From: Thiothrix subterranea | GTDB lineage: Bacteria > Pseudomonadota > Gammaproteobacteria > Thiotrichales > Thiotrichaceae | Direction: 5' to 3' | Length of the DNA stretch: 64,000 nt | NCBI RefSeq assembly: GCF_030930995.1 | Contig: NZ_CP133217.1 | Span: 620,001-684,000, forward strand | Part shown: one piece after another, positions 1-64,000 of the stretch | How the letters are laid out: every line of letters starts with the position of its first letter | Position numbering within the stretch: position 1 is the stretch's first letter | Translations under genes and position numbers: made by a program | Notes under the pieces: model-generated | Told to the model about the DNA's origin: nothing | The model's input: the letters and a program-made list of their open reading frames with translations, nothing else | Databases searched by the model: none

Positions 1-878
1 GAAGCCATTGCTTTAGCAATCGAAATAGCTTCAACGAAACCGATCAAACCAATCACAACCGCCGTCATCATCATGGAACTCAAGGTTTTGAAATCCAGAC
101 TGACATTCGGCATGGAAAACGTTGGCAAACCTTGCGGGATAATTCCAATCACACTACCGCCCATGCCCTCATAATCCACAGCCCACGACAGCACCGTGGT
201 AATCACTACCGTAATTAGCACCCCTGGCAAGCGTGGTGCGTATTTTTTCAAAACCATCAGCGTCGTCAACGCAAACACGCCAATCATCAACGTCGTCATC
301 TTGGTGTCAGTCAATGACGTTACGGTTGCCCACCAAAACTCATACGCATGTTCAAACTGATCGGCTTTCACATTCAGCCCAAAAATCTTCGGCAACTGCG
401 AGGTAGCAATGATCAACGCCCCCGCATTGGTAAACCCGACCACCACCGGATGTGACAAGAAGTCGACCAATACCCCTAAGCGCAATAAGCCCAGCGACAT
501 CTGGAACACACCAATCATCAACGCCAACATCGCCGAGTAAGCAATCATCGTTTCCGGCCCTAAAGCCGCATACGGCTGCATCGCCGCCGCCGACATCAAG
601 GAAACCACCGCCACCGGCCCCGTTCCCAACTGCCGTGAAGAACCAAAAATCGCCGCCACCATGACCGGCAAAAAGGAAGCATACAAGCCAATATAAGGCG
701 GCAAACCTGCTAATTGCGCGTATGCCATTGACTGCGGAATCAATACCAGTGCCACGGTCAAACCCGCCATGGCATCGGCTTTCAATACCGCCGGATTCTT
801 TAACTCGCCGATCCAGTCTTTGTATGGCGTGAAACGGTCTTTCCAGTCGCTTAACAGCGACACTAGCCAGCTACCCAT
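1..878 (-). CDS. SulP family anion permease (sulfate/bicarbonate transporter), 3' end missing
   Basis: Reading the minus strand from the ATG at 878 gives an open frame of about 292 residues that runs off the window edge. The protein starts MGSWLVSLLSDWKDR and soon reaches the SulP N-terminal signature, AGLTVALVLIPQSMAYAQLAG, followed by PPYIGLYASFLPV and GTGPVAVVSLM. Several hydrophobic segments follow. SulP proteins are inner-membrane carriers of sulfate, bicarbonate or related anions; most end in a cytoplasmic STAS domain, which would lie outside this window. Substrate cannot be read from the sequence. In a sulfur oxidiser either sulfate export/import or bicarbonate uptake is plausible. Family assignment is firm. 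Confidence 0.9.
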   Translation of the reverse strand, partial: MGSWLVSLLSDWKDRFTPYKDWIGELKNPAVLKADAMAGLTVALVLIPQSMAYAQLAGLPPYIGLYASFLPVMVAAIFGSSRQLGTGPVAVVSLMSAAAMQPYAALGPETMIAYSAMLALMIGVFQMSLGLLRLGVLVDFLSHPVVVGFTNAGALIIATSQLPKIFGLNVKADQFEHAYEFWWATVTSLTDTKMTTLMIGVFALTTLMVLKKYAPRLPGVLITVVITTVLSWAVDYEGMGGSVIGIIPQGLPTFSMPNVSLDFKTLSSMMMTAVVIGLIGFVEAISIAKAMA

Positions 879-915
879 TGTGGTGTATACCTCCACCTAA
901 ATTCGTACACATTAC

Positions 916-947
916 CTAAAAAGAAACCAGCGATCATGCCGCTGGTT
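916..947 (-). terminator. Rho-independent terminator for glmU-glmS
   Basis: On the minus strand an 8-bp stem AACCAGCG/CGCTGGTT closes a 7-base loop and is followed by TTCTTTTT. It lies about 90 bp downstream of the glmS stop codon. Confidence 0.7.
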
Positions 948-1038
948 CATTAGAATATAAGAGTGTACTAAAATTACCACAAAACTGACAGTGAAGGGAT
1001 TCAATACTGAACCCTCTTTACCATAGGATTCTTCAATA

Positions 1039-2877
1039 CTATTCGACCGTCACGGATTTCGCCAAATTGCGCGGCTTGTCCACATCCGTGCCTTTCAACA
1101 CCGCCACGTGGTAAGACAGCAATTGCAACGGAATCGTGTACACAATCGGTGCAAGCATTTCAGGGACGTGTGGCATTTCCAGCACATGCAAATTATCCGC
1201 CGCGACGATATGCGCATCGCGGTCAGCAAACACATACAACTCACCGCCACGCGAACGCACTTCTTCCAAGTTGGACTTTAGTTTCTCCAGCAAGGCAGTA
1301 TTAGGCGCTACCGTGACAATCGGCATCTCGCTGTCGACCAACGCGAGTGGCCCATGCTTAAGTTCACCGGCGGGATAGGCTTCGGCGTGAATATAGGAAA
1401 TTTCCTTGAGCTTGAGTGCCCCTTCCATCGCAATCGGGTAGAGTTCACCACGCCCTAAGAACAGTGCATGGTTTTTCTCGATGAAACGTTCTGCCAGTGT
1501 TTCGATTTTCGGGTTCAGGTCTAACGCTTGCTCGATCAGCGCAGGCAATTTGCGTAAATCCGCCACCATTTGCGCCACTTTCGCTTTGTCCGCACCTTTA
1601 GCTTGCATCAGCAATACCATTAGCAATTGCAACGCCACCAATTGCGTCGTAAACGCTTTGGTCGAAGCCACGCCGATTTCCGGCCCCGCCATTGTCATCA
1701 ATGACATATCGGATTCGCGCGTCAAGGAGCTTTCTGCCACATTGCAAATGGTCAACGTTGCCAATGCACCGTGGTTTTCCTTGATCTTTTCCAACGCCGC
1801 CAACGTATCAGCGGTTTCACCCGACTGCGAAATCGTCACGAACAACATATTCTTGCGCGGCGGCTGACGGCGGTAACGGTATTCGCTGGCGACTTCCACA
1901 TTGCACGGAATGTCCGTATTCGCCTCAATCCAATAGCGCCCCACCAAACCTGCATGGTAGCTCGTGCCACACGCTAGAATTTGAATTTCCTCGACTTGCG
2001 CCAAGCGTTCCAACGCATCCGGCACACCCAGCAAGGCAGGCAACACATGATCACCCGCCAAACGGTTTTCCAATGTACCCGTCACGGATTGCGGCTGCTC
2101 GAAGATTTCTTTCAACATGAAATGGCGGTAGTCACCCAACTCTGCCGAACACATCGACGCATTCGATTCACGTACCGGACGCTCCACGCGCTCGCCATTC
2201 AGGTCAAAAATGTCGATCTTCTTGCGCGTAATCCGCGCCACATCGCCATTTTCCAAATAAATAAAGCGACTGGTCACGGGTAACAGCGCTTGAATATCCG
2301 AACCAATGAAGTTTTCACCAATCCCCAAACCCAGCACCAGCGGGCTGCCTTGGCGTGCCACGATCAGCGTATCCGGCTCATCCGGTGAAATCACCGCCAT
2401 GGCATACGCGCCATGCAATTCACAACGCGCCGCCATCACCGCATCCAACATGCTCACACCCTGACGGCGGAAGATGTCGATCAAATGCGCAATCACCTCG
2501 GTATCGGTATCCGAATCAAAACGGTAGCCGTCATCCTGCAAGCGTTTGCGCAGTTCGACATGGTTTTCGATAATGCCGTTATGCACCAAACCGACCCATT
2601 CGCCACTGAAATGCGGGTGTGCATTGCGTTCGGCAGGCACGCCGTGCGTCGCCCAACGGGTGTGCGCAATGCCCAGCTTGCCATCAATCGGCTCGCCTTC
2701 GAGACGCTCCATCAGCGCCGCGACTTTGCCTACCGCACGACTACGCACCAAATCCCCCGCCTCACGAATGACCGCTACCCCTGCGGAGTCATAACCGCGA
2801 TATTCCAGACGTCGTAAGCCTTCCAATAAAATTTCCACCACCGGACGTTGCGCAACTGCGCCGACAATACCACACAT
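1039..2877 (-). CDS. glmS: glutamine--fructose-6-phosphate aminotransferase (isomerizing)
   Basis: GlmS makes glucosamine-6-phosphate from fructose-6-phosphate and glutamine, the entry step to UDP-GlcNAc for peptidoglycan and other glycans. The protein is 612 residues, close to the usual 605-610. It begins [10 protein letters not shown], so Cys2 is available as the glutaminase nucleophile, followed by [10 protein letters not shown]. The glutaminase domain fills roughly residues 1-240. Two SIS sugar-isomerase domains follow, with CGTSYHAG near 305 and [11 protein letters not shown] near 350. It ends in the typical KSVTVE. Its start codon overlaps the glmU stop as TAATG, so translational coupling with glmU is expected. 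Confidence 0.97.
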
Positions 2878-4256
2878 TATTTTTTCTCCTTCACTGGACG
2901 CTGCCAGCCTTTCAAGGTCATTTGTTTGGCGCGGGACAAGGTGAGTTCACCTGCCGGAGCATCTTTAGTAATGGTTGAACCTGCACCAATGGTAGCACCG
3001 TCGCCAACGCTGACAGGGGCAACCAATTGGGTGCAAGAACCGACAAACACATCGTTACCGATAACGGTTTTGTGTTTGTTCGCACCGTCGTAGTTACAGG
3101 TAATCGTGCCTGCCCCAATATTCACGTTGTCGCCCATCTCGGTATCGCCGATGTAGCTCAGGTGATTGACCTTGCTGCCTTTACCGATGATGGCTTTTTT
3201 GGTTTCGACGAAATTACCAATCTTGGCTTTTGCAGCAAGAACTGTGCCGGGGCGCAAACGGGCAAACGGGCCAATGTCGCAATTTTCCGCAATTACTGCT
3301 GATTCGATCACGGAATGGGATTTGATGTGCGTATTGTCGCCAATTTCAGCATCCTGAATCACGCAACCGGCTTCCACCGTGACGTTATTGCCGAACTTGA
3401 CCTTGCCGATTAACACCACATTCACATCCAAGAATACGTCTTGCCCGGTTTCGACCGTGCCACGAATATCCAAACGGGCGGGGTCAGCGACGGTCACGCC
3501 TTCTAGCATCAGCTTTTCCACTTGACGCTGTTGGCAAGCGCGTTCCAAACGTGCCAATTGCACCCGATTGTTTGCACCCTCGACCTCAACCGGATCAGCA
3601 CACAGTACGGTATTAATACTACCGCCTTCGGCTACCGCCAAGCTGACGCAATCGGTGAGGTAATATTCGCCTTGTGCATTTTGCGGGGTCAGTTGCTGCA
3701 ACCAACGCTTCATATCTGCACCGCGCGCGGCAATAAAGCCGGTGTTCACTTCGCGGATCTGGCGCTGCGTATCAGTTGCATCTTTTTCTTCGACAATCGC
3801 CTGCACCAAACCGTCAGCATTGCGCACAATACGCCCGTAGCCTTTCGGATCAGCGAGTTGCGTGGTCAAAATGCATAACGCTGCATCGCCCAAGCCTTGC
3901 GCCAAGGCTTGCAAGGTCGTGGAACGAATCAGCGGTACATCGCCATACGCAATCAATACCACGTCATCATTGTCCACCAAATGGATGGCTTGGCTGACCG
4001 CATGACCCGTGCCTTTTTGCAGCGATTGCAGCGCCCAGTTGAGGTTTTCGCCTTGAATGCGTTCGCGCACCAATTCGCCGCCATGCCCATACACAATCGC
4101 CATGTGGCAAGCCACACAACGGTTTTGCAATACCGCACAAGCATCCACGACGTGTTGCAGCATGGGTTTGCCTGCGATAGGGTGAAGGACTTTAGGCAAC
4201 GCGGAACGCATCCGAGTGCCTTGACCCGCTGCGAGGATAATCGGAAAAATATTCAT
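2877..4256 (-). CDS. glmU: bifunctional UDP-N-acetylglucosamine diphosphorylase / glucosamine-1-phosphate N-acetyltransferase
   Basis: GlmU acetylates glucosamine-1-phosphate and then couples it to UTP, giving UDP-GlcNAc. The 459-residue length fits the family (E. coli 456). The N-terminal nucleotidyltransferase signature [19 protein letters not shown] lies at residues 8-26. The C-terminal half is a left-handed beta-helix of hexapeptide repeats, including [16 protein letters not shown] and the acetyl-CoA-site region [11 protein letters not shown]. It is the first gene of glmU-glmS; the two genes are adjacent in many gammaproteobacteria. No glmS ribozyme is expected or seen. Confidence 0.97.
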
Positions 4257-4321
4257 GGGGGATATGCCCGTCAGTAAAATAAAATGATTGTCTTAAATAA
4301 TAGTCATATTATGCAGCCTGA

Positions 4322-5014
4322 TTACGTGATGCTCATCACATCCAGCTCATCAAAGTTTTTTACCCAAGGGTGCTGCAAGGTAGCCGTTGGCTGATTTTCG
4401 CGAACCAGACAGCACGTTTTTAAACCCACTTGCGCGGCAGCATCCAATTCTTCCGCAATATCCGACAGGAACAGGATCTCGCTTGCCGACAAATCAAGCG
4501 CTTCCACAATCGTCTGATACGATTTAGCCTCGCGCTTATGCCCTACCGCCGTATCGAAATAGCCACTGAACAGCGGGGTTAAATCACCGGCATCAGAATA
4601 CCCGAACAACAGCTTCTGCGCATACACCGAACCCGACGAATAGACATACAATTTCAGACCAAGCTCATGCCAGTGCAGTAAATGGCGCACCGCATCTTCA
4701 TACACATGCCCCGTGAAATCGCCGTTGCGGTAGCCTTCTTCCCACATCAAACCCTGAATCGCTTTTAGCGGGGTAATCTTTTTATCGTCCGCAATCCACT
4801 GCCGCAATTGCGCAATCGCCTCCGCCAACGACAACACCGCATTGCCGGTTTCCAGGCGCACGTCATCTATGAGCTTGGCGACTTGTGGGTCTTGACGATG
4901 CTTCACCACAAACACTTCCATTTGCTGGTCGGCGTAAGGAAATAACACGTCTTTCACGAATGACAGACTGGTGGTCGTGCCTTCAATGTCGGTGAGTATG
5001 GCTTTAATGCTCAT
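4322..5014 (-). CDS. mtnC: acireductone synthase (enolase-phosphatase E1)
   Basis: MtnC converts 2,3-diketo-5-methylthiopentyl-1-phosphate to the acireductone of the methionine salvage pathway, doing both enolisation and dephosphorylation. The protein is 230 residues, the usual size. The HAD-family motif I appears near the N-terminus as ILTDIEGTTTS, the E1-specific form. Motif II is seen in LYVYSSGSV, and the C-terminal acidic motif in EILFLSDIAEELDAA. Its ATG overlaps the mtnD stop as TGATG. It is the last gene of mtnB-mtnD-mtnC. Confidence 0.95.
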   Translation of the reverse strand: MSIKAILTDIEGTTTSLSFVKDVLFPYADQQMEVFVVKHRQDPQVAKLIDDVRLETGNAVLSLAEAIAQLRQWIADDKKITPLKAIQGLMWEEGYRNGDFTGHVYEDAVRHLLHWHELGLKLYVYSSGSVYAQKLLFGYSDAGDLTPLFSGYFDTAVGHKREAKSYQTIVEALDLSASEILFLSDIAEELDAAAQVGLKTCCLVRENQPTATLQHPWVKNFDELDVMSIT

Positions 5015-5556
5015 CAGTTCTCCAAGCGTGGAAACAGTGCCGCAATCTCACTGCCGGTAAAATTCGCCACCCAACCGTCAGTATTGGTGAACAAGCGAAT
5101 CGCCTTGAAACGTGGATTCGGCCCCATATCAAACCAATGCGTCGCCCCTGCTGGCACGCTGATCAAATCGCCCTTTTCGCACAACACGGCAAACACTTTG
5201 TCACCGAGATGCAGGAAAAACAAACCCTGGCCATCCACAAAAAAACGTACTTCGTATTCAGTATGGGTGTGTTCGTTCAAGAATTTCTGGCGGAACAGCG
5301 CTTTATCGGGATGATCCGGGGTCAAACTGATCACATCCACACTCTGGAAGCCGTTTTCAGCCATTAAACGGTCAATATCCGCACGGTACGCCGCAATCAC
5401 TTCCTCTTGTGTTGCCGAATCCGCCAAGGGCGCATTGGCTTCCCAGCGTTCAAAGCGCACACCCTGCTCCTGCAATAACGCACTGATGGTGGCGTAATCG
5501 GTGTACGTTTGCGCCTGTTGCGGATTATTGTCCGCGTAAATCTTCAATTCACTCAT
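5014..5556 (-). CDS. mtnD: acireductone dioxygenase (ARD)
   Basis: ARD is a cupin metalloenzyme that oxidises the acireductone to 2-keto-4-methylthiobutyrate and formate with Fe2+, or takes an off-pathway route with Ni2+. The 180-residue protein carries the metal ligands in the expected order: H96, H98 and E102 in HTHTEYEVRFF, and H140 in AGATHWFDMG. The sequence does not decide which metal is bound. It sits 4 bp after mtnB and overlaps mtnC, so the three genes form one operon for recycling methylthioadenosine sulfur. Confidence 0.95.
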   Translation of the reverse strand: MSELKIYADNNPQQAQTYTDYATISALLQEQGVRFERWEANAPLADSATQEEVIAAYRADIDRLMAENGFQSVDVISLTPDHPDKALFRQKFLNEHTHTEYEVRFFVDGQGLFFLHLGDKVFAVLCEKGDLISVPAGATHWFDMGPNPRFKAIRLFTNTDGWVANFTGSEIAALFPRLEN

Positions 5557-5560
5557 GGTG

Positions 5561-6184
5561 TTACCTGTCTAATAGCAGTTGCCGATAAACACATTCAAAT
5601 AAAAACTCTAACGCCTCAATATGCCGCTGGGTATCCGCCACCGTCGCGCCCCACGTATACAAGCCATGCCCGCGAATCAAATAGCCGACGGTGTGCGGGT
5701 TTGCATCCAAATACGCATCCACGACGGCCGCCAATGCGGGAATATCTTGGCTATTCGGGAACACGGGGATAACAACACGGCTTTCATGCGTTTCAACATT
5801 AGGAAAGGCTTTTTGCACTTCGTAGCCCTCGAATACCACCTCATCCAGCCGCATCGACAGCACGGTGGCATTCACCGAATGCGTATGCAACACACAAACA
5901 ATCGCCGGATCGCGCCGGTACATCACCGTATGCAAACCCGTTTCCGCAGAAGGGCGCTTGCCCGCATCTAAAGCATTGCCTTGCAAATCTGCTCGCAAAA
6001 ACCCGTGCTCATCCAGCCGCCCTTTATGCTGACCGGAACTGGTAATGAGCATCTCGTCAGCACTCAACCGCGCCGAAAAATTGCTGCTAGTCGCCGGAAC
6101 CCAACCCCTAGCATGAAAAAACTGCCCAGCGGCGATTAACTCAGCACGCAAGCGCAATAATGTCTCAGACATAACATCACTCAT
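5561..6184 (-). CDS. mtnB: methylthioribulose-1-phosphate dehydratase
   Basis: MtnB dehydrates methylthioribulose-1-phosphate, the step before MtnC. It belongs to the class II aldolase/adducin zinc fold. The likely zinc ligands are H100 and H102 in LHTHSVNATVLS, and H172 in RGHGLYTWG, counted from the chosen start. The N-terminal RGWVPATSSNFSARL is typical. The start is uncertain. The frame is open back to 6217, the ATG at 6184 (MSDVMSETL) gives 207 residues, and an ATG at 6172 (MSETLLRL) has a GAG-containing ribosome site about 7 bases upstream. mtnA and a methylthioadenosine phosphorylase are not in the window. Confidence 0.92.
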   Translation of the reverse strand: MSDVMSETLLRLRAELIAAGQFFHARGWVPATSSNFSARLSADEMLITSSGQHKGRLDEHGFLRADLQGNALDAGKRPSAETGLHTVMYRRDPAIVCVLHTHSVNATVLSMRLDEVVFEGYEVQKAFPNVETHESRVVIPVFPNSQDIPALAAVVDAYLDANPHTVGYLIRGHGLYTWGATVADTQRHIEALEFLFECVYRQLLLDR

Positions 6185-6271
6185 GGCATAAAGCTTAGCA
6201 TTTTCGCAGCATTGCACCCGTTTGTCAGACGATTTGCAAAAAGTTCTCCAAACCGTAAAAAATCGCTTTAC

Positions 6272-6303
6272 ATTAGAAAACTCTAATATTAGAATACTCT
6301 CAT
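6272..6303. repeat. Two tandem 16-bp direct repeats in the promoter of the Gly-rich gene
   Basis: ATTAGAAAACTCTAAT (6272-6287) is followed directly by ATTAGAATACTCTCAT (6288-6303), matching at 14 of 16 positions. They lie 38-69 bp upstream of the ATG at 6341, within an AT-rich stretch. Tandem repeats at this place suggest binding of a regulator, but no known factor is recognised. Confidence 0.5.
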
Positions 6304-6340
6304 ATTGAACTTACACACAAATTTGCTAGGAAACACACTC

Positions 6341-6802
6341 ATGAAATTACAAGCTATTCTTTTCTCTGCTCTGATCGCTCTGTCTGGCGCTGCTTCTGCT
6401 GAATTCTTTGACGGCTTCGACAACGGTTCTGCAACTGGCAACACGGCTGGTAACGGCACTGCTTCTACTGCTGGTAACGGCACTGGCTACAGCAAAGGCA
6501 ACGGCGATGCAAACGGCTGGGGTCGTGGTAAAGGCGACGCTGACGGTGAAGTTGATTTCAGCATCACTTTCAAAGGCAAAGGCCGCACTAATCTGGATAC
6601 CGACATGGCTGCTAACGGCAAAGGCAACGGCGACTGGTACGGCGCTGGCAATGGTTACGGCTACGGTGATGGCAACAGCAACGCTTACGGCACTGGCAAC
6701 TCTTCCAAAGCTGGCTACGGCGCTCCTGTAATGGCTCCTGCTATGCCAATGGCTGCACCACAAGCACAAGCGCCAGTTGCTGCACCTGCTGCTGCGAAAT
6801 AA
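6341..6802 (+). CDS. Gly/Asn-rich exported protein, candidate sulfur-globule envelope protein
   Basis: The 153-residue protein starts MKLQAILFSALIALSGAASAEFF, a clear Sec signal peptide cut after about residue 20. The mature part is built from short repeats of GNG, GNGYGYGDGN, GKGNGDW and similar units. It ends in a low-complexity Pro/Ala/Met tail (APVMAPAMPMAAPQAQ). Signal peptide, small size, Gly/Asn/Tyr repeats and a lack of Cys match the structural proteins that coat periplasmic sulfur globules in purple sulfur bacteria and Thiothrix, but this link is by composition only. The gene is followed by two hairpins, so it is probably a strongly expressed single-gene unit. An alternative is a generic Gly-rich surface protein. 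Confidence 0.6.
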   Translation: MKLQAILFSALIALSGAASAEFFDGFDNGSATGNTAGNGTASTAGNGTGYSKGNGDANGWGRGKGDADGEVDFSITFKGKGRTNLDTDMAANGKGNGDWYGAGNGYGYGDGNSNAYGTGNSSKAGYGAPVMAPAMPMAAPQAQAPVAAPAAAK

Positions 6803-6834
6803 TACTTAGGGCGGGAATACCTGCTCACAGTCCT

Positions 6835-6870
6835 AGCAAGGGCATCATTCTTCGGGATGGTGCTCTTGCT
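6835..6870 (+). terminator. Long imperfect hairpin downstream of the Gly-rich gene
   Basis: AGCAAGGGCATCAT and ATGGTGCTCTTGCT pair through about 14 positions, with two G-T wobbles, around an 8-base loop. It begins 32 bp after the stop codon. There is no T-run directly after it, so it may stabilise the mRNA 3' end ahead of the true terminator at 6884. Confidence 0.45.
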
Positions 6871-6883
6871 TTCGTTTATGCGC

Positions 6884-6914
6884 AAAAAAAGCCCGGTTAA
6901 TTCGGGCTTTTTTT
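6884..6914. terminator. Bidirectional rho-independent terminator between the Gly-rich gene and nrdB
   Basis: A7 - GCCCG - 7-base loop - CGGGC - T7. The symmetric A and T tracts let it serve both convergent units. Confidence 0.9.
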
Positions 6915-6934
6915 GTTTCAGGGCAAGCGCAAAC

Positions 6935-8215
6935 TTAATCCCACTTCAGCGCACCGCCCGTTTGGTATTCCGTCACGCGCGTTTCAAAGAAGTTCTTTTC
7001 CTTACGCATATTGGACTGCTCGTCCAACCAAGGCAGGGCATTTTGTGCACCGGGGAACGGTTCTGCCATGCCCAACTGACGCGCCCGCCGGTTGGCAATA
7101 AAGCGGAACTGTTCGTGATGGTCTTGCTGGCTATAACCCAAAATCGGCGTCGGCAGGATGTACTTGGAATAGTTGATTTCCGCCGCTTCCGCCTCATCCC
7201 ACATATCGCGCACCGCTTGCGGGTCGAGTGTCACGTTTTCTTCCTGCATGATTTGGCGCACCACACGGATACCAAAGGATGCGTGCATTACTTCATCGCG
7301 CATAATGTATTGAAATTGCTCACCCGTGCCTTTCATCATGCCGCGACGTTGCAGCGCAAAAATCGGTGAAAAACCGTTGTAGAACCAGCAGCCTTCAAAA
7401 ATCCCCGAAAAGAATGTGTACGACATTACAAAATTGTGCAGATCGTCGCGATTCTTCAGGTCAATGTCATGGCGCAGCGCATCGTTTAAGCGGCGGTTCG
7501 CCAGTTGGATTTTGGCGTTGATTTCCGGCACGACGCGGTAACGGTTGTAGATTTCCACCTGATCCAGCCCGATGGTTTCAATGCAATGCTGGTAAGTCCA
7601 AGTATGCAATGCTTCTTCGTAGACTTGACGGGCTTGGTAGATTTGCAATTCCGGCGCGGTCATTTTTTCCATGACTGCCAAGCCAATATTGCGCATCGCC
7701 AGAATGTCGGAAGTGGTCAAGTAAGCCAGCACGTTTTCATAAACGTGACGTTCGGCGGGGCTGAGGTTGTGATGGTAGTCATGCACATCCTGCGCCATAT
7801 TGATGTCGAGTGGTGTCCAGTGGTTTTTATTGGCGTTGAGGAAAAAATCCCATGCCCACGGGTATTTGAACGGGGCGAGTTGGTTGATGTCGCCGCTGCC
7901 ATTGATCACGCGCTTGTCAGCGCTACTGATCGGCTGTTGAGGTTTGAAAGGCTCTGGCACAAACGGCTGGCGGGTAGGGCTGACCGTTGGAGCGGCTTCT
8001 ACAGTTCTGTGAGAAGCCGCCTCTGTTACCGCCGTTGCAAGCGTCGCCGACTCCGTTGGCGATTTAACTGCAACTTGGGTTTTTGCACTGAGCTCACTTT
8101 CATCTACCTCCACAGTAGGTTCTTCAACAAACACTTCGTCAAAACTAAAAGCCGGTTGATAGCCGTTCGTGCGCGGCACGGGTGCGGCAAGTGGGTTATC
8201 CCAATTAAGCGTCAT
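6935..8215 (-). CDS. nrdB: class Ia ribonucleotide reductase, beta subunit
   Basis: NrdB houses the diiron-tyrosyl radical that starts reduction of ribonucleotides in NrdA. The protein is 426 residues; about the first 100 form a low-complexity acidic/Ala/Pro extension not needed in the family core. Iron ligands and radical Tyr are visible as YEEALHTWTYQH: E201, H204 and, four residues on, Y208, the position of the E. coli radical Tyr122. MRDEVMHASFG supplies later ligands. The C-terminal tail contacts NrdA. The start is supported by TTAGGAGAG upstream. The gene is the last of nrdA-R-M-nrdB, 67 bp after the methyltransferase gene. Confidence 0.95.
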   Translation of the reverse strand: MTLNWDNPLAAPVPRTNGYQPAFSFDEVFVEEPTVEVDESELSAKTQVAVKSPTESATLATAVTEAASHRTVEAAPTVSPTRQPFVPEPFKPQQPISSADKRVINGSGDINQLAPFKYPWAWDFFLNANKNHWTPLDINMAQDVHDYHHNLSPAERHVYENVLAYLTTSDILAMRNIGLAVMEKMTAPELQIYQARQVYEEALHTWTYQHCIETIGLDQVEIYNRYRVVPEINAKIQLANRRLNDALRHDIDLKNRDDLHNFVMSYTFFSGIFEGCWFYNGFSPIFALQRRGMMKGTGEQFQYIMRDEVMHASFGIRVVRQIMQEENVTLDPQAVRDMWDEAEAAEINYSKYILPTPILGYSQQDHHEQFRFIANRRARQLGMAEPFPGAQNALPWLDEQSNMRKEKNFFETRVTEYQTGGALKWD

Positions 8216-8282
8216 GATTTTACTCTCCTAAATGCTGAATGCCAACTAAACTAAGGTTTGAGGCTGGCAGGTGGTAATATTT

Positions 8283-9767
8283 TCACGCAGAAATCCCCAA
8301 CAAAAGCTGACCTTGCTGTGCATGGGTTTCATTGGATTGCAAACGTGACCAATCCAGTAGGTTTAAAATACTAGCTTTCACAGGTCTTTTTTCATCCCAA
8401 AAAATGAGTGAAGACAATAATTCTTTTGCTGCATCAGAATGCAATAGTGCGAAAACCTTTTGCGCTACCGCCTCTTCATCAAATGACAAGTAATATACCG
8501 TGTCATCAAACATGACAGGCTTTCCCTCTATGGGCGCAATCAACCTAAAATCCAGTGACTTATACAACCCACAAATGGCGATACGCCACGGTCGGAAAGA
8601 ATAAGCACCAACGCCAAAGACCGAAAATTGCGGGTTTTTTATATAAATAGAGCTGGCACGCGCTCCTAAAATATCCGCATGTTTTTGCAAGTATCTCCAT
8701 GTTTTTGGTGTACGTGTACGGATACTATCTGTTGATTCACCGACATACCGCTGAGTAACCAGCAGGTATTTCTTCCTCCAACCTTTACCACTACCAATAT
8801 CAGAACCTTTCATCAGGGGGTAAAGATAATCCGATTCCAGATCAACTGTTTCACCATAGCCGTTTTGCAATGTTTGCCCATGACGAGTCAGTTCCATTAC
8901 CGCAGCCGCATCATGCTTGACACCAGAACGCCACTTTTCAGGGCTTTTCCCCACCAACGCAACATGAGCATCGAACGCATCCAAATCAGCAATACTCAAT
9001 CCCAACCGATGCCCGACACGCTGCCCCTGTGTCGATTCTAAATTATCAAATACTTGGTACTCATCTGTTGCTACCACGGCATTGTTGAAACGCACCACCA
9101 GCAAACAAGCGTCGACCGACACATCAAAAGCCTTCTTCGCGTCTATTTTAATGATGCAACTACTGGCTAATGCCAAGCCCTGCCGTTGGGCATGAGCAAG
9201 TACTTTACGGGCAACAGCAGTTTTCACCAGCATTGCCACATCACCTTGCCGCCCTTCCATCCAACGGAACACCTCCAGCAGCATCCATTCCGAAATATCG
9301 AAATTGGCTTTGCCCGTAATAGCATCAAGCCCGTTATGGTGTTGGAAATTGGCTTTACGCGGCAAGTTGACCCCACCGATGCCACTTTGGACTGAGTTTG
9401 TTACCCAAGGAAAATTTCCCAATACCAGCAAAGCACCTGAAGCTTGTTCCAAAATAGCTTGCCAGCGGGTTGCAAAAAAATCAGCTTGAGCCAAATAAAC
9501 ACGCCCTGATTCCAGTTCATGCTGCAAACGTAAACGCGAGGTTTCCAAATAGTCGCTATTAACCTCAAAACCCATAATTTGTTTTGCTGTTGGAAAAGTT
9601 TGCGTTGCGGCTAAAACAAAAGCACCAACCCCACACGTCGGCTCAATGACGACTTCAGGGCGAATTTCCAAATCATACAAACGCTTGCATACCGCCACTG
9701 CCAATGTATCTGGGGTTTGAAAGTCACCGAATTCAATACGTTGTTTGCGTGCAGCAGCGGTAGTCAT
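8283..9767 (-). CDS. DNA adenine N6-methyltransferase of a type II restriction-modification system
   Basis: The protein is 494 residues. Motif X is FGDFQTPDTLA, the S-adenosylmethionine motif I is IEPTCGVGAFVLAA, and the catalytic motif IV is GNFPWVTNS. Most relatives have NPPW here, so the NFPW form is a notable variant, but the Asn and the Pro-aromatic pair remain. This order of motifs (X, I, IV, then a C-terminal target-recognition part) is that of gamma-class N6-adenine methyltransferases such as M.TaqI-like enzymes. The ATG overlaps the upstream nuclease stop as ATGA. It presumably protects the same site cut by the neighbouring nuclease; that site cannot be read from sequence. Confidence 0.85.
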   Translation of the reverse strand: MTTAAARKQRIEFGDFQTPDTLAVAVCKRLYDLEIRPEVVIEPTCGVGAFVLAATQTFPTAKQIMGFEVNSDYLETSRLRLQHELESGRVYLAQADFFATRWQAILEQASGALLVLGNFPWVTNSVQSGIGGVNLPRKANFQHHNGLDAITGKANFDISEWMLLEVFRWMEGRQGDVAMLVKTAVARKVLAHAQRQGLALASSCIIKIDAKKAFDVSVDACLLVVRFNNAVVATDEYQVFDNLESTQGQRVGHRLGLSIADLDAFDAHVALVGKSPEKWRSGVKHDAAAVMELTRHGQTLQNGYGETVDLESDYLYPLMKGSDIGSGKGWRKKYLLVTQRYVGESTDSIRTRTPKTWRYLQKHADILGARASSIYIKNPQFSVFGVGAYSFRPWRIAICGLYKSLDFRLIAPIEGKPVMFDDTVYYLSFDEEAVAQKVFALLHSDAAKELLSSLIFWDEKRPVKASILNLLDWSRLQSNETHAQQGQLLLGISA

Positions 9768-10429
9768 ACTTGCTGCCCCCGATACACAGCTCGAACACCG
9801 TCAACATTTCCTGCTTTTTCAATAACACGAGAGTATTGCAACCTCCATTGCAGAGCATTGGAAATCGTTAAATAGCCTTGCTTGGGTTTATTTTGCAGAA
9901 TTTCTGCCACCAGATTATCCAAACCAACGTCATCCACAGGCAGATTTTTCTCTGACAGAAAAGCGACTAGATCATCCCTGTTGCCATCATTCTCCAGAAT
10001 GTCACGGATGCCCTTGGTCATTTGGAAATCAGCCGTATTTTCTGCTTCCACAAAAACCGTATCAGAAATATTCAGATTAGCTGTACGGGCAAACTCATCA
10101 TCCGTTTTGCCGTACACGAAAATGATTAACGAATAACCTAGTCCATACACTTTTTGCCGTGCTGATCTGAACGGGCATGATGACTGCGGCTGACGAATGC
10201 TGGTGACTTTCATATCGACCAATAAACAGGGAAAGTCTATGCCATTGGCAGAATTCCCTTCCTCAAATTGATACCCTCGTCCACGCAAGAATGCACGGAA
10301 TTTGTGTTCCAGATACGTGCCCACAGCTTTGCCATCTGTAACTCCAAACAGCGATGGCTCAGGATGTTGACTTTCGAAAGCTGCAAAACGGGCAGCTTCG
10401 GAGCAAAGAGTTTCAATGCTCAATTGCAT
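9764..10429 (-). CDS. putative type II restriction endonuclease (PD-(D/E)xK fold)
   Basis: The 221-residue protein is placed between nrdA and the methyltransferase gene. It contains GTYLEHKFRAF (E41), then NGIDFPCLLVDMKVTS (D65, D72 and K74), the spacing expected for a PD-(D/E)xK nuclease core. The start at 10429 is chosen because its ATG overlaps the nrdA TAA as TAATG; an in-frame ATG at 10447 would overlap nrdA by 18 bp. No specific restriction family was recognised, so the nuclease call rests on the motif plus pairing with an adenine methyltransferase. Confidence 0.7.
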   Translation of the reverse strand: MQLSIETLCSEAARFAAFESQHPEPSLFGVTDGKAVGTYLEHKFRAFLRGRGYQFEEGNSANGIDFPCLLVDMKVTSIRQPQSSCPFRSARQKVYGLGYSLIIFVYGKTDDEFARTANLNISDTVFVEAENTADFQMTKGIRDILENDGNRDDLVAFLSEKNLPVDDVGLDNLVAEILQNKPKQGYLTISNALQWRLQYSRVIEKAGNVDGVRAVYRGQQV

Positions 10430-13400
10430 TACTGGCAAGCCTCGCACTCTGGATCAAGCAACGAACACGCCTTCGGTGCTTCCGAACCCACCGATACCAA
10501 ATTCGCTGCCCGCTTAATCCCCGCCACGCTATCCGCTGCCGAAGAATCATCCGAGCTAGTCTTTTCCGCGCCCGTAGCCCCCAAAGTGCGCAGGTAATAG
10601 GTGGTTTTCAGCCCACGCACCCACGCCAGTTTGTAGAGATTGTCCAGTTTCGTGCCATTCGGCTCTTTCATGTACAGGTTGAGCGATTGCCCCTGATCAA
10701 TCCATTTCTGGCGGCGGCTGGCAGCTTCGACCAACCAACGTGCATCGATTTCAAACGCGGTGGCGTACTTGGCTTTGAGCGCATCCGGCACACGATCCAG
10801 CGGTTGCAGCGAGCCGTCAAAGTATTTGAGGTCGTTAATCATCACCTCATCCCACATGCCGAGTGCTTTCAAATCCTGCACCAGATACGGGTTGATGACA
10901 GTAAATTCGCCCGACAAATTGGATTTGACGAACAGGTTCTGGTAAGTCGGCTCGATGGACTGCGACACGCCGCAAATATTGGAAATAGTCGCCGTCGGCG
11001 CAATCGCCATCACGTTGGAATTGCGCATTCCTTGTGCTTTGACTTGGTTGCGCAACGCATCCCAATCCAACGTTTGGGTGTGGTCAACGATGAAATATTC
11101 GCCGCGCTCTTCGCCCAGCAACTCCAGCGAGTCGATGGGCAAAATGCCTTTGCTCCACAGCGAGCCGTTGTAACTCGGATATTTGCCGCGCTCTGCCGCG
11201 AGGTTGCTGGAGGCACGAATCGCGAAATACGACACTGCTTCCATGCTTTGATCGGCGAATTCGACCGCTTCGGTCGTGGCGTAAGCGAGGTTCATTTTGT
11301 ACAGCGCGTCTTGGAAACCCATGATGCCCATGCCGACCGGACGGTGGCGCAAGTTAGATTTCCGCGCTTGTGGCACGCTGTAGTAATTGTAGTCAATCAC
11401 GTTATCCAGCATTCGCATCGCGGTGGTCACGGTGCGTTCCAGTTTCGCCACATCCAGTTTGCCGTCGTTGACGTGCGCGGTCAGGTTGACTGAGCCAAGA
11501 TTACATACTGCAATTTCGCCGTCATTGGTGTGTAAGGTAATTTCGGTACAGAGGTTGCTGGAATGCACCACACCCATGTGCTGATTGGTATAGCGCACAT
11601 TACACGGGTCTTTGAACGTAATCCACGGATGCCCGGTTTCAAAGATCATCCCCAACATTTTGCGCCACAATTGTACCGCTGGTACTTTGCGGAATAATTT
11701 CATATCGCCGCGTGCCGCTTTGGCTTCGTATTCGACGTAACGCGCTTCAAAAGCTTTGCCGGTCAAGTCATGTAAATCGGGCGCATCGTCGGGGGAAAAC
11801 AGCGTCCATTCCGCTTCTGCTGCCACGCGCTTCATGAACAGGTCGGGAATCCAGTTGGCAGTATTCATGTCGTGGGTACGGCGGCGTTCGTCGCCCGTAT
11901 TTTTGCGCAGTTCGAGGAAGTCTTCGATGTCGATATGCCAAGTTTCGAGGTAAGCACAGACTGCGCCCTTCCGTTTTCCACCATTGTGCGCCAGTGCCGC
12001 CGTCGTCATATAGGACTCGTCGCCTTCCACAATCAGATCGAATACGAATGGCAGGGTTGGAATACTTTCCACACCGCGCACACGGCTGAAGACGCAACCG
12101 TTGTAAGTCAGCCAGTTACGCTTGTCGATAGGCTGGCAAGCAACCAGTGCCGCGATTTCAGGCACAGCAGGAATACGCACATCAAACACCGAATCGCGCA
12201 TTTGACCAGATGTTGGAATACCTAAACGCAAGCACTGGTAACGCATACCTTCAGCCAAAGCACGGGTAACAGTACTGAAACAAATGTCCTCATCCTGCTT
12301 AACAACAACATTGTTTTCCAGCAAGCCGTGCAGCAGTGCCAGTGTTTGCGGCTGTGACAAATGGCTAAAACGACGGGCAATGCGTTTTTCACCCTGAGCG
12401 TTGTAAAAGTCATCATAAACAAAAGTGAATCCAGCACCATCATTAACGACACAACCTGTCGTTGCTTCACGTACAACTTTACGTTCGCAAAGCCACTGAA
12501 TTTCAGCATCAGACGACGGAGAACCCAGCAAAATACCGTACAGCCGCGCATCGTCAGCATCAAAACCATCCACCATCACCGTTTCGGTCGGGATGACTTG
12601 TGCAACATAATCACCTTTTTGCAACTGCGCTGCTTCGACCCATTCCGGCTTCACCTTGCCTTTTGCCAACCAATTAACGGTACGGTCGTTCGCCTGCTCC
12701 AACGGTACACCGCACAGCGCGTAGAACGGATGTCCTGCGGTCACTTTCACGGGTTCAATCGAATGCTTCACATCCAGAGCTACCATTGCATCGTGCTGGT
12801 TGTAAACCATAGCGCGTTTGACTTCACGGTAAGTGCCGCTGATACCTAGCACCAAATCGCCCGCTTTCACGTCACGAATGGCTTTAATGCCATCGGCGGT
12901 GTGAAGCTGCGTATCCGGCGCGAAACACTGATTGACCGCGACCGCCGTATCATTCGCCACCTTCAAAAATGGCACAACGCCCTGCGACTTGCCATTCGTG
13001 CCTTTGATATGCGCCCCCATGCCGCGCACCCGTGACCAGTCGTTACCCAAACCCCCCGCGTATTTTGACAGCAAGGCATTGTCTTTAATCGCGTCGTAAA
13101 TCCCTTCCAAATGGTCGGGTACGGTGGTCAGGTAGCAAGACGACAACTGCGGGCGCAATGTCCCGGCGTTAAACAACGTCGGCGTGCTGCTCATGAAATC
13201 AAAGCTGGACAGCAGGTTGTAAAACTCAATCGCGCGGTCTTCGCGCTCGACTTCGTTAATTGCCAAGCCCATTGCCACGCGCATGAAAAACACCTGCGGC
13301 AATTCAAAACGTACCCCGTCGTGATGCAGGAAATAGCGGTCATACAGCGTTTGCAAGCCGAGGTAAGTAAACTGCAAATCGCGTTCCGGCTTAATCGCCG

Positions 13401-14205
13401 CGCCCAATTTCTCCAGATCGTAACGCCCCAAATCATCCGCCAAACGCTCGACCTTGACCCCGATCTGAATGGTTTTTTTCAAGACTTCAGCATAAAGCTC
13501 AACCATTTCGTGCTGGGTGGCTTCGGTGTGCTGGCCTTCAAGGAAACTCAAGGCTTCGCGGCGCAAGCTGTCCATCAACATCCGCGCGGCGGCCTGGGAA
13601 TAATTCGGCTCACGGTCAATCATCACGCGGGTGCTGATAATCAACGCGGTGGCGACTTCTTTTTCGGAAATGCCGTCGTACAAATTGCGCATGGTGGCGG
13701 TCATGACTTGTTCGGCACTGACCCCTTCCAAGCCATCGACCGCTTCCGCGATAATCTTGCGTAACCGCTCTTCGTCCAACGGTTTCAAATCGCCGGACGC
13801 GGATTTTACGTGGATCACGTTTTCGGATTTTTTGCCTTTTTTCTTACTCTTCGCATCTTTTTCAGCACGCAACCGCGCCCGTTCCGCACGATACAGCACG
13901 TAACTCCGCGCCACTTTGTGTTCACCTGCTCGCATTAACGCCAACTCCACTTGATCTTGAATGTCTTCGATATGCACCATGCCGCCATCGGGGGTGCGGC
14001 GCAGCAAGGCATCAACGACTTGCGCGGTCAACTTATGCACGGTGTCGTGAATGCGTGCCGAGCCTGCTGCATTGCTGCCTTCCACATCCAAAAAGGCTTT
14101 GGTCATCGCCACCTGAATTTTGCTGCCGTCGAAGTCCGTCACCTGACCATTGCGGCGGATAACTTTGCATTTAGGGGTCATTTCAAGGTTAATGGCGGCT
14201 TGCAT
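10429..14205 (-). CDS. nrdA: class Ia ribonucleotide reductase, alpha subunit, with an in-frame intein
   Basis: NrdA reduces ribonucleoside diphosphates using the NrdB radical. The 1258-residue product contains about 943 residues of NrdA sequence plus a 315-residue intein. The N-terminus has an ATP-cone (KVIRRNGQVTDFDGSKI, residues 14-30) and a second cone-like region near 131-220. The 10-stranded barrel signatures include STPTLFNAGT, LETWHIDIEDFLELR and NLCTEI. The C-terminal tail ends CEACQ, the CxxC pair that re-reduces the active site. AAAGGAC precedes the ATG. Two NrdR boxes lie upstream. The first ATP-cone suggests dATP feedback control. The restriction gene that follows overlaps its stop codon. 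Confidence 0.95.
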   Translation of the reverse strand: MQAAINLEMTPKCKVIRRNGQVTDFDGSKIQVAMTKAFLDVEGSNAAGSARIHDTVHKLTAQVVDALLRRTPDGGMVHIEDIQDQVELALMRAGEHKVARSYVLYRAERARLRAEKDAKSKKKGKKSENVIHVKSASGDLKPLDEERLRKIIAEAVDGLEGVSAEQVMTATMRNLYDGISEKEVATALIISTRVMIDREPNYSQAAARMLMDSLRREALSFLEGQHTEATQHEMVELYAEVLKKTIQIGVKVERLADDLGRYDLEKLGAAIKPERDLQFTYLGLQTLYDRYFLHHDGVRFELPQVFFMRVAMGLAINEVEREDRAIEFYNLLSSFDFMSSTPTLFNAGTLRPQLSSCYLTTVPDHLEGIYDAIKDNALLSKYAGGLGNDWSRVRGMGAHIKGTNGKSQGVVPFLKVANDTAVAVNQCFAPDTQLHTADGIKAIRDVKAGDLVLGISGTYREVKRAMVYNQHDAMVALDVKHSIEPVKVTAGHPFYALCGVPLEQANDRTVNWLAKGKVKPEWVEAAQLQKGDYVAQVIPTETVMVDGFDADDARLYGILLGSPSSDAEIQWLCERKVVREATTGCVVNDGAGFTFVYDDFYNAQGEKRIARRFSHLSQPQTLALLHGLLENNVVVKQDEDICFSTVTRALAEGMRYQCLRLGIPTSGQMRDSVFDVRIPAVPEIAALVACQPIDKRNWLTYNGCVFSRVRGVESIPTLPFVFDLIVEGDESYMTTAALAHNGGKRKGAVCAYLETWHIDIEDFLELRKNTGDERRRTHDMNTANWIPDLFMKRVAAEAEWTLFSPDDAPDLHDLTGKAFEARYVEYEAKAARGDMKLFRKVPAVQLWRKMLGMIFETGHPWITFKDPCNVRYTNQHMGVVHSSNLCTEITLHTNDGEIAVCNLGSVNLTAHVNDGKLDVAKLERTVTTAMRMLDNVIDYNYYSVPQARKSNLRHRPVGMGIMGFQDALYKMNLAYATTEAVEFADQSMEAVSYFAIRASSNLAAERGKYPSYNGSLWSKGILPIDSLELLGEERGEYFIVDHTQTLDWDALRNQVKAQGMRNSNVMAIAPTATISNICGVSQSIEPTYQNLFVKSNLSGEFTVINPYLVQDLKALGMWDEVMINDLKYFDGSLQPLDRVPDALKAKYATAFEIDARWLVEAASRRQKWIDQGQSLNLYMKEPNGTKLDNLYKLAWVRGLKTTYYLRTLGATGAEKTSSDDSSAADSVAGIKRAANLVSVGSEAPKACSLLDPECEACQ
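11983..12927 (-). other. Intein within NrdA (residues 427-741), homing endonuclease decayed, Gly at +1
   Basis: The intein interrupts NrdA between VAVNQ and GGKRKGAVCAYLETW. Splicing block A begins with Cys427 (CFAPDTQLHTADG), block B has the TxxH form at T489-H492 (VTAGHPF), and blocks F/G read VFDLIVEGDESYMTTAALAHN, ending H740-N741. At 315 residues it is longer than a mini-intein. Segments like LYGILLGSPSSD and LLHGLLENNVVV sit where LAGLIDADG motifs would be, but the catalytic acidic residues are missing, so DNA cutting is unlikely. The residue after Asn741 is Gly, whereas class 1 inteins need Cys, Ser or Thr there. Confidence 0.85.
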
Positions 14206-14242
14206 TCGGTGTCCTTTGATCTATTGGTTTATTTTGAGCAAA

Positions 14243-14290
14243 GCACTATAGGATGTGTTTTAGGAGCTGGTCAAGCACAAGATATGGTCT
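14243..14290 (-). promoter_or_regulatory. Pair of NrdR boxes upstream of nrdA
   Basis: GCACTATAGGATGTGT (14243-14258) and GCACAAGATATGGTCT (14275-14290) each match the 16-bp NrdR consensus ACACWATATATWGTGT at 12 positions. Their starts are 32 bp apart, about three helical turns, as in known nrd operators. NrdR is the ATP/dATP-sensing repressor of ribonucleotide reductase genes. If real, it would also control the embedded restriction-modification genes. Confidence 0.7.
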
Positions 14291-14435
14291 AATTTGCGCA
14301 TATTTCTACTTGCCTTTTACGATGATTTTACAAAACAGTGACTTGCCTGCATCCACCCACAGCATTTTTGCGTACAATTCCACAGACGCAGTTTCCCTGC
14401 GCATAAAGCAACTTTTATATTCCTAGGAGATTGAA

Positions 14436-14936
14436 ATGATGAAAACAAACACATCCCTGAAACTGGCTTTGGGCGCCACCTTCGCAGTCGTTACCTTGGG
14501 CGCAGGAGCGGTTAGTGCAGAAAACCCGTTTGCTGCCAACACCCTCACTAACGGCTACATGCAACTGGCTGAAAACAAAGCAGACGGTGAAATGAAATGT
14601 GGCGCAGGCATGTGCGGTGCGAATATGAAAGCCGGTGAAGGCAAATGCGGTGGCGATATGGACTGCCCAGCCGATGCTGATAAAGACGGCAAAGTCACGA
14701 AAGAAGAATTCATGGCTCACCACGAAAAAATGTTTACCGAAGCCGATGCTGACAAAGATGGCTCATTGAGTGCTGACGAACGTAAAGCCCTGCACAGCAA
14801 AATGGGCGAAGGCAAATGCGGGGGCAAAGAAGGCACTTGCGGCGGTAATAAAGAAGAAAAGAAAGATGATAAAACCTCCCAAAATGAAACCTTCCGCCTG
14901 AATACGCCATTCGCGGCTATCAGCATCCAAGGTTAA
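14436..14936 (+). CDS. HvfA/BufA-like RiPP metallophore precursor with two EF-hands
   Basis: The 166-residue product has a signal peptide (about residues 1-28, ending AVSAENPF), as in HvfA/BufA precursors, which keep it. The ENPF...NGYMQLAE segment and repeated Cys motifs (EMKCGAGMCG, EGKCGGD, EGKCGGK, EGTCGG) are the family hallmark; such Cys residues are modified by the DUF692 enzyme in characterised members. Unusually, two EF-hand calcium loops, DADKDGKVTKEEF and DADKDGSLSADE, interrupt the Cys repeats. AGGAGA precedes the tandem ATGATG. The next two genes are the maturation enzymes. Copper or another metal is the likely ligand, by analogy. Confidence 0.8.
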   Translation: MMKTNTSLKLALGATFAVVTLGAGAVSAENPFAANTLTNGYMQLAENKADGEMKCGAGMCGANMKAGEGKCGGDMDCPADADKDGKVTKEEFMAHHEKMFTEADADKDGSLSADERKALHSKMGEGKCGGKEGTCGGNKEEKKDDKTSQNETFRLNTPFAAISIQG

Positions 14937-14939
14937 GCC

Positions 14940-15767
14940 ATGCAGCGTTCTGCCTTAGACGGGGCAGGGCTTGGTTTCCGGCGTGACCATTTGGTTGCGC
15001 TGGAACAACAAGTCCCCGACTGCATTGATTTCTTTGAAATCGCCCCCGAAAACTGGATCGGCACTGACCCGGTTAGCGCCAAACGCTTGCAAGCTTTCAC
15101 CGAACGTTACCCGTTTGTATGCCACGGGCTTTCCTTATCATTAGGCGGTTTAACCCCGCTCAACACCGAATTGCTTACTGAACTCAAGCAATTCATGCAG
15201 TTACACCGTATCCCGCTGTATACCGAGCATTTGTCTTGGTGCTCCGATCACGGGCAATTGTATGACCTGTTACCGATTCCGTTTACCGAAGCAGCGATTC
15301 AGCACACGGTTGCCCGTATTCGCCAAACCCAAGACGTATTGGGACAGCAAATCGGCATCGAGAACGCTTCGTTCTACCTGCAAGCCCCCATCAATGAGAT
15401 GGATGAAGCCACCTTCATCAACGCAGTGCTGAGCGAAGCCGATTGCCTGTTGCATCTGGATGTGAATAACGTCTACGTCAACAGCGTCAACCACGCTTAC
15501 GACCCCTACGAATTTTTACGCAAACTGCCCAAAGAACGGGTGGTATACCTGCACATGGCAGGGCATTACCAACAAGAAGAAAACCTGCTGATCGACACGC
15601 ACGGCGCTCCAGTCATCGACCCGGTGTGGGCATTGCTGGATTTCACCTACCAGCAATTTGGCGTATTCCCGACCTTGTTGGAACGCGACTACCATATCCC
15701 GCCCCTAGAAGAATTGCTCCCGGAAGTGACGCACATTGCCAGCCTGCAACGGAAACACGCCGCATGA
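14940..15767 (+). CDS. DUF692 (MbnB/BufB/HvfB-type) multinuclear iron RiPP-modifying oxidase
   Basis: DUF692 enzymes use a two- or three-iron centre to oxidise Cys residues of precursor peptides. The 275-residue protein shows the family's TIM-barrel motifs in order: FEIAPENW (residues 32-39), CHGLSLSLGG (H62), TEHLSW (E96, H97), IENASF (E141), HLDVNNVYVN (D174, N176), YLHMAGH (H205, H209) and DTHGAPV (D219, H221). It starts 3 bp after the precursor stop codon and overlaps the next gene as ATGA. The partner arrangement precursor - DUF692 - DUF2063 is the diagnostic operon of bufferin/HvfA-type products. Confidence 0.92.
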   Translation: MQRSALDGAGLGFRRDHLVALEQQVPDCIDFFEIAPENWIGTDPVSAKRLQAFTERYPFVCHGLSLSLGGLTPLNTELLTELKQFMQLHRIPLYTEHLSWCSDHGQLYDLLPIPFTEAAIQHTVARIRQTQDVLGQQIGIENASFYLQAPINEMDEATFINAVLSEADCLLHLDVNNVYVNSVNHAYDPYEFLRKLPKERVVYLHMAGHYQQEENLLIDTHGAPVIDPVWALLDFTYQQFGVFPTLLERDYHIPPLEELLPEVTHIASLQRKHAA

Positions 15768-16543
15768 ATGCTACTGAAGCCTACCAACGTGCCTTTGCCG
15801 CCCATTTGCGCGACCCCGCAGCGAATCCGCCACCTGCCGGTGTTGATGCGGCACGAGCGGGTGTTTACGTGGAATTGCTGTTCAATAATGTGGAAGATTT
15901 CCTCAGCAACTGCTTTCCGGTGATTCGCAGCATTCTGGATGATGACGCATGGAATGCGTTGGTACGCCAATTTTACGCCGAACACGCTTGCACCACGCCG
16001 TATTTCCGCGAAATCCCCGCCGAATTTGTGCAATGGCTCACGTCGACTTCGCTCAGTGACCGCTCTCCCTCGTTCACTGAGCAAAGTCGAAGCGTCCCCT
16101 TCTTACTAGAACTCGCGCATTACGAATGGGTGGAAATCCCGCTGACACTCGCTGACGCGACTATCGACTGGCAGCACATCGACCCGGACGGTGATTTATT
16201 GGATGGCACACCGGTATTGAATCCAGTCATGTTGTTGCAAAGCTATCAATACCCCGTCCACCGCATTAGCGCGGCTTACCAACCGCACACCCCTGAACCC
16301 ACCCATTTATTATTAATACGAAATAGAGAAAATAAAATTGATTTTATAGAACTTAATGCCATTACCGCTAAACTGGTAAAACACTTACAAGAGGGGGAAA
16401 ATGCCAGAAAAGCTCTCACTCGGATTGCTGTGGAAATTCAACACCCAAACATTGAGCAACTATTAGCGTTCGGATTAACCCTGTTACACCAGTTTCAACA
16501 ACAACACGTATTATTGGGTGTGGCGAATCTCTCGACGCCATAA
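15764..16543 (+). CDS. DUF2063 (BufC/HvfC-type) RiPP recognition and maturation partner
   Basis: DUF2063 proteins bind the precursor and assist the DUF692 oxidase. The 259-residue product starts at the ATGA overlap with the previous stop; upstream in-frame codons lie inside that gene. N-terminal features are AYQRAFAAHLRDP and VYVELLFNNVEDFLSNCFPV; the centre has PFLLELAHYEWVEI. A Ser/Arg-rich stretch between QWL and PFLLEL is encoded by a palindromic repeat that appears to have inserted in frame (see 16042-16093). The C-terminus carries an HTH-like segment. Confidence 0.88.
   Translation: MNATEAYQRAFAAHLRDPAANPPPAGVDAARAGVYVELLFNNVEDFLSNCFPVIRSILDDDAWNALVRQFYAEHACTTPYFREIPAEFVQWLTSTSLSDRSPSFTEQSRSVPFLLELAHYEWVEIPLTLADATIDWQHIDPDGDLLDGTPVLNPVMLLQSYQYPVHRISAAYQPHTPEPTHLLLIRNRENKIDFIELNAITAKLVKHLQEGENARKALTRIAVEIQHPNIEQLLAFGLTLLHQFQQQHVLLGVANLSTP
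16042..16093. repeat. REP-like palindrome inserted in frame in the DUF2063 gene
   Basis: Arms CGACTTCGCTCAGTGA (16044-16059) and TCACTGAGCAAAGTCG (16074-16089) pair at 15 of 16 positions around a 14-base loop. The palindrome encodes about 17 Ser/Arg-rich residues that interrupt a conserved region of the protein. No second copy was noticed elsewhere in the window. Confidence 0.65.
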
Positions 16544-16644
16544 CCACTTATCAGCAATAAACGCCCCTATCGGTAAATTCTATGTTTACTGAAGACAAGA
16601 ATGTGTTATCTAAGTGGCATATTCTTATCGAGGGCCTTCTTACC

Positions 16645-16863
16645 ATGCGTACACTGTTATCACTCGCGGCATCGGCATGTATTTTGTTCATAAGCAGCTT
16701 CATGGCGGGCTGTACCGACACCGCGCCAGTCAAAGAAGCTGAAACCAAAAGCATTCAGGACGTAGCCAAAGATGCCATGAATTCCACCGGCAAACTGACC
16801 AAAGAACAAGTGGATGCGCTGATCCGCGCCAATGCTGCCTGTCGACCTGACGATAAGCGTTAA
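16645..16863 (+). CDS. small lipoprotein of unknown function
   Basis: The start chosen is the ATG at 16645, giving MRTLLSLAASACILFISSFMAGCTDT: a lipoprotein signal peptide with lipobox FMAGC. An in-frame ATG at 16582 would put 21 hydrophilic residues before the signal and is less likely. The mature part is only about 45 residues, charged and helical (KEAETKSIQDVAKDAMNSTGKLTKEQVDALIRANAAC). It lies between the HvfC-like gene and an AraC regulator, only 3 bp from the latter. No family was recognised. Confidence 0.65.
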   Translation: MRTLLSLAASACILFISSFMAGCTDTAPVKEAETKSIQDVAKDAMNSTGKLTKEQVDALIRANAACRPDDKR

Positions 16864-16866
16864 GCC

Positions 16867-17877
16867 ATGCAGACACTCAGCACCTTACTCATTGGTTTTT
16901 CCATCTTCAGCATTCCGCTGCTTGCATTCACGCATTTCCGGCACGAACATTACCAAGGGCAAGCCGCCGCACAAGCCATGGGCATTATCGTGCTGATTGC
17001 GTTGCTGGGTTTGCAATTGGCGCATTTTACCGGGTTACAAACGGGGGCAGACAGTATTCACAACCCTTACTACCAAGTCTTATTGTTTAGCGTCGCCCCC
17101 ACTTTTTATTTGTTCAGCAAGCCACTGTTGCAAGCCACTACCGAAAAGTTACCGCGCGACTTGCTGCATTTATTACCGATTTTGATTGCCCCGTTTCTGC
17201 CCTTTCCAGTCGCGGTAACAATGGCCTTTGTCTTAGGGGCTGGGTATTGTGTGTGGTTAGCCCTGCGCGTGTATGCAGCATTGCATCAGCAACGCCGTCG
17301 CTTTCAGCCAGTAGGGATGATTTTGAGTGCAGCATTCGCTATCGCTTTATCTGTCCTGCCACTGGGAATCGGCATTACTTTGCTGCCAGAAAACGTCTTT
17401 TTCACGGTACACGCCAGTGCCATTGGGTTAGTGGTGTTATTGATCCATGCCGCGCTCAGCATTGCCCCGCGCTTGACCACGGAAATCGCCGAAGTTGCCC
17501 GCGAAACCCACACCGTTTCCACCCTAGCGGATGTGGACTGCGAAACAATGTTGGCAGAAGTCGAAGGCTTAATGCAGGAAAAAGAACTGTTCCGCCAACC
17601 CGATTTAGCCATCACTGCGTTGGCAGAACGCCTCGGACTTTCCAGTCAACAATTGGCGGAATTACTGCAAACCCGTCTTGGCAAAGGCTTCTCACGCTAT
17701 GTGCGCGAATTCCGCGTCGAAGCCGCAGAAGACATGCTCTTAGAAGAACCCGACACCACCTTGCAAGCCGTGGGTTTAAGCGTCGGCTTTGCGTCAGAAA
17801 CCCAATTTACCGAAGCCTTTCGTGAAATCAGCGGCATGACACCGGGGCAATTCCGCAAAATCAATCTTCACGGCTAA
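16867..17877 (+). CDS. membrane-anchored AraC-family transcriptional regulator
   Basis: The 336-residue protein has an N-terminal half with about seven hydrophobic segments (residues 1-205), starting MQTLSTLLIGFSIFSIPLL. The C-terminal 100 residues are an AraC/XylS double helix-turn-helix: ITALAERLGLSSQQLAELL, then FSRYVREFRVEAAEDMLLE and AVGLSVGFASETQFTEAFRE, ending in the conserved GMTPGQFRK. It starts 3 bp after the lipoprotein stop codon, suggesting co-transcription and perhaps a sensing role for that lipoprotein. The ligand is unknown. Confidence 0.88.
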   Translation: MQTLSTLLIGFSIFSIPLLAFTHFRHEHYQGQAAAQAMGIIVLIALLGLQLAHFTGLQTGADSIHNPYYQVLLFSVAPTFYLFSKPLLQATTEKLPRDLLHLLPILIAPFLPFPVAVTMAFVLGAGYCVWLALRVYAALHQQRRRFQPVGMILSAAFAIALSVLPLGIGITLLPENVFFTVHASAIGLVVLLIHAALSIAPRLTTEIAEVARETHTVSTLADVDCETMLAEVEGLMQEKELFRQPDLAITALAERLGLSSQQLAELLQTRLGKGFSRYVREFRVEAAEDMLLEEPDTTLQAVGLSVGFASETQFTEAFREISGMTPGQFRKINLHG

Positions 17878-17922
17878 TAAGCGCTCTTTCTTCCGATAAA
17901 TTCTGCCGCTCATCGGTAAAAC

Positions 17923-18005
17923 CGAACAAAAAACGAATTCATGGCAAGTATTTTTGATTGGCGTAATCGGGCGCTAAACCGTATATTTGGTTCGTGTTTT
18001 GTTCG
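17923..18005. promoter_or_regulatory. Candidate LexA operators upstream of lexA (inverted pair)
   Basis: CGAACAAAAAACGAA (17923-17937) and TTCGTGTTTTGTTCG (17991-18005) are inverted copies of each other at 14 of 15 positions. The second reads GTTC-N7-GTTC, the form of LexA box known from alphaproteobacteria rather than the usual gammaproteobacterial CTGT-N8-ACAG. The second copy ends 23 bp before the lexA ATG. Autoregulation is likely but inferred. Confidence 0.55.
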
Positions 18006-18028
18006 TTTTACTAAGCAGGAACCGCGCC

Positions 18029-18640
18029 ATGCTCACACGCCGCCAACAACAAATTTGGGACATTATTCAGTCCCTGTACGCTCGCAATGGCTATACGCCG
18101 ACCTTGGATGAAATCGCCCAAGCAGGCGGAATTTCCACCCGCAGCACCGTTCACCAACACGTGCAAGCACTGATTCGGGAAGGCCGCTTGCACACCACAG
18201 CCGGTAAACGCGCCTATCGGTTGCCAGAAACGACTGTGGCGCGTCACCCGCAAATGCCATTACGCCTTGGCCTCCCGCTCGCCGGACGCATCGCTGCCGG
18301 TAAACCGATCGAGGCGATTGCAGGCAAAGATGAAATCAACCCCAGTGATTTGTTTGGTGGCAATGGGCGTTACGTACTGGAAGTGCGTGGCGAGTCGATG
18401 ATCGACATCGGCATTATGGATGGGGATTTCGTCGTCATCCAACAACAAGACAACGCTCGCGATGGCGACATTGTGGTGGCCTTGGTGGAACGCGAAGAAG
18501 CCACCCTCAAACGCTTATACCGCCTGCCCGACGGACGTATCGAATTACGCCCAGAAAACAGTCAAATGCAACCGATGCTCTACCCCGCCGAAAGCGTACA
18601 GGTACAGGGTAAAATGGTCGGTTTGTTCCGCAGTTATTAA
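18029..18640 (+). CDS. lexA: LexA-type SOS repressor
   Basis: LexA represses DNA-damage genes and cuts itself when activated by RecA. The 203-residue protein starts MLTRRQQQIWDIIQSLYARNG with AGCAGGA upstream. A winged helix (about residues 1-65) includes TLDEIAQAGGISTRSTVHQHV. The self-cleavage site is A90-G91 in LAGRIAAGKP. The catalytic dyad is S123 (GESMIDIG) and K161 (EATLKRLYR). The recognition helix differs from that of E. coli LexA, in agreement with the unusual operators found upstream. Confidence 0.93.
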   Translation: MLTRRQQQIWDIIQSLYARNGYTPTLDEIAQAGGISTRSTVHQHVQALIREGRLHTTAGKRAYRLPETTVARHPQMPLRLGLPLAGRIAAGKPIEAIAGKDEINPSDLFGGNGRYVLEVRGESMIDIGIMDGDFVVIQQQDNARDGDIVVALVEREEATLKRLYRLPDGRIELRPENSQMQPMLYPAESVQVQGKMVGLFRSY

Positions 18641-18663
18641 TCCAAGCCTTCAGGAGTAACCCG

Positions 18664-18975
18664 ATGAATACCAACACGCAAACACCGTCACTTGACGCAA
18701 CCTTATCCGCTCCACCAAACCAACCGGAATGGGGGCAAGTCTGGCAAATCACTCGCGCCTTGCTGGTCGTTTGGGCATTGGCTGTTTGGGCTTTGCTGAT
18801 CCTACTGCCCGGTTTGGAGCAGATCATTAACATGGAAACCGCCATGTTGCATTTGCCCTACGTGCTGATCGGCTTGGCTCTAGTGGGAGCCGTCGTAGCC
18901 GCGCATAGCTTGCGGGCTGACCGGCATCTATTGTGGTTTTTGAGCGTGCTGCTGATGTTGGCAGGCTGGATGTGA
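18664..18975 (+). CDS. small membrane protein of unknown function downstream of lexA
   Basis: The 103-residue product has a polar N-terminus of about 25 residues and then three likely membrane segments: LLVVWALAVWALLILLP, LPYVLIGLALVGAVVAA and LLWFLSVLLMLAGWM. AGGAG lies about 7 bases before the ATG. It begins 23 bp after lexA with no terminator between, so it is probably SOS-regulated together with it. In other bacteria a gene next to lexA may encode a division inhibitor (for example sulA in Pseudomonas), but no similarity to those was recognised. Confidence 0.65.
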   Translation: MNTNTQTPSLDATLSAPPNQPEWGQVWQITRALLVVWALAVWALLILLPGLEQIINMETAMLHLPYVLIGLALVGAVVAAHSLRADRHLLWFLSVLLMLAGWM

Positions 18976-19086
18976 ACCATGAGCACTAAATATGCAGCAT
19001 AAAAATGGCGTGATGAAAGTTGCCGCTTCCAACACGCCGGAAATTCCCGCTATCACTCAGTAAAGTTTAAGACAGGAACATTCATT

Positions 19087-20538
19087 ATGACGGATTCCAG
19101 TACAAATACCAACGTAGACCGACCAGCGCACCTGGTCGCCACCAAATCACTGCGCGACATCTTGAGCGATTTGCGCAAAGCCGAAGCTTGGCTGCTGATG
19201 GCAGCGTTCGCGGCGTTCCTTGCCTCAGCTTTTTTTGTGGTGAAATATTTCGTGGGCGGGGAAATGGATCCGCCCAATTGGAGCGGCGAACAATGGGCAA
19301 ATGCCATGCTCGGTTTAGGCATTACTGCCGTGATCACTGCCGCTCAAGCTTTTTTGTACGCCAGTGGCTATAAAGGTCCGGCGGCGATCGTTGCGACAGT
19401 GATTGTGGTATTTTTTGGCTTATTTTCAGAAGTCTCACAGTCGATGGAACGTGAAGATGCCACCGTGCGCCAGCGCTCTGAAGACTCGCCGGTGTTTCAA
19501 GCCACGCTCGGCAGCATTCAGAATTTGAGCGTGCAAGCGGCTGCGCCTTCGGGTGCTACCGCACAATTGGCAGCCGCACGCGGTCAATTGGCAAGGCACG
19601 AAGCGGAACTGACGGCGTGTCGGGCTAAATACCGTACCGATACGCGCGTTCAACAATGCGAACGTTACGAACACGACAAAATTGCACAAGCACGCGGTGC
19701 ACTCGCAGCGGCAGAAGCAACCGCCGGTAGTTCTGCCAACATGGTCGGTTCCGCGCTGAGTGCGGCGATTATCCAAGCGAAAACGCTGGAATACGACGAA
19801 GACAAACACTACGCCATGATCCGCTTGCTCAAAGATTTGTTTAATGTTGGGGGCATTTGGGCCTCGTTTTTGTTTTCGATCATTATTATTGGCACGTTTG
19901 AATACGCTTTTCACTTTGTGGGCAGCTACGTGGCAGACCACAAACGCGCCCTGCTATTGATGGGGCGCGATACGCACGGTGAACTGATCCACGCGAATCC
20001 TGACGGGTTAGCCGCAAACAGTGAATTAGCCGAGGCAAACTTCAACGGCATTCCGAGGGATTTCGGTAATGCCGAACGCGATCAATACCTGAACCAAATC
20101 ACCCCGGAACGCACCGACTTGACCGAAGTAGGCAATGTGCGTATCCATGCTGAAGCCGATGCGCCGGAAACGTCACGCCCAGATCCGCCGGAAGCCAAGG
20201 TGCGCGACCTGACCCGTGAACGTTTTTTCAAACTGATTTACACGGAAGTGCGTTCACGGATTCTCAACGGTGATGTCAAACCCACGGTACGCCCAGTGAC
20301 CGATGCTGTCACCGATGTGATTCGCCACCACACCAAGGCATTGGGCTTGCAACCGTCCCTGATCGGTAAACCCGAACGCCAGAAAATTGCGGAAAAAATC
20401 CTCGAAAAACTGGAACGTGAAACGGTGCTGGAACTGAACCCGCAACAAGGTGTCGGAAAGCCTAAGTACCTGCTGGCAAGCCGCTGGGCAAACCGGCCTG
20501 CACCGGAAATCCCGATGGCGGGGCAAGCCGTCCGGTAA
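19087..20538 (+). CDS. multi-spanning membrane protein with central coiled coil, unknown function
   Basis: The protein is 483 residues. Three membrane segments lie near residues 36-56, 70-90 and 95-113, and a fourth near 255-280 (IWASFLFSIIIIGTFEYAFHF). Between them, about 145-230 is a periplasmic or cytoplasmic Ala/Gln-rich coiled coil containing two Cys (ELTACRAKY, VQQCERY). The roughly 200-residue C-terminal part is hydrophilic and ends in a basic helical domain (ERFFKLIYTEVRSRILNGD ... KPKYLLASRWANRP) that could bind DNA or a partner. AGGAAC precedes the ATG. I recognise no family. It stands alone between the lexA pair and the FimV-like gene. Confidence 0.7.
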   Translation: MTDSSTNTNVDRPAHLVATKSLRDILSDLRKAEAWLLMAAFAAFLASAFFVVKYFVGGEMDPPNWSGEQWANAMLGLGITAVITAAQAFLYASGYKGPAAIVATVIVVFFGLFSEVSQSMEREDATVRQRSEDSPVFQATLGSIQNLSVQAAAPSGATAQLAAARGQLARHEAELTACRAKYRTDTRVQQCERYEHDKIAQARGALAAAEATAGSSANMVGSALSAAIIQAKTLEYDEDKHYAMIRLLKDLFNVGGIWASFLFSIIIIGTFEYAFHFVGSYVADHKRALLLMGRDTHGELIHANPDGLAANSELAEANFNGIPRDFGNAERDQYLNQITPERTDLTEVGNVRIHAEADAPETSRPDPPEAKVRDLTRERFFKLIYTEVRSRILNGDVKPTVRPVTDAVTDVIRHHTKALGLQPSLIGKPERQKIAEKILEKLERETVLELNPQQGVGKPKYLLASRWANRPAPEIPMAGQAVR

Positions 20539-20582
20539 ACCGTGCAGAGCGGCTAACATCGGGTTATGATTATATGGGCTAT

Positions 20583-20615
20583 GACGATCCGGCTGCATTT
20601 CGAGCGCGGATCGTC
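20583..20615. other. Perfect 8-bp hairpin between the unknown membrane gene and the FimV-like gene
   Basis: GACGATCC (20583-20590) pairs with GGATCGTC (20608-20615). It is followed by TATATAAAAG rather than a T-run, so it is a weak terminator candidate or a protein-binding palindrome 40 bp upstream of the FimV-like start. Confidence 0.4.
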
Positions 20616-20654
20616 TATATAAAAGATTAACTTAGATGTCTGTGCGGAATTGCC

Positions 20655-21815
20655 ATGAAATATAAAATACTTGCTGTTGCCACGGGGCTGTTGTTGGCAG
20701 CATCACTCACCAGCTTGCCACCCGCCTTCGCTGACGCCAATTACGGGCCGGTCAAAAACAATGACACTTTGTGGGATATTGCCAGTCGGCAACGGCCTTC
20801 TTACGCCATTAGTGTGCCGCAAATGATGGCGGCTATCCGTGCGCAAAATCCTGATGCCTTTATTAACGGTGACATTAATAAACTCAAAAAAGGGATTCAC
20901 CTCCAGATCCCCGTCATTCCTGACGTTCAACAAAATGCCAACAAACAAGCCTCTCAAGACAGCTTACACGCTGAAATGACGCGCTTGCGAGAACAGCTCA
21001 GCACCGAACAACAACGCAGCGCTGACTTAAGCAAGCAATTGGCAAGCTTACAAGCCAACCAAGCGGCGACCACGGCTGAACCGACACAAGATCAGGCGCA
21101 AGTTGCACAATTGCAAAACGCTCTAATGATCAAATTACAAACAGAATTGACTGAACTGAAGCAACAACTGCAAGCCAAAGATGCCCGCATCGCAGAACTG
21201 GAAACCGCTTCGGCACAAGTTGCCGCTTTACCGACCACCAACGCAACACCCGAACAAACCCAGCAAGCCGACGCCGCCGTGCAAGCCGAACTGACCGAAC
21301 TGAAACAATTGTTGGAACAACGCGATACGCACATTCAGAACTTGCAAGCCTCATTGCGCGAAGCCAGCATTTCCATCAAACGCCAATATGCGGAAAGCCA
21401 AACCCTGCACGCCCGCCTTAAGGAATTAGAACCCGGTAATACTGCTGCTGCGCCGCCACCACCGGCTGAACCGGGTAGCACTCCGCCCCCCAGCCTGACT
21501 TTGGCTACGGATCCAGCAACCGAGCAAACCCCAAGTGCTCCACCTGAATCCACACCTGTCTTTATCGACCAAGTAACGCCACCAGCGACAACCACAGTAG
21601 ACAGTCGCGACAAACCCGCCGTGCCATTGCAAAACATCCTAGAGCAGCAAATCACCGGCACGGAAGGCGGTAAATTTCCGACACCCACACGGGTATCGTT
21701 GGTCGTTGCGTTGATTTCATTGATGTTTATTTTAGCACTGCTGTGGCGCTCTATTTCCCAACGACGCGCACTCAATCGGGAAGAAGCCCGCTTACGCGCT
21801 GAGTTGGAAGCATAG
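20655..21815 (+). CDS. FimV/HubP-like polar landmark protein, short form
   Basis: FimV/HubP proteins mark the cell pole and organise pili, flagella and chromosome-origin partners. The 386-residue product has a signal peptide (MKYKILAVATGLLLAASLTSLPPAFADA). The FimV N-terminal domain follows, with YGPVKNNDTLWDIASRQRP, MMAAIRAQNPDAF and NKLKKGIHLQIPV (about residues 30-95). A long Gln/Glu/Leu-rich coiled coil occupies about 100-255, a Pro/Thr-rich linker 256-345, and one membrane helix about 345-365. Typical FimV proteins go on to a large acidic cytoplasmic region with TPRs; here only about 20 residues remain, so it is a truncated version. Confidence 0.8.
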   Translation: MKYKILAVATGLLLAASLTSLPPAFADANYGPVKNNDTLWDIASRQRPSYAISVPQMMAAIRAQNPDAFINGDINKLKKGIHLQIPVIPDVQQNANKQASQDSLHAEMTRLREQLSTEQQRSADLSKQLASLQANQAATTAEPTQDQAQVAQLQNALMIKLQTELTELKQQLQAKDARIAELETASAQVAALPTTNATPEQTQQADAAVQAELTELKQLLEQRDTHIQNLQASLREASISIKRQYAESQTLHARLKELEPGNTAAAPPPPAEPGSTPPPSLTLATDPATEQTPSAPPESTPVFIDQVTPPATTTVDSRDKPAVPLQNILEQQITGTEGGKFPTPTRVSLVVALISLMFILALLWRSISQRRALNREEARLRAELEA

Positions 21816-22229
21816 TTGCTAAACAGAGGCTTGTTGGCTCTTGTCATCCGGCAAGCTCCACGTGAAACATTGCCGATTGGTTAACAACTTATTGACAAGA
21901 ACTGTGGATAAGTCTTCCAATCCGCTGCGAAATCCGAGGGCTTTGTGTGGTAAAAGCCTGCTCAGTTTTTTCTAGCCAATTCCTGAACCCAGAATTAAAA
22001 AACCGTTTTTTTAGATAAAAGGCTTGATTTAGCCGACCAATGACGTGTATAGCCGCCCATTTGCAGATTTTAACCATACTATCCATCAGTATCTTTATGC
22101 ATAGCAGCAATGCGGTGACGAACGGTTTGCCTGTGGATAACTTCGTGGATAACTTCAACTGCAAATGCTGGAAAAGAAATGCTGGATAAGGTACAAGGCG
22201 TTTTCACACAATTATCTGACGGGGACACG
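21816..22229. other. Non-coding gap with DnaA boxes and a parS-like palindrome
   Basis: There is no gene in these 414 bp. Perfect DnaA boxes TGTGGATAA are at 21903-21911 and 22132-22140; one-mismatch CGTGGATAA is at 22144-22152 and a weaker GCTGGATAA at 22181-22189. AGCTCCACGTGAAACA at about 21855-21870 matches the parS consensus TGTTTCACGTGAAACA at 13 positions. An AT-rich tract lies near 21990-22030. The set resembles parts of an origin, but gene context is not a classical oriC. It also holds the promoter of the PfkB gene. Confidence 0.5.
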
Positions 22230-23225
22230 ATGAAGTACGACGTATTCGGTATTGGCAACGCGCTGGTAGACAAGGAATTCGAGGTCACAGAAGACTTTTT
22301 GGCAGCACACGGCATCCAAAAAGGCATGATGACCCTGATTGATGAGGCAAAACAGCAGCAATTACTCGCGGGTTTAAGCGCAACCTTCGGCATGAAAAAG
22401 CGTGCCAGCGGTGGTTCAGCCGCGAATAGCATCGTGGCAGTAAGTCAGTTTGGCGGCAAAACGTTTTACGCCTGCAAAGTTGCGAATGACGAAACCGGCG
22501 AGTTTTACATGAACGATTTGCACGCGGCGGGCGTGGCGACCAAGCTGGATCAAGTGCGTTGCAGCTCGGAAGGTGTCACCGGCAAGTGCATGGTGATGGT
22601 CACACCGGATGCAGAGCGTACCATGAACACGTTTTTGGGGATTACCGCTGATTTTTCCGAAGCCGAATTGCATTTGGATGAGCTGAAGCAAGCGCAATAC
22701 CTGTATATTGAAGGCTATTTGGTCACGTCGGATATTTCCCGTGCTGCGGCGTTGAAAGCACGGCAAGTGGCGAAAGAACACGGCGTGAAAACCGCGATGA
22801 CCTTCTCCGACCCTGCAATGGTGCGTTTTTTCCGCAGCGGTGTGGATGAAATGTTGGGCGATGGCGCGGATATTTTGTTCTGTAATCACGAAGAAGTCAG
22901 CGTGTTTACCGGCAAAGATGATTTGGAAGAAGCGATTGCCGCCATCAAGCCGTATGCGGGCAAGCTGGTCATCACGCTGGGCAGCAAGGGTGCGCTGGTG
23001 GTGGATGAGAACGGGCGTACTGAAATTGCCGCGCATCCCGTCAAAGCGGTGGATACCAATGGTGCGGGCGATATGTTTGCGGGCGCATTCCTGTATGGGA
23101 TTACGCAGGGCATGGATAATGCGCAGGCGGGCAAACTGGCGAGCATGGCGGCATCACGGGTGGTGACGGTGTTTGGCGCACGCTTGGGTAAAGATGCGCA
23201 TCAGGCGGTGTTGGCTGCGGTTTAA
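22230..23225 (+). CDS. PfkB/ribokinase-family sugar or nucleoside kinase (adenosine-kinase-like)
   Basis: The 331-residue protein starts MKYDVFGIGNALVDKEFEV with GGGGA upstream; in-frame codons back to 22179 lack support. The family's first signature is seen in RASGGSAANSIVAVSQFGGKTFYACKVANDE, here split for length as GGSAANSI and GGKTFYACKV. The second, DTNGAGDMFAGAFLYG, holds the catalytic Asp and anion hole. Members phosphorylate sugars or nucleosides; the overall form (GNALVD, GITADF) is that of the adenosine kinase branch, but substrate is not certain. Its 3' end overlaps ribF by 4 bp on the opposite strand. Confidence 0.88.
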   Translation: MKYDVFGIGNALVDKEFEVTEDFLAAHGIQKGMMTLIDEAKQQQLLAGLSATFGMKKRASGGSAANSIVAVSQFGGKTFYACKVANDETGEFYMNDLHAAGVATKLDQVRCSSEGVTGKCMVMVTPDAERTMNTFLGITADFSEAELHLDELKQAQYLYIEGYLVTSDISRAAALKARQVAKEHGVKTAMTFSDPAMVRFFRSGVDEMLGDGADILFCNHEEVSVFTGKDDLEEAIAAIKPYAGKLVITLGSKGALVVDENGRTEIAAHPVKAVDTNGAGDMFAGAFLYGITQGMDNAQAGKLASMAASRVVTVFGARLGKDAHQAVLAAV

Positions 23226-24139
23226 AGCAGCGCTCTGGCTTGCACGGCATCTCGCGCAATCTGTGCCTTCAATTCGTCCAGTGACGCAAATTTCATTTCG
23301 TCACGGATGAATGCCACAGGTTCGACGCAAATATGTTTGCCGTACACCTGTTGCGCAAAGTCGAACAGGTGAACCTCCAGCCGATTTTCCACGCCATGTA
23401 CCGACGGACGTGTGCCTAGATTTGCCACGCCGTTGATGGCTTCTTCACCCAATCCGTATACTTTTACCGCGTACACCCCTCGGCGTAGGGCGATGTGTTG
23501 CGGCACGCGCATGTTCAGGGTCGGAAAACCGATGGTACGCCCGCGCTTGTCGCCGTGGCGGACGCGCCCCGAAATGCGGTACGGTTTGCCCAGCAATTCT
23601 GCGGCTTGCTCCAGTTCTGCGGTGCTCAACGCAAGGCGAATGCGGGTGCTGCTAACGCGCTCATCGGCGTGCAATAACGTCGGTGTATCCACCACCTGCA
23701 TTCCCGCTGCCGCGCCCATTGCTTGCAGCAAGTGGTAATCGCCGCGTCGCCCTTTGCCGAAGCGAAAATCATCACCCACCACCAAATAGCGCACCTTTAA
23801 ACCATCCAGCAGGATGTGTTGCACGAAATCTTCCGCCTCCATGCTCGCCAGTTGCTTGTTAAAGCGGAGGCAGGCAAAACGTTCTACGTTCATCGCTTCC
23901 AGCAAGCGCAGTTTGTCGCGCAAGGCGTAAATGCGCGGTGGCGGCGGTGCGCGGAAAAACTCAATCGGTAGCGGCTCGAAGCTGATCACCGTGGCGGGTA
24001 AGCCGAGGGCTTGCGCTTTCCATTCGACGTGTTGGATCACGGCTTGATGCCCTTTGTGCAAGCCATCGAAGTTGCCGATGGTGGCGACACAGCCCAGATC
24101 GTGGGCGGGAGCGGGGAGGATGCGGCGTAGTAGTTTCAT
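23222..24139 (-). CDS. ribF: bifunctional riboflavin kinase / FAD synthetase
   Basis: RibF converts riboflavin to FMN and then FAD. The 305-residue length is typical. The N-terminal nucleotidyltransferase domain has TIGNFDGLHKGHQAVI (a GxFDGxHxGH motif), VGDDFRFGKGRRGD and SSTRIRLAL. The C-terminal kinase domain starts about residue 185, with GRVRHGDKRGRTIGFPTLNM and GVANLGTRPS. It lies 9 bp after trmL, so the two are probably co-transcribed. Confidence 0.96.
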   Translation of the reverse strand: MKLLRRILPAPAHDLGCVATIGNFDGLHKGHQAVIQHVEWKAQALGLPATVISFEPLPIEFFRAPPPPRIYALRDKLRLLEAMNVERFACLRFNKQLASMEAEDFVQHILLDGLKVRYLVVGDDFRFGKGRRGDYHLLQAMGAAAGMQVVDTPTLLHADERVSSTRIRLALSTAELEQAAELLGKPYRISGRVRHGDKRGRTIGFPTLNMRVPQHIALRRGVYAVKVYGLGEEAINGVANLGTRPSVHGVENRLEVHLFDFAQQVYGKHICVEPVAFIRDEMKFASLDELKAQIARDAVQARALL

Positions 24140-24148
24140 GCGCTAAGT

Positions 24149-24616
24149 TTACCTCAAATCGGCAAAATCATGCTGGCGCAATGCCTCATACACCACCACC
24201 GCGACGGTATTCGACAGATTCATGCTGCGGCTATCCGCCAACATCGGCACGCGCAATTTCAGCTCATCCGGCAGGCTCAACAGCAAAGCTTCTGGCAAAC
24301 CGCGTGTTTCGGGGCCAAACAGCAACACATCCCCCGGCTGAAAATCGGCATCGCTGTAGCGCGTACTCACCTTGGTACTCAGTGCAAACACGCGCTTGCC
24401 CTGCATCGCCACGTTAAACGCGGCAAAATTATCGTGTTCCTGCACCACCGCCAAATCACGGTAATCCATCCCCGCCCGCTTGACTTGCTTCTCATCCAGC
24501 GAAAAGCCTAGCGGGTGAATCAGGTGCAAACGGCAGCCGGTATTGGCGCATAAGCGCATGATATTGCCGGTGTTCGGCGGAATTTCGGGTTGGTAAAGCG
24601 CAATATCAAACATCAA
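24149..24616 (-). CDS. trmL: tRNA (cytidine/uridine-34 2'-O)-methyltransferase
   Basis: TrmL methylates the ribose of the wobble nucleotide in certain leucine tRNAs. The 155-residue SPOUT protein matches the family throughout: [26 protein letters not shown] at its start (motif IPPNTGN), [25 protein letters not shown] and the knot segment [16 protein letters not shown]. It precedes ribF on the same strand. Confidence 0.95.
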
Positions 24617-24702
24617 ACAACATCCATTTCATTCCTGATCTTAGGATAACACAATCCTGATTTCACGCTATACTAATCCCAATCTTACGACGTAGGTATC
24701 GC

Positions 24703-25941
24703 ATGAATAACGCCTCATTATACCCCAGACTACTGCTAACACACGTACAAGAAGCATTAGCTGATACACCCGTAGTATTGATTACTGGCCCACGGCAGGC
24801 GGGTAAAACCACGTTGGTACGCCAATTAGCAGGCACTGGGATGCGCTACCTGACACTGGACGATAACCTTACCCTGTTGGCGGCGCAACAAGATCCGGTC
24901 GGTTTCATCCGTACTCTTGATCGGGCAGTGATTGACGAAATCCAGCGTGCGCCGCAACTGTTGCTGGCTATCAAAAAGACCGTGGATGAAGACCGCCGAC
25001 CGGGGCGTTTCCTGCTAACGGGTTCTGCCAACTTAATGACGTTACCCCTGGTGGCGGATTCATTGGCAGGACGCATGGAAACCCTTCCCTTGTACCCGTT
25101 TGCTCAGGTAGAAACCCATTACCAAACAAGCTGTTGGCTAGATGCCATCTTTGCGGGAAACATCCCTGTGACCACTCAACCCCTGCTGGGTGATGACCTG
25201 ATAGAAGCCGTTTTGCGCGGTGGCTACCCTGAAGCCTTAACCCGCCCGAATCCACGTCGCCGTCAGGCATGGCATCGCCAGTATCTTGATGCACTCATCC
25301 AACGCGACGTGCAGGACATTGCCACTATCGACAAGTTGGGGCAACTCCCCCTTTTCCTACACGCATTGGCAGAAATGGCAGGGCAACTCTGCAACTACAG
25401 CCAGTTAGGGGCGCAAATGGGGATGGATGCCAAAACAGCCAACAAATACATGGGCATTTTCGAGCAGATGTATGTGCTGAAACGTATTCCGGTGTGGGCG
25501 AATAATCGTCTCAAGCGCGTCCTCAAATCCCCCAAACTGCAATTTATAGATTCCGGTTTGCTGGCTTCCGTGCGGGGGTTGACGGTGGATAGCCTCAAAC
25601 GTGATCGTACTTTGTTCGGGGCATTGCTGGAAACTTTTGTGTATGCCGAATTGCTCAAGCACAGTACCTGGGCGCAAGCGGATTACCAAATACTCTATTA
25701 CCGCGATACTGATCAGTATGAGGTCGATTTTGTGGTGGAAAACAGAGCGGGCGAACTGATCGGCGTGGAAGTTAAAGCCTCCGCCACGCTCACCGAAAAA
25801 GACCTGCGCGGGCTGAAACGGCTGGCGGGTTTGGCAGGCGATGCCATGACGTTGGGTGTGATTCTGTACGATGGGACGGAAGCACTGCCATTAGGTGAAA
25901 AGCTCATGGCAGTGCCATTGTCGAGTTTGTGGGGTAGTTAA
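24703..25941 (+). CDS. AAA+ ATPase with DUF4143 domain
   Basis: The 412-residue protein has a Walker A motif TGPRQAGKTTLVRQL (about residues 27-41) and a Walker B-like RAVIDEIQRAP (about 73-83). An arginine/sensor part, RFLLTGSANLMTLP, follows. The C-terminal DUF4143 domain ends in YEVDFVVENRAGELIGVEVK, the spacing of a PD-(D/E)xK nuclease-like fold. Such genes are common in bacteria and archaea, often near mobile or defence genes, and their role is unknown. It stands alone, next to the AlwI-type restriction system. Confidence 0.88.
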   Translation: MNNASLYPRLLLTHVQEALADTPVVLITGPRQAGKTTLVRQLAGTGMRYLTLDDNLTLLAAQQDPVGFIRTLDRAVIDEIQRAPQLLLAIKKTVDEDRRPGRFLLTGSANLMTLPLVADSLAGRMETLPLYPFAQVETHYQTSCWLDAIFAGNIPVTTQPLLGDDLIEAVLRGGYPEALTRPNPRRRQAWHRQYLDALIQRDVQDIATIDKLGQLPLFLHALAEMAGQLCNYSQLGAQMGMDAKTANKYMGIFEQMYVLKRIPVWANNRLKRVLKSPKLQFIDSGLLASVRGLTVDSLKRDRTLFGALLETFVYAELLKHSTWAQADYQILYYRDTDQYEVDFVVENRAGELIGVEVKASATLTEKDLRGLKRLAGLAGDAMTLGVILYDGTEALPLGEKLMAVPLSSLWGS

Positions 25942-25973
25942 TGGCAAAGAATAGTTTGTAAAAAGTGGAGGAT

Positions 25974-26828
25974 TTACTTTGCGACTAACTGCTGCGCCAA
26001 TTGGCTAATCTTCTGTTTCCAGTCTGGCGCATCTTTATTGGCGTACATGCGGCAGTCGCGCAACAACAGCTTTAAGTGGGGCAATAACTCGCTGGGGTGA
26101 TCGGTAAAGGCTGCGAGTAAGCAGGAAAAGTCTGCCAGTGCCAGCGGGATAATGTGCAAGTCCAGTTTGCGATCGTCTTTGAGATACCACTCACCCAATT
26201 TGAAGGTGTTAGCAGTATTGGTGTCAATATTGACTGCAATAAATAACCCAAACACCTGTTTGCCCGTCCCCTCGTATTGCTCAACGACTTGAGCTACATG
26301 GCGACGCACCGGCTCACCTTCTGCGGCTTCCTGACGCGATGAAACGGTTAATGTGACTTCTACCACCAACACCATATCGTCAAATTCAAACACCATGTCC
26401 GCCCCGTTGCCGGGGGCTGTGCCTACGGGCAAAAAATCACGGTCAATCGCAAAACGCCGTGCTTCCCATGAAGGTTTGACCAAGGAATTAATGGCTAGAA
26501 ACGCTCGCCACACTGCCCATTCAAAATAGGCTGGGGCTTCTGAGGTGGGAATTTCCAAGATGTCATCGTTTTCACGCACCAGTTTGCGGTTGCGCTTGGT
26601 TAACAGTGCGAGATAATCGAGTATATCGCTGACTTGACCTGCTTGCTGATAGGCGTAGTCAGTTTCTTTGCGCTGATCTAACTGCGCTTGCAAGGTAGCG
26701 GTCAGGCTCGCAATGTCGGCGATTTGGTTTAAATCGGCTGGAATGGGTGGCTGTTCACCGTATTGCTGCAATGCTGCGCGGACATCGTGTAACGCTTCCC
26801 ACGCCCCAGCAATTTCATCAGTGGGCAA
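25974..26828 (-). pseudogene. AlwI-family type IIS restriction endonuclease, C-terminal catalytic part (frameshifted)
   Basis: The 284-residue product, read from a TTG at 26828, contains the AlwI-family nuclease core: YFEWAVWRAFLAIN, APGNGADMVFEFDDM, LVVEVTLTVSSRQEAAEGEP and VRRHVAQVVEQYE. The frame stays open upstream, without a stop, to about 26921, where it meets the frame of the N-terminal part one base out of register. The two therefore form one gene of about 560 residues broken by a single-base indel, or joined by frameshifting. R.AlwI cuts beside GGATC; the same site here is inferred from family resemblance. Confidence 0.75.
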
Positions 26829-26860
26829 AGTTGCACCATTGGTCAGGCTTTGAAGTAAGG

Positions 26861-27667
26861 CTAAGTCTGTTGCAGGCTTGAACGTTTCTTGTGATAAAGC
26901 GTGAATGACGCTGCGTTTTTCGGGGCAAAAGCAATCCCACGTCCTTTGCGTAAAAACAAACCTGTCGCTTTCAAATAGCGCAGATTGGTGTCCGCATAAT
27001 CTTTCAGCGAATTGGCTTGAATACCGTCTTGCTGTTGCGCGGTTTGCAGTGCCGCATCATCAAATTTGCGTTTATACGGTGCAGCCTCGCGTTGCATCCG
27101 AAAAGCAAGAATGTCAGCAGCAAGCTGCGACGCAGGCATTGCTGAGGAGGTACGCTGAGTAAACAGTGCCATTTCCATAAAGCTTAACGATTCATCACCT
27201 GTTTGTTGCTGCAATGCCGTCATTACGCTCAACACATGCCGCAAGGGTGAAAATACCGGACAATCGTGTTTGGGTTCAACCGGCGATGGAATGTAATAAG
27301 CCGCCAATGCCCGCAAGAAACAGAGTTGCCAACCGCCTAACGTGGTATTTTGTAACAAACGTTCACCATTGGGCGTGATGGTATCCGCAGATCCCAACTG
27401 ACTTTGCAACATTGCTGCTTGACCTTGCAGTTTGGGGTAGAGAAACCCCATTTGCCCTAGTGCCGAACGCCACTTACGGCTGACGCTACAAGTTTCATCA
27501 CCTTTGGGATCGACAATGCCTACCGCTCCCAATAATTCATAAAAGGCGCAATCCGCCTCTTTGCCACGTAAATTGCCATGCAAAGCAGAATGCCGCAACA
27601 CCGCCAAACCATCGCGTAAGCGCAACGGGCTGCGGACAGTGGTATTACCAAATAGCCACGGTTTCAT
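26861..27667 (-). pseudogene. AlwI-family type IIS restriction endonuclease, N-terminal part (frameshifted)
   Basis: The 268-residue product starts MKPWLFGNTTVRSPLRLRDGL, with HGNLRGKEADCAFYELLGAVGIV and SRKWRSALGQMGFLYP, as in the N-terminal recognition region of the AlwI family. Its ATG overlaps the methyltransferase stop as TAATG. After GRGIAFAP it leaves the true frame at a CCCCGAAAAACG run (about 26915-26925 on the plus strand) and ends 20 codons later. In the other frame the same DNA continues as EKRSVIHALSQETFKPATD. Either the gene is inactive, the read has an error, or ribosomes slip at G-AAA-AAC. Confidence 0.75.
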
Positions 27668-29565
27668 TAATACCCCACGAACAGGTATTCTGTGACCTGA
27701 TTCTTGTTATCCCCGACTTTGTGCTGTTGATTGCCCATTGAGTAGCGGTAATTAACCGGAATGGCTTGCACATGCGTTTTGTATTTACCCATTAAGGCTA
27801 ACATTTCTTCTTGCGTGGGCTGACTATTGGACGAGTAGGAAACCAATAAAATGCTGTCTTTAAAACGCTTAAACAGTGTGTCAAATGCGGCTGTCGCACC
27901 TTGGCGTGAAGAAAACGGCGTTGGGTACGACTTAAACTTTTTGGTTTGGGTGTGTTGTTGAATTTCCACACCTTGCCAATCGCGGGCAATGCCTTCGACG
28001 AAATGGTAACGCCGCACGTATTCATTGTCGGAGTAAGGCGAATAATAAGGTGGGTCAAGATACACCAAATCGCAACCTTTCGAGGAAACCTCCAGCGCGT
28101 CTTTGTGCAATGAGCGGTTTTGTTTACCGTTATCAAAAACCGCCGCATTCAACGTGGTAACTGCTTCTAAAAATTGCGTGGCAAACGTGAGTTTTAAATC
28201 TTTACGCCCATCGTCGTAACGTTCCCCTGTATACGTGAAAATACCGCGCGGGCGTTTTTTAACACAAGCACGGATTAACGCGGCACGCGCAATCGCCTGT
28301 TGATACGGGTCCGCCATCAGTTTGATATTCGCCCGCAAACGGTCAATTAAACGGTTGTCGTCATCGCTGAAATACAAACCTTGAAAGGTCGTTTCCACAA
28401 AACCATCACCGAGCGTTGGCGTATCCAATAAAGCTTGCGCGTCAGCACTGCTCAAGGTGACATCGCTATTTTCAATCAGTGCTTTGCTAATGGTGTGAGA
28501 CATTGCCATGTAGTCATTGCTAACCACTTGTTTACCTTGCGTTTTAAACAAGTAACTCACCACGCCAGAACCGGCAAACAAATCGTGTACGGTGTCAAAT
28601 TCAAACTGCGAAGCCACACTCCAAATCGCATCCAACAATTTATTTTTCGACCCCATGTAACGGGTGGAGGGGTATTTGCTCATTTGTACCGGCAAGGCGG
28701 TGACGAGTTTGAGTTGAAACTGTTTTTTCGGAGGAACACTGACGATGACATCCTGCCCTTCGCGCTTTGTACCTTGGCAGGAAATATAACGCTTGGTTTG
28801 CAAAACATCCAAGGTAAAAGCGCCGTACAACTCATGCACCAACGGATGATTCGCATTGGTTAAGACCACATGGCAACCCAATTCATGCAGGCGCATGACT
28901 TCGCTGGCTAATTCGATATGATCTTCTTCGTGAAATTGTTCTTTGGTATAGCGTTTAAAATCAGCATAAGTCGATACCGGCAAATAAGGCGGATCGAGAA
29001 ATACAAAATCGCCGGGTTGAGTATATTCGCGCAAAACCGTTTTGTAATCCGCGCACACAATCTGGGTATGTTGCAGCAAAATCGCTGCATTCCGCAGGTT
29101 ATCAGCATCCAAAATCGTGGGGTTGGTGTAACGACCAAATGGCACATTAAATTGCCCTTGTTTATTCACCCGATACAAACCGTTAAAACAAGTACGGTTT
29201 AAATAAATCGTGCGGGCTGCGGCTAAACTGGGTACGAGGCTGTGCCAATCCCAAGCGCGGACGGCGTAAAATTGCTCTTTATCGTAGCGGAATTGCGCCA
29301 GATGGTTAATCACCGCTTCCACATCGTCAGCGACAGCCTGATACAAATTAATGAGTTCGGGATTGCTATCCGCGATTAAGCCATTTGGGGGTTGAGATGC
29401 AAAAAACAATGCACCACCGCCGATGAAAGGTTCGATATAACGACCATAGCGTTTTGGCATTTTGTTGAATAATTCATCGAGCAACTGCGACTTGCCACCG
29501 ACCCACTTGAGTAAGGGGCGGGGTTTGTCCGTGCTTGATGATAAATGCTTCAATGCGTATGCCAT
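27667..29565 (-). CDS. fused double Dam-type adenine methyltransferase of an AlwI-like system
   Basis: The 632-residue protein has two complete Dam/D12-class N6-adenine methyltransferase domains. Domain 1: KPRPLLKWVGGKSQLLDEL (motif X), YIEPFIGGGALFF (motif I) and FVFLDPPYLP (motif IV, DPPY). Domain 2, from about residue 325: STRYMGSKNKLLDAI, VHDLFAGSGVVSYLF and LVYLDPPYYSPYSDNEY. Two domains suit an asymmetric target such as GGATC, where each strand needs its own enzyme. The nuclease gene follows with a one-base overlap. Even if the nuclease is dead, this enzyme may still methylate the chromosome. Confidence 0.92.
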   Translation of the reverse strand: MAYALKHLSSSTDKPRPLLKWVGGKSQLLDELFNKMPKRYGRYIEPFIGGGALFFASQPPNGLIADSNPELINLYQAVADDVEAVINHLAQFRYDKEQFYAVRAWDWHSLVPSLAAARTIYLNRTCFNGLYRVNKQGQFNVPFGRYTNPTILDADNLRNAAILLQHTQIVCADYKTVLREYTQPGDFVFLDPPYLPVSTYADFKRYTKEQFHEEDHIELASEVMRLHELGCHVVLTNANHPLVHELYGAFTLDVLQTKRYISCQGTKREGQDVIVSVPPKKQFQLKLVTALPVQMSKYPSTRYMGSKNKLLDAIWSVASQFEFDTVHDLFAGSGVVSYLFKTQGKQVVSNDYMAMSHTISKALIENSDVTLSSADAQALLDTPTLGDGFVETTFQGLYFSDDDNRLIDRLRANIKLMADPYQQAIARAALIRACVKKRPRGIFTYTGERYDDGRKDLKLTFATQFLEAVTTLNAAVFDNGKQNRSLHKDALEVSSKGCDLVYLDPPYYSPYSDNEYVRRYHFVEGIARDWQGVEIQQHTQTKKFKSYPTPFSSRQGATAAFDTLFKRFKDSILLVSYSSNSQPTQEEMLALMGKYKTHVQAIPVNYRYSMGNQQHKVGDNKNQVTEYLFVGY

Positions 29566-29750
29566 GATTTTTCCCTAATACTTACCGAGACACTAAGCCA
29601 GCAGTATTCCCTAAATAGTGAGCCGTTTCACTTTTTTCTGCACAAAATGGCACAAACACCAATCCAGTTGTCACGCGCTTGCGTAATACCTCAAGACATG
29701 TCGATACCAGCGCTGCCCGAACCCTGACAACGAACGATTGGAGAGCCATG

Positions 29751-31628
29751 ATGAATAACCTTAGCCGACGTAATCTCACCTATCCGCGTGTGGGCGGTGC
29801 CAGCGTATTACTGGCAGCCTTACTGAGTGGCTGTAATGGCGGCAGCAGCAACAGCGCGACTGTCACCCCCGACCCGAACCCCACACCCGTAGCGCCTGTG
29901 ACACCTGCCCCGCCAGTCGTTTCCCCCGTCGCTTTGGGTAAAAGCGTATTCAGCTACGAAACCTTCGGCAATGAACGTTTCTGGACAGATGCCATGCGCT
30001 TGCCGCAAGGCTTGGCGGGCGCAGGCGTCACCCCGCTGGATGCCCTGAATCTGGGGCTGAACGTGAATGTCGAAGCCCTATCGCCGGGGACAGCCACCGC
30101 CTTAGTCGGCGCATTGGATCAAATCAAGGCAGGCACATCCCCCAGCGATACCGTGCTGGCAAAGCCGGAAGTGACCCTTGCCTTGATCAACGAAGGTGCA
30201 GTCATCGGGGTTGTACCCTTCGATGCCGAGGGCCAACGCAAACCCTTGGGCAGCGACCCCGCGTTCAAAAATGACAGTGTTTTCAACCCACTGGTCGGCG
30301 ACCGCATTGGGGTATCGTGTTCCTTGTGCCATGCCGCCACCGATAACTCCATCCTGCCTGCGGGGTTTGCAGGCCCCGGTTCGGTTGGTAAACAAGTCGA
30401 TGGCGTGATTGCGGAAAAGCTGGATGTTGGGGCAATTTTTGCCGCAGCAGACAACCCGCTGGCGTATTTGCCGTTCCTGCAACTCTCGTATGACGCGCTG
30501 GGCGCTGCAACCCTAGGGCGGGGCAGTTTCGCCGGTATTAAAAGCAGCGACTCGATTGCGGATCAAACCGCCGCTGCTCGCGAATACCTGACGGGCATGA
30601 CCGCTGAAGGTTTGCGCCATTACCCGATTAGCTCGTTTGACGCGACCCCGGACGGTATCGGTAATGCCACCTACTTCCCGCCGTTTTTCCGTACCGACCT
30701 TGCCGCGCCGTGGGGGAGCAGTGGCGCATTTGAGAAGCTGGATGATTTCAACAATCTGGTGTACACCGTGGCACTCGACCCGACCAGCTTACTGACCAAA
30801 GACGGGCGTGCTTTCCTGAATTTCCTCGCAGGGCCGGTGGGGGATGAAATTGCCGAACGCTATGAAACGGTGTTGCGGGCGACCCATATCATTCCCGATG
30901 CCACGACCTCCGACGCCATCAAGCCGTTTGTCACCGCAAATGCTACCGGCATGGCGGCAGGTTCGCCGACTGGCCCCGTGGGTTTGCGGGTGGATGAGAG
31001 CAAATTGCAAGCATTGCGAGCGTACACCGATCAATTGCAATCACCTGCTGCTCCGGCGGGTTTGAATCCTGAAAAAGTGGCGTTGGGCGAACAGATTTTC
31101 ATGATGCCACGCGCTGCGGGTGGGGCAAATTGTATCGCCTGCCATACTGCACCGGATAAGGCGGTGGAAAGTTTTGTGCGCCCACTCGAACAATTGTACC
31201 GCCCTTACAGCAATAATCTGCTGACCTTGCTGGATCGTTCGGACAAAGGCATTACCAATATCCAGAAAACGCTGGCAGGGGCTGACCCGAATTACGACCT
31301 GTCACTGGTGGTGTTGGATTCCAGTATTCGCGGTGAACCCGTGAGTGCGCCGGGGTCAAAACCGGGTTACGCCAAACCGTTATTGCTGGACTTGAATGCC
31401 AAGGATGATTTCCTGCATGACGGCTCGGTTGGCGGGGCAACTGCGGCGGCAGGTTTGAACAAACTGCTTGACCCCGCACGCGGCACAGAATCACCGCATC
31501 CGTTTTACTTTCCGGGCTTGAGTGCCACGGGTGAGCTGCAAGTGGGGCCGTATCTGGGCAATGGTGATGGCAGTTCCGGGCGTGAAGCGTTGACCGAATA
31601 CTTGCGTAGCCGTACCACTCAACAATAA
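29751..31628 (+). CDS. diheme c-type cytochrome lipoprotein
   Basis: The start ATG at 29751 has GGAGAG 5 bases upstream; the adjacent ATG at 29748 is too close. The 625-residue product is a lipoprotein: MNNLSRRNLTY..., lipobox LLSGC with Cys at residue 28, then a Pro/Thr-rich tether. Two CxxCH haem sites are visible, CSLCH (190-194) and CIACH (461-465). The C-terminal part resembles MauG/cytochrome c peroxidase-type diheme proteins (KPLLLDLNAKDDFLHDGSVGG), but a function cannot be assigned. It faces the periplasm. A strong terminator follows. Confidence 0.8.
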   Translation: MNNLSRRNLTYPRVGGASVLLAALLSGCNGGSSNSATVTPDPNPTPVAPVTPAPPVVSPVALGKSVFSYETFGNERFWTDAMRLPQGLAGAGVTPLDALNLGLNVNVEALSPGTATALVGALDQIKAGTSPSDTVLAKPEVTLALINEGAVIGVVPFDAEGQRKPLGSDPAFKNDSVFNPLVGDRIGVSCSLCHAATDNSILPAGFAGPGSVGKQVDGVIAEKLDVGAIFAAADNPLAYLPFLQLSYDALGAATLGRGSFAGIKSSDSIADQTAAAREYLTGMTAEGLRHYPISSFDATPDGIGNATYFPPFFRTDLAAPWGSSGAFEKLDDFNNLVYTVALDPTSLLTKDGRAFLNFLAGPVGDEIAERYETVLRATHIIPDATTSDAIKPFVTANATGMAAGSPTGPVGLRVDESKLQALRAYTDQLQSPAAPAGLNPEKVALGEQIFMMPRAAGGANCIACHTAPDKAVESFVRPLEQLYRPYSNNLLTLLDRSDKGITNIQKTLAGADPNYDLSLVVLDSSIRGEPVSAPGSKPGYAKPLLLDLNAKDDFLHDGSVGGATAAAGLNKLLDPARGTESPHPFYFPGLSATGELQVGPYLGNGDGSSGREALTEYLRSRTTQQ

Positions 31629-31673
31629 GCGTTCCGCAACACACTCCCCTGGCTGTCATGGCTAGGGTTTTAA

Positions 31674-31716
31674 AGCCTGACCGGATTCCCCCTCATCCGT
31701 CAGGCTTATTTTTTTA
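31674..31716 (+). terminator. Rho-independent terminator after the diheme cytochrome gene
   Basis: AAGCCTGAC (31674-31682) pairs with GTCAGGCTT (31700-31708), followed by A and T7. Confidence 0.9.
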
Positions 31717-31776
31717 AAATTCGGGATGCAATGCCCCTGTGCTAGACTCACAAAATCGTTTTGCGGGAGAGCATGA

Positions 31777-32358
31777 ATGGCACACGATCAGGCCGAACTT
31801 TACCCTTTGCTGGCACAAGTGCAGCGGGGTGATCAACAGGCATTGGGCAATTTTTACGATGCAACCGTGGGCAGGGTGTATGCCATTGCGCTCAAAATCA
31901 CCGCGAATCCGGCGTTGGCGGAAGAAATTGTCAGCGATGTGTACCTGCAAGTGTGGCGTGCAGCAGGCAGTTACAGCGCCGAACGCGCTACCCCGCTGGC
32001 ATGGTTGTTGATGATGGCACACAGCCGTGCGATTGACGCGCTGCGCAAAGAGTCTGCCACCACCAAACAGCAGGTGGAATTGAGTGATGATTTCGAGGCA
32101 GCCGACACCGATACGCCCAACCCGCTCGAGTTAAGCTTGGCGGTGGAAGCGGACAGTGCCTTGCAAACCGCATTGCAATTATTGGATGCGCCGCAACGCC
32201 AATTGATTGCATTGGCATTCTATCGGGGCTTGAGCCATCAGGAAATTGCCGCGCATACCGGCGAACCGTTAGGGACAATCAAAACACAGTTACGGCGGGC
32301 GCAAGCGATTTTACGCGCCGCCTTGGCGGATTCTTTTCCAGACAGAGGTGTGTCATGA
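31777..32358 (+). CDS. ECF-type RNA polymerase sigma factor
   Basis: The 193-residue protein has sigma region 2 (GNFYDATVGRVYAIALKITANPALAEEIVSDVYLQVW, seen as YAIALKITANP and EEIVSDVYLQVW) and region 4 (ALQLLDAPQRQLIALAFYRGLSHQEIAAHTGEPLGTIKTQLRRA, seen as LSHQEIAAHTGEP and GTIKTQLRRA). GGGAGA lies 6 bases before the ATG. Its stop overlaps the next start as ATGA. Pairing with a cupin anti-sigma indicates a ChrR-type stress response (singlet oxygen or peroxide in known cases). Confidence 0.92.
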   Translation: MAHDQAELYPLLAQVQRGDQQALGNFYDATVGRVYAIALKITANPALAEEIVSDVYLQVWRAAGSYSAERATPLAWLLMMAHSRAIDALRKESATTKQQVELSDDFEAADTDTPNPLELSLAVEADSALQTALQLLDAPQRQLIALAFYRGLSHQEIAAHTGEPLGTIKTQLRRAQAILRAALADSFPDRGVS

Positions 32359-32834
32359 ACAGCAATGACGACAACAACGTAATGACAGACGCATTGGACG
32401 CGGATATGGCAGCATTATTGGCAGAACATCACGCCAGTGTTGCCGTGCCAGCCGCGCTGAAGCTGCGGATGCGCACCGCTGTGCTGGAAAAAGTGGCGGC
32501 AGAAAGCGCGTGCCTAACACCGGGCTTCCAAACCATTCGGGCGGCGGAAGGGGAATGGCTACACGCTGTCCCCGGTGCGGCAATCAAAATCTTGCATCAC
32601 AGTGCCGATTCCCCGGTGGTCACGTATTTGGCGCGGCTGGAACCGGGCTTTGAAATGCCGGGGCATCCTCACCCCTATGATGAAGAGTGCATTATGCTCG
32701 AAGGCGAAATGTGGCTGGGGGATTTGCACCTCAAGGCGGGCGATTACCATTTTGCTGCTAAAGGCGTGTTACACGGCAAGTTGCGCACAGAAACCGGCGC
32801 GTTGGTGTTTCAGAAAGGGGTGTTGCCGGTTTAA
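32355..32834 (+). CDS. ChrR-like cupin anti-sigma factor
   Basis: The 159-residue protein overlaps the sigma gene by 4 bp. A helical N-terminus (residues 1-50) would bind sigma. The C-terminal cupin has GFEMPGHPHPYDEECIMLEGEMW, i.e. an HPHxxxEE metal site, and a later His in KGVLHGKL. Unlike classical ChrR, I do not see the N-terminal zinc motif with paired Cys; the only Cys residues are near 56 and 116. The signal may therefore be sensed at the cupin metal. It is the best candidate for controlling the preceding sigma factor. Confidence 0.85.
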   Translation: MNSNDDNNVMTDALDADMAALLAEHHASVAVPAALKLRMRTAVLEKVAAESACLTPGFQTIRAAEGEWLHAVPGAAIKILHHSADSPVVTYLARLEPGFEMPGHPHPYDEECIMLEGEMWLGDLHLKAGDYHFAAKGVLHGKLRTETGALVFQKGVLPV

Positions 32835-32849
32835 GGCGTGTCAGGCGTG

Positions 32850-33482
32850 TCAGGCGTGGGGCAAGCCATGCCCGACCAATGAGGTTTCACCGTCAGGATA
32901 AGTGCGCACTCGCGTAATCTGCGCGTAGCCCACTTCAAAGCGCAAACTGCGCTGGTAAAGGATGTCGAGCACTTTTGCTAGTACCACCCGAATCACGCCC
33001 GCATGGGTCAGCAGTAATACATTTTGCCCCGCGTAAATGTTCTGCAAATCCTGCCAGCCTGCTTGCACACGGTCGATGAAATCTTCCATCGCTTCGCCAT
33101 TAGGGGCAATAAAGCGGCGCGGCTGATACCACAAGTGTTGCATGAGTTCGGGGTCTTGTTCCCAGATGGCGGTGTGGGTTTTGCCGATCCAATCGCCAAA
33201 ATCCATTTCCCCAAAGCGGGCATCCACCACAAACGGGCAATCAAGGCGCTGCGCCAACAAGCGGGCAAAGTCGTGGCAACGGCGGCTGGGGGAACTGATT
33301 ACCCTGTCCCACTTTCCCGAATTCGTCGCGAGGGTAAGCTGTTTCCAGCCATGATTGCCGAGCGGTTCTTGGCTGGGGGCGCAAAACAAATTAGGCGTGA
33401 CGACTTGCCCGTGGCGTAACAGATCAACCGTTGTCGGCGTAGTAACGATGTCAGGGGATGTGGATTCTGGAATTTCTGTCAT
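32850..33482 (-). CDS. histidine phosphatase family protein (phosphoglycerate mutase-like)
   Basis: The 210-residue protein has the catalytic motif LLRHGQV near residue 20 and the second His in LLTHAGVIRV (about 158). E and R residues of the pocket lie in MDFGDWIG. CobC/alpha-ribazole phosphatase is one possible role, but family members act on many phosphates. It begins 7 bp after pyrR and seems to end the tonB-like - algH - ruvX - pyrR operon, the place where pyrB and pyrC stand in Pseudomonas. Confidence 0.85.
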   Translation of the reverse strand: MTEIPESTSPDIVTTPTTVDLLRHGQVVTPNLFCAPSQEPLGNHGWKQLTLATNSGKWDRVISSPSRRCHDFARLLAQRLDCPFVVDARFGEMDFGDWIGKTHTAIWEQDPELMQHLWYQPRRFIAPNGEAMEDFIDRVQAGWQDLQNIYAGQNVLLLTHAGVIRVVLAKVLDILYQRSLRFEVGYAQITRVRTYPDGETSLVGHGLPHA

Positions 33483-33489
33483 GAATGGC

Positions 33490-33996
33490 TCAGATTTTAA
33501 CCAATTGCAAGCTCAGCGGGTCGGGGCCACTGACTTGATAACGGAAACCACTGCCCGGCTCTTCACGCAACGCATTGATTTGCGGTTCAATCGGTAATTC
33601 ACGCCCTTCACGCGCAATCAACGCAATCACGGTAATGCTGGCAGGGCGACCAAAATCGAATAATTCGTTCATTGCGCCCCGTAAAGTACGCCCGGTGTAG
33701 ACCACATCATCCACCAGCAAGACATGGCGACCTTCAACCTCAAACGGCAAGTGCGACGGTTTTTGCTGGCGGTGTAAACCGACTTGATTGAAATCATCAC
33801 GGTAGAAAGTGGCGCTGAGTTCGCCGAGTGCTTCGCTAATCGCTAAGCGTTGGTGTAGGGCTTGGGCGACCCAAACGCCTGCGGTGTGTAAGCCGACCAT
33901 TACCGGATTGGTAATCTGGTGGACTTGCATCCAAGCGCGGGTTTGCTGTTCGAGCTGGTCGAGTAAGGCATTGATATTATAGTTTTTGTTGTCCAT
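33490..33996 (-). CDS. pyrR: PyrR-type uracil phosphoribosyltransferase / pyrimidine regulator
   Basis: The 168-residue protein has the PRPP-binding signature HVLLVDDVVYTGRTLRGAMNEL and the family N-terminal region NPVMVGLHTAGVWVAQAL. In Gram-positive bacteria PyrR controls pyr attenuation; in gammaproteobacteria it sits in this conserved cluster and its regulatory role is less clear. It overlaps ruvX by 20 bp. Confidence 0.9.
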   Translation of the reverse strand: MDNKNYNINALLDQLEQQTRAWMQVHQITNPVMVGLHTAGVWVAQALHQRLAISEALGELSATFYRDDFNQVGLHRQQKPSHLPFEVEGRHVLLVDDVVYTGRTLRGAMNELFDFGRPASITVIALIAREGRELPIEPQINALREEPGSGFRYQVSGPDPLSLQLVKI

Positions 33997-34423
33997 GGGT
34001 GTATTCCTGCATCCAGCTTTCGAGAATGATCGTCGCTGCTATTTGGTCAATTTCTTCTTTGCGCACTTTGCGCTTGCGTCCGGCTTGGCGGGCTTGTTTC
34101 AGGCGCTGTTCCGCTTCCAGTGATGAGAGTTGTTCGCTTACTACGTCAACTGGCAGGTGATAACGCCCTTCCAATTGGCGGATAAAGCGTAAAATCGGTT
34201 CTTGCATGGCGCTGTCGGAGCCATCCAGTTTGCGTGGCATTCCCACCACCAAGCGCTTCGGCTGCCATTCTTGCAGGCAACGGCTAATCGCATTCCAATC
34301 GGGTACACCGTCGTGCGCTTGAATGGTCGACTGCGGGGTGGCAATCCCAGTGACGGTATTGGTAATCGCCACGCCAATTCTTGCCTTACCGTAATCAAAG
34401 CCTAGCACAGTCATGTGACTCAT
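33977..34423 (-). CDS. ruvX: Holliday junction resolvase-like / pre-16S rRNA nuclease
   Basis: The 148-residue YqgF/RuvX protein begins MSHMTVLGFDYGKARIGVAI, an RNase H-fold motif with the first catalytic Asp (FDYGKARIGVA). VVGMPRKLDG and the C-terminal DQIAATIILESWM complete the pattern. The E. coli homologue matures 16S rRNA. It overlaps algH by 4 bp and pyrR by 20 bp. Confidence 0.95.
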   Translation of the reverse strand: MSHMTVLGFDYGKARIGVAITNTVTGIATPQSTIQAHDGVPDWNAISRCLQEWQPKRLVVGMPRKLDGSDSAMQEPILRFIRQLEGRYHLPVDVVSEQLSSLEAEQRLKQARQAGRKRKVRKEEIDQIAATIILESWMQEYTHGQQKL

Positions 34424-35001
34424 GCGTGACCCGCCATAACGCCTAATAGATTTAAATCAATACCGAGAGTCCGTGCCGCACCCCGCCAGCGTTCCTGATA
34501 CGGCATCTCAAATAAAATTGGAGCGCTGGAGGCGCAGGTTAACCAGGCATTTTCTTTGATTTCGTGTTCGAGTTGCCCCGGACTCCAGCCAGCACACCCC
34601 AGCAGCAGCAAAAAGTGCGAGGGACCACGATCATGGGCAATGTCCTGCAAAATATCGCGTGAGGAGGTGAGAGCCAAGTCGTCACTGATGCGCAAGGTGC
34701 TGTCCCAATTGCGTCCACCATTGTGCAGCACAAAACCTTGCTCAGCCTGTACCGGACCGCCACTGAGCGCGTATTGCCCGGCAATGTACGGGTCGTCAAT
34801 CACAATGTCGAGTTGCTCAAATAACTCGCCAACGGTCATGTCCAGCGGGCGGTTGATGGTCACGCCGAATGCGCCGAACTCATCGTGTTGGCAAATCAGG
34901 CTGACCGTGTGCTCGAAGTTGGGGTCGCCCATGCTCGGCATCGCAATCAGCAAATGATTACGCAAGTTGAAGGTATCTTGGCTCACGGTTGTTTCGGTCA
35001 C
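34420..35001 (-). CDS. algH: AlgH/YqgE family (UPF0301) protein
   Basis: The 193-residue protein matches the family across its length: LRNHLLIAMPSMGDPNFEHTV (as MPSMGDPNFEHTVSLICQHD), GAFGVTINRPLDMTVGELF, LSGGPVQAEQGFVLH and LGCAGWSPGQLEHEIKENAWL. Its biochemical activity is not known; in Pseudomonas it was named for an effect on alginate. It sits between the TonB-like gene and ruvX. Confidence 0.95.
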   Translation of the reverse strand: MTETTVSQDTFNLRNHLLIAMPSMGDPNFEHTVSLICQHDEFGAFGVTINRPLDMTVGELFEQLDIVIDDPYIAGQYALSGGPVQAEQGFVLHNGGRNWDSTLRISDDLALTSSRDILQDIAHDRGPSHFLLLLGCAGWSPGQLEHEIKENAWLTCASSAPILFEMPYQERWRGAARTLGIDLNLLGVMAGHA

Positions 35002-35008
35002 GCTCTGG

Positions 35009-35881
35009 TTATTGAGTATTCAGGGTTCCGCTGTGGAAAATCCACGTGCGGGTGATGTTCAATTGATCCCACTTACGGCGGATTTCATCTGGCAATGCGG
35101 GGTAAGGGCCTGCGAGTTTAATAATGCGCAGCGCGGCTTTGTCCAGCACGTCATACCCTGATGATAGACTAATTTGCGCGTCAACGACACGCCCGCCATG
35201 ATCCAGCGTGGCATTGAGGATAAGTTTGCCACTGAGGTTGCGCATAATGGCTTCTTCGGGGAAATTGATATTGCCGATGCGCTCAATTTTTTTCACCCAA
35301 GCATCAATGTATTCCGCTTCCACCGCACTTTTGGCACTGACCGCATCAATGAAGTGGATGCGCGGGCGGCGGGCGTAACGCGCTTCGTCTTCGTCCATTT
35401 CGGCGAGTAATTGCGCAATTTCTTCGGTGGCATCGGTGCGTTCATCCGCCACCGGCACGTCTTCTTCCTCTACCGGCTGTTCCGGGGTTTTCTCGACGCG
35501 CTTGAAGGTTTCGCCCTTGGTGGTGAGGATTTGCGGGGTCAATTTCAGCGGCGTATCGGGGGAACCGGCCTCGGATTGCACCGGCGATTCGCCACTGGTT
35601 TCGATCGGCAAAAGCGAAGACAGCGGGCTTTGCGGGCGGTTGGCTTCATCGCTGCTGCCACTGGCTTGCTGGTTGGCTTGTGCAATGAAATCAACCACAT
35701 CGGGGGCTTCTGCCGAATGGGTTTGCACGAGGGTAATGTCCAGCACAGGTGCGAGGCGGGTATTCTGGTTAATTTCAGGGAGAAAGCCCACGCCGAAAAT
35801 CAGTGCCAAGTGCAACAGCGCGGCAACTGGAAAGGTTTTGGCTAACGGTTCGTCAGCTAGGTTCATTGGTAATACGTGCAT
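35009..35881 (-). CDS. TonB-family energy transducer
   Basis: The 290-residue protein has an N-terminal membrane segment (TFPVAALLHLALIFGVGFLP), a long Pro/Glu/Thr-rich periplasmic linker and a TonB C-terminal domain: KKIERIGNINFPEEA, then SGKLILNATLDHGGRVVDAQISLSSG in part, and DVLDKAALRIIKLAGPYPALP. TonB links proton motive force to outer-membrane receptors. An alternative ATG at 35866 (MNLADEPL) is possible; neither start has a clear ribosome site. It leads the operon with algH, ruvX and pyrR, as in Pseudomonas. Confidence 0.88.
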   Translation of the reverse strand: MHVLPMNLADEPLAKTFPVAALLHLALIFGVGFLPEINQNTRLAPVLDITLVQTHSAEAPDVVDFIAQANQQASGSSDEANRPQSPLSSLLPIETSGESPVQSEAGSPDTPLKLTPQILTTKGETFKRVEKTPEQPVEEEDVPVADERTDATEEIAQLLAEMDEDEARYARRPRIHFIDAVSAKSAVEAEYIDAWVKKIERIGNINFPEEAIMRNLSGKLILNATLDHGGRVVDAQISLSSGYDVLDKAALRIIKLAGPYPALPDEIRRKWDQLNITRTWIFHSGTLNTQ

Positions 35882-36015
35882 TGTTATAATACGCAGATAA
35901 CGTGTCCCACGGACAGGATATTGTTGTTAATATGATCCTGCTTGCTTTTTTTCAAGGTATGCCCCTTTGATTGGGGTTATCTTAGCATTATTGATAGTCG
36001 ATTGAGTAGCGTTTG

Positions 36016-36612
36016 ATGTTGAAACAAATCATTGGGGTCGTGTTAGCCATGACCTTAGGCGCGGGTAGTGCGTGGATCGCCGCCGGATTTTTCAGCCCGG
36101 ATGCGGTGGTCAGCGATGCCGCTTTACCCTTACCGCAAGGTGGGGATTTTACCTTGCAAGGCGTCAATGGCGCGGTCAATCTGCGTGATTTTCGTGGCAA
36201 AACCGTGGTGCTGTATTTTGGCTACACCGCCTGCCCGGATATTTGCCCTACCTCAATGGCGACCTTGAAAGCCGCGCTGGGGCAGTTGAATGCTGCCGAA
36301 TTGCAGCAAGTGCAAGGGTTATTCGTATCGGTTGACCCGGAACGCGACACCTTGGCGCACATCCAGCGTTACGTCGGTTATTTTCACCACAGTTTGATTG
36401 GGGTAAGCGGTGAACAGGCGCAGTTGCAGGAAATTACCCGCCGCTACAATGCCTTTTACCGCAAGGTCGACGTGCCGGGGTCAGCAATGGCATACACCAT
36501 TGACCATTCTGCGATTTTGTATGTGATCGACAAGCAAGGGCAGGTACGTGAACAAGTGCAACACGCGGTTCCCCCCGCTGAATTAGCCGCTGCTATTCGG
36601 CGTTGGTTGTGA
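36016..36612 (+). CDS. SCO1/SenC/PrrC family copper chaperone
   Basis: The 198-residue protein is anchored by one N-terminal helix (MLKQIIGVVLAMTLGAGSAW). The thioredoxin-like domain has the copper site C73 and C77 in YTACPDICPTS and H164 in YTIDHSAIL. Sco proteins deliver copper to the CuA centre of cytochrome c oxidase or act as thiol-disulfide partners. The ATG at 36016 is preferred to the TTG just before it. The 3' end overlaps cmoM on the opposite strand by 20 bp. Confidence 0.93.
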   Translation: MLKQIIGVVLAMTLGAGSAWIAAGFFSPDAVVSDAALPLPQGGDFTLQGVNGAVNLRDFRGKTVVLYFGYTACPDICPTSMATLKAALGQLNAAELQQVQGLFVSVDPERDTLAHIQRYVGYFHHSLIGVSGEQAQLQEITRRYNAFYRKVDVPGSAMAYTIDHSAILYVIDKQGQVREQVQHAVPPAELAAAIRRWL

Positions 36613-37375
36613 GTTTGCGGCATAGCATGTGCTGGTAACGTGCCAGTGAACGCCAGGGTTCTTGTTGTGAATATTGGCGTTCCAGTGGCAACACTTCATC
36701 CAACTTGGCGGTTTTGCGTACATCACGGTACATGTAATCGTAAAAGCAGCGTACCCCCGACCAAGTATGCAATTCCAAGCCCATTGGAGCCAGCCAACTT
36801 AATACCTCATCAGGCTTGAGCGGGGAAATCGGTGCTAAGCCGCGTTGCCCATCACTGGCAATATTACCTTGGCGCACGGTTTCCAAATCGCCTGCAATCA
36901 GTCGCCGCATCACCGTGGAATGGTGGTTGAAAAACATCAGCGACAACCAGCCACCGGGTTTCAGGTGGGACAACAACTCGGCTAATCCCGCCCGTGGTTG
37001 CGCCATCCACTCCAATACCGCGTGAAACGTAATCAGATCAAAACTGCCGCAATCGTTGGCAGCAAGTTCTTGCACACTCACCGGCAATAATTGGATCGAG
37101 TCCTGAACTCCAGCCGCCGTAATGGTCGCTGCGGCACGTTGCAACATTTCGGTAGAAGGCTCCGCTAACACCACATGATGACCTTGTTCTGCCAGCCAAA
37201 TCGCCATTTGCCCTAACCCGCCTCCCGCATCCAGAATCCGCAAGGGAGGCGTGTTGACGACCAAAGTTTGCAAATCATCTTGCAGAATAGCCAAACGAAT
37301 CGCCCCACGCGGATCATCGTAAATGCTGCGTTGGAAGCGTTGGGCTAAACCATCAAAGATACGGTCGTGTTGCAT
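36593..37375 (-). CDS. cmoM: tRNA 5-carboxymethoxyuridine methyltransferase
   Basis: CmoM methylates cmo5U34 in tRNA, improving wobble decoding. The 260-residue protein (E. coli 261) starts MQHDRIFDGLAQRFQRSIYD. It has the S-adenosylmethionine motif RILDAGGGLGQMAIWLAEQG, then LITFHAVLEWMAQPRAGL and LKPGGWLSLMFFNHHS. The C-terminal YSQQEPWRSLARYQHMLCRK agrees with E. coli CmoM (formerly SmtA). Confidence 0.92.
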   Translation of the reverse strand: MQHDRIFDGLAQRFQRSIYDDPRGAIRLAILQDDLQTLVVNTPPLRILDAGGGLGQMAIWLAEQGHHVVLAEPSTEMLQRAAATITAAGVQDSIQLLPVSVQELAANDCGSFDLITFHAVLEWMAQPRAGLAELLSHLKPGGWLSLMFFNHHSTVMRRLIAGDLETVRQGNIASDGQRGLAPISPLKPDEVLSWLAPMGLELHTWSGVRCFYDYMYRDVRKTAKLDEVLPLERQYSQQEPWRSLARYQHMLCRKLTTNAE

Positions 37376-37471
37376 AGCGAAAACCTATGGTAGCTACTAG
37401 GATGATTTTCAAAATTTTTGACGAAGATCATAAAAAAAACTTGACATGTAAACCGGCGTTAACTTTTTCTT

Positions 37472-37480
37472 TGCTATGCT
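37472..37480 (+). promoter_or_regulatory. Extended -10 promoter for the candidate sRNA
   Basis: TGC followed by TATGCT (37475-37480) fits an extended -10 element; transcription would start near 37487. A TTGACA at 37441 is too far away (28 bp) to be its -35. Confidence 0.4.
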
Positions 37481-37596
37481 GATCCTAAGTTGTAAAGACT
37501 CTTTCTAATCAACTTGGTGTGCCAGAGACCCCTCAACTGACCATATCATCTGGCACATGCTTCAACCGGCTGACATTCGTGGCAGCCGGTTTTTTT
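37481..37596 (+). ncRNA. Candidate small RNA with three hairpins and an intrinsic terminator
   Basis: The DNA between the divergent start of cmoM and the end of uup has no open frame on the plus strand but a run of stem-loops. AAGTTG (37487-37492) pairs with CAACTT (37510-37515); TGTGCCAGA (37518-37526) pairs with TCTGGCACA (37549-37557); AACCGGCTG (37564-37572) pairs with CAGCCGGTT (37583-37591) and is followed by a T-run. The terminator points along the plus strand, where no protein gene is upstream. A transcript of about 110 nt would be fully structured. No known RNA family was recognised. Confidence 0.55.
37564..37596 (+). terminator. Rho-independent terminator of the candidate sRNA
   Basis: AACCGGCTG - 10-base loop - CAGCCGGTT, with T7 at 37590-37596. 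Confidence 0.85.
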
Positions 37597-37608
37597 ATGC
37601 CTGTGATA

Positions 37609-39414
37609 CTAAGCTTGTTGCTCAAGGGCTTCCCAGCGGGTGAATGCGGTTTCCAGTTCGGTTTCCAGTTTTTGCAATTCATCCTGCCGGGCGGCAAGGT
37701 GAGCCGCGCCTTGCTGGTAAAAATCAGGTTGGTTCATTAGCTCATGCAGGGCTGCAATCGCCAATTCCAGTTGTTCGATTTTGGCTGGTAATTGTTCGAG
37801 TTCACGCTGGTCTTTGAAACTGAGTTTTTTGGTTTTAGGGGCAGTTTTGACCACCTCTTGGGGTTTTTCTGCCACTTTTTCAGGTTTAGCCGCAGTAGCA
37901 GCGGGTTTTCCGACTTCAGGCTGCGGGCGTTGCAACAACCAGTCATCGTAACCGCCTGCGTATTCGCCGATCGTGCCGTTATCAAACACGATGGTGCGCG
38001 TCACCACCGAGTTGAGGAAACTTCTGTCATGCGAAATCAGCAATAACGTGCCTTGGTAGTCGATCAGCAATTCTTCCAGCAATTCGAGGGTTTCGGCATC
38101 GAGGTCATTGGTCGGTTCGTCGAGTACCAGTAAATTGGAAGGTTGCGAGAACAATCGCGCCAGCAATAAGCGGTTACGTTCACCACCAGACAGCACTTTC
38201 ACCGGCTTTTGGATTTGCAGCGGAGTGAACAAGAAATCTTGCAAATAGCTGATGATGTGGCGCTTTTGCCCGTTGATTTCCACAAAATCGGAACCGCTGG
38301 CAATATTGTCACGCAGGTTCTTTTCGCCATCAAATTGTGAACGGTGTTGGTCGAAATAGGCGACTTGCAAGCGTGTGCCGAGCTTCACCGTCCCCGCCGT
38401 GGGTTGCAATTGCCCCAGCAACAGTTTGATCAGCGTGGTTTTGCCAACCCCGTTAGGGCCGATAATGCCGATCTTGTCGCCACGCAAGACGGTGGTGTTG
38501 AAATCTTGAATCAACAGCTTGCCATCCCAGCCGTAATCCAAGTGTTCGGCTTCGACCACGATTTTGCCGGAATTGTCGCCTTGCCCGATTTGCGCGGTGA
38601 CTTTGCCTTGCAGGTTGCGGCGTTGCTTGAATTCTTCGCGCATGGCTTCGAGGCGGCGCACGCGGCCTTCGTTACGGGTACGACGGGCTTTGACACCTTG
38701 GCGTATCCACACTTCTTCATCGGCTAAGCGCTTGTCGAAGAGTGCGGCTTGTTGGGCTTCGGCATCGAGCGCGGCTTGTTTGTTTTCTTGGTATTTCTGG
38801 AAATTGCCCGGCCAACTGGTGAGCTTGCCCCGGTCGAGTTCAATAATGCGCGTCGCCAATTTTTGCACGAAAGAACGGTCATGGCTGACAAATAACAGCG
38901 TGCTTTTGAAACCCATCAGGAAGTTTTCCAACCATTCAATCGCGGGGATGTCGAGATGGTTAGTTGGTTCGTCCAGCAATAGCAAGTCGGGTTCGGCGAC
39001 GAGGGCGCGAGCTAACAAAGCGCGGCGTTTCCAGCCACCGGAAAGGCTTTCAAACAAGGTGTCGGGGTCAAGCTGGATGCGGGAAAGCACCGTGTCGACT
39101 TTCCACTGGATTTGCCAGTCGTCTTCAGGGGCCACTTCGCCTAAGCCTTCTGCCACGATGTCAAAAATACGGGCAGAAAGGTCATGCGGCACGTCTTGTT
39201 GCAGGCGGGCAATTTTGAGTTCGGGCTGGTGAATCATTTCGCCATCATCCGGCAGGATGTCGCGGCACAACAGCTTCATGAGGGTGGATTTGCCTGTGCC
39301 GTTGCGCCCTAACAAACAGAGGCGTTCGTTCGGTTCAATGGTGAGGTCGATGCCGTCAAACAAGCGATTGTCGCCGTTTTCGAGGTGGATATTGCGTAAG
39401 TGAAGTAAAGCCAT
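37609..39414 (-). CDS. uup: ABC-F ATPase Uup
   Basis: Uup is a soluble ABC-F protein that acts on ribosomes or branched DNA. The 601-residue product has two ATPase domains: Walker A GRNGTGKST with signature LSGGWKRRALLA, and Walker A GPNGVGKTT with signature LSGGERNRLLLA. The Walker B motifs are LLLLDEPTNHLD and LLVLDEPTNDLD. The Uup-type C-terminal coiled-coil domain occupies about residues 530-601. The ATG at 39414 is preferred to the upstream TTG. Confidence 0.93.
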   Translation of the reverse strand: MALLHLRNIHLENGDNRLFDGIDLTIEPNERLCLLGRNGTGKSTLMKLLCRDILPDDGEMIHQPELKIARLQQDVPHDLSARIFDIVAEGLGEVAPEDDWQIQWKVDTVLSRIQLDPDTLFESLSGGWKRRALLARALVAEPDLLLLDEPTNHLDIPAIEWLENFLMGFKSTLLFVSHDRSFVQKLATRIIELDRGKLTSWPGNFQKYQENKQAALDAEAQQAALFDKRLADEEVWIRQGVKARRTRNEGRVRRLEAMREEFKQRRNLQGKVTAQIGQGDNSGKIVVEAEHLDYGWDGKLLIQDFNTTVLRGDKIGIIGPNGVGKTTLIKLLLGQLQPTAGTVKLGTRLQVAYFDQHRSQFDGEKNLRDNIASGSDFVEINGQKRHIISYLQDFLFTPLQIQKPVKVLSGGERNRLLLARLFSQPSNLLVLDEPTNDLDAETLELLEELLIDYQGTLLLISHDRSFLNSVVTRTIVFDNGTIGEYAGGYDDWLLQRPQPEVGKPAATAAKPEKVAEKPQEVVKTAPKTKKLSFKDQRELEQLPAKIEQLELAIAALHELMNQPDFYQQGAAHLAARQDELQKLETELETAFTRWEALEQQA

Positions 39415-39512
39415 GAGTGCCAGCAAGGTGTTGAACAGGCGGGCAGTATAGCGCAGATAAGGGAAAAAGGGTTCTGTCTGTCAGTCATCCGTCACGTTGT
39501 ACAAAGCGTCAC

Positions 39513-40355
39513 TCATTGCGTGGCGCTAGACACCGCGCCCCCGTTATCGGGAAGACTTTCACCAGAAGCGGTTGCCGCCGACACCACCATGCTATCCATT
39601 GCGGCTTCCCCGACAAGCGTCGCGAAAGACGCATCAGCAGCATCACGACCCGTGCCAATGCGCACAAAACCACTCACCGGGGCAAGTTTCGTCGCATCAA
39701 ATAAATACCACTTGTCACCCAAATACGCCTCGAAAAAGCCGTGGAAATCCGGGGGATTCAATTCAGGTGCATACCCCGCGACGTAGCGTGCCGGAATGCC
39801 CAAAGCGCGACAAAACGCAATGCTTAAATGCGCAAAATCGCGGCATACACCCGCCCGCTGAATCAATACATCGCAAGCACCGGATGAGGCATCGGTGCTG
39901 CCGGGCAGGTAATCAATATTGTGGTAGACCCAATCAGCGACAGCCTGCACCCGTGCGTATCCCATGGGTAACTGACCAAATTCCTTAAAAGCGAAACGGC
40001 CTAAGCGATCCGCTTCACAATAACGGCTGGGGTTTAAATAAGGCAAAATGTCGGCGGATAAGGCGCTAAATTGAATTTCCTCTAAGGGTGCGGCAGGCAT
40101 CAACACCGGCATTAATTGCACGCTGGCACGGTATTCTACCGTTAACATCCCCGGCTGTGCTTGAAAACGAATCAAACGACTGCCGTAATCGCCAATGTCC
40201 ACCCACTCCACCGGCGTATAAGGTGTAACCGTTAATGCTTCTTGCTGTAGCTGTTGGAAATCTGTTTTCGCGGGTGCAATGCTGAACACAAAACTCGTGG
40301 GTTCGACGATGGTGTAATTTAATTGGCAAAAAACATTAATCACATTGGTCGACAT
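39513..40355 (-). CDS. transglutaminase-like cysteine protease family protein
   Basis: The 280-residue protein has an N-terminal beta-rich domain and a transglutaminase core. The probable catalytic triad is Cys in RAGVCRDFAHL, His in DFHGFFEAYLG and Asp in WYLFDATKLAP. Members cleave or crosslink peptides, or act in peptidoglycan-like contexts; substrate is unknown. No signal peptide is evident, so it is probably cytoplasmic. The start MSTNVINVF at 40355 is chosen because AAAGGGA stands about 9 bases upstream; ATGs at 40364 and 40373 are in frame. Confidence 0.87.
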   Translation of the reverse strand: MSTNVINVFCQLNYTIVEPTSFVFSIAPAKTDFQQLQQEALTVTPYTPVEWVDIGDYGSRLIRFQAQPGMLTVEYRASVQLMPVLMPAAPLEEIQFSALSADILPYLNPSRYCEADRLGRFAFKEFGQLPMGYARVQAVADWVYHNIDYLPGSTDASSGACDVLIQRAGVCRDFAHLSIAFCRALGIPARYVAGYAPELNPPDFHGFFEAYLGDKWYLFDATKLAPVSGFVRIGTGRDAADASFATLVGEAAMDSMVVSAATASGESLPDNGGAVSSATQ

Positions 40356-40432
40356 GGTGGGCATCCCTTTCAATAACGTGACTTAACATAGCAGTTCTCA
40401 CACCAATCGGTAACTGCCTTCGTTATTATCCG

Positions 40433-42109
40433 TCAAGCGCGGACGACACACGCTTGCACCTCTTTATCCAATTGACGGACTTGTTTTTGGTATTTTTTGG
40501 TACGAATTTGCAAGGTGTGTAAGGTGTTCTGATAGCGCTTGAGTTGGGTCATTAGCTCAATCATCTTGTCGAGGTCAGTGCGTTGCAGCGCGGGTGGCTC
40601 TGCCGATACATCGATCACCGTATTGATTTCCGCGCTACTGATGATTGCAGCAGGTGGCAAGGCGGCGGTGAGCGCTGGCGTTATGCTGCTGAGCCATGCC
40701 AAATCAATGTGCGGTGTATACACGCTGGCTTCGGTGAACTCAGGTGGTGGTGTTACCGTTTCAGCGACCATGACAGGTTCGGCGACGGTGGTGGGTGTCG
40801 GCGTAATTAATTTGCCGAACGGCCCGGTTACTTTGACCGATTTTTGTGTGACCGTCAGCGGGACGATATTTGCCAGCGTGTCGGTAACAGGCGGCAGCGC
40901 CGCGTGGTATTGCATCAAATGCGCATTGGTTTGTTTCCACGCCACCGGCCAATCGTATTTGAATTGCCGTTGGTAAGCTTCCCGCACCCACAGCGGCAGC
41001 CAGAAACACCGCCCGGAGAGTTCTAATAAGCCCAATTCGCGCAATTGCAGGATGGCTTGGTAACGCTTGCGTTGGCTTAGGCGTAAGAAGCCCGCGATCA
41101 AACTGGCGTAATTGTCTTGCGGCGGACGCTTGAAAATCGGGGGCAGCGACCAGCCGCGTTCTCGGCTGAGTAATGCTTCCAGCGTGTCCCAGTGCACCGG
41201 GCGGTACAACAAACTCAAGAGGTAGAGGATGGCTTCGCTGGGTTTGCCGTGCAATTCGGTGGCGTTGGCGACCAGAATGCGGCGGGCTTGGCGACCGTCG
41301 GCTTGCTGATCCATCAGCACGGGGATTCGATCCATACGTTGCCAATCACCTGCGTGCCAAACACTCAGGTAGCCGCCCAGTAAATGCATGGTCAGGGGAT
41401 TTTGCCCGTAATCGACCGCCATTTGACGCAATTTGTCGCTATCGGCTTGCACGCCTTTGTGGGTTAAGCATTCGGCAGCGGCATCGACGGATAATTTTTC
41501 CAGTGCATGGCGTTTGACCCCGGCGGCGGGGAAGTTGCCAGCTAAGGATTTGCGCCCAATGACAACGCACAGACCTGGATTTTGAGCAGCAAGGCGTTCC
41601 AATAGCACATTCAGACGCGGGTCGCCGACTTGGTTCTCGCTGCTGCCTTTGGTGTATTGTAAGGTTTCTAAACCGTCCAAAATCAATAAGGTATGGTGCG
41701 CACTCACCAGTTTGGCTAAATACTCACCCTGTAATAAATTGGGGCAACGGGTGGCGACTTCTCCACCAAACCAATGCAGCGCATAGCGGAAAAATTCTTC
41801 TACCGGGTCTTGCAAGGGTTGGGTAAGATCGGGCGGGTAGAATGACCAGAGAAATACCGTTTCGGCGTCATGCCAGTGTTTTTTTTGCAGGGTATGCAGC
41901 CATTTATGTATTAGGGCAGTTTTGCCTATGCCCGCCTCCCCGTGCAGCAAAAACAAGCGCGACTGGCTATCAACCCAAGCTTGATTGAGTAAACCGATTT
42001 CGTGAGTGCGCCCAAATAATACGGGGGTTTCAAACTGCTTAACGTAGTCTTCCGCCTCGGTATCGCGTTGCCCACAATGGTATTCGTCCCGGATAAAGAT
42101 CCTGGTCAT
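40433..42109 (-). CDS. STAND-family NTPase, paralogue 1
   Basis: The start at 42109 (MTRIFIRDEYH) has GGGGA 6 bases upstream and gives 558 residues. The nucleotide-binding core shows Walker A HGEAGIGKTALIHKW (57-64) and Walker B HTLLILDGLETLQ (141-148). Conserved between them is FLWSFYPPDLTQPLQDPVEEFFRYALHWFG, here noted as FLWSFYPPD and FFRYALHWFG; NPGLCVVIGRKSL and DYGQNPLTMHLLGGYL follow. This pattern is typical of STAND ATPases found fused to TIR, CHAT or protease domains in defence and signalling, but no such effector is fused here. The C-terminal part is a Pro/Thr-rich linker and a 40-residue coiled coil. The next gene upstream is a paralogue. Confidence 0.82.
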   Translation of the reverse strand: MTRIFIRDEYHCGQRDTEAEDYVKQFETPVLFGRTHEIGLLNQAWVDSQSRLFLLHGEAGIGKTALIHKWLHTLQKKHWHDAETVFLWSFYPPDLTQPLQDPVEEFFRYALHWFGGEVATRCPNLLQGEYLAKLVSAHHTLLILDGLETLQYTKGSSENQVGDPRLNVLLERLAAQNPGLCVVIGRKSLAGNFPAAGVKRHALEKLSVDAAAECLTHKGVQADSDKLRQMAVDYGQNPLTMHLLGGYLSVWHAGDWQRMDRIPVLMDQQADGRQARRILVANATELHGKPSEAILYLLSLLYRPVHWDTLEALLSRERGWSLPPIFKRPPQDNYASLIAGFLRLSQRKRYQAILQLRELGLLELSGRCFWLPLWVREAYQRQFKYDWPVAWKQTNAHLMQYHAALPPVTDTLANIVPLTVTQKSVKVTGPFGKLITPTPTTVAEPVMVAETVTPPPEFTEASVYTPHIDLAWLSSITPALTAALPPAAIISSAEINTVIDVSAEPPALQRTDLDKMIELMTQLKRYQNTLHTLQIRTKKYQKQVRQLDKEVQACVVRA

Positions 42110-42222
42110 TTGCATTCCCCAATGCCTGTAAAACGTTTTTATGGGCTACACGGTAGCAAATCACCCGCACTTGTCAAGCAACCCATCTGCCATTCAGTCC
42201 CCCTTTCTGGCAGAAAGTTCAG

Positions 42223-43836
42223 TCAGGCACTCAGGCGTTTGACCGTGGGTTGGATGCCCGCCATATTGCGAGAGCGTTGCAGCAGGAATGCGGCTTCGCG
42301 AACGCCGCCGGTTAAGCGCAATAAGCGCGTCAACAGCTTCATGTTTTGCGCCATGCTGGGTTGGTCGTGGCTGAGTTCCGCATACGCCACCCCGCGTCGG
42401 GCGCAATACATCGCCGCCGCGAGATTACCGAGAATCAAATGGTGTTCACACAAGTGATTCGCAATGATCGAAGCGCGATACCAATGTTTTTGTAGGGCGG
42501 ATTTTTCCAGTTTGACGCCCAACGAGCGAGTGGCGGTCACGGTTGCTTGTAAGTCGGAATGCCCCAATGCCAAATATTTGATCTGACTACCGGGCAAGGT
42601 CGCGGTATTGGGGGGAAGCACGGTGGCGAGTGTTTGCGTGCATTTTTCCAACAAACTTTGCAGGCGTTCGGGGATGCCGGGAAATCTGGCGCGTACCCGT
42701 TCGCGGAAATAGGTGCGTAACAGGCTATGCACATCCAATGCGCCGGTGTCGGGAGCGGCGGTAATCAATTGAAGGTGATACAAGCGGCGTTGCACCCTGG
42801 AAAATTCGCGAATACTGAGTTTGCTCAGCGGCACCAGCGCTTGCAGGGTTTCATCGGGCTTCAACCAACGCTGAAACCACGCCTGCCGCTGACTGTGCAG
42901 CAGCAAGAATAATTCCTTTTGCGTCACCGGGCGATCCAATAAGGTGATGAGGTAGAGCAATAATAGCTCTGGGGTTTTCCACAGCCATTGTTCGATTAAG
43001 GCGAGTACCCGCCGTGTTTGTAAGCCTTCGCGCTCTTTATCGCGCCATGCCAGAATGCTGTGTGCTTCTTCGACACGCCCACCGTTAGCAAGGTGTGACC
43101 CCAATAAATTGAGGGTAAGCGCATGACCGCAAAAGTCATGTGAAAGCCTGCGCAAGGTATCGGGTAATAAGAGCACACCGCGTTGACGCAATAATTCCGC
43201 ACCTTCGTCTTCACTCAAATCGGGCAAGGTGTATTGGGTGATATGTTGTTGAAATACTTCGCAGCTTGGCAATGGCTGGCGAGAAGCAATCACGCATAAG
43301 CCGGGGTTATAGGCCGCCAGTAAATTAATGAGAACACCCAGTGCTTGCGTCTGTGGTGCGGGTGATTCTTCGGTTATTTCATCAGCATCAAAACTGACAC
43401 TGGGGAAATTATCCAACACTAAGAGCGTGCGCGTGCGTTGAATCAGTTTGGCTAACAGGTTAACGCGCCCAAGGGGATGTTCGGGCAAAATCAGGTGATT
43501 GCCAAACCATTGCAGCGCGTGTTGAACGAATTCGTCAACCAATGCTGGCACGTCCGCCGCATCAGTGCTGTCGGGGAACGACCACGCATACACTTTGTCA
43601 GCACCCAACCAATCAGCGGCTTCCAACCTGCTTAACCACGCTTGCAGCAAGGACGTTTTCCCGGTGCCGCCGAGTGCATTGAGTAGAAAAAAGCCGGTGG
43701 CTTCATCGTGCCAAGCGTGATCCAATGCCAAGAGTTCGCGCTCACGGGCGACGAATCCTTGGGCGCTATCCAGTACGTTGGCAACGGCGTGTTGCCCTTG
43801 TTGATGCCGCCAAAAGGTGACAAATACCCCGATCAT
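42223..43836 (-). CDS. STAND-family NTPase, paralogue 2
   Basis: Using the ATG at 43836 (AGGTGGG upstream) the protein is 537 residues; a GTG at 43848 is the alternative. It shares the layout of the downstream protein: Walker A NALGGTGKTSLLQAW (56-61), VYAWSFPDSTDAADVP, VDEFVQHALQWFG, Walker B TLLVLDNFPSV (138-144) and NPGLCVIASRQPLP. The C-terminal region is helical, with TPR-like repeats (KHWYRASIIANHLCEHHLILGNLAAAMYCARRG in part). No effector domain is recognised. The two STAND genes are 113 bp apart on the same strand, with an AT-rich promoter-like gap upstream. Confidence 0.82.
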   Translation of the reverse strand: MIGVFVTFWRHQQGQHAVANVLDSAQGFVARERELLALDHAWHDEATGFFLLNALGGTGKTSLLQAWLSRLEAADWLGADKVYAWSFPDSTDAADVPALVDEFVQHALQWFGNHLILPEHPLGRVNLLAKLIQRTRTLLVLDNFPSVSFDADEITEESPAPQTQALGVLINLLAAYNPGLCVIASRQPLPSCEVFQQHITQYTLPDLSEDEGAELLRQRGVLLLPDTLRRLSHDFCGHALTLNLLGSHLANGGRVEEAHSILAWRDKEREGLQTRRVLALIEQWLWKTPELLLLYLITLLDRPVTQKELFLLLHSQRQAWFQRWLKPDETLQALVPLSKLSIREFSRVQRRLYHLQLITAAPDTGALDVHSLLRTYFRERVRARFPGIPERLQSLLEKCTQTLATVLPPNTATLPGSQIKYLALGHSDLQATVTATRSLGVKLEKSALQKHWYRASIIANHLCEHHLILGNLAAAMYCARRGVAYAELSHDQPSMAQNMKLLTRLLRLTGGVREAAFLLQRSRNMAGIQPTVKRLSA

Positions 43837-43945
43837 ATTGTTGCCCACCTGATAAATAGGTCGAATATTGTTATTTATTAGCTAATCAGCTTATCAAGTA
43901 AAATAGATTTTTTTAATTAAAAAAGATTTATGGCATATAAGCGTT

Positions 43946-44305
43946 CTATTTTACAGCACTCAGTTGTTCGGCGGAAGGATCCGGGGTTTCAACCAGCTCA
44001 TTTTGCACCAATTTCTCTGGAGTATTATTGACCGGCTTGCTCGCTGGCGCAGTGAGTTCTGGGGTTTCTTCCGCCGCCGCGAGGGGTAAATCTTCCTGTA
44101 TGCTTTCGGTTAAATCGGTCATATTACTCAAGCATTCTTGCAAGTATGCCGATTTTTTACCGTCACTAATGCCGTCTTCTTCAGCATAGGTGTTACACAG
44201 TTCAGTGAGTGCCGCATTGTTGTTTTCAGCGGCACTGTCTTCAGCATGGAGGATAGCACTGGTGCTGATGCCGAGCAGGGTCAGCAGGATGAGAGGGTAT
44301 TTCAT
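43946..44305 (-). CDS. small exported acidic protein, unknown function
   Basis: The 119-residue protein has a Sec signal peptide (MKYPLILLTLLGISTSAILHA), then an acidic mature part with two Cys (TELCNTYAEEDG and AYLQECLSNMTD) spaced to form a disulfide. The C-terminal third is Pro/Glu/Thr-rich and unstructured. It follows the HMA-domain gene by 5 bp, so it probably shares its transcript and perhaps a role in metal or redox handling. No family was recognised. Confidence 0.65.
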   Translation of the reverse strand: MKYPLILLTLLGISTSAILHAEDSAAENNNAALTELCNTYAEEDGISDGKKSAYLQECLSNMTDLTESIQEDLPLAAAEETPELTAPASKPVNNTPEKLVQNELVETPDPSAEQLSAVK

Positions 44306-44310
44306 GGGGG

Positions 44311-44598
44311 TTAACCTTTTTTAGGCATGTCAATCCGCCCAATCGCGCAACTGACGACTGAGCGGGCTTTTTCTTTCAGGGATGCCAAGCCTTCGACGGA
44401 ACCGCGTTCGGGGTAGCCAAGGCCAAACAGGGTTTGCACGGCAGCGTCACGCACGGCTTCGCTGCTATGCAAGGTGACAACCTGATGCTCTATATCGACA
44501 TCCACCGCTTGGATTTGTTCATTTTCCATTAGTTTTTTGGAAATGGTATTCGCACAACCACCACAGCGGATATTTTCAACTTCGATACGGGTTTCCAT
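44311..44598 (-). CDS. heavy-metal-associated (HMA) domain protein
   Basis: The product is a single HMA domain of 95 residues: VENIRCGGCANTISKKL, with a CGGC metal motif, followed by VDVDIEHQVVTLHS. It resembles CopZ-type chaperones, but has an extra 25-residue tail ending MPKKG. AGGGAG lies 9 bases before the ATG at 44598, which decides the start over the ATG at 44607. It probably binds Cu+ or a similar soft metal. It lies between the FUN14 gene and the small exported protein. Confidence 0.85.
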   Translation of the reverse strand: METRIEVENIRCGGCANTISKKLMENEQIQAVDVDIEHQVVTLHSSEAVRDAAVQTLFGLGYPERGSVEGLASLKEKARSVVSCAIGRIDMPKKG

Positions 44599-44670
44599 GA
44601 CACTCATCTCCCTGACTGGTGATTAATCTAGGGACATTAATATGGCGTCAATAGCCAAAAAACACAAGGT

Positions 44671-45018
44671 TTAGCCGATTTTCAGTCCGACAAAAAATCC
44701 AGCAACTGCACTCACGCCCTTGCTGGTGATGTACGAGAGGCGTTCAACCAGAAAACCCCCCGATTGTTTGACCATGCCGGTGGCGGCATTGGCAGCACTT
44801 TGCAGTTTTTCATCGGTCATTTCGGTAATCCCGTAATACTCGGTGACGAACAACAACACAATCGCCGCGCCCCCAAGAAACAAGGCAAGCCGCAACATTT
44901 TTTTGGCGAAATAGCCGACCGCCAGACCGATGACAAAAGGTGCGCCCACGTTCCCCAACAGGAAAGCGGAGGAGAGAATGTCAGTGCTTGGCGCGGTAGT
45001 GAGAGAGTAATCGTTCAT
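44671..45018 (-). CDS. FUN14 domain membrane protein
   Basis: The 115-residue protein has the FUN14 pattern: GNVGAPFVIGLAVGYFAKKMLRLALFLGGA (a Gly-rich helix followed by KK), a second hydrophobic helix AIVLLFVTEYYGI and a final helix SAVAGFFVGLKIG. Bacterial FUN14 proteins have no established role; mitochondrial FUNDC1 is a mitophagy receptor. It leads the minus-strand group with the HMA and small exported proteins. Confidence 0.82.
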   Translation of the reverse strand: MNDYSLTTAPSTDILSSAFLLGNVGAPFVIGLAVGYFAKKMLRLALFLGGAAIVLLFVTEYYGITEMTDEKLQSAANAATGMVKQSGGFLVERLSYITSKGVSAVAGFFVGLKIG

Positions 45019-45124
45019 TGTTTGCCCTTTGATAGACCGTTTAGATCATTGGAGTTTTATTTGTAAAGAGAGTTCTGCTAAATTTATCACTAATCATAAA
45101 AAATAACATGGATAGCCATCAAGC

Positions 45125-46402
45125 ATGAAGTATTCCATCGGTTTGGCGTGTCTGTTGGTGTGCCTAGCATTGCCGGTTCACGCCACTCAAATCATCCAGC
45201 CTTCGACAGCGGCTACCACGGTTAGCGGCGGTAGTGTAATCGTTTTTAAGCCCGTTTACACCGTGGCAACCCCGGATAATGGCGCAGAAACCGGACTGGG
45301 TTTGCGGGTGCATTTCAATGCCAATGCGTTGCAATTCAAGGGTGTGAGCAAGGCTTTCGCCTACGGTCTTCAGCCGGTGGGTGAGGTGAGCGTGGACAGC
45401 GCCAATGGGGATGCGGATGCCAGTACCGACCGCTACCTCACGCTGGCATGGGTGGATGTGACCGCGCAATGGCCGGGTGCTGACGGATTGCCGCTAACCT
45501 TGGCTGAAGTGGCGTTTGACGTGCTGCCAGGGTTTACCGGCACGACCCACATCCGCACCAGCGCCAGTGACACGGCGGATGGCGGGGTCTTGCAAAGCAC
45601 TCCGATGAAAGTGACGGCGGAAACCGTCGCAGAGCCGGTAACGCTCAAGTTGCGCGGAATGTTACAAGGCGCTTACGTGAGTGCGGATGCGCAGATGCGG
45701 GATAGTTTACGTACCACTAATTCGATTCCATTGACACAGCCGTATGCAGCATGGGGGCACGCGGGCAGTGAAACCACGACCACCACCTTACTGGCGACCA
45801 CGGGTAATGATGCAATCGTCGATTGGGTATTGGTGGAATTACGCCCGCAACAACAGCCGCAAACGCGCGTTGCCAGCCAAGCCGCCTTATTGCAACGTGA
45901 TGGCGATGTCGTTGATGCCGTGACGGGAAACACCTCTCTGAGCTTTAAGGTTGCGCCGGGGGATTATTACGTGGCTTTGCGTCACCGTAATCATTTGGGG
46001 GTAATGAGTGCTGCCCCGCTCAAACTGACCGCCAATGCCAGCACGCTGGATTTCACCCAAAGTACCACGCCGATTTACGGCAATGAGGTGCGGATTTCAC
46101 AAAACGCGGTACGACTGTTGCCGACGGGCGATGCCAATGCGGATTTCAAATTGATTGCCGATGGCCCCGGTAACGACAAAAACACGGTGCTGGGCGTCAT
46201 CCTCGCCAGCCCAGCAAATACCGGTGCGCATACCAACTTTCAGTTACCGGGCTATCGAACAACCGATATGAATCTGGACGGTAAAACCCTCTACGTCGGC
46301 CCGGATAATGATGTGAATGCCTTATTGGGCAATATTTTATTAGCACCGGGCAATAGCACTAACAGCACCAATTACATTCTGCCCAGCAACTTGCCGCAAT
46401 AA
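45125..46402 (+). CDS. exported cohesin-like/dockerin-like surface protein
   Basis: The 425-residue product has a signal peptide (MKYSIGLACLLVCLALPVHA). The N-terminal 150 residues resemble a cohesin fold (ETGLGLRVHFNANALQFKGV ... LTLAEVAFDVLPGFTG). The middle contains a domain seen in surface proteins of filamentous bacteria (LKLRGMLQGAY ... MRDSLRTTNSIPLTQPY) and YYVALRHRNHLGVMS. The C-terminal 90 residues look dockerin-related (LLPTGDANADFKLIADGPGND, TTDMNLDGKTLYVGPDNDVN). It lies 8 bp upstream of the protease gene, whose dockerin-like repeats it could bind. Confidence 0.65.
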   Translation: MKYSIGLACLLVCLALPVHATQIIQPSTAATTVSGGSVIVFKPVYTVATPDNGAETGLGLRVHFNANALQFKGVSKAFAYGLQPVGEVSVDSANGDADASTDRYLTLAWVDVTAQWPGADGLPLTLAEVAFDVLPGFTGTTHIRTSASDTADGGVLQSTPMKVTAETVAEPVTLKLRGMLQGAYVSADAQMRDSLRTTNSIPLTQPYAAWGHAGSETTTTTLLATTGNDAIVDWVLVELRPQQQPQTRVASQAALLQRDGDVVDAVTGNTSLSFKVAPGDYYVALRHRNHLGVMSAAPLKLTANASTLDFTQSTTPIYGNEVRISQNAVRLLPTGDANADFKLIADGPGNDKNTVLGVILASPANTGAHTNFQLPGYRTTDMNLDGKTLYVGPDNDVNALLGNILLAPGNSTNSTNYILPSNLPQ

Positions 46403-46410
46403 GGTCATTC

Positions 46411-47832
46411 ATGATGAAAACGCTAACCCTGACGTGTTTATTACTGGCCTTGGCGCACCCGGTGCAGGCAAATAGCCGCGCTGAACCGGAAGTGTTTCAA
46501 GGCGAAACCGCCACGGAAACGGTGGCATTGAGGTTGCCGGTATTGCCCAAGGCGGCAGCACGGGGTGCAACCACGCGCAGCACTACGGCAACAGCTAATG
46601 CGGTGAGCTTACCGGCATTGCAAGACGCTGAGCTTCAGTTGTTGCAAAACGGGCAAGGGACGAAGGCGTATCGCGTCGGCGTCGGGCGGGCGTTGCCCAG
46701 CAGCGTCAGCGACACCATGGATTTGAATGCTTGGCAATGGACAACGGTTAGCGGTGGCAAAGTGGCGCATTTCAGTGTGACCTCCACTGGCGCGGTGCGG
46801 GTGCGGGCGCAGGTGCAGATCGGCAATTTCCCCGCAGGCGCAGAGCTGCGCTTTTATTCCCCCACGAACCTAGCCCAAGTGTTTGCGGCGGATGCCGCCG
46901 CCCATAGCCTTGCTTGGTCGCCGACGGTGGAAGGCGATACCTTGGGCATGGAGGTGTTTCTGCCCACCGGGGTAACGCCTCAACAGGTGGAATTGGCGCT
47001 GCCGCAGCTTTCGCATTTGGTGGTTGACCCTGCCAGTAGCCAACTCAAAAGCAGTATTGTCAAAGAAGAATACGCCAGTTGCCAGCAAGACATCGCCTGT
47101 GCCAGCCCTGCTTGGCAGGAAACCGGCAAAGCGGTGGCGCGTTATGTGTTTACCGAAGCGGATGGTTTGAGTTATTTGTGTTCGGGAACGGTGCTGGCGG
47201 ATAACGATGTGTACACGCAAGTACCGTATTTTTTCACCGCCGCGCATTGCGTTGACAATCAGCAAGCCGCCAGCACCATGGATTTGTTTTGGTTGTATGC
47301 GAATGCCACCTGTGGCGGCACTAACAGCAGCTTTACGCAAACCACCGGCGGCGCACAATTATTGATGAGCAAAACGGCGCTGGACACAACTTTTGTGCGT
47401 CTGAATAAAAATCCGCCCACTGGCGTGCTGATGTCGGGGTGGACGAATACGCCCCTGACCAGCAACCAAGCCGTGACCGGCATCCATCACGGTTTGGGCA
47501 GCCCGAAAAAGTACGCAATGGGTAATTTTCAAGCACACATGCGCATGGAAACCCTCAACGGTGGCTATTCTGTCATCCCCGATACTAACGGTGATTTTTC
47601 CAGTGTGCAGTGGCATACCGGCATTACCGCACCGGGGAGCAGCGGTTCGGGCATTTGGGTGGAACAAGGCGGCAAACATTACCTCAACGGTTCTTTGTTG
47701 GGCGGTTCGTCGGATTGTGCCAATCCCGCTGCGCCGGATGAATACAGCCGTTTCGAGCGCACTTGGCCATTGATTAGCAGTTGGTTGGGGGCAACCGGCA
47801 CGCCGCCGTCATTGCGTAAACGGTCATTCTAG
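46411..47832 (+). pseudogene. secreted trypsin-like serine protease, 5' part, interrupted by IS66
   Basis: The product has a signal peptide (MMKTLTLTCLLLALAHPVQA), a beta-rich pro-region, and a trypsin-fold domain of the lysyl-endopeptidase type: His279 in YFFTAAHCVD, Asp325 in TALDTTFVRL and Ser411 in APGSSGSGIW. Paired Cys support a secreted enzyme. At residue 469 the frame enters an IS66 element, and the last four residues (KRSF) come from its end. Joining 47815 to 50193 restores a 580-codon gene with C-terminal dockerin-like repeats. The catalytic domain is complete, so the truncated protein may still be active but unanchored. Confidence 0.85.
47808..47815. repeat. IS66 target-site duplication, left copy
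   Basis: GTCATTGC, identical to 50185-50192 on the other side of the element; 8 bp is the IS66 duplication length. Confidence 0.92.
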
Positions 47833-49438
47833 CCCGTCGTTGACATCCGCAAACAAATCCGAGCGCAATGGCTTATCCGCAAACCGTTGTTTCCAACATC
47901 TTGGCGTAAGGTCTTGTACCTGAGAAGCGGGATGCTCACTAACGCGCAACAGAACATCCATCAGATAGACATACGGGTTAATGTCATGCAGGCGGCAGGT
48001 GGTGATCAGGCTTTGGATGATGCCCACGTGTTCCGCGCCGAGTTCTGTCCAGCAGAACAACCAGTTTTTCCTGCCCATGGGGATGGGGCGCAGGGCGCGT
48101 TCGATGTGGTTGGTATCCATTGGCACGTCGGGATCTTCCAGAAACACGCGCAGTTCGTGTTCGCGGCGGATGACATAACCAAGGGCTTTGGTGAGCGGGT
48201 TGGAGGGGATTAAATCGGCACGTTGTAATTGGGTTTGGCACCATTCAAAGAACTGGTCGACCAACGGCTTGCTGTGGGTGAGGCGGTAGGTACGTTTGGC
48301 TTCCCCGTCGAGTTTTTTCTCGTTAATCCGGGCTTCGTGCTGATAGAGTGCCGCGATGGTGTCCAGTGCCTGACGCACCGCTTGTGGTTCAGCGGTTTCG
48401 GCGGCAATGAAGGTGCGACGGCTGTGTACCCAGCATCGGGCATGGGTAATCTTGTCATTGGCGTTGACGTAACTGGCATAAGCACGGTAACCGTCGCTGA
48501 GCAGTGTGCCGCTGAACTGTTGGCGAAGGGTCTTTTCAATGTGTTGCCGCCCACGGCTGGCGGAGAAGGTGAAGACGATTTCGTCCTGATCCCCGTACAG
48601 CGGCCAGAAGTAGCCTTGCTTCATCTTGCCGTTGCCTGCGGGGCTGGCTTTGATGGGGGTTTCGTCCATCGCCAGCAGCTTGCTTTGCAGTACGCTGGCG
48701 AGTTGCGCTTCGGCAATGGGTTTGAGTAGGTCGATGGTGCGTTTCACCGCATTGGTCAGCGTCGTGCGGCTGAGGGTGATCCCCGCTTGGGTCAGGCGTT
48801 GGTGCTGGCGGTACAGGGCAGGTGATACTGGAACTTGTCGACCAACATCCCCACCAAAAAGCTGACATCGGTGACGCTGCGTTCCAGCACGTTGGCGGGT
48901 GCAGGGCTGGGAAGCGGTGGGTTGCTGAGCGAAGCCGAAGCACTGCCCTTACGTTTGATGACGGGGCGCTCGTATTGCAGGATCAGGTAGCTGGCAGGGC
49001 GTTGCGCCACCCGATGGGTCACCTGGTGCCGATCACCTCATACTGGTCAGCCTCTTCCCCCTGAAGTTCCGGCGGGTGAGGTGAATCACCTTGACCGGGA
49101 CATCGGCGGTAAAGCGTAACCCGCTGTCATTCACGCAGTCATCGGGGCGCAGCTTGGGGGCTTTGCCGCGTTGGTAGGTGACGGTAATGCTTTCACCTCG
49201 GTGCGGCAACCGGGGTGGCGGCGGGGGCAAACAACGGCAACTGCGCCACCGGTATCTCAACCGGACGCTTTTCCGATTTGCTGCCAAAGGCATGTTGCCT
49301 GAACCACGCTAATTGGCGTTTTAATTCGGCTATATCCTGTTTCAGGGCAGCATTTTCCTCACGCAACGCCAGCATTTCCGCCACAATCGGCGGCATGGGA
49401 ACGCTGGTGTCAGACGGGGTGGATGGCTTTAAAATCAT
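47824..49438 (-). pseudogene. tnpC: IS66 tnpC transposase, frameshifted
   Basis: The gene can be followed in four pieces and three frames. Its start, MILKPSTPSDTSVPM ... QLAWFRQHAFGSKSEKRP, is at 49438. Next come RGESITVTYQRGKAPKLRPDD (around 49100-49200), then VIKRKG ... ANVLERSVTDVSFLVGMLVDKFQYHLP (around 48800-48960). The long catalytic part is 48747-47824, with MDETPIKASPAG, LLSDGYRAYASYV and NHIERALRPIPMGRKNWLF. The DDE catalytic region is intact but cannot be made as one protein. Confidence 0.88.
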
Positions 49439-49809
49439 GGGCTTATTGTACCAGAATGTGGCTGCACAGGATACTGGTAACGCTTGAATTGTCTGGATTT
49501 TTGCACCTCAATGCCTGCTAAAATCAACTGCAAATCCGTCCGGGTCAGTTCGCGCTGCCCGCTAGTTGTCGGCTGCACCCGGTATTGCCCCTGCTCCAGG
49601 CGTTGGCTCCATAAGCAATAGCCGCTGGGTTCAAAATAGAGGATCTTCATCTGGGTTTTACGCAGGTTCACAAACACGAAATAATGCCCACTCAGGGGAT
49701 TTTGCCCTAACTGGTTTTTCACCAAAGCGGTCAGCCCCGTAAAGCTTTTGCGCATGTCGGTGGCTTGGGTGCATAGCCAGATGCGGGCGGTGGCTGCGGG
49801 GGCAAACAT
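49435..49809 (-). CDS. tnpB: IS66 family accessory protein TnpB
   Basis: The 124-residue protein matches IS66 Orf2: IWLCTQATDMRKSFTGLTALV, GHYFVFVNLRKTQMKILYFEPSGYCLW in part, and LEQGQYRV. It is required for IS66 transposition, though its activity is unclear. Both ends overlap neighbouring genes (TGATG with tnpA, ATGA with tnpC), giving coupled translation. Confidence 0.93.
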   Translation of the reverse strand: MFAPAATARIWLCTQATDMRKSFTGLTALVKNQLGQNPLSGHYFVFVNLRKTQMKILYFEPSGYCLWSQRLEQGQYRVQPTTSGQRELTRTDLQLILAGIEVQKSRQFKRYQYPVQPHSGTISP

Positions 49810-50099
49810 CAGCGTTGGCTCAGGCGTAGTTCAACACCATTCCCCAAACTCAGCACAATGTGCCAGCCTTGCCCCAGCGCGGCATGACCCGCCGATAATG
49901 CTCCCAAGTCGATGAAGGTATTGGCGGAAACGGCTGGTTCCTCCACGCCATCTGCGGAGCGTAGACGCTGCCGCCATTGGCAAAAACTGGCGTAACCGAT
50001 ACTGTGCTGTTCACAAAATGCCGGGGCGGATAAGCCGCTGGCTTGCCATTGGCTGATGAGGGTTTGCCATTCGCTGGCACGGCGGTGAGGGCGTTTCAT
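49809..50099 (-). CDS. tnpA: IS66 family accessory protein TnpA
   Basis: The 96-residue protein is IS66 Orf1: ISQWQASGLSAPAFCEQHSI with a helix-turn-helix-like pattern, then YASFCQWRQRL. It starts 85 bp inside the right end of the element and overlaps tnpB by a TGATG. It appears intact. Confidence 0.9.
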   Translation of the reverse strand: MKRPHRRASEWQTLISQWQASGLSAPAFCEQHSIGYASFCQWRQRLRSADGVEEPAVSANTFIDLGALSAGHAALGQGWHIVLSLGNGVELRLSQR

Positions 50100-50184
50100 T
50101 GAGGTTTCCTTCGGTTGTTCAGGTTGGAAACCAGTTTAGGGCGTGGAAATCGCGAGGGCTAGACGTGCTGAAATGGCCGCTTAC

Positions 50185-50192
50185 GTCATTGC
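50185..50192. repeat. IS66 target-site duplication, right copy
   Basis: GTCATTGC, identical to 47808-47815. Confidence 0.92.
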
Positions 50193-50530
50193 GCCTGCGC
50201 GGTAGCAACATTCCACCCACGGGTTTGGTGGAAGGAGTGCTCATCGCCCGTTATTTGCAAGGAACACGCGGAGCCGCGTTGGTGGAGGGTGTTACCAAGC
50301 ATACGTTCAATCTTGCGACACTGGAAACGCAATTAGCCGCCGTGCAGCAGGTGATGGACATTGACGCGGATGGACAGCAGCAGGCTGATAAAGATGCGAT
50401 TTTGTTGATACGTTATTTGCTGGGTTTGCGCAATGCCGCGCTGATTCAGGGGATAACATTGAGTAGCTCGGAACGGAAAACGGCGAGTAGCATCACCACG
50501 TACTTGGAAGCGTTGCTGAATCCGGTTTAG
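50193..50530 (+). pseudogene. 3' part of the interrupted protease gene, dockerin-like repeats
   Basis: In the phase of the upstream protease gene, this stretch encodes LRLRGSNIPPTGLVEGVLIARYLQG and later MDIDADGQQQADKDAILLIRYLLGLRNAALIQG (calcium-loop-like DIDADGQQQADKD followed by LLIRYLLG). The two units resemble dockerin repeats. With the 5' part it forms one 580-codon frame after removal of the IS and one target copy. An ATG at 50099 in this frame lies inside the IS and is not a genuine start. Confidence 0.82.
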
Positions 50531-50538
50531 CGAACCCG

Positions 50539-50567
50539 AAAAAAAACCCGGTCGTGTTGACCGGGTT
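50539..50567 (-). terminator. Hairpin with T-tract on the minus strand
   Basis: AACCCGGTC (50545-50553) pairs with GACCGGGTT (50559-50567); A-tract at 50539-50546 gives a T-run on the minus strand. No minus-strand gene lies just upstream, so it may also act as the 3' end structure of the protease gene, which stops at 50530. Confidence 0.6.
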
Positions 50568-50654
50568 GACCGCTCAGACCATACACAACCTAGCAATACT
50601 GTGCATGGCAACTACCCTCACTAGCGGTTTCAAAAGCGTTACTGTTCAGGAAAT

Positions 50655-50712
50655 TTGATATTTCTCAATGTGCAGAAAAACGTGAGCAATGTCAACAAAC
50701 AGTTGATATTTC
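50655..50712. repeat. TTGATATTTC direct repeats upstream of rnd
   Basis: Two copies, 50655-50664 and 50703-50712, spaced 48 bp start to start, lie in the AT-rich 325-bp gap (50531-50855) before rnd. They may be regulatory; nothing else is seen in the gap apart from the hairpin at 50539-50567. Confidence 0.3.
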
Positions 50713-50855
50713 AAATATTCTTAAACACTAACGTTGCAGTGCACCAAAGCCATGAGGATTGCTGTGTTTTTATGGGTATGCAGGTGTTCCAAGGTATGGT
50801 TACACCCCTGTTTGCCGTACAATCGTTGCTGTTCTAGTTGAAGCGCACCACGTCT

Positions 50856-51998
50856 ATGTTTGATTATATTGATAATGCCGAAAAGTTAACCGACCTCATG
50901 GCTCGGCTCGATGCTGCCGAATGGATTACCTTGGATACGGAATTCATCCGCGAAAAAACCTATTACCCGCGATTGTGTTTGATCCAAATTGCCAGTGCTG
51001 ACACCTTGGCGTGCATTGACCCCATCGCGATTAGTGATTTGCAACCGTTTCTGAAGTGGCTCAATCAGCCACAGCGCCTGAAAGTCTTGCACGCCGCTTG
51101 GCAAGATCAGGAAATCTTCCACCATTTAGGCAATGGCAACGTACCCGCCCCGCTGTTTGATACCCAAGTTGCCGCTGCCGTGTTGGGCATGGGCGACCAA
51201 TTGGGGTATGCGCGGTTGGTGGAAGCCTTGCTGGGCATAGCGCTGGATAAATCGCAGTCACGTACCGATTGGTCACGCCGCCCTTTGACGAGGGCGCAAC
51301 TGGAATACGCCATTGACGATGTACGCCATTTGCGCGATGTTTATTTGCGCTTGCGCGAACAACTGGAACAATTGGGGCGGATGCATTGGCTGGAAAAGCC
51401 GTTCCAAAAACTCGCCGATCCCGCGACTTACACCGTTGACCCGCAGACGGTGTGGGAACGGGTGAAAGGCTTGCAAATCCTCAAGCCGCAGCAATTGGCG
51501 ATTTTGCGCGAATTAGCGGCATGGCGTGAACAACGTGCCTTGCTCAAAGACATTCCCCGGCGTTGGATTTTATCCGATGAAATCTTGCTGGACATGGCAC
51601 GGATGCAACCGGACAGCCCAGCGGCATTGCGCCAGATTCGTGGCTTAAGCGATGAACAAATTGAACGCGGTGCGGGCGAATGGCTGGCCTGCATTGCTCG
51701 TGGACAAGCGGTGCCGAAAAGTGAATGCCCATCCTTACCGCGTCGCCGCAAACTGGATGCGTCCATGAGCGTGGTGGCGGACGTGCTGACCGCCCTGCTC
51801 AATCAAGTCGCGCATGAAAACGGCATTTCGGCGCAAATGATTGCCACCCGCCAACAGCTTGAAAAAATGCTGGAAGAAGGGCGCACCACCCTGTCTGACG
51901 ATTGGCGGGGCGCGTTGGTGAATGATTTGTTTATGGCGGTATTGGCAGGTAAGGCCAGCATTCGCGTGCGGGATCAGCAATTGATCATGGAAGCGTGA
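50856..51998 (+). CDS. rnd: ribonuclease D
   Basis: RNase D trims the 3' ends of tRNA and other small RNAs. The 380-residue product starts MFDYIDNAEKL. The DEDD exonuclease core is WITLDTEFIREKTYYPRLC (Asp, Glu), LHAAWQDQE and SRTDWSRRPLTRAQLEYAIDDV (Tyr and Asp of the DEDDy type). HRDC domains follow (LREQRALLKDIPRRWILSDE, LRQIRGLSDEQIERG). A TTG at 50838 is the only in-frame alternative upstream. Confidence 0.94.
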   Translation: MFDYIDNAEKLTDLMARLDAAEWITLDTEFIREKTYYPRLCLIQIASADTLACIDPIAISDLQPFLKWLNQPQRLKVLHAAWQDQEIFHHLGNGNVPAPLFDTQVAAAVLGMGDQLGYARLVEALLGIALDKSQSRTDWSRRPLTRAQLEYAIDDVRHLRDVYLRLREQLEQLGRMHWLEKPFQKLADPATYTVDPQTVWERVKGLQILKPQQLAILRELAAWREQRALLKDIPRRWILSDEILLDMARMQPDSPAALRQIRGLSDEQIERGAGEWLACIARGQAVPKSECPSLPRRRKLDASMSVVADVLTALLNQVAHENGISAQMIATRQQLEKMLEEGRTTLSDDWRGALVNDLFMAVLAGKASIRVRDQQLIMEA

Positions 51999-51999
51999 T

Positions 52000-53040
52000 T
52001 CAAAGTAGCCAAGTATCCGGCAAGTCGCGCAAGGGCGTAACGCTGATTTCCTGAAGCGCAGCACCCGGACGAGCGAACTGGCAGATAACTTCCGCCGCGT
52101 GTTTGCCTTGGCTGTAGCGGGCTGAAATTTGCGCGGCAAGGTGCACATCGTCATCGGTAAGCGTGTCGCCATCCAGCAAGGTTAACGGGCCGGAATGACT
52201 CGCGGTTTTGATCCAGAGGAATTGGTTTTTGTAGCCTTCGAGGAAATGGGTTTCACCCTCCTCGCGTGACACAATCATTTTAAAATGCGGTCGCGGGCGT
52301 AAATGCCGCCCGATTTTCAGCAACATAATGTCATCGAGTTCATAAGCGCGGTTAGGGCGATGCGCCCACAAATCTTGCAGTTTGTCGGTGTAATTAGCAT
52401 CCGTCAGGAAGCAACAGCCACCCGCCGGTTGTGCGTAATCCGTGATTCCCCACTGGGCAGCAAGGGCTATCTGCGGTTTGCGGTTGCGCCCTCGGAAACC
52501 AAACAACTGGTCACGATCAACCCAGCCTTCGCGTTCGGGTTTGCTGGGGGGTAAATTGTGCGCAGACAGTGGGCGTAACAGCAGTTCTTCCGCACCCGAT
52601 TCGGCGGCAATAATCGGCATGGTGTCCGGGCGTTGCGACATAGGGCGTTGCCCCACCACTTCGCCGGTAATGATGAAATCGAAACCTTTTTGCTGAATCC
52701 ATTCGTGCGCTTTTTTTACCATGAAAATCTTGCAGTCAAGGCAAGGGTTTAGGTGTGCGCCGTAGCCGTATTTGGGGTTGAGCACGACATCTTTGTAGGC
52801 TTCCACAATATCCACAATGTGCAGTTTAATGCCGAGTTGTTCGGCTACCCAGAGGGCATTGTTGCGTTTGATTTTATCGCTGTGGTGTTTGCGGATGGCG
52901 TGCGTATGGCCTTCTACGCAAAAGCCGGTGTAGAAGTTGATGCCTTCCACATGAATGCCTTGTTCCAACACCGCTTTGGTGGCAAGCATGGAATCAAGAC
53001 CACCGGAAAGCAGGGAAACAGCGCGGTATTGTCGGGTCAT
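52000..53040 (-). CDS. PP-loop ATPase, MnmA/ThiI-like tRNA thiolation-type protein with DUF814-like tail
   Basis: The 346-residue protein begins MTRQYRAVSLLSGGLDSMLATK, a PP-loop (SGGLDS) that adenylates a nucleotide. NPCLDCKIFMVKKAHE and GEVVGQRPMSQRPDT match the tRNA-thiouridylase-like region, and AQPAGGCCFLTDANYT supplies further Cys. The C-terminal 100 residues (LRPRPHFKMIVSREEGETHFL) resemble the NFACT-R/DUF814 part. The usual annotation is tRNA (5-methylaminomethyl-2-thiouridylate)-methyltransferase-like; a true MnmA is distinct. A sulfur-transfer role is plausible in this organism. It may start at the GTG at 53049 instead of the ATG at 53040. Confidence 0.75.
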   Translation of the reverse strand: MTRQYRAVSLLSGGLDSMLATKAVLEQGIHVEGINFYTGFCVEGHTHAIRKHHSDKIKRNNALWVAEQLGIKLHIVDIVEAYKDVVLNPKYGYGAHLNPCLDCKIFMVKKAHEWIQQKGFDFIITGEVVGQRPMSQRPDTMPIIAAESGAEELLLRPLSAHNLPPSKPEREGWVDRDQLFGFRGRNRKPQIALAAQWGITDYAQPAGGCCFLTDANYTDKLQDLWAHRPNRAYELDDIMLLKIGRHLRPRPHFKMIVSREEGETHFLEGYKNQFLWIKTASHSGPLTLLDGDTLTDDDVHLAAQISARYSQGKHAAEVICQFARPGAALQEISVTPLRDLPDTWLL

Positions 53041-53196
53041 TAGGCTCACTAACTGGTTGGGTTGAGGCTAAGTATACGCTATGCGCCGGTCACTTGTGCC
53101 AGTCTTCCTGCGACTGCTACCACTGTTCGCAGCCGCACTCAACAGCGATTCGATACAATGATAGGGTGTATTTATGTCTACGCTTGAGTTCATCGC

Positions 53197-54321
53197 ATGA
53201 ATGCCACTGTTATTTTGTCTGCGTACTACCGGCACAAGCCCGGCGGGTTTACCACGCGCCTGTACCGCGCTTACCGCGCCTTGGATGCAGCGGGCTATCG
53301 GGTGATCTATATTGCAACTGAAAAGTTACCGGTGGAAGGTGAACGCATCCAGCCGGTCATTTTGCCGATGCGTTCCCGCCCGACTTCACTGTGGTATTGG
53401 CCGGAATTTTACTGGCGTGCGGTACGTGAATTGCGCCGTCTAACCCGCGAACATCGGGTGCAACAACACCTGATGTTTTCGTTTTTTTATGCCAGTTTGT
53501 CGATTCTGGCGAGTTGGGGTTTGGGCGTGCGTACCCTCACGTTTATTCGTGGGGATGATATTTTCGATGCGGCAAAAAAGCGCTTCGCTCGCCCGCGCCT
53601 GTGGGTGCATCGCGTGTTGGAAAAGCTGGGAATACGCTATTCGCATCAGGTGATTACCACCAGCGAGACCATGAAGGCGATTATCAATCAGCGTTCCGGC
53701 GGGCAGGATAAAACCCAAAGCTTGCCCAATAATATTACCACGCAAGCACTGCCCATTCAGTTGCCGAATATTCGTCAAGACACGGTACGGATTGCCACGC
53801 TGTCGGTGTTGAATCCGCGCAAAAATCAGTTATTGGTCTTGCAAGCATTGCAGCAATTACCAGTGCAACACTGGGAATACCTGTTGATTGGCAGTGATAA
53901 CAGCGGGCTTAATTACCAAGCAGAATTGCAGGCATTTGTTGCCGACAATGGCTTGAGCGAACGGGTGAAATTTCTCGGCTGGCGTGATGACGTTCCCGCC
54001 ATTTTGCAACGCTGCCATTTGTTGTTGCTGCCCACTTTGCACGAAGGTTCGCCCAATGCCTTGCTGGAAGCCATGGGGTATGGGCTGCCCTGCCTTGCCA
54101 GCGATATTCCTGAAATTCGTGAAATTTTACCCGATTCGGAACTGTTATTTTACCCGCACCATCCGACGGAATTGACCCGCAAACTGGAGCGTTTTCTGCA
54201 ATTACCCGGTTATGCGGGGGTAATTCAAGCCAAAACCGCGGAGTGCAAAGCGCATTATACCTTTGACTGGGATCAGCGCTTGGTGGCCTTGGTCGATGCC
54301 GCTGCTGATGGCAAGGTCTAG
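53197..54321 (+). CDS. GT4 family glycosyltransferase
   Basis: The 374-residue protein has a GT-B fold: MNATVILSAYYRHKPGGFTTRLYRAYRAL (N-terminal acceptor domain), RGDDIFDAAKKR in the middle, TLSVLNPRKNQLLVLQAL at the nucleotide-sugar domain and HEGSPNALLEAMGYGLPCLASD with the conserved E-x7-E (EALLEAMG) pattern. It presumably adds a sugar to a lipid-linked repeat unit. It is the first gene of the exopolysaccharide block, and its stop is 1 bp from the flippase start. Confidence 0.88.
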   Translation: MNATVILSAYYRHKPGGFTTRLYRAYRALDAAGYRVIYIATEKLPVEGERIQPVILPMRSRPTSLWYWPEFYWRAVRELRRLTREHRVQQHLMFSFFYASLSILASWGLGVRTLTFIRGDDIFDAAKKRFARPRLWVHRVLEKLGIRYSHQVITTSETMKAIINQRSGGQDKTQSLPNNITTQALPIQLPNIRQDTVRIATLSVLNPRKNQLLVLQALQQLPVQHWEYLLIGSDNSGLNYQAELQAFVADNGLSERVKFLGWRDDVPAILQRCHLLLLPTLHEGSPNALLEAMGYGLPCLASDIPEIREILPDSELLFYPHHPTELTRKLERFLQLPGYAGVIQAKTAECKAHYTFDWDQRLVALVDAAADGKV

Positions 54322-54322
54322 T

Positions 54323-55822
54323 ATGAGCAATAACTATACTAGATCCACCCTAATCCGCTTGTTTGCTATTGGCCTCAATGCTATGGGGGCTGTGCTGTTG
54401 CTGCCGATTGTACTCAAATCACTGGGGGGAAACGATTTCGGTCTGTGGTCGATGGCGAATGCTATTACGGGCTATTTGCTGCTGCTGGATTTCGGGATTG
54501 CCTTCGCCTGCACCCGTTATCTTGCCATTCACGGCGATGATAAGGTCGGATGGAGAAAGACACTCAGCAGCGCCATGCTAATGTCGCTGTTGTTGACAGC
54601 CATATTGCTGCTGGCGGCACTACTGATTCAGGTGACACCCATCCCGCAACTGATTGCCCCCTCCAATCAGGTATTGAATAATGTGATTACCATCCTGCTG
54701 GTGGAGGTGGCGCTGTCTATTCCGCTGCGGCTTTACCAAAGCATTTTACGTGCCGAAGTCCGTTATTTGGAAATCGGCTGGTTTGAAACGGTACGGATAT
54801 GCCTGCGGCTGTTGGGTATTCCCCTTATCTTGTGGCTTGGCGGTGGGCTGATACCGGTCTTGCTGTATTCCACTGCTGTCAATGTGCTGTTTTTTGCCCT
54901 AATGCTGGCAAGCGTGTACTGGCGGGATAAAACGGTTTATGTCCACTGGCAGGCGGTGGATTGGCAGCACCTGAAGGCATTATTCAGTTTTAGCAAATAC
55001 ACGGCATTGAACCAGACTGCCGATTTTTTCAAATACCGTACCGACAACCTGCTGGTGGGGGTGCTCATTGGCATCCATGCCGTTGCCCCCTATGCCATCA
55101 TGATTGTGATCATTGATATGCTGACGCAAATCCTGATGCGCTTCCAAGGTTACTGGGATACCATCATTATGCGCCATGCTGGAGAACAGCGGCTGGCAAG
55201 TGCCTTGGACACCGTGTTTGTATCCCTGCAAATTGGGCTATCGCTGGCGCTGTTGGCGACCTTCAACACATGGCTGCTCGGCGCAACTTTCCTGACATGG
55301 TGGGTCGGTCAGCAATATGCATCTCTAGCCTTCCCTCTGAGCATTTTTACCCTGACTTTGGTGGGGCTGGCTGTCCAGTTGGCCACATCGCCTTATTTCA
55401 ATGCGGTTAGCAAACAAAAAACCAATGCGTGGCTTGCAGTGGCTGAAATGGGCATCAAGTTGCTACTACTATTACCCTTCAGTCACCTGTTTGCTGCAAA
55501 TGGCATCATTTTCGCCAGTGTACTGGCTGCCTTGCTGACAACATTGTTACGTTTGAATACCCTTGCCAACACGGTTTCCGTCAGTATGCGGCAATTGCTG
55601 CCTATTATTGCCTGCAAGGCATTGCCTGCTGTTTTGTTAGTGACTTGGCTCTGGGGCTTGGTGTTCCTGCTGAAATTGGCGGGTATTAACCATTGGCTTC
55701 TGCCCGCTATTATCCTAACGCTTGAAGCATTGCTCTTGTTACTAATATTAAAAAAATGGCACTTACCAAGTCATCCCCTTATTTTTACCATCTGTCCAAA
55801 GCTGCATGGCAATGCCAATTAG
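54323..55822 (+). CDS. Wzx-type polysaccharide flippase (MOP superfamily)
   Basis: The 499-residue protein has about 12-14 hydrophobic segments and begins MSNNYTRSTLIRLFAIGLNAMGAVLLL; LKSLGGNDFGLWSMANAITGYLLLLDFG is typical of the RfbX/Wzx family. It would move the undecaprenyl-linked repeat unit across the inner membrane. The start at 54323 is set by its position just after the preceding TAG at 54319-54321; in-frame upstream ATGs lie within that gene. Confidence 0.9.
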   Translation: MSNNYTRSTLIRLFAIGLNAMGAVLLLPIVLKSLGGNDFGLWSMANAITGYLLLLDFGIAFACTRYLAIHGDDKVGWRKTLSSAMLMSLLLTAILLLAALLIQVTPIPQLIAPSNQVLNNVITILLVEVALSIPLRLYQSILRAEVRYLEIGWFETVRICLRLLGIPLILWLGGGLIPVLLYSTAVNVLFFALMLASVYWRDKTVYVHWQAVDWQHLKALFSFSKYTALNQTADFFKYRTDNLLVGVLIGIHAVAPYAIMIVIIDMLTQILMRFQGYWDTIIMRHAGEQRLASALDTVFVSLQIGLSLALLATFNTWLLGATFLTWWVGQQYASLAFPLSIFTLTLVGLAVQLATSPYFNAVSKQKTNAWLAVAEMGIKLLLLLPFSHLFAANGIIFASVLAALLTTLLRLNTLANTVSVSMRQLLPIIACKALPAVLLVTWLWGLVFLLKLAGINHWLLPAIILTLEALLLLLILKKWHLPSHPLIFTICPKLHGNAN

Positions 55823-55869
55823 ATCTATCTATTGTTAAGGCTACCTGAATCACTGTTTAGGGAAATACT

Positions 55870-58800
55870 GTGAAAATTGCATTCATCGCTATTAAAGGTA
55901 TAAACCGCATTGGTGGGGTTGAAACCTATACCTTGGAATTGGGGAGAAGGTTGGTTGATGCCGGTCATCAGGTAATTGTTTATACTATCAAGACTTCCCA
56001 ATATTCCCGTCCGTTTTTTCATGAGGGCATGTGGATTATTCCTTTGCCAACATTAAAACACCTCTATTTTGAAAAGATGGTGCTGGTCATTATGGCGAGT
56101 TTTCATCAATTCACCATCAATAACCTTGATATTGTCCACTATCAGGCGATTGGCCCAAGCCTGTTTTCCTTTATCCCCCGGCTTGCTGGACGGTATACCG
56201 TCTTCCAAAGTCATGGGCATGAATGGGCACATGCGTGGAACGGGGTGGCGCGTGCCGTTTTCCTTATTTCCGAAAAACTCAGTTTCTGGTTCACACATGA
56301 CTCCATCGCCGTGTCTCGCTCACTGCGGAATTACTACCAGAAAAAGTACGGGCGGAATGTCACCTACATCCCTTCCGGCATCACGCCACGCAATAGCATC
56401 CCTTGCCGTACCATTTCACGTCACGGCATTAAAACAGGTGAGTACATCCTGTTTGTCGGCAGGCTTTCCAAGGAAAAAAGGGTATGCGACCTGATTCTTG
56501 CCTATCAACGGCTGGAACAACCTCCTGTCAATTTGGTCATTGTGGGCAATGCACGCGAAGGTGATCCTTACGGTAATGAGTTACGTGCCTTGGCAGGGAA
56601 TGACAGGCGCATTCTGTTTACCGGCGCAGTCTATGGTGATGAGCTGATTGAATGGTACAGCAATGCTTTTGTTTACATTTTGCCATCCGAAACGGAAGGG
56701 CTTCCCATCACTTTGTTGGAGGCCATGAGTTTAGGGCGCTGCTGTATCGCCAGCGACATCGAAGCCAATACCGAGGCACTGGCGGGCAAGGGCATTCTGT
56801 TTCCGGTCGGTAATGTGGATGCCTTGCGTGGATGCCTGCAACAAGCCATTGCAGACCCTGCTAAGGTGCAACAAATTGGTAATACCCTGCACAAGCATGT
56901 GTTGGGCAATTACACTTGGACACTGATAACCGAGCAGTTCATCCAGTTTTATCAGAAGGTTATGCAGCCTGTCGAACAGCAAGCTAACGTATTGACAATG
57001 AACGGCAAACACACAATGTCTATAAACCACCCAATCAATAAATCTGATGATGTTGTAGAAACATCAACTCCCGCTGTTATCAATACGCTGCTAGAAGAAA
57101 CAAAAGGCTATTACCATGCAGCGCCCCAGCAGCAAATCCCGTTACGGCAGTACTGGACCGCCCTGCGCCACAATGCTCGCCCCATCATGCTGTCCACTAT
57201 CGGGTTTTCACTGCTCATGCTGGGGCTTGCTGCCCTGACCAACCCGACCTATACAGCTAAAAGCAGCATCAAGGTTGATACCCGTATCCCCATGTTACTG
57301 AATTACGATGTGGATACTGCCCGCCCACCCTCCTACATTGATGAAACGGTTTTCTACAATACGCAATTCAAGATGCTACGCAGCCGTGACCTTGCCACCC
57401 AAGTGATCGACAAGCTGGATATGCGGGCAACCCTACTTGCAGCCCGCCCTTTCAAACCGGCACTTGATGCCTTGACTGACCCGCTTAAAGGCATGATCAA
57501 ATCCCTGCGCAATTTGCTGCCCAGTGATGGTGAAACCAGTGGTTCTATAGAACAGGTGACGGCTGAAGAAATTTTTCTCCAGAACCTGAGTATCAAACCT
57601 GTTAAAAGCTCACGCATCATAGACATTCAGTACACAGGCCAAAATGCAGAACAGGCACGCGATGTCTTACAAACACTGACTCAAACCTTTGTTGAAAAAC
57701 AGTACCAAGACCGCCGTGACGTGGCTGAAAATGGCAAACGCTTCCTGAATGAGCAAATATATCAAGCCCGTGACAAGCTGCAAACCAGTGAGACGGCTCT
57801 GATACACTATGCCCGCGAAAAAAATATCGTCGATACCAATTCGGATGAACCCATCATTGCCCAAAAGCTTGAAGCCTTGAATAAAGCTTATATGGAAGCA
57901 AAGGAAAACCGTATCCGTACCCAAAGCCAATTCAACAATAAAGGGGAACTATCCGGCATCTTGAATGCAGAGGACGATACGGTTATCCAAGAACATAAAA
58001 AAGAACTTGGCAAACTGCAAGGTGCTTACCTGTCCAACTTGGAGCTATTCAAGCCTAGTTACCCTGCCATGCTGTCGTTACAGGAACAGATCGGCAGCCG
58101 TCAACGCCTAATTGATGCGGCAACTGCCCGTATCCGCAAAAATACCACTAACAACCTTAAAGCATCTTTTGATGCAGCACAGGAAGAGGAACAGAAGTTA
58201 GCCAAGGAAATCAAATTGCTGGAAAAAGATTTGTTAGCTTTCCGCAGCGACAACATCGGTTACGCCAACCTAAAACGTGACGTGGACAGTTCTCGTAGCC
58301 TGTATGATGGTCTATTACAACGGCTGAAAGAGGTCAGCGTTGTTGAAACCGCTCAAAGCGATAACATCAGCGTGGTCGATACAGCAGTCGTACCTTCCCG
58401 AAAAGACGGCCCAAGCTATTCAAAATACCTGTTGCTGGGACTGCTGTCCGGGCTGTTCCTCAGTTCACTGCTGACCCTGATGCGTGAAATTATGCAACCA
58501 AAAGTCCGCATCTCCGCAGACCTGCAAGAAGCGGGCGGCAAATATCAGGTATTACACGCCCTCCCTTACGCCAAGGCTGTTAGTGAGGGGGATTTCACTC
58601 AAATTCTCCAGAAAAAGTCCACTGCCATTTGGCTGGATGCCTTACGTTACCTACGCACTTCATTGGTGTTGGCAAACAATGGTAAATTTCCGCAAGTGTT
58701 ACACATTACCAGCCCCCTGCCGGGTGAAGGTAAAAGTACCACAGCGGTCAACCTCGCCATCCTCTTGTCCAACTCAGGCCATAAAGTATTGCTGGTGGAT

Positions 58801-59274
58801 GCCGATTTACGCAAACCAACCATCCACAAACACCTGAATTTGGATAATAGCCAAGGGCTGACTAATTACCTGAGCGGCAATCTCAATGAAACACCGTTGC
58901 ACAGGATAAAAAGCTCACGCTTGTTATTCAACATTTGTGCAGGCCCTGCCATCCTCGACCCAGTTGAAGCCTTATCAGGTTTACGAATGCAGACACTGCT
59001 AGACAAGGCAAGGGAACTGTTTGACTATGTGATTATTGATGCACCGCCTGTGCTGGGTATGGCAGATTCATTGTTGCTGTCAAACCGTGCCGATGGAACC
59101 CTGTTGATGGTAGCCAATAACAAATCTACCAAACAGGAAGTCCGTGCAGCCATCGAATGTTTGGAAAAAAGCCACGGCAAACTTCTCGGTTTGGTACAAA
59201 ACATGGTTCCTATCAAGCATATTAGCAAGACATCCAATTATTCTGACGGGCGTACCCTACTCGTCCATACTTGA
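55870..59274 (+). CDS. GT4 glycosyltransferase fused to Wzz/BY-kinase (polysaccharide co-polymerase)
   Basis: One uninterrupted 1134-residue frame holds two enzymes. Residues 1-370 are a GT4 glycosyltransferase (MKIAFIAIKGINRIGGVETYTLELG, YILFVGRLSKEKRV, LPSETEGLPITLLEAMSLGR). Residues 371-435 are a linker. Residues 438-870 form a Wzz domain: first membrane helix about 438-456, periplasmic coiled coils, second helix about 853-870. Residues 880-1134 are a bacterial tyrosine kinase with Walker A SPLPGEGKST (948-957), A' LLVDADLRKP (974-983) and Walker B YVIIDAPP (1053-1060). The C-terminal Tyr cluster normal in Wzc is missing; only Y1124 is left. Internal ATGs at 56998 and 57016 have no ribosome site. 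Confidence 0.88.
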   Translation: MKIAFIAIKGINRIGGVETYTLELGRRLVDAGHQVIVYTIKTSQYSRPFFHEGMWIIPLPTLKHLYFEKMVLVIMASFHQFTINNLDIVHYQAIGPSLFSFIPRLAGRYTVFQSHGHEWAHAWNGVARAVFLISEKLSFWFTHDSIAVSRSLRNYYQKKYGRNVTYIPSGITPRNSIPCRTISRHGIKTGEYILFVGRLSKEKRVCDLILAYQRLEQPPVNLVIVGNAREGDPYGNELRALAGNDRRILFTGAVYGDELIEWYSNAFVYILPSETEGLPITLLEAMSLGRCCIASDIEANTEALAGKGILFPVGNVDALRGCLQQAIADPAKVQQIGNTLHKHVLGNYTWTLITEQFIQFYQKVMQPVEQQANVLTMNGKHTMSINHPINKSDDVVETSTPAVINTLLEETKGYYHAAPQQQIPLRQYWTALRHNARPIMLSTIGFSLLMLGLAALTNPTYTAKSSIKVDTRIPMLLNYDVDTARPPSYIDETVFYNTQFKMLRSRDLATQVIDKLDMRATLLAARPFKPALDALTDPLKGMIKSLRNLLPSDGETSGSIEQVTAEEIFLQNLSIKPVKSSRIIDIQYTGQNAEQARDVLQTLTQTFVEKQYQDRRDVAENGKRFLNEQIYQARDKLQTSETALIHYAREKNIVDTNSDEPIIAQKLEALNKAYMEAKENRIRTQSQFNNKGELSGILNAEDDTVIQEHKKELGKLQGAYLSNLELFKPSYPAMLSLQEQIGSRQRLIDAATARIRKNTTNNLKASFDAAQEEEQKLAKEIKLLEKDLLAFRSDNIGYANLKRDVDSSRSLYDGLLQRLKEVSVVETAQSDNISVVDTAVVPSRKDGPSYSKYLLLGLLSGLFLSSLLTLMREIMQPKVRISADLQEAGGKYQVLHALPYAKAVSEGDFTQILQKKSTAIWLDALRYLRTSLVLANNGKFPQVLHITSPLPGEGKSTTAVNLAILLSNSGHKVLLVDADLRKPTIHKHLNLDNSQGLTNYLSGNLNETPLHRIKSSRLLFNICAGPAILDPVEALSGLRMQTLLDKARELFDYVIIDAPPVLGMADSLLLSNRADGTLLMVANNKSTKQEVRAAIECLEKSHGKLLGLVQNMVPIKHISKTSNYSDGRTLLVHT

Positions 59275-59290
59275 CACTATCAGGTTTAAA

Positions 59291-59313
59291 CTGCCGCCAA
59301 TTTCAGGCGGCAG
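59291..59313. terminator. Hairpin between convergent kinase and ligase genes
   Basis: CTGCCGCC (59291-59298) pairs with GGCGGCAG (59306-59313) around 7 bases. It overlaps the last codons of the minus-strand gene. There is no clear T-run, so termination strength is uncertain. Confidence 0.45.
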
Positions 59314-60532
59314 ACTGTTGTTGGGAAATCTCGTATAACATTACGGCAATTACTATATCCATAAACAGGTCATTACTGAGGATACCGGCATTATGAAACA
59401 AGGAGTTCACTAACGTGGCGACGATAAATACCATCCGATACCAACTTCCCTTAACCAAGCGATAAAGATAATAACCCAGCAGCAATAACCCAGCGAAGCC
59501 ATAGGTATGCATCAGGTTCAAAATGGAATTATGTACTGGCACAATGTATTGCGCCTTCTCCAATAGCTCGTAATTAAAAATATTGCGTTCATTGACAAAA
59601 TACTCCACCGCATATTCCACCGTATTGAAGTCAAAACCATAGCCAAACGGTTTTTGCAGAAACAATTCGATACCGTATTTATAGAGCGTAGAACGCCCCG
59701 CAGCGGAAGCGTCATCCAGATTGACAAGACGTGAATCCACATCAGCACTGCCTGACATCAACAGATAGGCAATCCCACCCAACAACATCGCCAGCCCCGC
59801 CATAGGAATCACCCGTGCGGGAAATAGCAACAGGTAAATCAGCCCCGGCATCACCAATGCAGCCCCCATTGCGGAACGGGTTTCCGAGGCAAAGATGCCG
59901 CCTGCCAGCACCGCGCACACCCAAAGGCCAAGCCACTGGATGTGCTGTTCAGCAGGGTTCTTGATGATCAAATACAGGTTAATTGCCATTGCACTCAACA
60001 GCATGTAAGTCTGGGGTATCGCATACAAGGTAAGACCCGGCGGGCGATCCAGCACTTCGTTCATTTGGGTGCGCATTTCATCGCTGATTTCCTTATTTTG
60101 CATTTCCTGTAGCATGGCATGAAAGTCCCAAGCAATATGCACTCCAAACCCCTGCATAATGCCAATCAGGGCGGACGGCAAAGCCAAGCCTAGAATGACC
60201 AAGGCCAGTGTGCGAAAACCGTGCTGCTCCAGAATGAAATAAGACACCATGATCAGCAGGTAAGATTGGAGTAGCCGCATTTCACCTCTGACGATCCCAC
60301 CCACGCCAACATTATTGGCTAGAGAAACCACCAGTCCCAAAATAGCCAGTAAGACATAAATCAAGTTGACTGGCCTCAAGCGGGTAGCTACGCTGTTGTC
60401 CAATAAAAATACCAGCCCACCTGCCAGCAAAATCAGGAATGACCTGACGGGCAAGCCTGCCAGATAAACATTGTTCATGTAAGCCAAAAAGATAAAATGT
60501 AGGCCAAATAGCCATAAGATAAACGTGCGCAA
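59303..60532 (-). CDS. O-antigen ligase/Wzy-type polymerase membrane protein
   Basis: The 409-residue protein has about 11 membrane helices and a periplasmic loop before VHNSILNLMHTYGFAGLLLL, the Wzy_C/WaaL signature with the conserved His. FASETRSAMGAALVM and ASAAGRSTLYKYGIELFLQKPFGYGFD match the family. It would polymerise repeat units or ligate them to an acceptor. It is on the opposite strand to the flippase and co-polymerase genes but clearly belongs to the same locus. Confidence 0.85.
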   Translation of the reverse strand: MRTFILWLFGLHFIFLAYMNNVYLAGLPVRSFLILLAGGLVFLLDNSVATRLRPVNLIYVLLAILGLVVSLANNVGVGGIVRGEMRLLQSYLLIMVSYFILEQHGFRTLALVILGLALPSALIGIMQGFGVHIAWDFHAMLQEMQNKEISDEMRTQMNEVLDRPPGLTLYAIPQTYMLLSAMAINLYLIIKNPAEQHIQWLGLWVCAVLAGGIFASETRSAMGAALVMPGLIYLLLFPARVIPMAGLAMLLGGIAYLLMSGSADVDSRLVNLDDASAAGRSTLYKYGIELFLQKPFGYGFDFNTVEYAVEYFVNERNIFNYELLEKAQYIVPVHNSILNLMHTYGFAGLLLLGYYLYRLVKGSWYRMVFIVATLVNSLFHNAGILSNDLFMDIVIAVMLYEISQQQSAA

Positions 60533-60734
60533 GGTTATTTCTCTCGCTGGATTTCAAACATATTTAGATAAAAGTGTCAAGCTTAAACATGGGGTGGCAA
60601 CATGTGCCTGCGCATTTTTTCGTATTACGAATAAATCTCTTGGATCTGACTTTTAGATTGGATAATGCACTGAATTATATATAACTCCAGCAACCAAGTA
60701 TTTCTGCCTTGTGTGCTGGAGTTACAGGAACAAA

Positions 60735-62843
60735 CTACCAAAGTTCTATCATATTCAAGAATGCTGTCATTGGTGGCTCAGTATCATAGGTATTCCCGTA
60801 TGCATGGTAGTCACTTACAAAGAAAATATATCTGCCTGATGATGATGCATTGCCCCGTGGCTCACGTTTATAGGACTCATGACCATCGGGTTCACCCGCC
60901 GAATCAATTCCCCAAGCTTCTATACTCGGAGCATAGCTAGGCTTGTAAGGCAAGCCATGCCGACTGTTACCAACGTAAATGCTTTCTTGAGATTTATCAA
61001 TATTGATCAGGTACAACCCTCCATCCATATAGCGACTTACTAAGACCATACCAGGACGACCAGATACTCGAGAAATATGGCCTGATGCAGTAGTTCGGAT
61101 GCTATCAATAGGGTCAGGGCCAAATTGTATATTTCCATCCCCTGCACTATTTGTTTCAGATGTTGGCCATACCCGTTTCATGAGGGAGGAGGATAAGTTA
61201 ATGGCTACTACACCTTTCCAGTTACCCAAAACAATCCACGGAACTCCATTTTTATCAATAGTAAAATCGCTATGTTTAGTGTCTGTATAGAGTAATCTTG
61301 GTGTTCCCAGTATATTACTAAATGGCACTACCCAAGTTGAAGCGGGGTTCGTGCCAGTTGGGGTGTTAAAGACAATGAATTCCCCTGTAGGATCAACTGA
61401 AGCCCAATCCATAGGTGCTCCAGAAGCATTGCCTGAAACTAATTTGGTTGTGCCTTTGTTTTTGCTGGATATGGTATAAGGAATAATATAACTATCAGCA
61501 TTATTGCTGTAAATTCCGATAATTATTATCTTATTCCCATCATCAGAGAAGTTTCCCTCACCATTACCAAACGTAATATAGTTGTAATTTGAGAATGTAT
61601 CATAAAGCGTAGATGTTACAGCAAAATTGGTTAAATTAATGGTGTTTCTGAAAAGTTGATTGTTTTTAATATACCAATATACGTTATTAGTTGTTTTGTC
61701 CCACAGTATTTGCTTTTCATGGTAAATTCTGCTACTTGTAGCGCTACTGTCACTGTCACTATAAGACGATGCAGGTATCCAATTTACCAATTTTTTATCA
61801 GATAATCTCCACAATGGGGCATATCCAGAGCGATTGCCTGAGTTGCCAATAGCTAAAGTTTCGTCTTTATTGGTTACGGGTGAACGACTATAAAAATGTT
61901 GTGCATGTAGGGATTGAATGGAGTTAATGCCATTTGGATATGTTTTTGCAGCATTCATTTCAGTTTGCGTCCCCCCCAATCTCCAAACTTTTTTACTAGT
62001 ATTAGAATCAACTTGATAATTCTGAAAACTTGGTATTAACATTGCGGCTGGATTTGCTGGATTCCAATTGTCATAACTGACACTGGCAGGTAGGTTGCCT
62101 GTGTCGGAAGGTGTATTCAATGTGAAGTTCGTATAATCAGAATAGTCACCTTTTACATTGTTAGCGTAGATGGCTCTAACTTTCCACGTACCTGAATTCG
62201 CATTGACTGGTACGGAAATAAAACATGTAGACCCTGTAGCACAATTAGCAGTTTGAGTTGTAACACTCTGTGCAACAATCTCTTGTGTCCAGTTTATGAT
62301 ACCGTTACTGTCAGCCCCATAACCACTGATATAATAAGAAACAGCATTAATTACCGAAGTCCAGCTAAATTTAACGCTATTATCCGTTTGACGAGCAGTG
62401 TTGCCTGACGGGGTAATTGGCTGTGGAATTGAAGTATTGGTAGGTGGAGGAGATGATAGTGTGAATGGCGTATAGGCAGAGTAAGCCCCATTCACATTAC
62501 TGGCATCAACTGCTCTAATTTTCCACGTTCCAGCGTTTACACTAATCGGTAGAGAAATAAAACAAGTAGCTCCACTACTGCAACTGGCAGCTTGTGTTGT
62601 TGCATCTTGGGCGATGATTTGCTGTGCCCAATTAGTGCTGCCATCACTATTAAGCGCGTAGCCACTCAGAGAATAAGAAGCCGCACCTGTCACTGATGCC
62701 CAACTAAATTTGACGCTGTTATCTGCCTGACGAACGGTGCTTCCGCTCGGTGATAAGATTTGCGGGGCTGGCAATGCGGAAAAAGCCGGGTAAGAATAAG
62801 TGCTTGCTAATATAATAAATGCTAGTTTATAGAATGTATTCAT
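60735..62843 (-). CDS. secreted protein with two tandem Fn3-like domains and a beta-propeller-like C-terminus
   Basis: The start at 62843 has GGAGGAG 7 bases upstream and gives 702 residues with a signal peptide (MNTFYKLAFIILASTYSYPAFS). Two tandem copies of a 105-residue domain follow, about residues 27-130 and 135-240: SPSGSTVRQADNSVKFSW and TPSGNTARQTDNSVKFSW are matching starts, and CFISLPISVNAGTWKIRAVD and CFISVPVNANSGTWKVRAIY matching ends. Each has a Cys pair. The 450-residue C-terminal region (TKKVWRLGGTQTEMNAAKTYPNG ...) looks like a repeating beta-propeller. The gene is visibly more AT-rich than its neighbours, which suggests transfer. Function is unknown, perhaps a surface polysaccharide-associated protein. 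Confidence 0.72.
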   Translation of the reverse strand: MNTFYKLAFIILASTYSYPAFSALPAPQILSPSGSTVRQADNSVKFSWASVTGAASYSLSGYALNSDGSTNWAQQIIAQDATTQAASCSSGATCFISLPISVNAGTWKIRAVDASNVNGAYSAYTPFTLSSPPPTNTSIPQPITPSGNTARQTDNSVKFSWTSVINAVSYYISGYGADSNGIINWTQEIVAQSVTTQTANCATGSTCFISVPVNANSGTWKVRAIYANNVKGDYSDYTNFTLNTPSDTGNLPASVSYDNWNPANPAAMLIPSFQNYQVDSNTSKKVWRLGGTQTEMNAAKTYPNGINSIQSLHAQHFYSRSPVTNKDETLAIGNSGNRSGYAPLWRLSDKKLVNWIPASSYSDSDSSATSSRIYHEKQILWDKTTNNVYWYIKNNQLFRNTINLTNFAVTSTLYDTFSNYNYITFGNGEGNFSDDGNKIIIIGIYSNNADSYIIPYTISSKNKGTTKLVSGNASGAPMDWASVDPTGEFIVFNTPTGTNPASTWVVPFSNILGTPRLLYTDTKHSDFTIDKNGVPWIVLGNWKGVVAINLSSSLMKRVWPTSETNSAGDGNIQFGPDPIDSIRTTASGHISRVSGRPGMVLVSRYMDGGLYLINIDKSQESIYVGNSRHGLPYKPSYAPSIEAWGIDSAGEPDGHESYKREPRGNASSSGRYIFFVSDYHAYGNTYDTEPPMTAFLNMIELW

Positions 62844-63554
62844 GTTTCGGCTCCTCCAACAATTAGGCATATCAATAGTATTTGATTTATTTTTGTTATT
62901 CAATAATATTTATGTGCTCTGTACACGACAATTTTCCTAGCCACGAGATCTGTGAAGCAATTTGATGTTGCCGTCTACCCTTGAAATTAAATGTGGAGGA
63001 CATCTTAACTTGCGAGGAATTGTGCCTAAAAAACCCACCTAGCTGAGATAGCAGATGGTAGTACTGTACAGGCGATTACGGTTTCCATGTACTCAAAAAC
63101 GGTTTCTTTCATGATTTCCCGTGTGAGGAGTCCTTCACCGTAAATACATTCTGAAAAAGCTCTCCGAGCCGGGAGGGGCAGGAAAGCCCAGTTAGCGGGC
63201 TGCATCGGCGTAACCGATGCGTTCAGTCAGTAGCTGGTGTAGGGCTTGGTCGTTGATGTGCTCTGTTTCATATTTCACCTTAAGTCTCCGATAGAGTGTA
63301 CTCACTTCTTGGGGTATCAGAGATTGCTGGGCTAGATCAACTGCTGATCGCTATGGACAAATGCAATTTAGCTTTTAAAGTGGCGATTCAAAATAGGTTG
63401 ACACATTCCGATCCACATATCACCAAAATAACTCACTCCATCAATATAGAGATACCAAGAATATCACTGCCCCCCTACCTTCATTCGTAATACGTGATCT
63501 AGGTTTTAAAAACCCTTATAGCGTTTTTATGATAATTTCAGATGGAGAGACGGT
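62844..63554 (-). other. Intergenic region with a degenerate IS3-like transposase remnant
   Basis: There is no intact gene in this 711-bp gap. On the minus strand, pieces resembling the C-terminus of an IS3-family OrfB appear in shifted frames: SFFRMYLR (about 63138-63160), LLTREIMKETVFEYMETV (about 63070-63130) and NRNRLYSTTICYLS (about 63042-63085), compared with family patterns like SFFxSLKxE, FEYIExFYN and NRxRxHSxLGYLS. Further upstream, 63200-63260 has a 7-bp palindrome, GCATCGG-CCGATGC. A weak 64-codon frame at 63296-63490 on the plus strand is not supported. Confidence 0.4.
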
Positions 63555-64000
63555 ATGAAGGGTATTATTAGTAAACTAGCAGCGATCTGTTTGTCAGCTA
63601 TGCTTTTATCGGTCAATAGCCAAGCAGCAACCAATCAGCCGGGCATTGTTTTGACCTTCGATGACACCAGTGCGGCTCTTTGGCATAATTTTTTTGCAGG
63701 CAGGACGGATAATGTGCGTGCCACATTCTTCGTCAGTCAATGGCATACCTTGTCCACGGCACAGATACAGCAACTACGGGATTTGCAAAACCGAGGACAT
63801 GAAATAGGTTGCCACAGCCGTAACCATATAGGGGTGGGGCAGTATCTTTTCGATCCCAATCGAACGTTGGAATATGTCAATACCGAAGTGATTCCAGCAA
63901 TACGTAACATGAATAACGATGGATTCTATCCGATCAGCTTTTCCTATCCTTCTGGGGAACGGAATGAAAATTACGACGCTGTTATCAGACCTTATTTGCC
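63555..64000 (+). CDS. polysaccharide deacetylase (NodB fold), 3' end missing
   Basis: The frame from the ATG at 63555 is open to the window edge (148 residues). GGAGAG lies 5 bases upstream. A signal peptide (MKGIISKLAAICLSAMLLSVNSQA) is followed by GIVLTFDDTSAALWHNFF, which holds the catalytic/metal Asp pair (TFDD), and GHEIGCHSRNHIG, with the His-x3-His metal site (HSRNH). The family removes N- or O-acetyl groups from GlcNAc polymers. In this place it probably trims the exported polysaccharide of the locus. Confidence 0.88.
   Translation, partial: MKGIISKLAAICLSAMLLSVNSQAATNQPGIVLTFDDTSAALWHNFFAGRTDNVRATFFVSQWHTLSTAQIQQLRDLQNRGHEIGCHSRNHIGVGQYLFDPNRTLEYVNTEVIPAIRNMNNDGFYPISFSYPSGERNENYDAVIRPYL

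Follow-up and report, generated by a model that had tools for sequence, protein, structure and literature searches.

A Type II restriction-modification system at a putative exchange site between nrdA and nrdB of Thiothrix subterranea

How does a restriction-modification (R-M) system come to lie between the two genes of an operon for DNA precursor synthesis, and does this position serve the host, the system itself, or neither? The question is raised by a stretch of 64,000 nucleotides from Thiothrix subterranea (contig NZ_CP133217.1, positions 620,001 to 684,000), here called the window. On its minus strand follow one another nrdA, which encodes the class I ribonucleotide reductase large chain and has an in-frame intein inside (10429..14205), a Type II restriction endonuclease gene (221 aa; 9764..10429), the gene of the cognate DNA methyltransferase (494 aa; 8283..9767), a leader with a scar (8216..8282), and nrdB, which encodes the small chain (6935..8215). 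The nrdA stop codon TAA (10431-10429) shares its last A with the nuclease ATG (TAATG), the nuclease stop and the methylase ATG overlap as ATGA (9767-9764), and 67 nt including an AGGAG ribosome site separate the methylase stop from the nrdB start. Coordinates and junctions bear out the initial annotation, according to which the four genes lie in this order on one strand and the pair is embedded in the nrdA-nrdB operon, and both junctions favour translational coupling. The GC content of the pair is 45-46%, compared to 52-53% for nrdA and nrdB.

That the pair is an R-M system, as first supposed, is confirmed by family searches. The nuclease reaches 341.7 bits against NCBIfam NF052465 ("type II R-M system restriction endonuclease"; cut-off 290) and an E value of 1e-107 against PADLOC REase_II PDLC03454, with no match in Pfam; the methylase matches PADLOC MTase_II PDLC03310 (E 3e-201), with only sub-cut-off methylase matches in Pfam and none above cut-off in NCBIfam. 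Residues D65, D72, and K74 of the nuclease are invariant in 19 of 19 sequences, and the enzyme is probably of the PD-(D/E)XK type with these residues as the putative catalytic ones; the fold list does not name its closest endonuclease subfamily. The methylase contains the motif regions EPTCGVGAF and NFPW, and from their order we take it to be probably a gamma-type N6-adenine methyltransferase. Values of dN/dS between 0.05 and 0.26 in 28 of 28 pairs from six R-M genes indicate purifying selection on both R and M, and since both proteins also match family models, chance or an annotation artefact was rejected. Elsewhere, a methylase homologue follows this endonuclease in 15 of 16 loci, so that the cognate methyltransferase adjoins the endonuclease there as it does here, and the window pair is a member of the same system, which combines an NF052465 endonuclease with a PDLC03310 methyltransferase. 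Nine records place the endonuclease on plasmids as well, in Aeromonas, Klebsiella, Nostoc, and lactic acid bacteria, and one phage record contains a 52% relative. Unlike in the window, neither nrdB nor a close match to nrdA was seen in the DNA examined around the 16 loci elsewhere. In one of them, L116, weak nrdA matches lie 2.5-5 kb upstream of the endonuclease within a 1185-aa frame, which by eye resembles a reductase of another class that contains an intein.

Upstream of nrdA, a sigma-70-like promoter (TTGACC-18-TATAGT; 14274-14245) is overlapped by two NrdR-box-like sites on the minus strand, AGACCATATCTTGTGC (14275..14290; 12 of 16 consensus matches) and ACACATCCTATAGTGC (14243..14258), the latter covering the -10 hexamer; both were scored against what we take to be the NrdR-box consensus. 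The second site begins 32 nt after the first, leaving a 16-bp spacer, and the score of the pair was equalled by none of 200 shuffles. Such a pair lies upstream of nrdA in all 18 genomes looked at, with a spacer of 16 bp in 17 of them and 17 bp in G040, a member of another genus, the weakest pair being that of G058, and an NrdR gene is present in 16 of 16 genus genomes. In the available part of the source, NrdR sites are described as two 16-bp boxes with about 15-16 bp between them (PMC12051234); with an NrdR gene and paired predicted boxes at the promoter, the operon of the window appears to be NrdR-controlled. Consensus scans for promoters and terminators, which are weak evidence in either direction, gave five promoter-like sites (6.9 expected) and 13 terminator-like sites (10.4 expected) between 6800 and 14500, none of the terminator-like ones in the junctions of nrdA, R, M, and nrdB. 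A minus-strand promoter-like site before nrdB has a -10 element ending one base ahead of the start codon, and three weak minus-strand terminator-like sites (9642, 9122, and 8666) lie within the methylase gene. The scan thus revealed neither a convincing promoter between the genes, an outcome that would have spoken against the embedding, nor a convincing terminator isolating the pair, and the layout makes it likely that the pair and nrdAB are co-expressed. Individual cassettes may have internal promoters of the kind reported for Eco29kI in the accessible part of its description (PMC3874152).

The comparison of nrdA-nrdB spacing in related genomes, suggested at the outset, showed that the arrangement is present in relatives. 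R-M genes or their remnants separate nrdA and nrdB in 12 of 16 genus genomes, which argues against a chance insertion in the window; the junctions of the other four are empty (21-62 nt). Family searches identified five unrelated complete Type II systems at this junction within the genus, and R-M cassettes are also found there in one other genus of the same family (63 genomes; 22 of the 47 non-genus ones were unresolved or left out of the counts, and G024 was excluded for having no nrdA upstream). Outside the family, 85 places with enough flank were taken in a non-random choice from 149 of 274 genomes with NrdB. Four of them (G324b, G065, G202, and G232) had no qualifying nrdA upstream and were excluded; by eye, their stretches contain no R-M-like frame within the fetched length, beyond which an insert would escape. 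Among the 81 readable junctions, seven of which yield a maximum gap length (no more than 452 nt) because nrdB was unmatched, a single one has R-M genes, namely that of G158 from another gammaproteobacterial family, with two R-M systems, one of them bordered by a repeat of the end of nrdA (451 bp). The difference in occupancy, 12/16 versus 1/81, corresponds to a Fisher p of 3e-11, which is a guide only, as related genomes were compared and the choice of junctions was non-random. Within the 63 family genomes, the systems are loyal to the site: all five matches to the window endonuclease, all four NotI-like ones, and three of four Eco29kI-like ones are located at nrdAB, and the endonuclease frames of G040 and G058 are both open. 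Other R-M genes of the genus are located away from nrdAB too.

Of the 12 occupied genus loci, 11 (one of them a remnant) have a first R-M frame that begins between -2 and +5 nt relative to the nrdA stop; close coupling is lacking in G053 and in G040, whose first R-M frames lie about 690 nt and about 600 nt downstream of nrdA, respectively. Judged by the longest upstream frame, all 16 loci elsewhere show a distance of at least 129 nt, a criterion too loose to serve as a control for this fit. At 13 of these 16 loci with the same endonuclease, no same-strand frame of at least 80 aa terminates in the 130 nt before the aligned start, and in the other three (L116, L123, and L127) a predicted same-strand frame ends just before the endonuclease or overlaps it; as a control for coupling, these loci are weak. 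Six other m5C methyltransferase loci were read in four genomes (three in that of the window, one each in G050, G053, and G048). By eye, the R-M-like set of L197 (G048) starts 3 nt past a helicase-like gene and overlaps a nadA-like gene at its other end, and in L194 a shortened m5C frame directly adjoins a small one. Since L197 is equally tight in an unrelated housekeeping cluster, such packing is not confined to nrd.

Traces of earlier occupants and of exchange are found at the borders. In the window, positions 8216..8282 comprise the final codons of an m5C methyltransferase of the circularly permuted kind, followed by the nrdB ribosome-site leader, and match the gene 3' end and leader of the sister genome G060, in which the methyltransferase is whole, with 98.4% identity over 62 nt; the m5C tail alone outscores 300 of 300 shuffles. 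Scars of an earlier R-M gene, each with a score reached by none of 300 shuffles, are supported in the window genome, G056, G061, G053, and G054; one first seen by eye in G062 was dismissed, as 73 of 300 shuffles match its score. The nrdA 3' end is repeated directly at the inserts of G158 (451 bp at 89%) and, in short form, of G050 (33 nt at 94%). In the window genome no target direct repeat was found (best 16 nt, E 0.62), and the pair was therefore not classed as an insertion with long target duplication. In four of four clusters of near relatives (93-97% identical at the nrdR region) the cassettes differ with nrdA and nrdB intact, the DpnI/DpnII-like pattern in which closely related genomes carry unlike R-M systems at a single homologous site. 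Like cassettes, in turn, are 89-97% identical across species that are 76-80% alike at the unlinked nrdR locus, a baseline formed by a single 4-kb region; because nrdA itself is 87-96% alike in many species of the genus, above that baseline, the high identity may partly reflect whole-locus exchange or conservation. One like-cassette pair, G048-G058, is 76% identical at a baseline of 76%, which fits plain descent. G040 and G048 share 1,846 nt at 94%, their nrdA windows being 63-79% alike. Regarding flanking homology, identity is mosaic between G048 and G062 (nrdB 98%, nrdA 92-93%) and between G049 and G056 (nrdR 97%, nrdB 91%).

With considerable confidence, we interpret the pair as a complete, selected Type II R-M system within an R-M exchange site formed by the nrdA-nrdB junction, judging from sequence comparison. 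As the cassette frames showed no recombinase, we infer the route of entry: incoming DNA would recombine on one side with the conserved 3' end of nrdA and on the other with nrdB or its leader, or a single crossover at the nrdA end would restore nrdA and leave a repeat behind. The first cassette frame at the nrdA stop would then be read by translational coupling from an NrdR-controlled nrd transcript, as the anatomy suggests. Cassettes lacking a promoter or terminator of their own could persist because a start at the nrdA stop provides this coupling, and because a terminator in that position would separate nrdB from the transcript.

The initial annotation had regarded the locus as a design that links one nuclease to dNTP synthesis; the operon embedding stands, and the framing proved too narrow for a site with interchangeable cassettes, scars, and repeats. 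In a Type II R-M system, new DNA needs methylation before the nuclease cuts. NrdR control and coupling to nrdA could keep R and M in step with dNTP demand, such that new DNA would be methylated as it is made and defence would rise when a phage drains dNTPs. Unrelated systems starting at the nrdA stop codon, the NrdR gene in 16/16 and paired boxes in 18/18 genomes, the recurrence in a second family (G158), and purifying selection on the R-M genes speak for such an adaptive role; the equally tight L197, the close upstream frames at 3 of 16 loci of the same endonuclease elsewhere, the four empty junctions among 16 genomes with several loci decaying, and the gene order, in which R precedes M and which alone would not favour methylation first, speak against it, so that we consider it possible but rather doubtful. 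Somewhat more doubtful is the broader proposal that the junction is a docking site under NrdR/dNTP control, to whose nrdA stop unrelated R-M systems were independently fitted for replication-coupled methylation and restriction in at least two gammaproteobacterial families. What the interchangeable cassettes, the scars, and the repeats suggest first is a recombination hotspot, with the coupling to dNTP supply as a consequence or an added advantage.

The persistence of the cassettes might also be selfish, as a nonsense or frameshift mutation in a cassette would lower the expression of nrdB, which lies downstream on the same strand behind a 67-nt leader without a convincing promoter and should be essential, since neither NrdJ (above cut-off) nor NrdD, and thus no second ribonucleotide reductase, was found in the window genome. 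The broken remnants upstream of nrdB in G054, G049, and G061 show that cassette decay is tolerated and render this explanation unlikely. Inteins offer another vehicle, whereby breaks and flanking conversion during homing in nrdA or nrdB would drag cassettes along. The NrdA intein of the window (315 aa; 11983..12927, minus strand) was recognised from sub-cut-off Hint/intein domain matches with NrdA identity resuming on both sides; this site-1 intein measures 945 nt in the window and G049 versus 1134 nt in the other ten. Three intein positions exist in nrdAB, and in G053 and G061 a stretch of about 540 nt ahead of intein 2 is divergent, as expected of a conversion tract (G052-G053 windows: 77-79% before intein 2 versus 97-100% after). 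Presence of R-M genes and inteins is not associated, however, in 21 loci (R-M loci: nine with and four without intein; empty loci: five with and three without; p 1.0), and this explanation is disfavoured as improbable. Phage T4 MobE is a free-standing nuclease between nrdA and nrdB, and the same position in a phage operon could suggest a homing endonuclease instead of an R-M enzyme. The nuclease exceeds the equivalog cut-off for Type II endonucleases, has no homing-endonuclease domain, and is followed by a partner methylase here and in 15/16 loci elsewhere, which makes this reading hardly credible.

As an R-M exchange site, the junction would be a capture site within a DNA-precursor operon and thus a natural replicated experiment on how the host expression context tames R-M systems; it bears on how they spread from one species to another with no evident recombinase of their own, and a long nrdA-nrdB gap can serve as a search key for further systems. 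Site-bound swapping of R-M systems is already known, and nrdA/nrdB was not found in print as a site of it. R-M insertion with long target duplication was reportedly described by Nobusato and colleagues in 2000; target direct repeats flank such inserts, a feature shared by G158 (451 bp) and perhaps by G050 (33 nt) and lacking in the window, and the nrdA-nrdB target was struck repeatedly. In pneumococcus, alternative restriction cassettes, DpnI, DpnII, and DpnIII, occupy one chromosomal locus, as outlined in the available part of the source (PMC12707154). The nrdA-nrdB site likewise holds alternative cassettes at one locus; as far as that account extends, the Dpn alternatives are three, all directed at GATC, whereas at least five unrelated systems occur at nrdA-nrdB, a site that, unlike Dpn, spans species and one other genus and lies inside an essential operon. 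The same partial source describes the immigration control region and defence hotspots of Enterobacteriaceae, with fixed core borders and turnover of defence genes (PMC12707154). Fixed borders with turnover inside are common to both; to the extent covered there, the enterobacterial hotspots are larger islands between core genes, whereas compact Type II cassettes sit in a two-gene operon at nrdA-nrdB and, unlike these islands, have their start codons at the upstream stop codon.

The nrdA-nrdB junction is best accounted for as an exchange site for restriction-modification (R-M) systems. In the window, the gene order nrdA (14205-10429), nuclease (9764-10429), methylase (8283-9767) and nrdB, all on the minus strand, was confirmed, and the TAATG and ATGA junctions on which the initial annotation had based translational coupling of an embedded R-M pair were found before the nuclease and the methylase, respectively; the methylase and nrdB lie 67 nt apart. 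Both NrdA and NrdB are recognised by their models, the nuclease exceeds the cut-off set for NF052465, a curated model of Type II restriction endonucleases (REases), and also matches PADLOC REase_II, and the methyltransferase (MTase) matches PADLOC MTase_II PDLC03310 across most of its length. NrdA carries a 945-nt intein (11983-12927, minus strand), which is shorter than the site-1 inteins of ten relatives (1134 nt); in the family, inteins occupy two nrdA sites and one nrdB site. Adjoining nrdB, 6305-6802 (plus strand) encodes a small secreted-looking protein with Gly/Asn-rich GNG repeats. Divergent from nrdA lies probably a metallophore-type RiPP operon (14436-16543, plus strand), whose genes match HvfB (MNIO RiPP maturase) and HvfC above cut-off and are preceded by a Cys-rich small secreted protein with EGKCGG-like repeats, an EF-hand stretch and below-cut-off matches to the lanmodulin and HvfA models.

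When nrdA-nrdB spacing was compared across 20 relatives and the window (21 loci in total), R-M genes or remnants were present at 12 of the 16 junctions of the genus, the window's genome (G000) included; at least one complete pair occurs in 10 genomes, and four junctions (G052, G055, G057, G059) consist of 21-62 nt only. Family searches indicate that the resident systems are mutually unrelated. Cassette a, the NF052465 REase with its MTase, is found in G000, G062 and G056 and broken in G061 and G054; cassette b, an Eco29kI-type REase and m5C MTase, in G060, G061 and G051, with the MTase alone in G056; cassette c, a NotI-like REase (E 2e-6) and N6/N4 MTase, in G048, G053 and G058, with the MTase and a REase tail in G049; cassette d, a BsuBI/PstI REase and MTase, in G056; and cassette e, a BsaWI-like REase and m5C MTase, in G050. 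The G056 junction is a row of three (d, the b methylase, then a), pieces of two systems remain in G054, and G060 holds an extra m5C MTase, apparently circularly permuted in its motif order.

As unlinked identity baseline, we used 4 kb surrounding nrdR. This region defines four clusters of near relatives (93-97%; G000/G060/G061, G048/G062, G049/G056, G052/G053), and in all four the cassettes differ between members. Like cassettes occur in distant species, mostly at identities above baseline: for a, 94% over 2,226 nt vs 79% (G000-G062), 95% vs 80% (G000-G056) and 91% vs 76% (G056-G062); for b, 92% vs 79% (G060-G051); for c, 97% vs 77% (G048-G049) and 89% vs 79% (G048-G053). The c cassettes of G048 and G058 (76% vs 76%) fit plain descent and speak against exchange. 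G040 and G048, of different genera, have 1,846 nt in common at 94%; their nrdA windows are 63-79% alike. The flanking genes are themselves mosaic: G048 and G062 agree at 98% in nrdB but 92-93% in nrdA, and G049 and G056 at 97% in the baseline but 91% in nrdB. In G053 (L041) and G061 (L038), identity to relatives in the profiled pairs is 74-81% over about 540 nt before nrdA intein 2 and 86-100% after it; the divergent stretch is likely a co-conversion tract of intein homing.

Scars of earlier insertions are also present. Before nrdB of G000, 62 nt are 98% identical to the 3' terminus of the extra methylase gene of G060 together with the leader, and the 30-nt tail of that gene is recognisable alone in G000, G056, G061, G053 and G054 (score reached by 0 of 300 shuffles), and by this test not in G062, G052, G059, G049, G048 or G051. 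We take the tail to be the trace of an earlier tenant; it may partly have travelled with cassette a. In G050, the nrdA end recurs right of the cassette as a 33-nt stretch (94%).

Elsewhere in the family (47 genomes, 25 readable junctions), R-M genes occur at the junction only in G040, which holds c, a broken b REase and the b methylase. The single gene at the G045 junction (L100:262-1215, minus strand, 318 aa) matches DUF4145 weakly, below cut-off, and is possibly a HEPN-like defence gene; small DUF2188 genes directly follow nrdA in two sister-genus genomes (L051:5263-5490 in G040, L101:4700-4939 in G039). In a gammaproteobacterial sample outside the family (274 genomes, 149 with NrdB), 85 places had sufficient flank, 81 of them with nrdA upstream; R-M genes lay at one of these 81 junctions (G158), and other, non-R-M single genes at those of G118 and G124. 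In G158, about 10 kb separate nrdA from nrdB. First comes a fusion of RadC (UPF0758) to a D12-class adenine methylase (L191:7914-9692), followed by an unknown gene and by an AlwI-type REase with a second methylase behind it; a repeated NrdA C-terminus of 133 aa then precedes a double methylase and, last before nrdB, a further Type II REase (PDLC03488). The C-terminal copy belongs to a direct repeat (451 bp, 89% identity) that covers the 3' end of nrdA, the spacer and the opening codons of the gene that follows. The repeats of G158 and G050 point to entry by single crossover at the nrdA end, which would leave nrdA intact.

Among the 63 family genomes, all five matches of the window REase family, all four of the NotI family and three of four of the Eco29kI family lie at nrdAB (the fourth, in G042, is 50% identical); m5C methylases as a class show no such loyalty to the site, most matches being located elsewhere. 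At 16 loci of the window REase in other bacteria of several phyla, the methylase adjoins in 15, nrdB is absent from the DNA examined at all 16, and a weak nrdA match occurs in L116 only; nine plasmid records and one phage record also carry the REase.

The nrdA promoter region of the window contains a promoter-like TTGACC-18-TATAGT sequence and two NrdR-box-like sites, called with the NrdR-box consensus, and NrdR is encoded in all 16 genus genomes. In 17 of 18 genomes the best pair within the allowed spacing is offset by 32 nt from start to start, and in G040 by 33; its score was reached by 0 to 8 of 200 shuffles (8 in G058). The usual spacing is 15-16 bp (PMC12051234). In 11 of the 12 occupied genus loci the first R-M frame starts -2 to +5 nt from the nrdA stop, among them the G054 remnant with its GTG start; the distance is 12 nt in G158, about 690 nt in G053 and about 600 nt in G040. 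At 13 of the 16 loci in other bacteria, no same-strand frame of at least 80 aa ends within 130 nt upstream of the REase; one does in L116, L123 and L127. Translational coupling and co-transcription with nrdA are thus likely. Since in G000 the NrdJ model matches only nrdA itself, below cut-off, and no NrdD was found (6 of the 16 genomes of the genus have NrdD), nrdB, which lies downstream of the pair, should be essential.

NrdR control of the resident cassette, as the initial annotation envisaged, may itself be under selection. In favour of this, unrelated systems converge on the nrdA stop codon and R-M genes recur at the junction in the second family of G158; against it stand the close upstream frames at L116, L123 and L127, the empty junctions and decaying cassettes, and equally tight packing in another core cluster, where an R-M-like set in G048 (L197, 1465-5144, read by eye) lies 3 nt downstream of a helicase-like gene and overlaps a nadA-like gene by ATGA. 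With the junction as an exchange site, conserved nrdA and nrdB would serve as recombination arms, incoming cassettes would replace older ones, and those compatible with the operon would persist. Among the papers listed by full-text searches, judged on titles and abstract openings and with subscription literature mostly outside their scope, none concerned R-M genes between nrdA and nrdB, an arrangement that recurs here with five unrelated cassette types.
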